Shown here piece after piece: positions 1-37,119 of a stretch of DNA of 37,119 nucleotides. The stretch covers positions 1 through 37,119 of the forward strand of contig JABDIY010000201.1 in assembly GCA_013003535.1 (NCBI GenBank), read 5' to 3'. Positions within the stretch are counted from its first letter, which is position 1; every line of letters begins with the position of its first letter. The translations under genes and the position numbers were made by a program. The notes beneath the pieces are model-generated. The model was not told the DNA's origin and did no database searches. It saw only the letters and a list, made by a program, of their open reading frames with translations. The DNA is from Acidimicrobiales bacterium (GTDB lineage Bacteria > Actinomycetota > Acidimicrobiia > Acidimicrobiales > SZUA-35).

Positions 1-181
1 CTCCGCTCGAACAAAGCCGCAATCCCAACCTGCTGCTCCGTCCCTCCGCAGCGTCACGCCCGGCTCATGTCCTCGCTCTGCGCTTCCGGCGTGGGGCGCC
101 GTCAGCTTTCCGCTCGGCTCGCTCCGCTCGAACAAAGCCGCAATCCCAACCTGCTGCTCCGTCCCTCCGCAGCGTTACGCC
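1..181. repeat. 121-bp non-coding tandem repeat, at least 1.5 copies
   Basis: Bases 1-60 recur at 122-181 with a single difference (C at 55, T at 176), so the period is 121 bp. The first copy is cut by the window edge and the second is partial, ending just short of the stop of the small minus-strand gene. The period is not a multiple of 3, so the array does not encode a peptide repeat. The unit carries GCTGC/GCAGC arms (hairpin potential) and GCTCG-rich segments. I see no flanking integrase or cas gene. The true copy number lies outside the window. Confidence 0.85.
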
Positions 182-184
182 TGA

Positions 185-475
185 CTAGACGGCAGCTGCG
201 AAATGACGGGTGGCGCGTTTCGCCGCAGCCTGCTCCGCTTCGGCGAGACGGCGCTGGATCTGACGCGAATGCAAGGTGCCTTCGGTCATGGTCTGCAGCT
301 GATAAAGCGCCGAGGCGACCACGAACCATGGATCGTCTGTTGCAGCCGATTCAGCCTCTGCCTCGGCATCGAGCACGGCTTGGTGTGCCAGGGCCAAGGG
401 GCGATCGGCGAGCAGATAGACTAATTCGGTGAGACGCCCGGTTTTATTGTCAATAAAGGGGGTGAGCGGTGTCAT
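185..475 (-). CDS. Small hypothetical protein, 96 aa
   Basis: I do not recognise this protein. The ATG at 475 is preceded by GAGGAG at a spacing of 8, one of the clearer Shine-Dalgarno sites here, so I prefer it to the in-frame ATG at 490. The product is soluble, with no signal peptide or membrane segment. It is Ala/Glu-rich and predicted mostly helical, with a C-terminal stretch rich in Ala, Glu and Arg (QIQRRLAEAEQAAAKRATRH). It ends against the 121-bp repeat and is divergent from typA. No function is inferred. Confidence 0.6.
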   Translation of the reverse strand: MTPLTPFIDNKTGRLTELVYLLADRPLALAHQAVLDAEAEAESAATDDPWFVVASALYQLQTMTEGTLHSRQIQRRLAEAEQAAAKRATRHFAAAV

Positions 476-593
476 GAATACACTCCTCATCAGATCCGAC
501 CTGCGGGTTGCAGCTCGCTGCTTGTTGAAGACATCGGCAAAATCGGCATTGTGACTTGAGCCTCCCCTCAGTATTTCTACCTATTAAGGCAAG

Positions 594-599
594 TAGCCT
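594..599 (+). promoter_or_regulatory. -10 box of typA
   Basis: TAGCCT lies 6 nt before the GTG at 606, which fits leaderless transcription. No good -35 is visible. An AAGGC-AAGTA-GCCTT inverted repeat (586-600) overlaps it and may be incidental. Confidence 0.5.
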
Positions 600-605
600 T
601 GTTCG

Positions 606-2453
606 GTGACTCTCCGGACCGACCTTCGAAACCTGGCCATCGTTGCCCACGTTGACCACGGGAAGACCACGTTGGTCGATGCCATGCTTCAGCAGACAGG
701 CTCCTTCCGCGTAAACGAAGATGTCGGGGAGCGAGTGATGGATTCGGGAGATCTCGAGAAGGAAAAAGGCATCACGATTCTGGCCAAGAACACCTCGGTC
801 AGATACGGCGATGTCACGCTCAATATCGTCGACACCCCGGGCCACGCCGATTTCGGGGGCGAGGTAGAACGGGCGCTGACCATGGTCGACGGGGTCGTGT
901 TGTTGGTCGATGCCGCTGAAGGTCCGCTGCCCCAGACCCGGTTCGTCCTTCGTAAGGCAATGGCGCGAGAGCTCCCGGTCGTCCTGCTGATCAACAAGGT
1001 GGACCGGCCCGACGCCCGTATCGAAGCGGTGGTGGATGAGGTCTATGAACTCTTCATCGACATCGGCGCCCGGGACGACCAAATCGACTTTCCCATCGTC
1101 TACTCGTCAGCGAAAGATGGCTGGGCCTCGTTGGAGCCAAATGAGCGAGGCGAGGACCTGATGCCTTTGCTGGATCTTTTGGTTTCCTACCTCCCCGCTC
1201 CCTCCTACGAGGAGGGGCACCCGCTCCAGGCATGGGTCACCAATTTGGATTCCTCGGCCTATGTCGGTCGCCTGGCGCTCTGCCGCGTCATGAACGGAAC
1301 CCTCAGCAAGGGGCAGTCTGTTGGCCTTAGCCGCGTAGACGGAAAATTGGATCGCATCAAGATCTCGGAGATGTATCTCACCGAAGCGCTCACCCGAGTC
1401 CCCGCCGAGACTGCCGGACCAGGAGACCTTGTGGCAATCGCAGGTGTGCAGGACATCTTGATCGGTGAGACCCTCGTGGACCTCGAGGACCCCCGCCCGA
1501 TGCCGGTGATCGCCGTCGACGAACCAGCTCTGTCCATGACCATCGGCATCAACACCTCGCCGTTGGCTGGCAAGGAAGGCCAGAAACTCACGGCCCGCAT
1601 GGTGAAGGATCGTTTGGATCGAGAACTCGTAGGCAATATGAGCCTCCGGGTGCTCGGCACAGAACGGCCCGATGCATGGGAGGTTCAAGCCCGTGGCGAA
1701 TTGCAGTTGGCGATTCTGGTGGAACAAATGCGGCGCGAGGGATTCGAGCTCACCGTTGGGAAGCCCCAGGTTGTCACCCAGGAGATCGACGGCGAAATCC
1801 ACGAGCCGGTGGAGCGGGTCGTCATAGACGTGCCAGAAGACTATCTCGGCGCCATCACCCAACTCCTGGCAGCACGGAAGGGAGCCATGGAGAACATGGT
1901 GAATCACGGCACCGGCTGGGTCCGCCTCGACTACCTCGTCCCGGCCCGCGGACTCATTGGTTTTCGGACCGAGTTCATGACCGAGACACGCGGCACCGGC
2001 GTCCTCAACCAGAGTTTTGACGGCATGCAGCCATGGTTCGGTGAACTACGAACCCGTCGGACCGGCTCCTTGGTTTCGGACCGCCAGGGACCTGCTACCG
2101 CCTATGCCCTCATCGGCTTGCAGGAACGGGCCCAGATGATGGTAAGCCCAACAGACCCCACCTACCCGGGCATGATCGTTGGGGAGAACAGTCGCTCGGA
2201 CGATATGGACGTGAACGTCTGCCGGGAGAAGCAGCTCACTAATCATCGGGCCGCAGCATCAGATCAGACAGTGAAGCTCACCCCGCCAAAGGTGCTCTCT
2301 TTGGAACAGGCGCTCGAGTTCATTTCAGACGACGAGGCGGTTGAAGTGACCCCGGAGAGTATTCGCCTCCGCAAGGTTGAGTTGGATCCAACTGCTCGCG
2401 CCCGCGTGGCCAAAGCTCGCAAGCAGGCGCGCCTCGCCGAAGCCGGTGCCTGA
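606..2453 (+). CDS. typA: Translational GTPase TypA/BipA
   Basis: Ribosome-associated GTPase of the EF-G/LepA class, acting in the cytoplasm in ribosome assembly and stress adaptation. The 615-aa length is normal. Visible are the G1 P-loop AHVDHGKTT (residues 14-22), switch region EKGITI, G3 [12 protein letters not shown] and G4 NKVD. These are followed by domain II, the EF-G III/V-like domains ([24 protein letters not shown]) and the BipA-specific C-terminal domain with the GMIVGEN segment. The start is GTG at 606 because the protein begins at the family's usual N-terminus and there is no room upstream. There is no clear Shine-Dalgarno; a TAGCCT box at 594-599 suggests a leaderless mRNA. It converges with the TetR gene across a 30-nt gap. 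Confidence 0.96.
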
Positions 2454-2483
2454 CACAACAACGAGTTCGCTGTTCGCTCGCCA

Positions 2484-2996
2484 TCAATAGCCGGCCAGGG
2501 CGGCGTTGACAATCGCTTCGCGGTGCGTACGGAGATCCTGGGGTTGGAGTTCCCGCACCGGTCGCCAAATCCCGCCAAGCACGGACAATGCGCGAACCCG
2601 ATCAGACTTCCGTTTCGCACCACCAGTGACGCGCTGGATAACTACGTCGTTGATGGCGGCCAACCGTTCTCCATGGGCTGGATGCGCCTGAATCGTTGTG
2701 TCTGTGTCCACCCACACTGCGACATCGTGATCAGCTATCACTGCGTCGAGATAGACCTCAAGGGTTTCACGAGGCGTGGAAACCTCGGCCAAGGCCTCTT
2801 CCAATGAGGTGAGGAACGGCGAAACAAACTCGTCGAGGAACGCTTCCTTCACCGGGAAGTAGTAGGCAATGGCCGCCTTGGAGATGCCGAGATCTGCGGC
2901 GATGTCGCCGATCTTGGTCCCGTCGTAGCCCTTGGTCGTGAACCGTTCACGGGCGGCGTTCACGATCAGGTCACGGCGACTGACGGTTCTCGGCAC
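2484..2996 (-). CDS. TetR/AcrR-family transcriptional regulator
   Basis: 170 aa. The N-terminal helix-turn-helix is typical: RRDLIVNAARERF, GYDGTKIGDIAADLGISKAAIAYYFPVKEAF. An all-helical ligand-binding domain of unknown specificity follows. The start is GTG at 2996, with TAAGAT 7 nt upstream and no Shine-Dalgarno, so it is probably leaderless. It is divergent from the secreted-protein/haloperoxidase pair, and the 20-bp palindrome at 3011-3030 lies between both promoters. Autoregulation plus control of that cassette is therefore the simplest inference. The ligand cannot be read from the sequence. Confidence 0.9.
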   Translation of the reverse strand: MPRTVSRRDLIVNAARERFTTKGYDGTKIGDIAADLGISKAAIAYYFPVKEAFLDEFVSPFLTSLEEALAEVSTPRETLEVYLDAVIADHDVAVWVDTDTTIQAHPAHGERLAAINDVVIQRVTGGAKRKSDRVRALSVLGGIWRPVRELQPQDLRTHREAIVNAALAGY

Positions 2997-3003
2997 GTAA
3001 GAA

Positions 3004-3009
3004 ATCTTA
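3004..3009 (-). promoter_or_regulatory. -10 box of the TetR gene
   Basis: TAAGAT on the minus strand, 7 nt before the GTG at 2996. It sits next to the palindrome at 3011-3030, so bound repressor would be expected to block it. Confidence 0.45.
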
Positions 3010-3010
3010 A

Positions 3011-3030
3011 TACTTGACGGTCGACAAGTA
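3011..3030. promoter_or_regulatory. Probable TetR operator (20-bp palindrome)
   Basis: TACTTGACGGTCGACAAGTA is a near-perfect inverted repeat: arms TACTTG/CAAGTA with a CG-rich centre. It lies between divergent promoters. A second short palindrome, GGTCGACC at 3059-3066, repeats part of the core and could be an auxiliary half-site. Assignment to the adjacent TetR protein is by position. Confidence 0.65.
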
Positions 3031-3042
3031 AAGTATTAGAAA
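3014..3042 (+). promoter_or_regulatory. Promoter of the secreted-protein/haloperoxidase cassette
   Basis: TTGACG (3014-3019), a 17-nt spacer, then TAGAAA (3037-3042). The -35 lies inside the palindrome, the classic arrangement for TetR repression. Confidence 0.5.
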
Positions 3043-3080
3043 TTACTGAGAACCAACTGGTCGACCGTTAAGGAGTCACC

Positions 3081-3920
3081 ATGACCAACAACATCCCCCG
3101 TCCCCTTATTGCCCTCTCCGCTGCTGGACTTGCCGGTCTGGCGCTTCTTCCCGCACCGGTCGCCGCCGGCAACAGCACCGTGAAGTCGAAGGGAACCGGC
3201 TCCTCTTTCAACATCAGCTGGACCGAGTATGACCCAGACAACCTCTTGGGGCTCCCCGGCAACGTGCACATCGGTTACCTCTACGCCGAGAGCGGCCCGT
3301 ACGGCGATTATGCCTACGGTGGTGTCACTGACTTCGAGTGCGACCCCGGTGAAAGCCCGTGGGGCGGCCACGGACACAGCGTGGTCGTTGACGAGACGGA
3401 CGACGTCGCAACTGATGCGATCGATGATGCGATCAATGCGGTAGTGGATTCCGGCGCCGTCTCGATCGATGCAACCGTTGTCGTTGGCGCAGTCGGGTCC
3501 CAACTCGATGATGAGATCATCGATGTGATCGAAGAAGAGTTCCCCTCATGTGACTTCATCCAGGATCGCTACATCGATGGCACCGGGACAGCCACGGTCA
3601 CCATCGACATGAAGAAGCAGATCGGCTCGATCACCGGCACCCTCACCGTCTCCAACGGCGGTCATGGCGAGCCGGGTCAGGTTCTGGGTCGGCCACCGGT
3701 CAACCTCACGATCAGGGGTGGACAGTGGGAAAAGTCGACCTGGTCCTCAACCTACGAGGGCCAGAACTACAAGTACAGCAACTCCCAGACCGGCACCTAT
3801 TACTACGGTGGCACGGTATCCGGAAACGTTGGCCCAATGGGCTTCGCCGACGACGCCGACGACGAGTCTTACGGCGGCTTTGGTTCCTATACCTTCAAAG
3901 CAGCTGAACGCATCCGTTGA
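3081..3920 (+). CDS. Secreted protein of unknown function, 279 aa
   Basis: The start ATG has AAGGAG seven nt upstream. A Sec-type signal peptide is clear: basic start, hydrophobic core (ALSAAGLAGLALLPAP) and a likely cut after VAA near residue 29. The mature part is acidic and rich in Asp, Gly, Ser and Tyr. It has only two Cys (in FECDP and FPSCDF), possibly one disulfide, and Gly/Tyr-rich beta-type segments (GPYGDYAYGG, TGTYYYGG, SYGGFGSY). I do not recognise a family. Its TGA overlaps the next ATG by one base, so it is cotranscribed and probably translationally coupled with the haloperoxidase-like gene. It could be a partner or carrier for that enzyme, but this is context only. Confidence 0.8.
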   Translation: MTNNIPRPLIALSAAGLAGLALLPAPVAAGNSTVKSKGTGSSFNISWTEYDPDNLLGLPGNVHIGYLYAESGPYGDYAYGGVTDFECDPGESPWGGHGHSVVVDETDDVATDAIDDAINAVVDSGAVSIDATVVVGAVGSQLDDEIIDVIEEEFPSCDFIQDRYIDGTGTATVTIDMKKQIGSITGTLTVSNGGHGEPGQVLGRPPVNLTIRGGQWEKSTWSSTYEGQNYKYSNSQTGTYYYGGTVSGNVGPMGFADDADDESYGGFGSYTFKAAERIR

Positions 3921-5272
3921 TGAAGCACACGCATGAAACCCACTTCACCACCAGCCGGCGGGGCTTTATTGGTGGCGCGGCAGCGACAGTTTTTGCGCTC
4001 AGCGCCGCTCCCGCCGGAGCGCTCGGTCTCTCTACTGCATCCGTTGCGGGGTCCCGATCCGGCTCAGGGGTGGCCACGGGCTGGATGCGAGTCCTCTATG
4101 ACGTTGTAATGGCCGAGGGCCTGACACCGCCCGGAGCCGCCCGGTTCTATCACTACACCACCGTGGCGATGTATGAAGCCGCGGCACCGGCGGTGGGCAC
4201 CTACCGCAGCTTGGGTGGTCAACTCACCGGGCTGGGGACCCTGCCTCGCCCGCACGGGCCAATCGACCCGACGATCGCGGTGTCCGACGCAGTGGCCTTG
4301 GTGGCCAAGGGCCTCCTCCCCGCAACCAGCACCGCTTCCCTTAGCCGCATCGAGCAGCACGCCACAGCCGTCAAGACCAGTAGGGCTGCCCGTAACTCCC
4401 GGACCGCCGATACCTCGCGGGCGTTCGGAACCGCCGTAGCCAATTCACTGCTTGCGTGGATCGCAACCGATGGGTACCGGGAGGCGGCTGAACTGGCATA
4501 CGTGCCACCGACGGGCCCAGCACTCTGGCGATCAACACCACCAAACTTTGGTACGGCGATCGACCCCTATTGGTCGTTGGTTCGGCCCGCCATACTCTCC
4601 TCTTCGGACGAGGTCGAACCTGCTCCTCCCGTGCCATTCAGCGCCGAGGTTGGGTCGCCCTTCTGGGAGGAGGCGATGGCGACCTACCGTCAGTCGAGTG
4701 TCAATACCCCGGACCAAATTGCGATCGCCCGATTCTGGACAGACAACCCACGGCTCTCTGGTCTGCCGTCGGGGCACTGGTTTCTCGTGGTGGCTGATCT
4801 GGCCGACGGAGACCTCACACTCTCTTTGGATGAAACGCTTGAAGGTTTCGTGCGCCTCGGCGTAGCACTCCACGATTCGTTCCTCAATTGTTGGACCTGG
4901 AAGTACCGCTACAACCTGATCCGCCCGGTTAGCTACGTGCGGGACCACATCGATCCGGCGTGGAACACATTGGTGAACACTCCGCAGTTCCCGGAATACA
5001 CCTCCGGGCACTCGGTAGCCAGCGGCGCCGCCGAAATCGTGCTCACGTCGCTATTCGGCTCCTTCGCCTTCACTGATAACACCGGCGCCCCGCGCAACCT
5101 TGCCCCTCGCACGTTCACCTCGTTCGGCGATGCCGCTCGAGAGGCGGCCAACTCGAGGCTCTACGGCGGCATTCACTACCCGATGGGGATCGAGAATGGC
5201 GTGATGCAAGGGCGAACGATCGGCCACCTCGTGGACCACCGGCTTCAAACCCGCAAGAATCCTGTCCGCTGA
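3920..5272 (+). CDS. Tat-exported vanadium-dependent haloperoxidase-like (vPAP2) protein
   Basis: 450 aa. A twin-arginine signal (TSRRGFIGG) and a hydrophobic Ala-rich core precede a PAP2/vanadium haloperoxidase domain. The three vanadate/phosphate-binding segments are present: KYRYNLIRP (about 328-336), EYTSGHS with the catalytic His (about 364), and SRLYGGIH (Arg about 413, His about 419). The motif residue after the last His is in a YPMGIENG context rather than the usual acidic one. Members either oxidise halides with peroxide or act as acid phosphatases; the sequence cannot choose. The first ATG (3920) overlaps the upstream stop by one base; the TTG three nt earlier is less likely. It converges with malP and is under the divergent TetR. 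Confidence 0.85.
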   Translation: MKHTHETHFTTSRRGFIGGAAATVFALSAAPAGALGLSTASVAGSRSGSGVATGWMRVLYDVVMAEGLTPPGAARFYHYTTVAMYEAAAPAVGTYRSLGGQLTGLGTLPRPHGPIDPTIAVSDAVALVAKGLLPATSTASLSRIEQHATAVKTSRAARNSRTADTSRAFGTAVANSLLAWIATDGYREAAELAYVPPTGPALWRSTPPNFGTAIDPYWSLVRPAILSSSDEVEPAPPVPFSAEVGSPFWEEAMATYRQSSVNTPDQIAIARFWTDNPRLSGLPSGHWFLVVADLADGDLTLSLDETLEGFVRLGVALHDSFLNCWTWKYRYNLIRPVSYVRDHIDPAWNTLVNTPQFPEYTSGHSVASGAAEIVLTSLFGSFAFTDNTGAPRNLAPRTFTSFGDAAREAANSRLYGGIHYPMGIENGVMQGRTIGHLVDHRLQTRKNPVR

Positions 5273-5314
5273 GATCATGTTGACTTCAGCAGACACCTCG
5301 CACCCTTTGGCGGA

Positions 5315-7582
5315 TTAGAGCGGAACGTTCACCATTTCTTGCCCAGCAATGGTGAGCTGGCCTCCAGCGAGGAACAGCGTGGCCGGAGTAACCGACTGAT
5401 TCTCAATGGTGATCTCCTCCGTAGTGGCCGAGACGTTGAGGCGGGCACTTCGGTGCAGGATCTGGAACGCGAGGCCGTCCCACCCGGGCGGCAGTTGCGG
5501 GTTGAGATGGAGCTGCCCGTCCACGATCTTGAGCCCCCCGAATCCGAGAACCACAGCAATCCACGAGCCGGCCATGCTCGTTGTATGACATCCGTCCTCG
5601 GTGTCGTTGTTGTAATCATCGAGATCGAGCCGAGCCGTGCGCAGCATCATTTCGAGTGCCTTGTCCAGCCGACCCAAACGTACGGCTAACACCGCGTGGA
5701 TGGATGGCGACAGAGAGGACTCATGCACCGTCCTCGGCTCGTAGAAGTCGAAGTTCCGCTGCAACGTAGGGAGATCGAAACGGTCTTCGAATACCCACAT
5801 TCCCTGAAGAACATCAGCCTGTTTGATGAACGGTGACCGCAGGATCCGATCCCACGACCACTTTTGGTTCAAGGGGCGGTCGGACGAGTCGAGGTCGGCG
5901 ACCGTGATCATTTCCTTGTCGAGATACTCGCTCTGCTGGAGAAAGATTCCTCGCTCGGCGTCCTCGGGCAAATAGATGCGCTCCGCAACGTCGGCCCAGC
6001 GGGCCAACTCCTCGGGCGAGACGTCGGGAACGGAATCAGCGTCAGTCTCGGCCAGCGACGCCAATGTGTATCTCAGCGTCCACTGCGCCATCAGGCTGGT
6101 GTACCAGTTGTTGTTGACATTGTTCTCGTATTCATTGGGCCCGGTGACGCCCAGCATCACCCAACAAGCGCGTTTGTGAGACCACGAAACCCGTTGGGCC
6201 CAGAACCGGGAGATCGCTACCAGCACGTCGAGCCCACCCTCCACCAGATAGCGGCTATCGCCGGTGTATCGGATGTAGTTGAATATGGCGAAGGCGATCG
6301 CACCGTTGCGGTGGATCTCCTCGAATGTGATCTCCCACTCGTTGTGGCATTCCTCACCATTGATCGTGACCATCGGGTAAAGCGCAGCCCCGTCGGTGAA
6401 ACCGAGCTTCTCGGCATTCTCGATGGCCTTACCAAGCTGACGATGCCGATACCGCAGAAGGTTCTTGCTCACTTCGGGCGCCGAGGTGGCCAGATAAAAC
6501 GGAAGGCAGAAAGCCTCGGTGTCCCAATAGGTGACACCTCCGTACTTCTCCCCAGTGAATCCTTTGGGACCGATATTGAGGTCTGGGTCGTCTCCGGTGA
6601 ACGTACTGTTCAGCCCGAAGATGTTGAAGCGGATCCCTTGCTGGGCGCCTGGGTCCCCGGTGATCTGGACGTCGCTGGTTTCCCAGTTTCGTTCCCATGC
6701 GCCGATGTGGTCGGCCAGCAGCTCGAGAAATCCCTTGGTTTCAGCGGCATCGAGAACTTGGTTGCAGCGGTCCTCGACCAGTGATGGATCTACCGTCCGT
6801 GAAGTCACGTTCGCCCCGAGCTTCACCATCTCGATCGTTTGGCCGGCGCTGACGTTGAGCGAGTAGGTGCTTGCCGCGTACAGCGAGCGGGTGAAAGTTG
6901 TGGCCTCCACTTCCGGTTCGGCCGCAAAGGTGAGGGAGCCACCAATGGCCACGACGAACTCGGTCTTCTTGGTCTTGGACACCACGACCGTACGATTGTC
7001 TTGAGCGGCTTCGCGGACGGGATCCCAGAAACCGAACTCGTGGTTGGAGTCCTCGTTCACCACATCACCCTGTATGGCCGAGGTGATCACTACCGAAGCA
7101 TCGGTGGCGCAGGTGATTCGGTAACGAAAGGCGCCCAGCTCAGGATTCGGCAGCGATACAAAGCGGAGCGACTCGACATGGACCTCGACACCGTTGGACA
7201 GCGTGGCAGTGAAGGACCGTTCCAGGGTTCCCTCCCGCATGTTCAACTCCCGTCGATACTCCGCCACCTCTGCGGTGGCCAGATCCAGCTCTACGTCATT
7301 CACTCGAATGCTCAAGGTCTTCCAATCTGGAGCGTTCAGAACTTTGGCAAAGTAGTCGGGATAGCCGTTTTTCCACCAGCCCACTCTCGTGGGGTCCGGA
7401 TAGTAGATCCCGGCCAGGTAGTTTCCCGGCAGGGAGTCGCCCGAGTAGGTCTCCTCATGATTGCCGCGACCACCGAAGTGCCCGTTGCCGAGGGAGAACA
7501 AGCTCTCGAAGACGCGGTTGTTCTCGGCATCGAAGCCATCTTGCACAACATGCCACGGGTCATGAGCTACCAAATTCTTCAC
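5315..7582 (-). CDS. malP: Glycoside hydrolase family 65 phosphorylase, probable maltose phosphorylase
   Basis: 755 aa, full length for GH65. Such enzymes cleave maltose with inorganic phosphate to glucose and beta-glucose 1-phosphate in the cytoplasm. Visible are the N-terminal beta-sandwich with YYPDPTRVGWWKNGYP, the (alpha/alpha)6 barrel entry GGVTYWDTEAFCLPFY (about 348-363), the general-acid loop GVTGPNEYENNVNNNWYTS with Glu484, and the phosphate-binding region TTSMAGSW. NEYENNVNNNWYT fits maltose phosphorylases better than trehalose or kojibiose phosphorylases (GPDEYH). The start is GTG at 7582, with TAGTCT 6 nt upstream. No beta-phosphoglucomutase or sugar transporter lies nearby, so it stands alone. 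Confidence 0.88.
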   Translation of the reverse strand: MKNLVAHDPWHVVQDGFDAENNRVFESLFSLGNGHFGGRGNHEETYSGDSLPGNYLAGIYYPDPTRVGWWKNGYPDYFAKVLNAPDWKTLSIRVNDVELDLATAEVAEYRRELNMREGTLERSFTATLSNGVEVHVESLRFVSLPNPELGAFRYRITCATDASVVITSAIQGDVVNEDSNHEFGFWDPVREAAQDNRTVVVSKTKKTEFVVAIGGSLTFAAEPEVEATTFTRSLYAASTYSLNVSAGQTIEMVKLGANVTSRTVDPSLVEDRCNQVLDAAETKGFLELLADHIGAWERNWETSDVQITGDPGAQQGIRFNIFGLNSTFTGDDPDLNIGPKGFTGEKYGGVTYWDTEAFCLPFYLATSAPEVSKNLLRYRHRQLGKAIENAEKLGFTDGAALYPMVTINGEECHNEWEITFEEIHRNGAIAFAIFNYIRYTGDSRYLVEGGLDVLVAISRFWAQRVSWSHKRACWVMLGVTGPNEYENNVNNNWYTSLMAQWTLRYTLASLAETDADSVPDVSPEELARWADVAERIYLPEDAERGIFLQQSEYLDKEMITVADLDSSDRPLNQKWSWDRILRSPFIKQADVLQGMWVFEDRFDLPTLQRNFDFYEPRTVHESSLSPSIHAVLAVRLGRLDKALEMMLRTARLDLDDYNNDTEDGCHTTSMAGSWIAVVLGFGGLKIVDGQLHLNPQLPPGWDGLAFQILHRSARLNVSATTEEITIENQSVTPATLFLAGGQLTIAGQEMVNVPL

Positions 7583-7588
7583 TCGCTA

Positions 7589-7594
7589 AGACTA
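7589..7594 (-). promoter_or_regulatory. -10 box of malP
   Basis: TAGTCT on the minus strand, 6 nt before the GTG at 7582; leaderless arrangement. Confidence 0.45.
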
Positions 7595-7639
7595 GGGGTT
7601 GCCGCTGATATCTCGGGGGAGGACTGAACCCGAGCGTGG

Positions 7640-7645
7640 TAGCCT
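7640..7645 (+). promoter_or_regulatory. -10 box of tRNA-Thr
   Basis: TAGCCT ends 9 nt before the mature tRNA 5' end, giving a short 5' leader for RNase P to remove. Confidence 0.4.
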
Positions 7646-7654
7646 CTTCGGTGC

Positions 7655-7728
7655 GCCCGGATAGCTCAGTTGGCCAGAGCGCCGCTCTTGTAAAGCGGAT
7701 GTCGTGGGTTCGAATCCCACTTCGGGCT
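7655..7728 (+). tRNA. tRNA-Thr, anticodon TGT
   Basis: A 74-nt cloverleaf. The acceptor arm GCCCGGA pairs with TTCGGGC (one G-T pair). The D arm GCTC/GAGC follows, then anticodon stem CCGCT/AGCGG with loop CTTGTAA, so the anticodon is TGT (reads ACN, chiefly ACA/ACG). The T arm is GTGGG-TTCGAAT-CCCAC and the discriminator is T. CCA is not encoded. A short T run (7733-7737) follows and may help termination. Confidence 0.97.
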
Positions 7729-7823
7729 CGGATTTTTCCCGAAATCGTCGCCGCCTGAACAAGAAATCGCGGCGCACCAAATCGTCCATCGCCGACTGGT
7801 CCACCACGGGGCGCTCTGAAGGC

Positions 7824-7829
7824 TAGTAT
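7824..7829 (+). promoter_or_regulatory. -10 box of the LytR_C gene
   Basis: TAGTAT, 9 nt before the ATG at 7839; no Shine-Dalgarno. Confidence 0.45.
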
Positions 7830-7838
7830 CTGCAGCAT

Positions 7839-8450
7839 ATGAACACCGGAGCACATGACGCTGGCGGCGGATTTGGTCAATCGGTAGGCACCAGTGCCGG
7901 CCGCGGCGTGGCAGTAATTCTTGCTGCTGTTGCCGTGGGAGCCATCCTCATGTGGTTGGGCTACTCCGACCAGACAGTGGATGCATCTTCTGATGACTCA
8001 GCGCAGACCACCACCGACGACGGTGCAGCCACCGACGATGGTGCATCTTCCGATGACAGCGCATCGACCGACGATGGGGTCACGAGCACGGCACCGCCGA
8101 GCACCGAAACAACCACAACCACAGCTCCCCCGGCGGTTGCTCGCCCCGCTGATCAGGTGAAAGTTTTGGTTCTCAACGCAGCGGTGAACAAACGCGGCAT
8201 CGCCGGCAGAGGCACCGCCATCGTGGAACAGGCCGGGTATGTCACCCTCAAGGCCGGAGATGCCAAGAAGGATCAGCCAACGGAGATCCAATACGCCCCG
8301 GACTACGAAGCCGACGCTATTGCGGTGGCGGAGACCTTCGGGCTCGATTCCAGCGTTGTGGTCCCGTTCCCGGCCGAACTGAACACCGATGATCCTGGCG
8401 ACGCCAATGTCATCGTGATCATCGGTCTCGACGGCAAGATCGACATCTGA
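7839..8450 (+). CDS. Membrane-anchored LytR C-terminal-domain (LytR_C) protein
   Basis: 203 aa in three parts: a short cytoplasmic N-terminus with one transmembrane helix (about 23-41, GVAVILAAVAVGAILMWLGY); a low-complexity linker of Asp/Ser/Thr/Pro (about 45-105, with repeated DDGA/SDDSA units and TTTT); and a C-terminal LytR_C domain (about 107-203, VLVLNA, GIAGRGTAIVEQAGY, DANVIVIIGLD). The domain occurs at the end of some LytR-CpsA-Psr cell-wall ligases but here stands alone, without the catalytic LCP domain. This is common in Actinobacteria, and a cell-envelope role is presumed. Its TGA lies inside the CTGA that appears to start the glycerate kinase gene, so the two are probably coupled. 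Confidence 0.85.
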   Translation: MNTGAHDAGGGFGQSVGTSAGRGVAVILAAVAVGAILMWLGYSDQTVDASSDDSAQTTTDDGAATDDGASSDDSASTDDGVTSTAPPSTETTTTTAPPAVARPADQVKVLVLNAAVNKRGIAGRGTAIVEQAGYVTLKAGDAKKDQPTEIQYAPDYEADAIAVAETFGLDSSVVVPFPAELNTDDPGDANVIVIIGLDGKIDI

Positions 8451-9451
8451 CCCGGATACTGCTGGCCTTCGACAAGTTCCGAGGCACCGCCGCACGCAAC
8501 GATCTTCATCGCGCAGTTCGGACCGCGCTCGAGGCAGCAGGGCACAGCGTCACCGAATCACTCCTCAGCGATGGCGGCGAGGGGTCACTGGAAACGGTCG
8601 GCGGAGCTAACAGGTCTTCGGTGGTGACCGGTCCCCTCGGCGATCCTGTTTTGGCCGGTTGGCGCATGGATGACCAAGGAACCGGACATCCTGTCGCATT
8701 CATCGAGATGGCCCAGGCCAGTGGACTGGCGTTGGTCGGAGGTGCTGAAGGTAACGATGCGCTGGCGGCAAATACCTACGGAACCGGAGAACTCATCGCC
8801 CTGGCCCATGCAGAGGGAGCCGAGGAGATCACAGTCTTCGTGGGAGGGTCGGCCACCACCGACGGCGGGTTGGGGGCACAGCGAGCCATGCCCCTTCCCC
8901 CGCGGCTCCGATCAACGTCGATAACGGTTGGTGTAGATGTGGAAACCTACTTCACCGATGCTGCCAGAGAGTTCGGTCCGCAGAAGGGGGCCTCTCCGGC
9001 TCAGGTCCAGCTACTCACCCGACGGCTCGAACGCTTGGCCGGCATCTACTTGGAGCAGTATGGGGTCGATGTTCGCGATATCCCCGGGACGGGTGCGGCC
9101 GGAGGACTCGCCGGGGGGCTGGTTGCCGTTGGTGCCACGCTCGCTTCGGGTTTCGATGTTCTGGCCGAAGCAGCCCACTTGGACAAGGCATTGGACGGTG
9201 TAAATCTCGTGGTCACCGGCGAAGGTTTTTGTGACGCCAATTCGTTTGCCGGCAAGGTTGTGGGGGGTGTTGCGAGATGGGCCCAAAACGCCGACGTCCC
9301 CGTACTCGCCGTGGTTGGCGACACCGACCTCGAGCCGAACGAAATCCCGCAGCATGTTCGGTTGGTCGACCTCGCCAGTCGTTTCGGTTTGGACCAAGCT
9401 CTCACCGACACGGAGGACTTGGTGGCCACCCTGGTCTGTGCAACCATCTGA
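8447..9451 (+). CDS. Glycerate 2-kinase (GlxK/GckA type), apparent CTG start
   Basis: Phosphorylates D-glycerate with ATP in glyoxylate/serine metabolism. Family signatures are LLAFDKFRGT (residues 5-14), LSDGGEG, VGGSATTDGG, FGPQKGASPAQV, GTGAAGGLAGG and VVTGEGFCDANSFAGKVVGG. The reading frame is open from 8393, but the first ATG/GTG/TTG is GTG 8621, which would discard 58 residues including FDKFRGT and DGGEG. CTG at 8447 overlaps the upstream TGA as CTGA and gives (M)TRILLAFDKFRG, the expected N-terminus, so I call it (334 aa). At about 334 aa it is a little shorter than many relatives, with a compact segment after the SATTDGG motif. Confidence 0.85.
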   Translation: MTRILLAFDKFRGTAARNDLHRAVRTALEAAGHSVTESLLSDGGEGSLETVGGANRSSVVTGPLGDPVLAGWRMDDQGTGHPVAFIEMAQASGLALVGGAEGNDALAANTYGTGELIALAHAEGAEEITVFVGGSATTDGGLGAQRAMPLPPRLRSTSITVGVDVETYFTDAAREFGPQKGASPAQVQLLTRRLERLAGIYLEQYGVDVRDIPGTGAAGGLAGGLVAVGATLASGFDVLAEAAHLDKALDGVNLVVTGEGFCDANSFAGKVVGGVARWAQNADVPVLAVVGDTDLEPNEIPQHVRLVDLASRFGLDQALTDTEDLVATLVCATI

Positions 9452-9459
9452 ACACGATC

Positions 9460-9465
9460 TAGGGT
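9460..9465 (+). promoter_or_regulatory. -10 box of the small membrane protein gene
   Basis: TAGGGT, 6 nt before the ATG at 9472. GGTGAG immediately before the ATG could also serve as a poorly spaced Shine-Dalgarno. Confidence 0.4.
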
Positions 9466-9471
9466 GAGTGC

Positions 9472-9684
9472 ATGGCAGTGGAGCCCAGCAGACGATCCGA
9501 CCTCTCCCCCCCAACAATGCCGCTCGCGATGCGAGTGATTGGTGGTGTCACTGTTGCGATCGTGGCATTGCTCGTACTGCGTTGGATTTTTGGAATTCTC
9601 TGGACTCTGGTCCGGCTGGGAATCTTCGTAGCAATCCTGGTGGGCATCATTTATGCCGTTCAGCAGTTCCGCTCCAAGGACTAG
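9472..9684 (+). CDS. Small membrane protein, 70 aa
   Basis: Unrecognised. A polar N-terminus of about 18 residues precedes two closely spaced hydrophobic stretches (about 20-36 and 40-62), either one long hairpin or two transmembrane helices, and a basic tail (QQFRSKD). It lies 20 nt after the glycerate kinase stop with its own -10 box. Its TAG stop shares the palindrome CTAG (9681-9684) with the stop of the converging rlmB gene. Confidence 0.7.
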   Translation: MAVEPSRRSDLSPPTMPLAMRVIGGVTVAIVALLVLRWIFGILWTLVRLGIFVAILVGIIYAVQQFRSKD

Positions 9685-10670
9685 TCAACCACCGCTGAGC
9701 TCGACGGGTCGGGCTGCGAGCGCTGCCGAACGACCTCAAAACAGGCGGCCGAGGTTGCCATGGCCACGTTCAGACTATTCAGCTGGCCCAGCAACGGCAG
9801 ACTAGCGAGCACGTCGACACGCTTGCGCACCAACTGCGAGAGCCCTGCGCCTTCAGCGCCCAAGACCAACGCCACCGGCCGGCGCCCGGAAAGGTCCACA
9901 TCGAATATGCGAATTGGGGCATCTGCTTCCAGACCGACGGTCAGAACTCCCGCGTTGGAGAGTTCGGTGAGCGCGGCGGGCACCCCACCGACCAATCCCA
10001 TCGGCAAATGCTCGATTGCACCAGCAGCGGTTTTCGTAACAGTAGGGCTCACGTGAACGGCCCGGTGCCGGGGCAACAGCACACCGGTGACCCCGGCACA
10101 TTCGGCGGTGCGCAAAATGGCACCGAGGTTCTGCGGGTCGGTAATGCCGTCCAGTACGAGCAGGAATGGGTTGCGTACCGAAAGAAGGTTTGACAGCGAC
10201 CGCTCTTGGAGCGGTTTGGCCTTGGCCAGCACGCCCTGATGACTCATGGTGAGGGCATCGGCATCGAATCGTTTACGCGTGACCGACTTCAGCGGGATCT
10301 GTAGATCAGCGGCAAGTTCACGGATGTCAGTGAGGATGTCGGCGTCGTCCAGGTCCTCGATGATCAGTATCTCGTTGACCGGTCGCTTCTGAGCCAGGAG
10401 AAGCTCTCGGACCGCTTGCCGACCCTCCACCTGGTCTCCCCCCAAACCTTTCTTGGCAGCTTGTTTGCGGTTGGAGCGGGGCTGGGATCGGGCGCTGGGT
10501 TTGCCTCCCGAACGACGCTTACGGACCCGTGGCTCCGCGGTATCGCGGACTACGGGTCGGGTGCCCCGCGCCCCTTGCCCGCGCTTGGGGCCGCGTGAAC
10601 CGGGACCGGTTTGTTTCGGCGCCCCGCGGGCCCCACCCCGCCCGCCCTTGCCTTTGTTGCTCTGATTCAT
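9681..10670 (-). CDS. rlmB: SpoU-family 23S rRNA 2'-O-methyltransferase (RlmB/TrmH-type)
   Basis: 329 aa. Residues 1-78 are a Gly/Arg/Lys-rich disordered tail, probably RNA-binding. A SpoU substrate-binding domain follows (VEGRQAVRELL onward), then the knotted SAM-binding domain with motif 1 (LDGITDPQNLGAILRTAE), motif 2 (LVLGAEGAGLS) and motif 3 (LNSLNVAMATSAACFEV). Family members methylate a guanosine ribose in 23S rRNA (RlmB, Gm2251) or other RNA sites, so the exact target is uncertain. The ATG at 10670 overlaps the ispDF stop as ATGA, so I prefer it to the upstream in-frame start. It is third in the crp-like/ispDF/rlmB operon. Downstream it converges on the small membrane protein gene with overlapping stops. 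Confidence 0.9.
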   Translation of the reverse strand: MNQSNKGKGGRGGARGAPKQTGPGSRGPKRGQGARGTRPVVRDTAEPRVRKRRSGGKPSARSQPRSNRKQAAKKGLGGDQVEGRQAVRELLLAQKRPVNEILIIEDLDDADILTDIRELAADLQIPLKSVTRKRFDADALTMSHQGVLAKAKPLQERSLSNLLSVRNPFLLVLDGITDPQNLGAILRTAECAGVTGVLLPRHRAVHVSPTVTKTAAGAIEHLPMGLVGGVPAALTELSNAGVLTVGLEADAPIRIFDVDLSGRRPVALVLGAEGAGLSQLVRKRVDVLASLPLLGQLNSLNVAMATSAACFEVVRQRSQPDPSSSAVVD

Positions 10671-11809
10671 GGTCCCACCATCAAGACGGTGGCAAAACAC
10701 TGGACACCTTCAGCCAGCGCGGTGACACCCTCGGTTCGTTTGCCCTTTATTGTGACCGGTCCGCCCGCTGCCTCGGACAGGTTGATCTCCATAGCCTCTC
10801 GCTCCGCGGAGATTTTCGGCGCATCCAACACCACCGTGCAATCCGCATTGATGATCGTCCATCCCGCCATCCGCAACCGCTCGGCGGCTAAACGCAGGAG
10901 CTCGATACTGCTGGCTCCTTCGAAACGGGGGTCGGTGTCAGGGAACATCACGCCGATATCGCCCATGCCGGCAGCGCTGAGCATGGCGTCGATGACCGAA
11001 TGAGCGATGACGTCGGCGTCGCTGTGGCCACGTAACCCGCTCGCATCCGGAAACACCACTCCGCCCAACACGAGTTGGCGGTGGGGATCGGCGGACCAAC
11101 GGTGCACGTCGAAACCTTGACCGGTACGCAGTCGACCGAACTCTGCTGATGGTTGCATACCCATGAGTATCCCCGCCACGGCGAGGTCCGGTGCGACGGT
11201 GACCTTGATGTTTTTCGGGTCACCAGGCACGGTTGTGACGGTGCCCCCCATGGCGCTCACCAGTGTTGCATCGTCGGTGGCGTCACCGCCAGCACGATAG
11301 GCGGCCATGATCACCCCGAAATCGAATCCCTGCGGCGTCTGGACACCGACGAATTGAGTGCGATCCACCGGTTCCCCGCCTACCGATCGTAGTGAATCCG
11401 TGACCGGAACAACCGGAACAACTGCCTGGGCACCTGAATCGAGGGCGTCGCGTACACGCTCCACAACCTCGGGGGGAACAGCCGGGCGGGCGGCGTCGTG
11501 GATCAGAACATGGCTGGGGTGCAGATGAGCAAGCGCATCGAGACCTGCTTTGACCGAAGCCGATCGGGTGGAACCCCCTGGCACCACCACGGTCACCAGG
11601 TCGGCATGCTCACTGCGATGGTCCTCCACGAACCCATCGGGCGCCACCACGATCACGGCCTCACTGACGGCTGCGACCGCCCGCACCGAGTGCTCCAACA
11701 CTCGGATGCCCCCGATCCGACGAAGCTGCTTGGGAACCTGTCCCGCTTCCCCGACTGTTCCCATGCGGGAACCAGTTCCTCCCGCTACCACGATGGAGCA
11801 TAAACGCAT
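10667..11809 (-). CDS. ispDF: Bifunctional IspD-IspF of the MEP isoprenoid pathway
   Basis: 380 aa. The N-terminal IspD cytidylyltransferase (about 1-215) shows VVAGGTGSRMG, PKQL, HDAARP, VQTPQGF and DDATLV. The C-terminal IspF cyclodiphosphate synthase (about 225-380) shows GQGFDVHRW, LRGHSDADVIAHSVIDAML, GDIGVMFPDTDP and KGKRTEG. The fusion catalyses steps three and five of the pathway from MEP to IPP/DMAPP; the intermediate IspE is not in the window. The open frame extends 44 codons further upstream, into the regulator gene. ATG 11809 is chosen because it gives MRLCSIVVAGGTGSR, the normal N-terminus, 7 nt after the crp-like stop. Its isoprenoid product supplies the polyprenyl synthase at 20207. 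Confidence 0.93.
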   Translation of the reverse strand: MRLCSIVVAGGTGSRMGTVGEAGQVPKQLRRIGGIRVLEHSVRAVAAVSEAVIVVAPDGFVEDHRSEHADLVTVVVPGGSTRSASVKAGLDALAHLHPSHVLIHDAARPAVPPEVVERVRDALDSGAQAVVPVVPVTDSLRSVGGEPVDRTQFVGVQTPQGFDFGVIMAAYRAGGDATDDATLVSAMGGTVTTVPGDPKNIKVTVAPDLAVAGILMGMQPSAEFGRLRTGQGFDVHRWSADPHRQLVLGGVVFPDASGLRGHSDADVIAHSVIDAMLSAAGMGDIGVMFPDTDPRFEGASSIELLRLAAERLRMAGWTIINADCTVVLDAPKISAEREAMEINLSEAAGGPVTIKGKRTEGVTALAEGVQCFATVLMVGP

Positions 11810-11816
11810 CGACGGT

Positions 11817-12476
11817 TTATCGGGCTCGGAGCTCCAGTTGAGGGCGGTTTCGGATGTGGTAGCGACGGTCCCGTTGCTCGATCCAACCGAGACGCACGAA
11901 GCTGGCAATGGCTTTGTTGACCCGTTCCCGGCTGGCACCAACCATCCCGGCTAGTTCTTCTTGGGTTACGGGCAGGGCGAAGTCGTCGCTGTCACCAGCG
12001 ATTTCGAGAAGGCGTTTGGCGGTTCGGCCGGTGACGTCGAGAAAGACAGAGTCCGCCAGAACGCCATCCATTGCCCGCAACCGGCCGGCAAGAAGAGCTA
12101 CCACCCGCCACAGCTGCGAGGGCTGCTCTTCATAAAGTCGCTTCAGGGGGCCGTAGGGAATCACCAGGACCTCTGAGGGTTCCAGCGCCCGCCCATCGGT
12201 AGATCGGTTGGCTTTGTCGAACAGGGGCATCTCACCGAAGAGGTCGCCCCTTTCCATCAAAGCGACCACGCTCTCTCTGCCATCGATCGAACGGTTCACC
12301 ATTGCGACGCGACCTGAGAGCGTGACGTAGAGCTCGGCCGGTTCGTCGTCTTCCCTGAACAGAACGTCACCCCGTTTGAGTTTCTTCATCTCCGACTGGG
12401 CAGCGATCACCGCCAGGGTGTCGGTATCCAACTCGGAGAACAACTCGACTTCGGAAAGCATCGCCGGATCAATCAC
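11817..12476 (-). CDS. Crp/Fnr-family cyclic-nucleotide-responsive regulator (GlxR/Crp-like)
   Basis: 219 aa. A cyclic-nucleotide-binding beta-barrel (LKRGDVLFREDDEPAELYV, GDLFGEMPLFD) and a long dimer helix lead to a winged helix-turn-helix (LPVTQEELAGMVGASRERVNKAIASF) resembling actinobacterial GlxR/Crp. The start is not certain. I favour GTG 12476, 6 nt after a TACGGT -10 box. ATG 12491 lacks any signal; ATG 12461 has AAGGAGG but at a long spacing of 14. A Crp-type palindrome at 12498-12513 lies over the likely -35 region, suggesting autoregulation. It is first in the operon with ispDF and rlmB. Confidence 0.9.
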   Translation of the reverse strand: MIDPAMLSEVELFSELDTDTLAVIAAQSEMKKLKRGDVLFREDDEPAELYVTLSGRVAMVNRSIDGRESVVALMERGDLFGEMPLFDKANRSTDGRALEPSEVLVIPYGPLKRLYEEQPSQLWRVVALLAGRLRAMDGVLADSVFLDVTGRTAKRLLEIAGDSDDFALPVTQEELAGMVGASRERVNKAIASFVRLGWIEQRDRRYHIRNRPQLELRAR

Positions 12477-12482
12477 CTCCTT

Positions 12483-12488
12483 ACCGTA
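12483..12488 (-). promoter_or_regulatory. -10 box of the crp-like gene
   Basis: TACGGT on the minus strand, followed by AAGGAG and then GTG at 12476. The AAGGAG is either coincidental or supports ATG 12461. Confidence 0.4.
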
Positions 12489-12497
12489 CATCCTGTT

Positions 12498-12513
12498 TGT
12501 GCGCTATGTCACA
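12498..12513. promoter_or_regulatory. Putative Crp/GlxR operator
   Basis: TGTGCGCTATGTCACA matches the Crp/GlxR consensus TGTGA-N6-TCACA at 9 of 10 arm positions. It is centred about 30 bp before the proposed crp-like start, where binding would repress, and about 98 bp before radA on the other strand. Confidence 0.55.
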
Positions 12514-12603
12514 AGTAGAGAGCTGTTCCTCGGTGATGCTGCGCAATGAACCGGATCGCCCGCCCCGCCGGTAGGTGTCACACCCCCTGACGAAGATGGA
12601 GCC

Positions 12604-13953
12604 ATGGCAAAAAACTCCAAGCAATACCTTTGTTCCAACTGCAGCCGGATCCATGGCAAATGGTCCGGTCGTTGCGATCACTGCACAGAGTGGGGAACTT
12701 TGGGCGAGCGGCCGGCGTCGGCGGCCTCGGTGGTGCGATCCCCCACCGACACCGAGCGCCTGTGCGACGTCGACCAGGCTCAGTCCATCCCGGTTCCCAC
12801 CACCGTCGAGGAAATCGACCGCGTGCTCGGCGGCGGTTTTGTTCCGGGTTCGGTGACGCTCTTGTCTGGTGAACCCGGAATCGGAAAGAGCACGTTGGCG
12901 CTCCAGTTGGCCCTGCGGATCGCCAGAAGCGGAGCGGGAGTGGTGCTCGTCTCGGGTGAAGAAGCTCCTGCTCAGGTGGCGGCCCGTGCGTCTCGTATTC
13001 ACCAACACCGAGAAATGCCACAGACGGTCGAGATACTGGACACCGTCCGAACCGAAAGTGTGATCGACCTCATGGAGCGATCTCGACCGCAGATGCTGGT
13101 GGTCGATTCGGTGCAGATGCTCACCTTTGGAGACGATTCATCGTCGCCCGGTTCGGCCAACCTTCTCCGCACCGTTGCTGGTGCATTGGCCGATGCCGCC
13201 AAAGCTCTGGACGTCTCTCTACTGCTCATCGGACACGTCACCAAGGACGGCAGCCTGGCGGGGCCACGGACGCTCGAGCATCTTGTCGACACGGTGCTGA
13301 GTTTCGAGGGCGACCGTAGTAACGATCTTCGCTTTCTCCGTTCCATGAAACACCGGTTTGGTCCCACCAACGAGGTGGGACTCTTCGAGATGGCAGGAAC
13401 GGGTCTCCGGCCGGTGGCCGATGCCAGCGCACGCTTTCTCGCTGACCGCAACCCCGACCTACCCGGCACCGCTGTGGTCCCCGTACTCGATGGCCGCCGG
13501 CCGGTGATGGTGGAGATCCAGGCGCTGGTCCGACGTTCAGGGGACTCGGCCATCACTGGCCACGGCGTTCCCAGCGGCCGGCTCAATCTCGTTGCCGCCG
13601 TCGCTCGCCAGTACCTGACCGGGGTCATGACCGGTGCCGACCTTCTCGTGTCGGCCGCAGGCGGAGCCAAGATCACCGACCCCGGGGCTGATCTGGCCAT
13701 GCTGGTCGCTTCAGTTTCAGCCCAGCTGGAACTTCCTCTTTCTCCCGGACTGGCCGTGTGCGGTGAGATCGGTCTCAGCGGTGAGCTTCGGCGAGTCGCA
13801 TCAATGGAACGGCGGCTGCACGAAGCGCACAGGTTGGGATTCACTCACTGCATTGTGCCTCGGTCCTGCCCGGACGGTCCCACTGGGCTCAGCCTCCAGC
13901 GGTGCGCAACAATTATGGAAGTTATCCAACTGTTCGCCGGTGTACCTGCCTGA
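12604..13953 (+). CDS. radA: DNA repair protein RadA (Sms)
   Basis: 449 aa, normal length. The N-terminal zinc finger has Cys10, 13, 24 and 27 (CSNC, CDHC). The RecA-like ATPase has Walker A GEPGIGKST (89-97) and Walker B MLVVDSVQ. The RadA motif is KHRFG here, where the common form is KNRFG. The C-terminal Lon-protease-like domain includes AVCGEIGLSGELRRV. It promotes branch migration during recombination; the Bacillus homologue interacts with DisA, which is the next gene here. A GGAG sits only 2 nt before the ATG. TAGGTG at 12572-12577 may be its -10 box. Confidence 0.96.
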   Translation: MAKNSKQYLCSNCSRIHGKWSGRCDHCTEWGTLGERPASAASVVRSPTDTERLCDVDQAQSIPVPTTVEEIDRVLGGGFVPGSVTLLSGEPGIGKSTLALQLALRIARSGAGVVLVSGEEAPAQVAARASRIHQHREMPQTVEILDTVRTESVIDLMERSRPQMLVVDSVQMLTFGDDSSSPGSANLLRTVAGALADAAKALDVSLLLIGHVTKDGSLAGPRTLEHLVDTVLSFEGDRSNDLRFLRSMKHRFGPTNEVGLFEMAGTGLRPVADASARFLADRNPDLPGTAVVPVLDGRRPVMVEIQALVRRSGDSAITGHGVPSGRLNLVAAVARQYLTGVMTGADLLVSAAGGAKITDPGADLAMLVASVSAQLELPLSPGLAVCGEIGLSGELRRVASMERRLHEAHRLGFTHCIVPRSCPDGPTGLSLQRCATIMEVIQLFAGVPA

Positions 13954-13972
13954 TTCGGAACTCGATCGCAAG

Positions 13973-13978
13973 TACACT
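13973..13978 (+). promoter_or_regulatory. -10 box of disA
   Basis: TACACT, 6 nt before the ATG at 13985; disA may therefore have its own promoter besides readthrough from radA. Confidence 0.4.
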
Positions 13979-13984
13979 ACGCAG

Positions 13985-15064
13985 ATGGGACACACTTCTG
14001 AGCGAGCACTTCTGCGGGTTCTCGCTCAGATCGCTCCCGGTACGCCTCTGCGGGAAGGCCTGGATCGTGTGCTCCAATCCGGTCGTGGTGGGCTGATCGT
14101 CGTAGGCGACAGCCCCGAAGTTCTCAATATCTGCTCCGGCGGGTTCCTGTTGGACTCAGCATTCACCCCGCAGCGTCTCGCCGAAGTCGCAAAAATGGAC
14201 GGGGCGATCATTCTTGCCCCGGACGCCAGCCGGATCGCACGGGCCAACGTGCATCTTGTTCCTAATCCCAACGTGCCCACATCGGAAACCGGTACCCGTC
14301 ACCGGACCGCGGAACGGGTAGCTCGATCGCTCGACGTTGCCGTCGTCGCGGTTTCTCAGAGCCGGAAAGAAATCCAGGTCTACATATCTGAGGATCGTCA
14401 CTCCCTAGAGCCGGTCAGCCGCCTGCTGGAACGCTCCAACCAGGCGATTCAGACCTTGGAGCGGTATCGGAGTCGCCTCGGTAGCGTCTCAGCAAATCTT
14501 TCCGCCCTCGAGGTAGAGAACCTTGTGACCCTCCGTGACGTGGTAGAAGTCCTCCAACGCACCGAGATGGTGGCCCGAATCGCCAACGAAATCGAGCTCA
14601 ATCTGGTGGAGCTCGGCTCTGATGGTCGCCTCGTGCGCCTCCAACTCGAAGAACTTATGGGCGGCGTGATCGACGATCGACGCCTGCTGATCCGTGACTA
14701 CTTCACCGAAGACGCGGGCTTCCATATCGAACAAGCCATGGATGCTCTCGCCGAATTGAGTGACGATGCGCTGTTCAACGAAGAGGTCCTTGCCAAGACT
14801 CTGCACCTCTCGGCCTCGGTCACAGATCTCGATGGCTCGTTGGAATCTCGGGGGTATCGACTCCTTTCCAAGGTCCCCCGACTCACGCCGATGATGGTGG
14901 ACGACATCGTTGAGCGATTCGAGAACCTCGATGCGGTTCTGGGGGCTACCGCAGCCGAACTTCAGGAGGTCGAGGGAATCGACCCGTTCCGGGCCCGGAG
15001 CGTGAAAGAGAGCCTCACCCAGCTGGTCGAAACGTCTATTCTCGACCGGCTCCAACGGTCCTGA
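13985..15064 (+). CDS. disA: DNA integrity scanning diadenylate cyclase DisA
   Basis: 359 aa, the usual length. It makes c-di-AMP from two ATP and pauses at branched DNA. The DAC domain has the two signature motifs DGA (72-74, MDGAIILAPD) and RHRTAER (105-111). A helical spine and a C-terminal helix-hairpin-helix DNA-binding domain (LLSKVPRLTPMMVDDIVERF, LQEVEGIDPFRARSVKESL) follow. The open frame runs upstream into radA, but ATG 13985 gives the family N-terminus and has a well-placed -10 box. It is 31 nt after radA, on the same strand, and converges with the HAD fusion gene. Confidence 0.96.
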   Translation: MGHTSERALLRVLAQIAPGTPLREGLDRVLQSGRGGLIVVGDSPEVLNICSGGFLLDSAFTPQRLAEVAKMDGAIILAPDASRIARANVHLVPNPNVPTSETGTRHRTAERVARSLDVAVVAVSQSRKEIQVYISEDRHSLEPVSRLLERSNQAIQTLERYRSRLGSVSANLSALEVENLVTLRDVVEVLQRTEMVARIANEIELNLVELGSDGRLVRLQLEELMGGVIDDRRLLIRDYFTEDAGFHIEQAMDALAELSDDALFNEEVLAKTLHLSASVTDLDGSLESRGYRLLSKVPRLTPMMVDDIVERFENLDAVLGATAAELQEVEGIDPFRARSVKESLTQLVETSILDRLQRS

Positions 15065-15085
15065 TCTCAACGAACAAACCGACCA

Positions 15086-16606
15086 TCAGTTGACGGTTGC
15101 CTCGGCGGGAACGTCGGGCACATCGAAACTCCGCAGAATCGAATGGCCCCGCGCCTCGTCGGCTGCCGCGTCGGGAGCAAACCATGCCGTCCGATACCCC
15201 AAGGCGCGGGCGGCGTCGAGGATGTCCAACTGGTCGTCGACCACCAGAATGTTGGCCGGCGGTTCTCCCGTGAGGCGGCGCAACACTTCGAAAATGGGCC
15301 GGTCCGGCTTCCGAACGCCCACAGCCCCGCTGATCACCCACGGGTCGATCAGCGTGTCGAGACTGTGACGCTTCCGCAACTTCCGCACCCATGCGGCGGA
15401 GTCATTGGTGATACAGGCCACCCGAACTTCTCGGTCTCGGAGTGATCGGAGAAATCGAACCACGCCAGGCATCAAGGCGTGGAGAGAGAGGTACTCATCA
15501 TCGAGCTCGTCCGGATCGCCTTGCACCCCGACCGCCGCCCAGAATGCGGCTGGTTCGATCCGGCCCAGACTGAGCTGGCGGGCCCGGCTGGCGATCTCAT
15601 CCGCGGTGAGGTGGGACCCTCGCTCAAAACAAAAGGGGACCAGCACATCGGCTACGTCGGCTGCGGTTCCATAGAGAACACCCATTCCGTCGAGGGCTAC
15701 GACGGTGGGATTGGCCGAGACGGGCACCTCAGCTCCGCTCTCGGTGAGCACGAGCTCATGGGTACCTTTCTTCGGAGCCCGTGCCGAGGGGCGCTTGGCG
15801 ACCGGTTTAGCCCTCGCTTGCTGGCGCCTCTGAACCACCCGCAGCGCTACTGACGCGGCCACCAATAGAGCCAGGATGCCAGCAATAACCGAAACGCCTA
15901 GGGCCACCAGCGCTCCGATCTCGCGGGTGGTGGACTCAGATCGAACCGAGACCGGTTGGGTTGCCGCCAGAGATGTTTGCCAAAAGCGCGTGCTTGATTC
16001 GGCCGCAAGATCAGAGCGCACGCCGTTGGAACCCTCAGGAGGAATCTCACCCGGCAATGTTACGGAAAGCCCGATCGAGGCTTGCGTGAGGTCTGCCCCC
16101 AACCGGGCCGCGAATGACTCCAGCGACTCCCCAAGAAGAACGTCGAGTCCGCTATCGGTGAATGAGGCCATACCAGCTGGTGCGATTTGACCGGTCACCT
16201 CGTATTTCACCTGTGCGAAGCTGTTGATGCGTTCCAATTGGAAGTCGGAAAAAAGCATCCCGTCGCTGATGTCAGCCATCACTTCGCTGAACTGGGCGGG
16301 GTTGGCAAAAGCCTTTCTGGCCTGAATTCGGGTCCTCCCGTCATCGGTGAGCTCTCGCGGTTCCACCACCCAGCCCGCCGCCCGTACGTCGGCCAAAGCG
16401 ATCCCTGCAGACTCGAGATCGGGTAGCTGACCCGCCACTTCGGGGTCAAGGATCAGCGCTACCTCCACCGTTCCAGATCCGTCTTCGGCCACGATGATCG
16501 CCGTCACCACTTCAGCGTTGCACGCCGACAGCATCAGTAACGCCGCGCCAAGGAGCAACAGCCGCAACATATTCAGCAATCGGAAACGAGATTTTGCCGA
16601 GTTCAC
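15086..16606 (-). CDS. Lipoprotein (LppM-like) domain - transmembrane helix - HAD hydrolase fusion
   Basis: 506 aa. A lipoprotein signal ends in a lipobox (LMLSAC, Cys 29). An extracytoplasmic LppM-like domain (about 30-200) with DGSGTVEVAL and ADVRAAGWVVEP follows. Then come a transmembrane helix (about 229-258), a basic linker (RRQQARAKPVAKRPSARAPKK) and a cytoplasmic HAD domain (about 300-495). HAD motifs: I ALDGMGVLY (nucleophile Asp306, second position Met as in DxYGTL dehalogenase-type enzymes rather than DxD), II CITND, III VGVRKPDRP, IV VVDDQLD. Start GTG 16606 has TAGTCT 7 nt upstream; earlier starts fall within the clpC terminator hairpin. Substrate unknown. Confidence 0.8.
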   Translation of the reverse strand: MNSAKSRFRLLNMLRLLLLGAALLMLSACNAEVVTAIIVAEDGSGTVEVALILDPEVAGQLPDLESAGIALADVRAAGWVVEPRELTDDGRTRIQARKAFANPAQFSEVMADISDGMLFSDFQLERINSFAQVKYEVTGQIAPAGMASFTDSGLDVLLGESLESFAARLGADLTQASIGLSVTLPGEIPPEGSNGVRSDLAAESSTRFWQTSLAATQPVSVRSESTTREIGALVALGVSVIAGILALLVAASVALRVVQRRQQARAKPVAKRPSARAPKKGTHELVLTESGAEVPVSANPTVVALDGMGVLYGTAADVADVLVPFCFERGSHLTADEIASRARQLSLGRIEPAAFWAAVGVQGDPDELDDEYLSLHALMPGVVRFLRSLRDREVRVACITNDSAAWVRKLRKRHSLDTLIDPWVISGAVGVRKPDRPIFEVLRRLTGEPPANILVVDDQLDILDAARALGYRTAWFAPDAAADEARGHSILRSFDVPDVPAEATVN

Positions 16607-16613
16607 CGCTTTG

Positions 16614-16619
16614 AGACTA
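16614..16619 (-). promoter_or_regulatory. -10 box of the LppM-HAD gene
   Basis: TAGTCT on the minus strand, 7 nt before the GTG at 16606. Confidence 0.45.
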
Positions 16620-16639
16620 CTTTCCACCGTGACGCGACA

Positions 16640-16672
16640 CTGCGGATGGGTTACCACTGAACCCATCCGCAG
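16640..16672 (-). terminator. Terminator hairpin after clpC
   Basis: A perfect 13-bp inverted repeat (CTGCGGATGGGTT / AACCCATCCGCAG) with a 7-nt loop, 33 nt past the clpC stop and just before the next promoter. There is no U tract, as is frequent for actinobacterial terminators. Confidence 0.7.
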
Positions 16673-16704
16673 CGCCGTGTTGTACAGATTGGGGCCGGCG
16701 GACC

Positions 16705-19236
16705 TCAGTCGCCTGTTTCGGCGAGTTCGGGGGTGGACGGCGGCACAAATCCCTCGTGAGCAGTGAAGGACAGGTCCTTCTCATCACCTTCGGTGTCTGC
16801 GACGTCGACAACGATGATCTGGCCCGCCCGGAATTCTTTGTAGAGGAGTTTCTCCGACAGCGTGTCTTCGATCATTCGCTGAATCGCTCGCCGAAGCGGT
16901 CGAGCGCCCATCGTGGGGTCATACCCCCGATCGGCTAGAAGGTGTTTGGCTTCCACCGTGAGCTCGAGACCAATCCCCTGTCCCTCCAGTTGAGCGGCGG
17001 TTCGTTTGATCATGAGGTCCACGATCTCGGTGACTTCGTCTCTGCTCAGCTCATGGAAGACGATGGTTTCGTCGACACGGTTGAGGAACTCGGGCCGGAA
17101 ATGCTCCTTGAGGGCATCGTTGACCTTTTCCTTCATCCGCTCATACGAGACTGCCTCGTCAGAGCTGCCGAAGCCAATGTTGGCCTTGCGGAGGTCTCGA
17201 GTACCGAGGTTTGAAGTCATGATGAGTACGGTGTTCCGGAAATCGACCGACCGGCCGGCGGAATCAGTGAGGCGACCCTCTTCCAGGATCTGGAGGAGCG
17301 TGTTGAAGACGTCGGGATGAGCCTTTTCGATTTCGTCGAAGAGCACCACGCTAAACGGCTTCCGGCGCACCGCTTCGGTGAGCTGACCGCCTTCTTCGTA
17401 TCCGACGTAACCAGGGGGAGAACCGACGAGCCGGGACACGGTGTGTTTTTCCATGTACTCCGACATGTCCAGGGTGATCAGCGCATCTTCGTCGCCGAAG
17501 AGGAACTGACTGAGCGTCTTGGCCAACTCAGTTTTCCCGACGCCGGTGGGGCCGAGGAAAATGAACGAACCCGAGGGTCGCTTGGGATCCTTGAGCCCGG
17601 CCCGAGTGCGGCGAATACTTTGGGAAACCGACTTGATGGCGTCTTGCTGGCCGATGACCCGCAGATGCAGCTCGTCTTCCATCCGGAGCAGCTTCTCGGT
17701 CTCTTCCTCGGTGAGTTTGTAAACGGGGATACCGGTCCAGATGCTCAGGACTTCGGCGATGGACTCTTCGTTCACCTCGTCGAACAGGTCCACACCGGAC
17801 GCCTTGATCTCCGATTCCAGCTCGGCCTTTTGCGCAAGAAGTCCTTTTTCCTCGTCGCGTAAGTTGCCGGCAGCCTCGAAGTCTTGGGACTCCACGGCCT
17901 CCTTCTTCTTCTCGACGATGGCGGCAAGTTTCTGCTCGACCTCTTTGAACTCCGGTGGCGTGGCCATGCGTTTGATACGAAGGCGGGAACCGGCCTCGTC
18001 GATGAGGTCGATCGCTTTGTCTGGCAGTTGACGATCGGCAATATAGCGATCGGCCAAGTTGGCTGCTGCAACGAGAGCCTGATCAGTAATGGTCACCCGG
18101 TGATGGGACTCGTACCGGTCACGCAGGCCTTTGAGGATTTCAATGGTGTGTTCCACCGTGGGCTCCTCGACCTTGATCGGCTGGAAGCGACGTTCGAGGG
18201 CGGCATCTTTCTCGAGATGCTTGCGGTACTCATCGAGCGTGGTGGCGCCGATCGTCTGCAACTCACCCCGGGCCAACATTGGCTTGAGAATGCTGGCGGC
18301 ATCGATTGCACCTTCGGCGGCACCGGCGCCAACCAAGGTGTGGATCTCGTCGATGAAAAGGACGATGTCACCCCTGGTCTTGATCTCTTTGAGGACCTTC
18401 TTCAGTCGTTCTTCGAAGTCGCCTCGATACCGGGACCCGGCAACGAGGGCGCCGAGGTCCAACGTATAGAGCTGCTTGCCATCAAGGGTCTCGGGCACCT
18501 CGTCGTTGGCGATCATCTGGGCGAGCCCCTCGACGATCGCGGTTTTTCCAACGCCGGGCTCGCCGATGAGCACGGGGTTGTTCTTGGTCCGGCGACTGAG
18601 AACCTGCATCAAGCGCTCCGCCTCGCGTTCGCGGCCGATCACCGGGTCCAGCTTCTTTTCGCGGGCCAGTTGTGTCATGTTTCGACCGAACTGATCCAGG
18701 ATGAGCGATCCGGACTGTGTATCTCCTCCGGTGCCCCCGGCGGTGGCACCCGCTTTGCCACTTCCCTCGCCGGGCGCGGAACCTTGGCTGGATGGACCGG
18801 AGTAGCCCGACAATAGTTGGATGACCTGCTGACGCACCCGGGATAGGTCAGCGCCGAGTTTCACGAGAACCTGGGCCGCGACGCCCTCGCCCTCGCGGAT
18901 CAGACCCAGCAGGATGTGCTCGGTTCCTATGTAGTTGTGGCCAAGCTGGAGCGCTTCACGCAGTGATAGCTCCAGCACCTTCTTGGCGCGCGGTGTGAAC
19001 GGAATGTGGCCGCTCGGAGAGCTGGAACCCTGGCCGATGATGTCTTGAACCTGCTCGCGTACTGCTTCGAGACTGATCGACAGCGATTCAAGGGCTTTGG
19101 CGGCAACGCCCTCACCTTCGTGGATGAGACCCAACAGGATGTGCTCGGTACCGATGTAATTGTGATTGAGAAGACGGGCTTCTTCTTGAGCAAGTACGAC
19201 GACTCGGCGGGCTCGGTCTGTGAAACGTTCGAACAT
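16705..19236 (-). CDS. clpC: Clp protease ATP-binding subunit ClpC
   Basis: 843 aa AAA+ unfoldase that feeds ClpP. Two N-terminal Clp_N repeats (about 1-145, both with [14 protein letters not shown]) and a Gly/Ser linker precede AAA+ domain 1 (Walker [23 protein letters not shown]). The UVR-type middle domain characteristic of ClpC ([19 protein letters not shown]) follows, then AAA+ domain 2 ([29 protein letters not shown]) and the C-terminal ClpB-D2 domain. The ATG at 19236 has GGAGG five nt upstream, so this gene uses a conventional leader. Unlike Bacillus, no ctsR/mcsAB genes adjoin it. radA and disA, which follow clpC in Bacillus, are nearby but on the other strand. Confidence 0.98.
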
Positions 19237-19270
19237 GGGTCCTCCAAGAGTGGGTGAGGAACGTGGTTTG

Positions 19271-19276
19271 AGTCTA
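19271..19276 (-). promoter_or_regulatory. -10 box of clpC
   Basis: TAGACT on the minus strand gives a 5' leader of about 30 nt containing the GGAGG site. The -35 (CGACCT, 17 nt upstream) is poor. The rest of 19237-19444 holds no gene that I can support; a CCAGAT-TCTG-ATCTGG inverted repeat lies at 19331-19346. Confidence 0.45.
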
Positions 19277-19444
19277 CCGGTCCCTCTAGGAGAAGGTCGG
19301 CTCAGGTCGGGGGTGGATAAGCCATTTGACCCAGATTCTGATCTGGCTCAGCTGTTCTTCAACGACTCCGGGCTGGAGATTGTTCCCGTCAGACCATTCG
19401 CGTCCAACCCCCATCACTACCGACGGTTTCGAATCGATTATGGC

Positions 19445-20191
19445 TCAACCCCGCTCGGGAAAACCGCAACGAACGTTGACCTCGGGTGAATAGTGGACCA
19501 CGGGCGGGCCGGCGGGCTGTGCCAAACCCGTGGCGGCTACCAGCTGGTCATCCCATTGGACAACATTGGCATGGTGGAGGGGCCATGGTTCGTGGAACAT
19601 CTTGGCGTAGGTGGTGAAACGACCGAAGGACCCGTAGAGCGCCCAGCGATTGGTGAGGAACCGGTCGAGATCTGTGAGGTCGTTCTCTCGATAGGGCGCC
19701 CCGACCTCCAGGTCCACAATCGAGCGCGCCCCCTTCGGTCCTGGCAATTTGCGCACCGAGGAGTAGCTGATGCGGTCCCCCGATTGATCCAGTGTCATGC
19801 GGGCCCAGAAGTACGGAACCCGGTAGGTTGCGCGGGCGACAATTGCCGCCAGCAGTGAAGACGCCTCGAGCGACCAGAAATACACCCCCGGCTTTCCCGA
19901 CCTTCCGCGTACGTAGGTTCGTACGTTGGTTTCGGGGAAGTGAAGGATCCTCTCCATGGCCGGAGCAAAGGGAATATCTACCCGCATCTGGAACGGGACC
20001 AGTCCAACCCAAGCCGAGCCATCGAAGGTCTCGACATCCAGCCCGGCGGGGAGCAGACGTTGTACTTCTTCGGCCGCGTAGCGCCAGTGGAGCATCGTGA
20101 GTTGCTGCCATTTCATCCGCAACGGAGTGCGGCGGATCACGAACGGGCAGACCGTTGGGTACCGCTCTTCAAACGAAGGGGAAGTTGGCAC
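19445..20191 (-). CDS. DUF2071 (YqjF-like) family protein
   Basis: 248 aa soluble protein with the DUF2071 layout: MKWQQLTMLHWRYAAEEVQRLLPAGL near the start, GSAWVGLVPFQM, ETNVRTYVRGRSGKPGVYFWSLEA, and a C-terminal VVHYSPEVNVRCGFP. The family's biochemical role is unknown. The start is GTG 20191, 15 nt after the polyprenyl synthase stop. It lacks a visible Shine-Dalgarno, and the ATG at MKWQQL (20116) is an alternative that would still keep the domain. It is probably cotranscribed with the polyprenyl synthase, but no functional link is evident. Confidence 0.85.
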   Translation of the reverse strand: MPTSPSFEERYPTVCPFVIRRTPLRMKWQQLTMLHWRYAAEEVQRLLPAGLDVETFDGSAWVGLVPFQMRVDIPFAPAMERILHFPETNVRTYVRGRSGKPGVYFWSLEASSLLAAIVARATYRVPYFWARMTLDQSGDRISYSSVRKLPGPKGARSIVDLEVGAPYRENDLTDLDRFLTNRWALYGSFGRFTTYAKMFHEPWPLHHANVVQWDDQLVAATGLAQPAGPPVVHYSPEVNVRCGFPERG

Positions 20192-20206
20192 GGACTCGAG
20201 GACTGG

Positions 20207-21199
20207 CTAGGAGATCGATACGGCGGCCGATGCCAGCAAATGATCGCAGGCGGCGCTCAAAGCAGTGGCCGATTCATTGGAGCTAACGGTGGCGAGAACA
20301 TCCTTGGCCTCGGCCACAAAGCTGCCGGCCACGGCGAGAGCCGACGCCACCCCGGTTCCGTTGCGAACGATCTCGATTGCTTCCAGTCGGTGCGCCTCGG
20401 ACATTTCATCGGTGAGAAGTGGTCGAAGCGCCGGTCCGGCGGGTGAGGCCAATGTGTGAATCACCGGCAGCGAATAGACGCCTTCCATCATGTCATTGCC
20501 GGCTGGCTTCCCGAGCTGCTGGTCCGAGGCGGTCACATCGAGGATGTCATCCACCACTTGAAAGGCCATCCCATAGAGCCGGCCGAACTCGGTGAGAGCA
20601 TCGATCGCCCCGCGAGGCTGTCCGCTGACAATTCCGCCAATTCGGGCAGCAGCCGCGTACAGAGACGCTGTTTTGCCTTCGATGCTCGGGAAGTACTGCG
20701 ATTCGCTGCGTTGGGTGTCATACATCGTCTGGAGCTCACCGACCTGACCCTGACAGAGATGGCCGATGGTGGTAGCCAGCAATCCCGCCACCTCCACGCC
20801 GAGATCGGCGGCGATTTCGGAGGCCTTTGCCAAAAGGTAATCGCCGGCCAGGATTGCCCGCAGATTTCCCCAGCGAGCGTTGACGCTCTCCACTTGACGA
20901 CGCAGAACGGCCTCGTCCATTACGTCGTCGTGGTAAAGGCTGCCGATGTGAACCAACTCCACCGAGACACCACCGCGGACAACGTCGAGATGAACCGGTG
21001 TGCCATCGGGAAGGGCGCAAGCAGCAGCCGCGATCGCGAATCGGGGGCGAAGCCGCTTTCCCCCGGCCTTGATGAGATGGGCGGCAATCTCGGTGAGGTA
21101 GGGATCGCCGTCGATATGGACCGTGGACAAAAGGGTGTCCTCGACCCGCTTCGTGTCGGCGGCCGCCGTTGGCAGGCTTGTGAGAGGGTTCGGAGCCAC
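20207..21199 (-). CDS. Polyprenyl diphosphate synthase (trans-isoprenyl chain elongation)
   Basis: 330 aa. It condenses isopentenyl diphosphate onto an allylic primer to make a long-chain prenyl diphosphate, probably for the menaquinone side chain. Visible: GGKRLRPRF (IPP binding), first Asp-rich motif HDDVMDEA (LYHDDVMD), GDYLLAKA, GKTASLYAAAA and second Asp-rich motif QVVDDILDV. Residues before the first motif (SVELVHIGSLY) have small/medium side chains, which fits long products; length cannot be fixed by eye. The start is GTG 21199, with TAGCCT 7 nt upstream. It uses products of the MEP pathway represented by ispDF. Confidence 0.92.
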   Translation of the reverse strand: MAPNPLTSLPTAAADTKRVEDTLLSTVHIDGDPYLTEIAAHLIKAGGKRLRPRFAIAAAACALPDGTPVHLDVVRGGVSVELVHIGSLYHDDVMDEAVLRRQVESVNARWGNLRAILAGDYLLAKASEIAADLGVEVAGLLATTIGHLCQGQVGELQTMYDTQRSESQYFPSIEGKTASLYAAAARIGGIVSGQPRGAIDALTEFGRLYGMAFQVVDDILDVTASDQQLGKPAGNDMMEGVYSLPVIHTLASPAGPALRPLLTDEMSEAHRLEAIEIVRNGTGVASALAVAGSFVAEAKDVLATVSSNESATALSAACDHLLASAAVSIS

Positions 21200-21206
21200 G
21201 GGGATC

Positions 21207-21212
21207 AGGCTA
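21207..21212 (-). promoter_or_regulatory. -10 box of the polyprenyl synthase gene
   Basis: TAGCCT on the minus strand, 7 nt before the GTG at 21199. Confidence 0.45.
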
Positions 21213-21276
21213 CGGGGCGGACCGTTTACTCACCCAACCCGGCCGCACCCAGTTGGTGAACGGCATATGAACTCCT

Positions 21277-21864
21277 TCAGGAGACCGTGACGCTCAGCAC
21301 CTGGCCCTGCGATGCGTGGCTGTTGGGACCTGATGCGATATTGCACAGGAAAACGTAGTTGCCCGGCTCGAGGTCGAAGGAGATCGTGATCGTCTCACCA
21401 GGGGGAACCCGATCGCTGCGGCCTATCCAGTTCGTTCCGAGCGCTTCTTCATCCACTGCCCCGTTGGATTCTTGCGGCAGCGCCTCGTAGCTGTCGCCGC
21501 GGGCGATTGCGAACTCGTGGGGGAAAGTGCCCGTATTGGAAACTTCGAACGTGACCGAACCGCCATCGATCGATTCCGGCGCCTCCACGACCCACTCGAA
21601 AAGGTTGACCGCAACCGCCGCCGCTGTCTCTGGCTCAGTGGCCTCTGGCTCAGTGGTCTCTGGCTCAGAGCCAGCCTCGGTCGTTTCGGGGTCAGTGACC
21701 GCAGCCGGCTCGGTAGATTCGGTTTCAGAGTTATTGTCGACGGTGGTGGTCGTTTGCGCCTCACCTTCGACGACGGCGTCCGAGGACGAACCGCCGCAGG
21801 CCGAGAGAATGAGAGCCAAGCTTGCCGTGAGAGCAACGACGGCGCCAAGTGGGGTGCGATACAT
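21277..21864 (-). CDS. Lipoprotein cupredoxin-like protein
   Basis: 195 aa. A lipoprotein signal ends LALILSACGG (lipobox Cys about 22). A long acidic Thr/Glu/Pro linker with TEPE/TEPA repeats follows (about 30-85), then a cupredoxin-like beta-sandwich. Candidate copper ligands are the His in FPHEFAI, the Cys in YVFLCNI and the His in NSHASQGQ. At the axial position, where most blue copper proteins have Met (H-x4-M), the residue is Gln (HASQGQ). An electron-carrier or copper-binding role at the outer face of the membrane is likely but unproven. ATG 21864 is chosen because it begins the signal peptide; CAGCAT 7 nt upstream may be a weak -10. Confidence 0.82.
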   Translation of the reverse strand: MYRTPLGAVVALTASLALILSACGGSSSDAVVEGEAQTTTTVDNNSETESTEPAAVTDPETTEAGSEPETTEPEATEPETAAAVAVNLFEWVVEAPESIDGGSVTFEVSNTGTFPHEFAIARGDSYEALPQESNGAVDEEALGTNWIGRSDRVPPGETITISFDLEPGNYVFLCNIASGPNSHASQGQVLSVTVS

Positions 21865-21932
21865 GAGCGCGATGCTGGCACACGCAGGGACGGTTGTGGG
21901 CTCGGCCTGATGAAGAAGGTTTGGGTGGCGGG

Positions 21933-22388
21933 TTATTCCACAACGTTTTCCCAGACCAGCGTGGCGCCTTCGTGGCCGGTCCGCACCATCCAGATGGTGG
22001 CCAGAACGCCGAGGCAGGCGCTGACCACGGGCAACACCGAGGTGACCAAGGTGGAGTTGCGAGTGGCGTCCAGCCGGGATGCACCAACATTCACCAGGAC
22101 CATGACGGCGAGCGCCACGGTCAGAATCAGCGTGGTTCCGGCCAGGCCTTGATGCTTTTCGATCGCTTTCTCCAACCCCAACCGCTCGGTGAACGCCTCG
22201 CCGGATTGATTGGCGACGAAGGTCGACACCATGGCGGCAACGGCGAGAATGGCGGTCAAGATGTCGTATCGATATCTCAATGTTGCCGACATGGCAATGA
22301 TGATCGCCCCCAGCGTGACCAGAGGAATCAGCACAATCGGGGCGTGAACGGTGAGAGGGTGGGCGGGCAAACCCCAGATCAAATCCAT
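21933..22388 (-). CDS. DUF2231-like membrane protein
   Basis: 151 aa with four predicted transmembrane helices. The N-terminal motif LPAHPLTVHAPIVLIPL carries the spaced His pair (H-x4-H) typical of this family, and a charged loop HQG and a C-terminal TGHEG follow; these histidines could bind haem or metal. ATG 22388 has TAGGGT 6 nt upstream. The gene lies just upstream of the cupredoxin-like lipoprotein on the same strand (68-nt gap), so a shared redox role in the membrane is conceivable. Confidence 0.8.
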   Translation of the reverse strand: MDLIWGLPAHPLTVHAPIVLIPLVTLGAIIIAMSATLRYRYDILTAILAVAAMVSTFVANQSGEAFTERLGLEKAIEKHQGLAGTTLILTVALAVMVLVNVGASRLDATRNSTLVTSVLPVVSACLGVLATIWMVRTGHEGATLVWENVVE

Positions 22389-22394
22389 CCCCCG

Positions 22395-22404
22395 ACCCTA
22401 GTTT
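22395..22404. promoter_or_regulatory. Overlapping divergent -10 boxes
   Basis: ACCCTAGTTT holds TAGGGT on the minus strand (22400-22395, for the DUF2231 gene) and TAGTTT on the plus strand (22399-22404, for the zinc-knuckle gene), sharing two base pairs. Confidence 0.5.
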
Positions 22405-22418
22405 GGCAAGATGGACGG

Positions 22419-22913
22419 GTGGATGTATGGAAGTGTCCAAAGTGCCAGCGCGACTTCGGGAAGAAGAGGCAATCCCACATGTGCAGCCCCGGCCTGAGCC
22501 TGGACGACTACTTCGCAAGTGCCAAGCCCTGGGAGGAGCCGATTTTCACGGTCGTCCGGGATCACATTGCAACATTGGGACCAGTAATCGTGGATCCACT
22601 TCGGATGGGAATCAAGTTCAAGAACGGTCCGATGTTCTTGCAACTTCGGTCCATGAAGAAATGGGTGGCGTTGGGCTTTTCTCTGGGGACTCGATTAACG
22701 AGCGACCGACTCTCACGAAAGGTGATCGACTACAACAACAAATACTTCCATGTGATCAACATCGACGACCCGGCAATGATCGACGACGAGATCCTCGGTT
22801 GGATTACCCAGGCATATCATTTCGTCGGCGGTACGCACCACGACCGTCCAGGGTCAGACCCTATGGTCCCCGACGACATCGATGACGACCTTTTCAACGG
22901 GAAGCGGAGCTGA
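22419..22913 (+). CDS. Zinc-knuckle protein with DUF5655-like domain
   Basis: 164 aa. The N-terminus has a small metal-binding knuckle (WKCPKCQRDFGKKRQSHMC: C-x2-C and H-x-C). The rest resembles DUF5655: LDDYFASAKPWEEPIFTVVRDHI, RMGIKFKNGPMFLQLRSMKKWVALGF and the terminal FHVINIDDPAMIDDEILGWITQAY. Function unknown; such domains are often predicted to bind DNA or act near nuclease systems, but nothing here shows that. GTG 22419 is the first start that precedes the knuckle closely. The open frame continues upstream only as the antisense of the DUF2231 gene. The gene converges with the oxidoreductase across 17 nt. Confidence 0.75.
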   Translation: MDVWKCPKCQRDFGKKRQSHMCSPGLSLDDYFASAKPWEEPIFTVVRDHIATLGPVIVDPLRMGIKFKNGPMFLQLRSMKKWVALGFSLGTRLTSDRLSRKVIDYNNKYFHVINIDDPAMIDDEILGWITQAYHFVGGTHHDRPGSDPMVPDDIDDDLFNGKRS

Positions 22914-22930
22914 GACGGTCATTTCGCCAT

Positions 22931-25900
22931 CTAGAGCGCTTGTAGCGCTTCACGGAATGTGGCCGCTCTGCGAAGTTTGAGGTCCTCATAGCCCCGCACG
23001 GCCATGGGAAGGCTGGCAATCCTGATCGCTTCCTCTTCACGAATTTCGCCGCGCTCCAATCTGGCCAGGGTCTTCAACATGGCCGATTGGAACTCGTCGA
23101 TCATGGCGCGCTCCACTACCCGCACCTCGGCCCTCCCGAAAGGATCGAGGCGCGTGCCACGAAGGCGCTTTCCCTTGGCCAAGGCCTTCATAGCGGGAAC
23201 ACCGAGCTTCGCCGGGATTTCCATCTTGTTGTGCATGCCAAGAGCCTTCAACATTGGCGGATGCAGTCGCCAGGTAACTTCTGCGCCCTCACCGCCCACG
23301 GCTCGAGCGGACGCCTCCGCCTCGGGGCCGATCAGCAACCGGGCAACCTCGTATTCGTCCTTGTACGCCAGCAACTTGTGGTAGCCACGGGCGACTGCTT
23401 CCACCAGCTCGGGCCCTCCCACGGAAGCGCTGGTGTCAACGAGATCGAGAAAGCGACCGGCGTATTTTTCGTCTTGATACCCAGCAAGGTCCGCGGCGAG
23501 GAGCGCCACGACATCGGGCTTGCCCTCTACTCTCCCTCGCAACTTCTTCGACAACTCCGGCACCACGACCTCCAAACCGCCGGACTGAGCGGACGTTTCA
23601 TAAGCGGCAGAGTTCTGAACCCAGTGCCGACCGGCGGCGAAGGCTGCCAGATTTGTTTCCACGGCCACGCCGTTGAGACGGATGGCTTCCTCGATTCGGT
23701 TCGGGCTAACGGGTAGAGCTTCGGCCTGGATGGCGACGCCGATAAGAAAGATGTTGGCCGAGGCCGTTCCACCGAAGAACTGATTGCAGATCCGGCCCGC
23801 ATCTACAAATCGGTTCTTGTCGGGCCGGGTGGATCTGCTCACTCGATCGCGGAGCTCATCGAGCGACGGATAGACGATGTCGGGCCGACCAACCATGGAC
23901 CCCGTGGGGGTCTCGGTGGCGGAGGCGATCATCACAGTGCGCCCTTTCTCTCCAACCATCAGAGACTTCGGAGAAGCTGCGGCGAGAAGATCGAATCCGA
24001 GGATCAGGTCAGCACCGCCGTCGCCAATGAGGTTGGATTGGGCGGCGTCGTTACGGCGCAGGCGGATATCACTGGACACCTGCCCGGCCTTCTGGCTTAG
24101 TCCGGTCTGATCCAGTCCCCGCACGGCGTAGCCGTCAAGCATCGCGGCCGTGCCGATGATCTGGCTGGCCGTCACCACACCGGTGCCACCGATGCCCACT
24201 ACGTGAACATCGAAAGAATTGCTGTTGTTGTCCATGCTGGGATCTGGCAAGGACGGCACGATCGGCGCCGTCGGTGTTGCCCTCTCCGCATCGTCGACCG
24301 AGACGGTCATGAAGCTGGGGCAGTCTCCGGCAAGGCAACTCATGTCGAGATTGCACGACGACTGATCGATGGTGGTCTTCACTCCCAATGGGGTCTGGAC
24401 CGGTTGCACCGACAAACAGTTGGAGACTTCGCCACAGTCACCGCACGCCTCACAGATCCGATGGTTGATGACGACTCGCTCAGTGGGCGATACCAGCGTG
24501 CCCCGCTTGCGTTCGCGACGCAGTTGCGCCGCACAAGCCTGATCGTGGATCAGGATGGTGACGCCTTGTACCGCGGCCAAATGTTCCTGGGCTTCGATCA
24601 TTCTGGATCGATCCCACACCTTGGTCCGTCCGGCGGGGCCGTCGGGGAGCTCGACGCCCTTGTACTTCTCCACGTCATCGGTGGTTATCAAGATCTCTTT
24701 GGCTCCATGGGCGTAGAGCATGGAGGTGATCTCGGGAACGCCAACCGACCCTTCCACAGACTGCCCACCGGTCATGGCAACGGTCCCATTGAATAGCAAC
24801 TTGTACGTAGTGTTCACCCCGGCCGCAATGGATGCCTGAATGGCCAGCTGGCCGCTGTGAAAGAACGTGCCGTCCCCCAGGTTTTGAATGAAGTGATCTC
24901 GTTCGAGAAATGGCGACATCCCGATCCACTGCACGCCTTCACCGCCCATCGCCCCGATCCCAGCCGAGTCACCGACTTTCTCCTCGTCCATGAGGAGCAC
25001 CATTCCGTGGCATCCGATCCCCGCCCCAACCAGGGCTCCGTCGGGGACTTTGGTGCTGTGATTGTGCGGGCAACCGGAACAGAAGTAGGGGGTGCGTTTG
25101 ACGGCCAGGGGTATCAGCGCCTTTTCTCGGTGCGGTGGTGGCGCCGGGGCCAGCCGCTGTCCGATGCGCGGAGCCAACCGTTGGCGAAGGCCTTCTACCA
25201 TGGAACCGGCGTCGAGCAGCCCGTAGTTCTTCATGAGCATTCGACCGTCCTCATGCTGCTTGCCAACCACACGCGGTTGATCGGGGCCACCGTAAAGAGC
25301 ATTCTTGACCAGCCACTCGAGCGTGGGGTTCTTTTCTTCGACAACCACGATCTCCGCCAAGCCACGAGCGAATCGGCGGATGTTCTGGCGATCAACTGAT
25401 AGTGGCATCTGCATCTGGATGAGGCGGATCCCGGCGGCTTCGATCTGACTTGCCGTTTCCAGGCCAAGGCGGCGTAGCGCCTCCAGTAGCTCGTGATAGG
25501 TGTGGCCCGTTGCGACCAGACCGATCCACGCATCGGACGGATTCACAGTGACCCGGTTGAGACCGTTGGCGACCGCGTATCGTTCCGCCAGCACCAAGCG
25601 GGTGTTCCGGAATTCCTCTTCCAGTGCCAAGGTGTAGGGCGTCAGAAGACGGCCACTGGGATGCGGAACGAAAATCTCACCGTTGGGGTCCCCGGGAATG
25701 CTGAGATCTGGGATGATTGGCACAACGCGCCCGATGTCTAGGTCTACTGTGCCGTTTCCATCCGCCACGGCCGACACGATCTTCATCGATGTCCACAAGC
25801 CCGACAGGCGGCTCAACACTACGGCATGCCGGCCAAGATCCACCGTCTCCTGCACGTCACCCGGGTAGAACAGCGGCATGTGCAGGTCATAGATCGTTGC

Positions 25901-26383
25901 GTCGGAGCTGGTGGGAAGGGTGGAGCTCTTGGCCCCGGCGTCGTCACCCACCAGGGCGATCGCCCCTCCATATCGCGACGTTCCGGCAAACACTGCATGT
26001 CGAATGGCATCGCTGGCCCGATCCAAGCCGGGCGCCTTGCCGTACCAGATACCCAGAACTCCATCACGGTTGAAATCAGGTTGTGCAGCAGCTAGTTGGC
26101 TGCCCATCACTGCGGTGGCGCCCAATTCCTCGTTCACACCCGGTTGACAGATGATCGGAAGATCGGGAACGGTTCGAGCGGCTCGTGCCACCTCCTGGTC
26201 ATAACCGCCAAGAGGCGATCCGGGGTAGCCGGATATGAAGGCGGCGGTGTTCAAGCCGTTGGCCCGGTCGATTCTCAGCTGCTCGATCGGCAGGCGCGCG
26301 AGAGCCTGCACCCCAGTCATCAGAACCCGACCAGCGTCGTTGATGTAGCGATCGGTCAGTTGATACTCGATGACACCCGTCAT
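22931..26383 (-). CDS. Indolepyruvate ferredoxin oxidoreductase, fused subunits
   Basis: 1150 aa. It oxidatively decarboxylates aryl- or branched 2-oxoacids (from Trp, Phe, Tyr transamination) to acyl-CoA, passing electrons to ferredoxin. The order of parts is: an N-terminal pyrimidine-binding/domain I region (FISGYPGSPLGGYDQEV, GVNEELGATAV), the TPP-binding region (YFCSGCPHNHST, GAGIGCHGM, GDGTFFHSG), a Cys-rich cluster (ICEACGDCGEVSNC, then SSCNLDMSCLAGDCP), and the gamma domain (GIGGTGVVTASQIIG, RGLDQTGLSQKAGQVSSDIRL). Fused alpha-gamma forms like this are common in aerobes. The ATG at 26383 is divergent from an Lrp/AsnC gene 62 bp away, which probably regulates it. CAGGCT 6 nt upstream is a possible weak -10. 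Confidence 0.94.
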   Translation of the reverse strand: MTGVIEYQLTDRYINDAGRVLMTGVQALARLPIEQLRIDRANGLNTAAFISGYPGSPLGGYDQEVARAARTVPDLPIICQPGVNEELGATAVMGSQLAAAQPDFNRDGVLGIWYGKAPGLDRASDAIRHAVFAGTSRYGGAIALVGDDAGAKSSTLPTSSDATIYDLHMPLFYPGDVQETVDLGRHAVVLSRLSGLWTSMKIVSAVADGNGTVDLDIGRVVPIIPDLSIPGDPNGEIFVPHPSGRLLTPYTLALEEEFRNTRLVLAERYAVANGLNRVTVNPSDAWIGLVATGHTYHELLEALRRLGLETASQIEAAGIRLIQMQMPLSVDRQNIRRFARGLAEIVVVEEKNPTLEWLVKNALYGGPDQPRVVGKQHEDGRMLMKNYGLLDAGSMVEGLRQRLAPRIGQRLAPAPPPHREKALIPLAVKRTPYFCSGCPHNHSTKVPDGALVGAGIGCHGMVLLMDEEKVGDSAGIGAMGGEGVQWIGMSPFLERDHFIQNLGDGTFFHSGQLAIQASIAAGVNTTYKLLFNGTVAMTGGQSVEGSVGVPEITSMLYAHGAKEILITTDDVEKYKGVELPDGPAGRTKVWDRSRMIEAQEHLAAVQGVTILIHDQACAAQLRRERKRGTLVSPTERVVINHRICEACGDCGEVSNCLSVQPVQTPLGVKTTIDQSSCNLDMSCLAGDCPSFMTVSVDDAERATPTAPIVPSLPDPSMDNNSNSFDVHVVGIGGTGVVTASQIIGTAAMLDGYAVRGLDQTGLSQKAGQVSSDIRLRRNDAAQSNLIGDGGADLILGFDLLAAASPKSLMVGEKGRTVMIASATETPTGSMVGRPDIVYPSLDELRDRVSRSTRPDKNRFVDAGRICNQFFGGTASANIFLIGVAIQAEALPVSPNRIEEAIRLNGVAVETNLAAFAAGRHWVQNSAAYETSAQSGGLEVVVPELSKKLRGRVEGKPDVVALLAADLAGYQDEKYAGRFLDLVDTSASVGGPELVEAVARGYHKLLAYKDEYEVARLLIGPEAEASARAVGGEGAEVTWRLHPPMLKALGMHNKMEIPAKLGVPAMKALAKGKRLRGTRLDPFGRAEVRVVERAMIDEFQSAMLKTLARLERGEIREEEAIRIASLPMAVRGYEDLKLRRAATFREALQAL

Positions 26384-26445
26384 ACGCTGAGCCTGCCATA
26401 CTTACGGAATCTGGGCAATAAGCTCGAACTACATTCGGAGAAACC

Positions 26446-26916
26446 ATGAGTTTCCAGTCACTATCTCAGACAGAGTGCCAAATTGCCACGATACTTCAGT
26501 CAGATGGTCGGACCACGAAACGGGCCTTGGCCGAGCAGATCGGGTTAGCGCCGTCCACCACGCTCGAAAAGGTTCGAGACCTGGAGCAGCGAGGTGTTAT
26601 CGCCGGCTACCACGCCGACATCAATTTGGAAGCGCTCGGTCGGTCCATGCAAGCGTTCGTTTCGATTCGCGTACGCCCCAAGACCGAACCGATCGTGGAG
26701 GCCCTCATCGAGCGATTGTGGGATCTGCCCGAGACCCTCGGGGTCTTCATCGTGAGCGGAGACGACGACATCCTCGTTCACCTCGGTGTGCGCGACACCC
26801 AAGAGCTTCGCCGCATCGTCCTGCAGAACATCGCAAATGCGGAGGGCGTCGTAGATGAAACAACGTCGCTCATCTTCGAATACCGACGGAAGCACGTGGT
26901 GACCGCCACCGAGTAA
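26446..26916 (+). CDS. Lrp/AsnC-family transcriptional regulator
   Basis: 156 aa. An N-terminal winged helix (CQIATILQSDGRTTKRALAEQIGLAPSTTLEKVRDLEQRGVI) precedes a RAM ligand-binding domain (MQAFVSIRVRP, VFIVSGDDDILVHLGVRD). GGAGA stands 5 nt before the ATG, and TACATT at 26430-26435 may be the -10. The usual ligand is an amino acid or 2-oxoacid, and the divergent neighbour degrades aromatic or branched oxoacids; local control of that operon is the natural inference. A short CGAA-CTACA-TTCG repeat (26425-26437) lies in the shared promoter region. Its stop is 4 nt from that of lysS. Confidence 0.92.
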   Translation: MSFQSLSQTECQIATILQSDGRTTKRALAEQIGLAPSTTLEKVRDLEQRGVIAGYHADINLEALGRSMQAFVSIRVRPKTEPIVEALIERLWDLPETLGVFIVSGDDDILVHLGVRDTQELRRIVLQNIANAEGVVDETTSLIFEYRRKHVVTATE

Positions 26917-26920
26917 ACCC

Positions 26921-28333
26921 TCAGTCGAAGACCTCGGGCTTGAGTGTCGGGAAGAGCACAACATCACGGATGGTCTGAACGTCTGCGAGCAGCATGATCA
27001 ATCGATCTATTCCCACCCCCAGACCTCCGGTTGGGGGGAGGCCATAATCGAGCGCTCGGAGGTAATCCTGATCTACGGCCATCGCCTCCTCATCGCCCTC
27101 GGCTTTGTTCTGAGCTTGTTCCTCAAAACGGGCTCTCTGCTCGGCCGGATCGTAGAGTTCGCTGAAAGCATTGCAGAGTTCCCGCCCCGCCACAATGCCC
27201 TCGAATCGCTCCGTGTAGCCAGGCTTGGAGCGATGGTCGCGTGCCAGCGGCGAGACCTCTTTGGGGTAGTCGATCACGAAGATCGGATCCCAGAGGTTGC
27301 CCTCCACGGTCTTTTCATAGAGTTCCAATAACAGCTTGCCGGGACCGTAGAAGTCCTTGACCGGCACGTCGTGTCTGGCACAGGCCTCCCGAAGCTCCGT
27401 GAGGGGCGAATCGAGATCCAGCGTTTCGCCGGTGAACTCGGTGATCAACTCGGTCAGGGTGGCGCGCCGCCACGGTGCGGAGAGATCCAGTTCTCTGCCG
27501 TCGTTGAAAACCGTGGCGGAGCCGGTGAGCTCCACTGCCAGGTGCTCGATTAGTTGTTCGACGAGGGACATGATGTCGCCATAGTCGGCGTAGGCCTGAT
27601 AAAGCTCGAGCATGGTGAACTCGGGATTGTGGCGCGTGCTGATGCCCTCGTTGCGAAACACGCGGGCGATCTCGAAGACCCGTTCCATGCCGCCGACGAT
27701 GAGACGCTTGAGGTACAACTCAGGGGCAATGCGTAGGAAGAATTCTGTGTCGAGGGCGTTGTGATGGGTAGTAAATGGTTTGGCCAGCGCGCCACCGGGG
27801 ATGGGGTGAAATACCGGCGTCTCTACTTCGAGGAAGTCGCGCTCTTCCAGCCATCGCCGCATCAGGCTCAACATTCGGGAGCGCATGACAAAAGCGGCGC
27901 GGGCCTCTGGCGTGACCCATAGATCCACATAGCGCTGCCGGTAGCGCGTTTCAGGATCGCTGATGCCATGGAATTTGTCCGGGAAGGTGCGGTGGGTCTC
28001 GGCGAGCAGTGTCCACTCCTCTACCTTGACGCTCAGTTCCCCTCGTTTGGTCTTCATGATCTCGCCTGTGACACCGATCCAGTCCCCCAGGGAAAGACTC
28101 GTGAAGCCCTCGAAATCTGGTGTCACTTTTGCCGGAGCGAAGAGCTGGATCCGTCCTTCACCGTCCTGGAGTGTTCCGAATGCCAACTTACCCTGGGTTC
28201 GACGCAGCATGAGCCGGCCGGCGATCGTAACTTTCACGCCGGTTTCGGTGCCGTCTTCGATGTGGCCGTACTTTGCCGAGAGCTCAGAGCTCGTGGCCGT
28301 TGGTTCGAAACGAAAAGGGATTTGGGGAGTCAT
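26921..28333 (-). CDS. lysS: Lysine-tRNA ligase, class II
   Basis: 470 aa. An N-terminal OB-fold anticodon-binding domain (VTIAGRLMLRRTQGKLAFGTLQDGEGRIQLF) precedes the class II catalytic core. Motif 1 region VMRSRMLSLMRRWLEERDFLEVETPVF, motif 2 FRNEGISTRHNPEFTMLE and motif 3 GLGVGIDRLIMLL are all visible. It charges tRNA-Lys with lysine in the cytoplasm. It is somewhat shorter than the usual 490-510 aa because the N-terminal extension is small. It is last in the long minus-strand run, 45 nt after nadC, with no clear Shine-Dalgarno at ATG 28333. Confidence 0.97.
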   Translation of the reverse strand: MTPQIPFRFEPTATSSELSAKYGHIEDGTETGVKVTIAGRLMLRRTQGKLAFGTLQDGEGRIQLFAPAKVTPDFEGFTSLSLGDWIGVTGEIMKTKRGELSVKVEEWTLLAETHRTFPDKFHGISDPETRYRQRYVDLWVTPEARAAFVMRSRMLSLMRRWLEERDFLEVETPVFHPIPGGALAKPFTTHHNALDTEFFLRIAPELYLKRLIVGGMERVFEIARVFRNEGISTRHNPEFTMLELYQAYADYGDIMSLVEQLIEHLAVELTGSATVFNDGRELDLSAPWRRATLTELITEFTGETLDLDSPLTELREACARHDVPVKDFYGPGKLLLELYEKTVEGNLWDPIFVIDYPKEVSPLARDHRSKPGYTERFEGIVAGRELCNAFSELYDPAEQRARFEEQAQNKAEGDEEAMAVDQDYLRALDYGLPPTGGLGVGIDRLIMLLADVQTIRDVVLFPTLKPEVFD

Positions 28334-28378
28334 GAACTTGGTTGGTGCAATCTGGGAGAAGAGTGAAGGACGAAAGGT

Positions 28379-29251
28379 TCAGCTGTTTGGTCGGACGTCA
28401 AGTCCGATGTCGAGGACCCCGGCCGAATTGGTCAACGAACCGGAGGAGACGAGGTCAACGCCGGTGTCTGCATAGGCGTCCAACGTGGAGAGACTGATGC
28501 CCCCGCTGGCTTCGAGAAGCGGACGACGGGCGCTGTTGTCGATGGCCCACTGATGAACCTTGGCAACCAATGGCTTCAGGTCTGCAGGCGAGAAGTTGTC
28601 GAGCAGAATGATGTCGGCACCGGCCTCCATCGCTTGAAACATCTGCTCTTCTCGATCGACTTCAACATGGACGGTGCGGCCCGGCCACACTCGCCTGGCC
28701 TTTTTCACGGCTTCGCTGATCGACATACCCACGAGGTGGTTGTCTTTGAGCATGAGCCAATCGCTCAGGTTGCCGCGATGATTTGCGGCTCCGCCCGCTC
28801 GAACCGCGGCCTTCTGAAGGCTGCGGTAGCCGGGCGTGGTCTTGCGGGTATCCCACACGATCACCCGGCCGGCCGCAAGATCGACCCACTGGGCGGCATT
28901 GGTGGCGATACCGCTCAGGGCGCTCAAGAAGTTGAGGGCGGTACGTTCGGCAGTAAGAAGAGTGGCGAAAGGTCCGGTTGCGACGCCGAGCACCTCACCG
29001 GCGACGATCCGATCGCCGTCGTTCTTATTCCATTGGATTCTGAGAGCGGGGTCGACCGCGGCAAATGTTTCTTGAACGCACGCACAGCCCGCCAGAACGC
29101 CGGGCTGGCGCGCATTGAACTCGGCGGTGGCCATCAGCTGGGGATCGAGTAACGAGGAGGTGAGATCACCAAGGGGAGTCAGATCCTCTGCCAATGCCAT
29201 GGCCACCAGGGCTCTCACGTCGGCAATTGGCGCCTGCAGATCGGTCCTCAC
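28379..29251 (-). CDS. nadC: Nicotinate-nucleotide pyrophosphorylase (quinolinate phosphoribosyltransferase)
   Basis: 290 aa. It converts quinolinate and PRPP to nicotinate mononucleotide, CO2 and PPi in de novo NAD synthesis. Motifs: EDLTPLGDLTSSLL, ERTALNFLSALSGIAT, VWDTRKTTPGYRSLQKAAV, MLKDNHLVGMSI, VHVEVDREEQ, IILLDNFSPADL and LEASGGISLSTLDAYADTGVDLVSSG. The start is GTG 29251, with TACGAT 6 nt upstream. nadB, which acts two steps earlier, is in the same gene run but separated by nei and a transporter gene; nadA is not in the window. Confidence 0.96.
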   Translation of the reverse strand: MRTDLQAPIADVRALVAMALAEDLTPLGDLTSSLLDPQLMATAEFNARQPGVLAGCACVQETFAAVDPALRIQWNKNDGDRIVAGEVLGVATGPFATLLTAERTALNFLSALSGIATNAAQWVDLAAGRVIVWDTRKTTPGYRSLQKAAVRAGGAANHRGNLSDWLMLKDNHLVGMSISEAVKKARRVWPGRTVHVEVDREEQMFQAMEAGADIILLDNFSPADLKPLVAKVHQWAIDNSARRPLLEASGGISLSTLDAYADTGVDLVSSGSLTNSAGVLDIGLDVRPNS

Positions 29252-29257
29252 CCGCCC

Positions 29258-29263
29258 ATCGTA
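29258..29263 (-). promoter_or_regulatory. -10 box of nadC
   Basis: TACGAT on the minus strand, 6 nt before the GTG at 29251; implies an internal leaderless promoter within the run. Confidence 0.45.
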
Positions 29264-29292
29264 GAGGTCAGCCGCCCGTCTAACGGACTATT

Positions 29293-30195
29293 TCAGCCCT
29301 GGGCGACGGCCACGGCGATCGGAACGGTGACGAGCGCGGCGGCTGTCAATGTCACCAAGCTGCTGGTGACCCGGCGGGGCACGAGATCGTGCTCAACGGC
29401 CACCAGCATGGTGAATACAGCAGGCGGCATCGACGCTTGGAGGAGCACGACTCCCTGATCGGTACCGGTCAGACCGAGCGCGGCCGCTGCGAACCAACCG
29501 ACCAACGGGGCGACCACGAGTTTGGCTGGAGCACTGGCAATCACACCTTGCTCGGGCCTTCGCACATCTACTTCTCGTAGCTGCAAACCCAGGGTCAGGA
29601 GCATCACCGGAATCAGGGCGCCCGCCACCAGCGTGACCGGGCGATCTAGCCACTGGGGAATGGAAACGTCGAGTGTGTTCACCGGAAGAGCCGCAATTGC
29701 ACCAAGCGCCAAAGGCGTGGTGATCGCGGTGATCAAAGCCCGACCGCTGAAACCCAAACGAGACGACGCCAGCGAAACCGCCGCCAAAACGCCCAGCGTG
29801 TTGACCACCACCATCACCACACTGGCCTCAGCCCGTACTTGTTCGCCGAGAGCAAAGACACAGATGGCAATGCCGGTATTGCCAACATTTCCATACGTTG
29901 AGGAAACGACATCCGCCGAGACATTTTCGAACCCGTTACCGAGCGCCATCGAGATGATCGCTCCCACGAGTCCGGCAGCAGCGAAGGCTGCGACCGAAGC
30001 CATCGACAGGTTCAACACTGTCTCTGCTGGGAGATCGGCGTCGGCGAGACTGTCGAACATGAAAGCAGGGCCGAGAATCCAATACGCCAGCTTCGACAGC
30101 GTCCGGACCTCGAGACCAAGGCGAGGTCCAACCAACGCCCCAATCGCCACGATGAGAACCACCGGCCCCATGACAGAGACGAGGATGTTGAACAC
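29293..30195 (-). CDS. AEC (auxin efflux carrier) family transporter
   Basis: 300 aa, almost wholly hydrophobic, with about ten predicted transmembrane segments in two halves. The family's mid-protein segment STYGNVGNTGIAICVFALG (first half) and LQASMPPAVFTMLVAVEHDL (second half) are recognisable. Bacterial members move small organic acids such as malate or malonate, or other anions; the substrate here is unknown. The start is GTG 30195, with TATCGT 6 nt upstream. The position between nei and nadC does not identify a cargo, although a link to NAD precursors or dicarboxylates is possible. Confidence 0.88.
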   Translation of the reverse strand: MFNILVSVMGPVVLIVAIGALVGPRLGLEVRTLSKLAYWILGPAFMFDSLADADLPAETVLNLSMASVAAFAAAGLVGAIISMALGNGFENVSADVVSSTYGNVGNTGIAICVFALGEQVRAEASVVMVVVNTLGVLAAVSLASSRLGFSGRALITAITTPLALGAIAALPVNTLDVSIPQWLDRPVTLVAGALIPVMLLTLGLQLREVDVRRPEQGVIASAPAKLVVAPLVGWFAAAALGLTGTDQGVVLLQASMPPAVFTMLVAVEHDLVPRRVTSSLVTLTAAALVTVPIAVAVAQG

Positions 30196-30201
30196 CCCGA
30201 G

Positions 30202-30207
30202 ACGATA
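30202..30207 (-). promoter_or_regulatory. -10 box of the AEC transporter gene
   Basis: TATCGT on the minus strand, 6 nt before the GTG at 30195. Confidence 0.45.
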
Positions 30208-30273
30208 GCCACGAACGCTTTGGCTCCTCCGCCCGTCACGGGATATGGGAGCTCCACGGGGTTTGGCGCCGGG

Positions 30274-31077
30274 CTACTTCTGGTCGGTGGGGCACCACCA
30301 GACGTTGCGGCCGTCGATATTGGCCCGCCGGATCGGTTCACCGCACCGGCGGCACGGCTGTCCCATCCGCTTGTAGCAGTAGGTTCGTTCGCCGGCTTTG
30401 ATATCGCTTCGCCTCGTCCTGCCGACGTCGACCGGTTCGGTAGTTACGATTCGGCCGGACTTCTCTCCCCGGGTCAGCTGCCGCACCGCCTCTGCCCAAA
30501 GTGCCGAAAGATGGGAGCGCGGAACATTTCTTGCCGGCGTGAACGGATCCAGGCCGATGAGAAAGAGCAGCTCGCTGCGGTAGACGTTGCCGATTCCGGC
30601 GATGACTTTTTGATCCATGATGGCGGCGCCGATCGGCGCGGAACGACGGGCAAGGCGGCCGGCGAGCTTGTCTACAGGATCATCTCGGTGCTTCAAAAGC
30701 GGGTCAGGCCCAAGGCGATCACGGATCGTCTGCATCTGTTCAGGGCCGATCACCTCGCACGTGGTGGGACCGGCCAGGTGCAATCGATGGGTCTCGGTCC
30801 ACATGAGCCAACGGCAGTTTGGGGACGGTTCGGCGGCTGGTAGTGCCTCTAATCTGAATTTGCCGAAGAGACCGAGGTGAATGTGGACAACGTCACCGGA
30901 TACGAAGTCGTAAAAGAGATGTTTGCCGTTGGCATGGATTCGCCTCAGTTCCACGCCGTTTACCCGAGCTGCTCCGTCGGCGAAACGCCCCTGCGGCGAG
31001 GAGCTCTGGATCACCGCGCCCCTGAACTTCGTGTTCTGGAGTCGAGCAGCTCGGTGGATCGTGTGACCTTCAGGCAC
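30274..31077 (-). CDS. nei: Fpg/Nei-family DNA glycosylase (endonuclease VIII-like)
   Basis: 267 aa. It removes oxidised bases and nicks the abasic site. Once the initiator Met is removed the chain begins PEGHTIHR, giving the catalytic Pro and Glu and the TIHR context of Nei-type enzymes. NGKHLFYDF supplies the conserved Lys. The H2TH region is KVIAGIGNVYRSELLFLIGLDPFTPA. The C-terminal zinc finger reads C-x2-C (QPCRRC) and then WWCPTDQ: the fourth ligand position, usually Cys, is Asp. GTG 31077 overlaps the nadB stop by 8 bp, so translation is probably coupled. Confidence 0.92.
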   Translation of the reverse strand: MPEGHTIHRAARLQNTKFRGAVIQSSSPQGRFADGAARVNGVELRRIHANGKHLFYDFVSGDVVHIHLGLFGKFRLEALPAAEPSPNCRWLMWTETHRLHLAGPTTCEVIGPEQMQTIRDRLGPDPLLKHRDDPVDKLAGRLARRSAPIGAAIMDQKVIAGIGNVYRSELLFLIGLDPFTPARNVPRSHLSALWAEAVRQLTRGEKSGRIVTTEPVDVGRTRRSDIKAGERTYCYKRMGQPCRRCGEPIRRANIDGRNVWWCPTDQK

Positions 31078-32647
31078 GAACCATCACCTGGCGGAGCATC
31101 CAGTCATCAGAAGTCTCAGGGAAATCCTCCCGCGTATGGGCACCCCGACTTTCGGTTCGATTCGCCGCCGCCGAAACCACCGCCCGGCCCATGATGATCA
31201 AGTTACGAATCTCCAGCCATGCCGGATCACTATCGGCGGCCGGCACGTGGCCCATCAACTCCTCCAGCGCCGCAGCCGTCTCCGCCAATGAGCTGGCATC
31301 CCGGAGAACCCCGGCGCCACGGGTCATCGCCGCCTGCACCTTTCCCCGAAGCGCAACGGGGTCGGTGTCGACCGACCCCCAAACCGGCAACGGCGGCGGA
31401 TCGAGCCGGGCGCCCCGCACGCGGGCGTCGTGTGGGGTCAGAACTGTGCGCATGGCGCCGCTGGGTTGAGCGGGCACGCCGCCAGCAGCGATCGCGTCGA
31501 CGGCTCGAGGGCCGAACACCATGCCTTCAAGGAGTGAGTTGGACGCCAATCGGTTCGCTCCGTGGACCCCCGAACAGGCCACCTCCCCGGCTGCCCAGAG
31601 TCCTGGCACGGTAGTGGCCCCACGCATATCGGTGATTACACCGCCGCAGGTGTAGTGGGCGGCGGGCGCGATCGGGAGCAAATCGGTTCTGGCATCGAGA
31701 CCAACGATCTCGAGCGATCGATGAATCGTAGGGAATCGGATGGCGAAGTCCTCAAGACCGGTGGCGTCGAGATACAGGTGCTCAACGCCCTGTTGGAGCA
31801 TCGTCCGCATCATGGCTCTGCTGACCACATCGCGCGGCTGCAACTCATCGACGAAGCGATCTCCGTTGGTATCCCGAAGTAGTGCCCCATGGCCTCGCAG
31901 CGCCTCGGAGAGCAGTGGCCGAGGCATTGCCTCGTGATGAAGGGCTGTTGGATGAAACTGCACGAACTCCACGTCTCCGAGCGCCGCTCCAACACTGAGG
32001 GCCATGGCGATTCCGTCACCCGTTGCCTCTACCGGGTTTGTGGTGACCGAATAGAGCTGGCCGGCACCGCCGGCGGCCAGCAGCACATTCTTCGCCTCCA
32101 TTTCAAAGAGCGCCCCACTGCTGTTTTGATACCGGACCCCGACGCAACGGTCATTGTCCATCAGTAATGAGTCGGCAAATGCGTGCTCCACCAACGACGC
32201 CGCAGTGTCATGGACTGCTACCACAAGGGCTCGTTCGATCTCGGCTCCTGTGGCATCACCCCGGGAGTGCAAAATTCGAGCTTCGCTGTGACCCCCTTCG
32301 CGAGCCTTCAGGTAATCACCCTCGACGTTCCGATCAAAGATCGCCCCCATGGCGATGAGCTCACTGACTCGGCGGGGGCCCTCGTCCACCAGAACCCTGA
32401 CTGCGTCGATATCGCAGAGCCCAGCGCCCGCAGCAAGGGTGTCGGCGAGGTGCAGGTCGGTTGAATCCGGGTCATCGGTTCCGCCGAGCACCGCCGCAAC
32501 TCCCCCTTGGGCCCAACGAGTAGTTGTCTGATGCAGTTGGCCTTTGGTGATGACGCCGACCCGCAATCGATGCGCACTGGAGGCACGAACGGCTGCAGAT
32601 AAGCCGGAAACGCCACTTCCGATAACGAGGAGATCAAGAGCTGCCAT
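31070..32647 (-). CDS. nadB: L-aspartate oxidase
   Basis: 525 aa FAD enzyme that oxidises L-aspartate to iminoaspartate, the first step of de novo NAD synthesis. Visible: the N-terminal dinucleotide fold VIGSGVSGLSAAVRA, TRWAQGGVAAVL, the flavin/active-site segments REGGHSEARILHSRGDATG and FVQFHPTAL, APAAHYTCGGV, and GLWAAGEVACSGVHGANRLASNSLLEGMVFG. The C-terminal helical domain is complete. ATG 32647 gives the family N-terminus (MAALDLLVIGSG). It follows folK by 56 nt and its stop overlaps the nei start. Confidence 0.96.
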   Translation of the reverse strand: MAALDLLVIGSGVSGLSAAVRASSAHRLRVGVITKGQLHQTTTRWAQGGVAAVLGGTDDPDSTDLHLADTLAAGAGLCDIDAVRVLVDEGPRRVSELIAMGAIFDRNVEGDYLKAREGGHSEARILHSRGDATGAEIERALVVAVHDTAASLVEHAFADSLLMDNDRCVGVRYQNSSGALFEMEAKNVLLAAGGAGQLYSVTTNPVEATGDGIAMALSVGAALGDVEFVQFHPTALHHEAMPRPLLSEALRGHGALLRDTNGDRFVDELQPRDVVSRAMMRTMLQQGVEHLYLDATGLEDFAIRFPTIHRSLEIVGLDARTDLLPIAPAAHYTCGGVITDMRGATTVPGLWAAGEVACSGVHGANRLASNSLLEGMVFGPRAVDAIAAGGVPAQPSGAMRTVLTPHDARVRGARLDPPPLPVWGSVDTDPVALRGKVQAAMTRGAGVLRDASSLAETAAALEELMGHVPAADSDPAWLEIRNLIIMGRAVVSAAANRTESRGAHTREDFPETSDDWMLRQVMVRA

Positions 32648-32703
32648 GTGGTGCGTGTGCTTTCGGTGGCGGATGAAGCAAGGGTTCGACGAGAGAGTGT
32701 GCC

Positions 32704-33171
32704 CTACAACGGGCCCCGCGCGCGCACCCGGCCGATTGCGTTGGCCGGTTCATAGCCGGGCATCTCCAGATCCGGGTCGAGATCGAGAAGTGGTCGCATC
32801 ACAAAGTTTCGCTCGTGGGCCCGCGGATGGGGAACACTGAGGACGGGGTCACCGGATTGGTAGCCATCGATCCAGACGACATCTACATCCAAGGTTCGGG
32901 GACCCCATCGAATCTCGCGCACTCGGTCGGCGGCAGCCTCCAGCTCTTGGCAAAGCGCCAGAAGCTGCTCTGGGGTGCGGACGGTGTTCACCTCGACAAC
33001 GATGTTCAGAAACTTCCCTTGCTCGGGCCCGCCGACCGGTTCGGTCTCATACACCGGACTGACCGCTACGACGTCGTCGATCGCCCCGACTGCAGCACGG
33101 AGGAAGCTCTGGCTCTCCCCGAGGTTCGAGCCCATCGCCAGGAACGCACGCGTCCTGGCAACCGGCTTCAC
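32704..33171 (-). CDS. folK: 2-amino-4-hydroxy-6-hydroxymethyldihydropteridine pyrophosphokinase
   Basis: 155 aa. It transfers pyrophosphate from ATP to hydroxymethyldihydropterin, the step between FolB and FolP. Motifs: AFLAMGSNLGE, SPVYETEPVGGPEQGKFLNIVVEV, REIRWGPRTLDVDVVWIDG and PHPRAHERNFVMRPLLDLDPDL. GTG 33171 overlaps the folB stop as GTGA (4 bp), so it is translationally coupled. It is the last folate gene in the run. Confidence 0.96.
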   Translation of the reverse strand: MKPVARTRAFLAMGSNLGESQSFLRAAVGAIDDVVAVSPVYETEPVGGPEQGKFLNIVVEVNTVRTPEQLLALCQELEAAADRVREIRWGPRTLDVDVVWIDGYQSGDPVLSVPHPRAHERNFVMRPLLDLDPDLEMPGYEPANAIGRVRARGPL

Positions 33172-33551
33172 TGCCGTTCCCGCCGAATGCGAACCCCGGT
33201 GCTGGATACCTGCTGGGGAACCGGGGGGCGAAGCTTGTGCACGGTGACCTCAACCGCATTGACGAGTTTGTTTTCCATGATGATCTCGGCGGCGCGTCCA
33301 GCCAGGCGCTCGAGGAGGTCGAACCGCTCGGACCCCAAGAGCGAGGCGAGGTCGTCGATCACGGTCCCATAGTTGACGGTGTCACTGAGGTCATCGGTCT
33401 TCGAGGAGGGACCTAGGTCTACGTCGAGGTTGAGGTCGAATCGGAAAGGTTGTCGGCGGACCTTCTCCTCAGGGAGAACACCACACAGCAATACCATCTC
33501 GAAGCCCCGGATCTCGATCCGATCCAAAGAGTTGTGGTCCCCGGTCCCCAT
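33168..33551 (-). CDS. folB: Dihydroneopterin aldolase
   Basis: 127 aa. It converts dihydroneopterin to hydroxymethyldihydropterin. Motifs: RIEIRGFEMVLLCGVLPEEK, QPFRFDLNLDVDL, DLSDTVNYGTV, FDLLERLAGRAAEII and VHKLRPPVP. Its ATG overlaps the stop of the upstream 173-aa gene by one base (TGATG). Its own stop overlaps the folK start by 4 bp. Confidence 0.95.
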   Translation of the reverse strand: MGTGDHNSLDRIEIRGFEMVLLCGVLPEEKVRRQPFRFDLNLDVDLGPSSKTDDLSDTVNYGTVIDDLASLLGSERFDLLERLAGRAAEIIMENKLVNAVEVTVHKLRPPVPQQVSSTGVRIRRERQ

Positions 33552-34072
33552 CAGGTGGCGTCGGCACTATGAGCCTCGGCCAATTTGGTGGCCGTTGCGA
33601 TGATTTGCCGACCGGAGGGGCCAAGAGGCCGTTCCATGAGTTTCTCGGTCAGCTGTATGGCATCTCCCATGTCGGGAACCATGCCGGTGAACACCACGTA
33701 GCCGCCAATGAAACCGGCGAGCCGGTCGCTGACCTCCTCCATGTGCATGAGAATGGGAGCGTCTGTCCGAAGCAGCCTCCGGAGCTCGGTATAGATGGAA
33801 TCGAGGGATGCCTCAAAATCGCCCGTTGTCGTGAGGGGCCAATGCTTCCACCGAACCCCTAGCTCGTCGTAGCCGGAGAGATCATCGCCGGGCGTCAAGG
33901 AGATCACATACCGAAACCGTCGTTCACGGACCCAGATCACTTCCTCCTGGCGCCGGACTGCACGATGTTGTTCACCGAATCCACCGAGCTTCTCACAGAT
34001 AGCCAGTTTGTCCTTGATGACCCACTTGAAATCTCGCGGCGGGATCCCTTGCGCCCATTTGCCTTTCGCCAT
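33551..34072 (-). CDS. Unknown protein in the folate operon; degenerate dual-specificity-phosphatase-like
   Basis: 173 aa, not recognised as a named family. The fold pattern resembles small dual-specificity phosphatases: a strand VISLTP, GYDELGVRWKHWPL, an amphipathic helix SLDSIYTELRRLL, a strand APILMHM, then a P-loop-like HMEEVSDR followed by a hydrophobic helix (LAGFIGGYVVFTG) and RPLGPSGRQII. In active enzymes the loop is H-C-x5-R; here Met replaces Cys, and the usual general-acid Asp is not at its place (WPLTTTGD). So I infer a catalytically dead or repurposed member. It is joined to folP by TAATG and to folB by TGATG. A structural or regulatory role in pterin flow is possible. Confidence 0.8.
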   Translation of the reverse strand: MAKGKWAQGIPPRDFKWVIKDKLAICEKLGGFGEQHRAVRRQEEVIWVRERRFRYVISLTPGDDLSGYDELGVRWKHWPLTTTGDFEASLDSIYTELRRLLRTDAPILMHMEEVSDRLAGFIGGYVVFTGMVPDMGDAIQLTEKLMERPLGPSGRQIIATATKLAEAHSADAT

Positions 34073-34917
34073 TACCTATCTCCTCCGACCGTCTGGTGCT
34101 TTTCGTACATTTCATCTGGCGAGATCTGACCGCTGGCCACCACGGCGGCCTGCCACCCCGCCTTCACATCGTGAACCCTGATCATTTTCGCTCCCAAGAG
34201 CATCGCATAGGCCGCCGTCGCTACCGACCCCTCCAAACGGTCATCGACACCAACCTCGGGTGCCTGGGATTGGATTCGTCGATCAGACCGTGTGTGGAGA
34301 GCGCCGATCCATCGTTTTCGGCTGATACCTACCATTACGGGATACGGCAGAGCGGTGATTCGGTTGAGTTGGGTGAGCAAGTCCAGATTGTGTTCCTCGG
34401 TTTTGCCGAACCCAAAACCGGGATCGATCCAAACTTCGCCGCAACCGGCTGCCGCGGCCGCCTCGGCTCGATTCGACAAGAAGTCGCAGACTTCGGTGAC
34501 CACGTTGTGATACCTCGGGGCTTCTTGCATCGAGCCGGGTTCACCCTGCATGTGCATGGCGATGTAACCAACACCCAACTTGGCGGCAATCGGGCCGAGC
34601 GTGGCAGAGACGTCGTTGATCAGGGTGGCGCCGGCGCCAACCGCAGCCTCGGCAACTGCACCGTTCCGGGTGTCAACAGAAATTCGGGCGATCCCGGTGA
34701 TGGCCCTTATTACCGGAACGACGCGGGCGATCTCCTGGTCGATTGACACCGGAGCTGCTCCGGGTCGTGTGGACTCGCCGCCGACGTCGATGATGTCGGC
34801 CCCTTCTTCGGCCATGCGTTCCGCCTGGGCGACCGCGGCCGGAACGTTCGCAAACTGACCGCCATCGGAGAAAGAATCGGGAGTGACATTGAGTATGCCC
34901 ATGACCAGCGGACGCAT
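34072..34917 (-). CDS. folP: Dihydropteroate synthase
   Basis: 281 aa. It condenses hydroxymethyldihydropterin diphosphate with p-aminobenzoate; it is the sulfonamide target. Motifs: MGILNVTPDSFSDGG, ADIIDVGGESTRPGA, RISVDTRNG, LINDVSA, MHMQGEPGSMQ, WIDPGFGFGKTEEHNLDLL, VMVGISRKRWIG and MIRVHDV. The loop MQGEPGSM has Glu and Gly where many enzymes read MQGTPRTM. The start is ATG 34917, with TAAGAT 8 nt upstream. Its TAA overlaps the next ATG by one base. Confidence 0.97.
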   Translation of the reverse strand: MRPLVMGILNVTPDSFSDGGQFANVPAAVAQAERMAEEGADIIDVGGESTRPGAAPVSIDQEIARVVPVIRAITGIARISVDTRNGAVAEAAVGAGATLINDVSATLGPIAAKLGVGYIAMHMQGEPGSMQEAPRYHNVVTEVCDFLSNRAEAAAAAGCGEVWIDPGFGFGKTEEHNLDLLTQLNRITALPYPVMVGISRKRWIGALHTRSDRRIQSQAPEVGVDDRLEGSVATAAYAMLLGAKMIRVHDVKAGWQAAVVASGQISPDEMYEKHQTVGGDR

Positions 34918-34925
34918 TATCCACT

Positions 34926-34931
34926 ATCTTA
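34926..34931 (-). promoter_or_regulatory. -10 box of folP
   Basis: TAAGAT on the minus strand, 8 nt before the ATG at 34917, overlapping the end of tilS; gives the folate genes their own promoter. Confidence 0.45.
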
Positions 34932-35855
34932 CCGGCGAAGGCGCAGCTCTAATTGTCCGCTGGAGCGGCGGACCGACCATCCACCCTCAAGCTCTGTGGC
35001 GCGGGCGGTGTGGTGTACAACTGCCATCACCCGATCGGTTGCGGCTGAAGAGATCGGGCGCCCGGTCTCGCGTTCCAGCCAGGCCCGGACGGTGAGCCGG
35101 CTTTGCGATTCAGAAAGGGTCTGTAGCCATCTGGTGTCGGTTGGTTCGCCCTGAGGGAGCAGTTCGGCTAGGGCTTGCCTGGCCTCCCTCGCCGATGCCG
35201 AAGAGCGAGCGAGGAGCGGGACCACGTCGCGATCAGCTATCCGGCTCATCAAGGGGAGCAGTTCGAACCGGACCCGGTTGCGTTGAAATCGCCGGTCCTC
35301 GTTGCTCGGGTCGTTGAACCAGGTCACCTCGAATTGGCGGCAGACAGCCTCGGTTTCGGTGCGTCGTAGGGCAAGGAGCGGTTTGGTCCGCCCTGGGGTC
35401 ATCCCGGCAATTCCGTCGATTCCGGCCCCTCTCATGAGTTGGAGTAGAACGGTTTCGGCTTGATCGTCTGCGGTGTGGCCGGTGAGAACACCGGCCCCGA
35501 GCACCTCATGCCTTGCGATACGAGCCCGTTCTTCGAGATTGGGACCATCGGGATCCACCGAAACGGTGTGACTCTCGAACTGTGCCCCGAATCGTTGTGC
35601 CACCTCCGCAACGAGCTTCGCTTCAGATGCTGATTCCTCCCTCAGCTGATGATCAACGTGGACCGCCGTGACATCGAGACCCGCCGAGACCGCGAGGACC
35701 AGCAACGCCAGTGAGTCGGCCCCGCCTGAGACGGCGCAGCGAACCGCAGTTCCCGCCGGTGCAAACGTGCATCTGGTCAGCCACTCGGAAAGCGCCGGGC
35801 CACCGGCTACCAGATCGCTGGCTGCGACAGCCCTCAGGTCATCCGCTGGACCCAC
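34929..35855 (-). CDS. tilS: tRNA(Ile)-lysidine synthase
   Basis: 308 aa from GTG 35855. It modifies C34 of tRNA-Ile(CAU) to lysidine with ATP and lysine so that AUA is read as Ile. The PP-loop is clear (CAVSGGADSLALL), followed by TAVHVDHQLREES, GHTADDQAETVLLQLMRGAGIDGIAGM and WFNDPSNEDRRFQRNRVR. A short C-terminal region with RAWLERETGRPIS follows. The frame is open to 35909, but that would overlap the zincin gene by 76 nt; GTG 35855 overlaps by 22. A CTG at 35837 would form a CTGA junction like that of the glycerate kinase. The gene lies between the zincin and folP. Confidence 0.92.
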   Translation of the reverse strand: MGPADDLRAVAASDLVAGGPALSEWLTRCTFAPAGTAVRCAVSGGADSLALLVLAVSAGLDVTAVHVDHQLREESASEAKLVAEVAQRFGAQFESHTVSVDPDGPNLEERARIARHEVLGAGVLTGHTADDQAETVLLQLMRGAGIDGIAGMTPGRTKPLLALRRTETEAVCRQFEVTWFNDPSNEDRRFQRNRVRFELLPLMSRIADRDVVPLLARSSASAREARQALAELLPQGEPTDTRWLQTLSESQSRLTVRAWLERETGRPISSAATDRVMAVVHHTARATELEGGWSVRRSSGQLELRLRR

Positions 35856-36946
35856 AACGAGGGATCCTTGATCTCGGCACCGTTTGGCAGATGTTCTGCC
35901 TTTTCCCACACTTGGGCGAACAGCTGGCGCCCACCGGCCGCCTCTACGGCTTCGACAAATCTCTCGCCTTCGGCGTACTGGGCAAGCTTGGCTTCCATGC
36001 CGAGGAGTTTCTGCATGACCTTGGCAGGACCGGTGGACTTTGCCCGGCGGTTAGCGAACACCCGATGGAATCGAGGTTGGCTGGGGATCAAATCCTTGCC
36101 GGCGCGATCCATCACGATGTCACCGTGCCCTTCGAGGAGACTCATGAGGCCAGTCATCTGGTCCATGATCGCTTTCTGTTCGGGGTTGGCGAACAGGGTG
36201 GACACTCCCCCGCCGTCCATCACGGCTTCACCTCTTCGCTTCTGTTCCGCCAACCGCTTGACAGTCTCGAGGAACTGTTTGGGGTCGGGATCGACCGCGT
36301 CGATGAGCTTGTTGATGAGCCCCAGGAAATGCGGCCGTAACCACGGCACGGCCGTGAACTGCGCCCGGTGAGTGCATTCATGGATGGCTACCCACAACCT
36401 GAATTCCTCGGGAGGAAACCCGTAGCGCTCCTCCAGACCCAACATGTTGGGACCGACGTAATAGACCCAGTCCTGGTCTTCGGGGCGTTCGTCCTCGATC
36501 ACGAGCAGGTCGTACTGCCCGATGACTCGACCGCTCATCCAGCCCAGCATCAGCCCCAGTTCACCGCCGGTTACTTTGGGGCCGGCCACCGCTGAGGCCT
36601 CATTCATCAGTTTCGTGAATGGCGCTAAGAGTTGACGGATTGTTCCTGGGTCCCCACCGGCGTCGTCATTCTTGCGTTCCAGCTTGGCCAGGAGTGGTCG
36701 CATGAGTCGATCAAAACTCGCGAGGTTGGCATCTACCCATTCAGCCCGATCAACTACCTTGCCCCGAGCGGCACCGGCCAAACTGATCAGGCCTGTCTCG
36801 GCCTGGACCAACTCTTCGGCTTGAGGCGTGAGGATGGCCATATCTTCTCGGAGTCCTTCGGCTCGATAGGAGTTGGCGAAGCTGTCGTCCTTGCTGACCC
36901 GCGCTGCGACCGATCGGGCCACGTCCCAATCAACGGTGACAGTCAT
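35834..36946 (-). CDS. DUF2342 zincin-like metallopeptidase family protein
   Basis: 370 aa. The actinobacterial DUF2342 family ('coenzyme F420 biosynthesis-associated') has a zincin fold. The zinc-binding motif HECTH is at about 189-193 (FRLWVAIHECTHRAQF). Other family landmarks are DWDVARSVAARV near the start, GWMSGRVIGQYDLL, VYYVGPNML and a C-terminal QPRFHRVFANRRAKSTGPAKVMQKLLGMEAKLAQYAEGERFV. Peptidase activity is presumed from the motif only. ATG 36946 has GGGAGA four nt upstream and overlaps the stop of the microprotein gene (TAATG). In mycobacteria the same family gene also neighbours tilS. Confidence 0.92.
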   Translation of the reverse strand: MTVTVDWDVARSVAARVSKDDSFANSYRAEGLREDMAILTPQAEELVQAETGLISLAGAARGKVVDRAEWVDANLASFDRLMRPLLAKLERKNDDAGGDPGTIRQLLAPFTKLMNEASAVAGPKVTGGELGLMLGWMSGRVIGQYDLLVIEDERPEDQDWVYYVGPNMLGLEERYGFPPEEFRLWVAIHECTHRAQFTAVPWLRPHFLGLINKLIDAVDPDPKQFLETVKRLAEQKRRGEAVMDGGGVSTLFANPEQKAIMDQMTGLMSLLEGHGDIVMDRAGKDLIPSQPRFHRVFANRRAKSTGPAKVMQKLLGMEAKLAQYAEGERFVEAVEAAGGRQLFAQVWEKAEHLPNGAEIKDPSLWVQRMT

Positions 36947-37074
36947 TAGTTCTCCCGGGGGTATTGGATTCGCTTGACCTTCACGATGTAACCGACCACC
37001 ACGGCGAGAATTGCACCGATCGAGGCGGCCGTGAGAAGAACACCGATCCAGAAGGTCCAAATAACTGCCAACAT
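36946..37074 (-). CDS. 42-aa single-pass membrane microprotein
   Basis: A short frame from ATG 37074 to TAA. A hydrophobic stretch (about 3-31, starting AVIWTFWIGVLL) leads into a basic tail (IVKVKRIQYPREN), predicting one transmembrane helix with the C-terminus inside. Its stop and the zincin start share one base (TAATG), and the GGGAGA site of the zincin lies in its last codons, so the two are translationally coupled. Coding is supported by this junction and by the coherent membrane-protein composition. It may tether or regulate the metallopeptidase; that is inference. Confidence 0.65.
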   Translation of the reverse strand: MLAVIWTFWIGVLLTAASIGAILAVVVGYIVKVKRIQYPREN

Positions 37075-37119
37075 CAAGCCAGCCTACAACCATCGGGGGG
37101 CAGTGGCATGGGGCGGGGT

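Follow-up and report, generated by a model that had tools for sequence, protein, structure and literature searches.

The window analysed here, the whole stretch of 37,119 nucleotides, carries on its minus strand an open reading frame (16666..15086) of 526 codons with no internal stop, whose product is predicted to join a lipoprotein domain of the LppM fold, through one membrane helix, to a HAD hydrolase domain (Table 1). An earlier note on this DNA had started the protein at GTG 16606; this codon does lie inside the frame, but in the three same-genus copies homology begins at query residues 29-35 of the 526-codon frame, which favours ATG 16570 (residue 33 of that frame) as the likely start. 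All residue numbers below are counted from this ATG, in the 494-residue form. A promoter and terminator scan of the locus performed at about the level of chance (0 promoter-like signals versus 0.4 expected, 2 terminator-like signals versus 1.6 expected).

Table 1. The fusion gene, its predicted parts and its neighbours in the window (residues numbered from ATG 16570).
Feature	Position	Strand	Basis or remark
LppM-TM-HAD fusion CDS	15086..16570	-	Likely start ATG 16570, 494 aa; ORF open to ATG 16666
Signal peptide with lipobox LSAC (Cys17)	16520..16570	-	Family alignment
Predicted extracytoplasmic LppM-fold domain, residues 19-215	15926..16516	-	AF2 model, 2nc8 fold match, PF21946 hits in relatives
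Single transmembrane helix, model helix 218-250 including basic end	15821..15919	-	Hydrophobicity and model
Linker to HAD, residues 251-285, first part basic, low model confidence	15716..15820	-	
C1-capped HAD-IA domain, residues 286-482, predicted cytosolic	15125..15715	-	Profiles and 3cnh fold match
HAD motif I, D294-G-M296-G	15680..15691	-	D, M and G in 30/30 aligned rows
HAD motif III, Lys421	15308..15310	-	30/30 aligned rows
HAD motif IV, Asp445-Asp446	15233..15238	-	30/30 aligned rows
clpC-type Clp ATPase (Clp_N, AAA, AAA_2)	16705..19236	-	Upstream neighbour, same strand as fusion
disA (DAC and DisA-linker)	13952..15064	+	Convergent with fusion gene
radA-type ATPase	12604..13953	+	Beside disA; Pfam AAA_25 and KaiC-type ATPase only; named by eye and place

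The architecture proposed in the earlier note, one polypeptide with a lipobox, an LppM-like outer domain, one transmembrane helix and a HAD domain carrying motifs I-IV, was borne out in each of these parts. The lipobox cysteine is present in 29 of the 30 aligned family copies, the thirtieth (L028) being truncated at its start, and an Lgt gene is present in the window's genome. The membrane-spanning part is a hydrophobic segment at residues 220-238, with Kyte-Doolittle values of up to 2.75, followed by a basic stretch. Together, lipobox, helix and basic stretch are compatible with the LppM domain lying outside the cell and the HAD domain in the cytosol; this outside-in arrangement would be set by the lipid anchor together with the helix, provided that the basic linker is inside. 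The AlphaFold model of the full protein reached a mean pLDDT of 83.8, with values below 50 at linker residues 252-280, and a pTM of 0.46, so that the model leaves uncertain how the two domains are placed relative to each other.

Modelled alone, the outer domain gave an AF2 pLDDT of 92.3, and a second-look structure aligner matched it to M. tuberculosis LppM (2nc8) with a Z of 13.0 and an rmsd of 3.5 over 147 of 171 residues at 18% identity, the runner-up fold reaching a Z of 7.5. Plain Foldseek returned no match at E <= 0.001 for this domain, and LppM was absent from its first 50 rows; likewise, neither the window protein nor its outer domain was hit by the PF21946 profile, whose gathering score they do not reach. 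The same profile hit 26 of the 101 aligned relatives at E values up to 0.1 (best 1.7e-7), while any other family hit at most 2 of them. The LppM identity cannot be read from the window sequence alone; it is supported by the relatives' profile hits and by the fold. A sequence search of the PDB with the outer domain yielded one chance row only (6js9, E 0.48), and no NCBIfam model was common to the outer domains. Oligosaccharyltransferase subunits stand next after LppM in the fold list, at a Z of 7.5 and below, which may be chance.

The window protein has the lipobox and the outer fold in common with M. tuberculosis LppM (Rv2171, PF21946), but, unlike it, runs on through a helix into a HAD domain. 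Passages of PMC6151718 report that LppM binds phosphatidylmyoinositol mannoside (PIM) and link it to blocked phagosomal acidification, and an lppM mutant is treated in part of PMC2936551. In those passages PIM binding concerns the M. tuberculosis protein only, to which the window protein is here likened by fold and lipobox.

The HAD domain scored 50.9 bits with PF00702 (cut-off 26.4) and 40 bits with TIGR01509 (cut-off 29.4), and its best fold match was 3cnh, with a Z of 21.3 and an rmsd of 2.3 over 185 aligned residues. With HAD subfamily IA variant 3 (TIGR01509; 3cnh, YihX) it shares the fold, the cap type and the places of motifs I-IV, which read DGMG, TND, RKP and DD in the window; it differs from that subfamily in the methionine at position +2 of motif I and in being fused behind a membrane helix. 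The motif II threonine is kept in 29 of the 30 aligned family rows, and all 34 distinct family HAD sequences retain the motif I aspartate, the lysine and the aspartate pair. At motif I +2, 32 of these 34 have methionine, one has proline (L056) and one leucine (L062).

According to the parts of PMC12715507 consulted, the second aspartate of the D-x-D motif serves as the acid/base in HAD phosphatases. This residue is missing from the window's family, where methionine takes its place in 30 of 30 aligned rows. A D-x-M-G motif occurs in 38 of the 73 HAD sequences compared, stand-alone HADs L107-L109 included, and the lysine and the aspartate pair accompany it in 38 of 38; the methionine is therefore a trait of an intact lineage and by itself no sign of decay. 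Four further sequences with the aspartate, lysine and aspartate pair intact carry arginine (two), proline or leucine at this position, and the generic HADs of the same genomes, judged by eye, also vary there (e.g., DFGG and DLTG). The HAD of the window's family retains Asp294, Lys421 and Asp445/446, and it probably hydrolyses a phosphorylated metabolite, methionine standing in place of the usual second aspartate.

From the DGMG motif the earlier note had instead drawn dehalogenase-type or unusual chemistry. The fold does lie near that of the L-2-haloacid dehalogenases (1zrm, Z 19.9), but phosphatase-type structures match at similar Z, the dehalogenase model TIGR01428 gave 31.6 bits against a cut-off of 125.4, and D-x-M-G is common to stand-alone relatives with a full catalytic set. 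The dehalogenase reading was accordingly rejected as very improbable. The window HAD fell below the cut-off of every equivalog model listed, haloacid dehalogenase type II among them. Its profile retrieved no row from the PDB at 1e-8 and, at 1e-3, 19 sequences that do not fix the substrate. Among the neighbouring genes are a polyprenyl synthetase (20207-21199) and an IspD-IspF fusion ORF (10667-11941), from which an isoprenoid was considered as a speculative substrate of the HAD.

The closest HAD relatives found beyond the order are the stand-alone proteins L107, L108 and L109 of the phylum sample, which share D-x-M-G and the full catalytic set with the window HAD but, unlike the window protein, are encoded by ORFs of 197-214 aa that have no lipoprotein portion. 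Two of these ORFs (L107:1048-1641 and L108:1486-2130) are each flanked by carA and carB, recognised by the Pfam families CPSase small and large chain, and come from two genera of family f99. A plasmid search with L109 returned 96 records, all below 60% identity, and the 15 of these listed were named 'HAD family' at best; a viral scan yielded no match.

In 33 of the 37 genomes from the window's GTDB family, one ORF carries both halves, mostly as single matches (G008, G018 and G032 were checked separately, and the start of the G030 copy is missing because its contig ends there). In two more (G016 and G035), the outer domain reads into the start of the HAD before the contig ends, and the remaining two (G004, 81% complete, and G024, 55% complete) gave no match at fusion level. 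In the terms of the earlier note, close relatives encoding the halves as two separate genes would have refuted it; this arrangement was seen in none of the 37. A scan of named genomes retrieved 32 loci, all from MAGs titled Acidimicrobiales, Acidimicrobiia, Acidimicrobiaceae, Actinomycetes or Actinomycetota, many of which are the same genomes as the family set; 31 of these loci hold both halves in one ORF (L058 being cut at its start), and the other (L062) is cut by a contig end. That two genes had been joined by a frameshift, a sequencing error or an assembly error can be set aside with near certainty, since the same join recurs in 33/37 family genomes and in 31/32 contigs of the overlapping named set, and nothing was found in its favour.

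In the order sample (148 genomes), the outer domain was detected in 91 genomes (E <= 1e-6) and the HAD in 40 (E <= 1e-25), and all 40 HAD matches share one open frame with the outer domain, although in G121 only part of that domain is on the contig with the HAD. The other 51 of the 91 genomes have the outer domain but gave no such HAD match (E <= 1e-25), with contig ends cutting at least three of the 51 (G045, G081 and G159); the HAD is therefore dispensable for the lipoprotein's common role. Across the phylum sample (296 genomes), the HAD appeared at E <= 1e-18 in five genomes, two with fused and three with stand-alone copies. In each genome the scans scored only the top first-look candidates (about 8-24), which makes an absence weak evidence, especially in the phylum samples.

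In a HAD tree with eight generic outgroup HADs, the fused HADs fall on one side of a branch with a support of 87, outside which lie the stand-alone and generic HADs; the tree is compatible with a single origin of the fusion, though not proof of it. The outer-domain tree required seven changes between fused and lone states and has many weak forks. Pieces shorter than 150 residues and most family copies were left out of the outer-domain tree, outer-domain matches below 60 bits out of alignment A4, matches below 80 bits out of the HAD comparison, and the G127 sequence and most family copies out of the HAD trees. On these sequence comparisons, the LppM-TM-HAD protein is the product of a real, old and conserved gene fusion.

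Unexpectedly, and beyond what the earlier note had noticed, the catalytic residues of the fused HAD have been lost repeatedly outside the window's family. Of the 35 such fusions in the order sample, 19 carry another residue in place of the nucleophilic aspartate (9 Gly, 6 Glu, 3 Asn and 1 His), 15 retain the aspartate, and in one (L170) the position falls outside the match; only five, from families f24 and f27, have the aspartate, lysine and aspartate pair all intact. The motif version is mostly uniform within a family (GGV/IG in f54, GGPG in f44, GGWG in f56), f17 and f52 being mixed. Mapped on the HAD tree, loss of the full set takes four changes, of which the starred branches alone force one, and replacement of the nucleophile takes eight. 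A single clade for all 19 sequences with a replaced nucleophile was rejected (p-AU 3.4e-5, for a group chosen after tree inspection and with the motif columns kept in). From this repeated loss it follows that catalysis is optional for the architecture.

The decayed domains nevertheless appear to be maintained. Five positions (W57, W107, L164, A167 and G171 of the A3 model) are identical in all 31 sequences whose catalytic set is incomplete, a group that includes G127 and the f26 sequences with DN or DT that might still work. Pairwise dN/dS (NG86) was computed for 12 pairs, in six of which dS exceeded 1 or was not computable for both domains, so that the values are rough. The four close pairs with dS below 0.75, three with a lost nucleophile and one with a lost lysine and aspartate pair, displayed HAD dN/dS values of 0.013-0.191, each below that of the outer domain. 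Values for the HAD versus the outer domain were 0.013 versus 0.082 for L072/L074, 0.033 versus 0.116 for L084/L089, 0.191 versus 0.214 for L113/L117, 0.115 versus 0.238 for L113/L122 and 0.106 versus 0.403 for L077/L081. The opposite trend was seen in L090/L132, where the decayed HAD gave 0.302 versus 0.217 for the outer domain (outer dS 1.04). In the close pairs tested, the decayed HADs are by this measure under purifying selection, and the low values in the tested pairs argue for their retention in a role beyond catalysis.

This pattern bears on a simpler explanation, in which the lipoprotein part does no more than hold a conventional HAD phosphatase against the cytosolic side of the membrane, without relaying any signal, the phosphatase activity having become dispensable in other lineages. 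Such a tethered hydrolase agrees with the HAD being the most conserved part of the protein in the window's family (mean column identity, A3 73% versus A2 53%) and with the complete catalytic set in every distinct sequence of that family; it sits less well with several families that lost the catalytic residues and kept the domain, and with the purifying selection in the tested pairs. We consider it possible, but rather doubtful.

Fused or lone, the gene mostly sits next to clpC, downstream of it. At the 31 family loci L031-L061, clpC is upstream in 29 and disA is downstream on the same strand in 26; the window (12604-19236) and L041 depart from most family loci, where all these genes point the same way, in that disA and radA are turned against clpC and the fusion gene and converge on the latter. 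Bacillus has the gene order clpC-radA-disA. Beyond the window's family, neighbours were counted in 89 genomes of the order and phylum samples, with outer-domain matches below 55 bits dropped and at least 400 nt of flank required. There, an upstream clpC in the same orientation was counted in 29/32 fused and 45/54 lone genomes; on the downstream side, again with the strand shared, radA was counted in 15/32 fused and 38/51 lone genomes and disA in 2/32 and 27/51, both counts being lowered by short flanking stretches. Another gene arrangement is found in G054.

An alternative raised by these neighbours is a role as membrane adaptor or regulator of ClpC or DisA, for which the HAD fold would provide a docking surface. 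The association with clpC across fused and lone genomes speaks for this partnership, as does that with radA and disA. However, the argument is one of gene neighbourhood throughout, the cluster forms an old operon in other bacteria as well, and of 18 outer-domain loci (those of the phylum sample and one second copy, out of 20 loci) only L188, from the same class, has clpC, radA and disA together in the DNA covered. Accordingly, we regard a ClpC or DisA partner as unlikely.

To the reading that the protein is a single-pass coupler between envelope and cytosol, as the earlier note had also suspected, we give an even chance. Here, the LppM-fold domain would bind or sense an envelope lipid or glycolipid on the outside, as PIM for M. 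tuberculosis LppM, the helix and linker would relay the state of the outer domain inward, and the HAD would answer inside, by hydrolysis in the window's family and elsewhere only through binding or docking. The sensing step is proposed because of the lipid binding reported for LppM, and the answering step because of the pattern of decay and constraint. In the sister families, the HAD would have been made repeatedly into a likely pseudo-hydrolase and yet retained, such that the common role would be binding or docking, with catalysis optional.

A membrane coupler of a sensor and a HAD is already known as an idea from CARF-HAD (Chp) of type III CRISPR systems, described in passages of PMC12715507 as a membrane protein that joins a sensor to a HAD phosphatase, in a manner like that of the proposed coupler. 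In the same passages, alanine changes of conserved HAD residues left its toxicity in place, whereas deletion of the HAD abolished it. CARF-HAD differs from the window protein in its four predicted helices, its cOA-binding CARF sensor (cA4) and its reversed domain order (PMC12715507, in the parts consulted), and Pfam found no CARF domain in the window protein. For the LppM-HAD fusion, no description was found among the openly licensed papers listed on LppM, HAD pseudoenzymes, HAD motif I and clpC-radA-disA. If the coupler is real, LppM-fold lipoproteins, whose role is poorly understood, would have a means of acting on the cytosol from outside, and a single receptor with HADs both intact and decayed would offer a natural set for separating catalysis from signalling. 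It would also draw attention to a hitherto unstudied membrane protein in the surroundings of clpC, radA and disA, from a family represented here only by MAG records.

More tentatively, and with the odds against it, the gene could encode an order-wide LppM-fold transmembrane receptor beside clpC, radA and disA, in which the HAD was repeatedly turned into a pseudo-hydrolase signalling module and, in family f51, decayed or was replaced by a dienelactone hydrolase (DLH), an unrelated hydrolase of the alpha/beta type. The f51 genomes concerned (G086, G127 and G159) are 83-89% complete. In G086 (L161), one ORF encodes the outer domain, the helix and a DLH domain (PF01738, 70.7 bits); in G127 (L194/L197), one ORF, which gave no outer-domain match, combines a helix pair with a DLH and with the remnant of a HAD whose catalytic set is incomplete; and in G159 (L195), the DLH is a separate ORF behind the helix. 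Family f51 would thus present a switch in the type of cytosolic hydrolase, from HAD to DLH. A different variation is seen in family f56 (L113, L117 and L122), whose fusion ORFs of 784-885 codons have a linker longer than usual, with about 250-280 residues separating the helix region from the decayed HAD.
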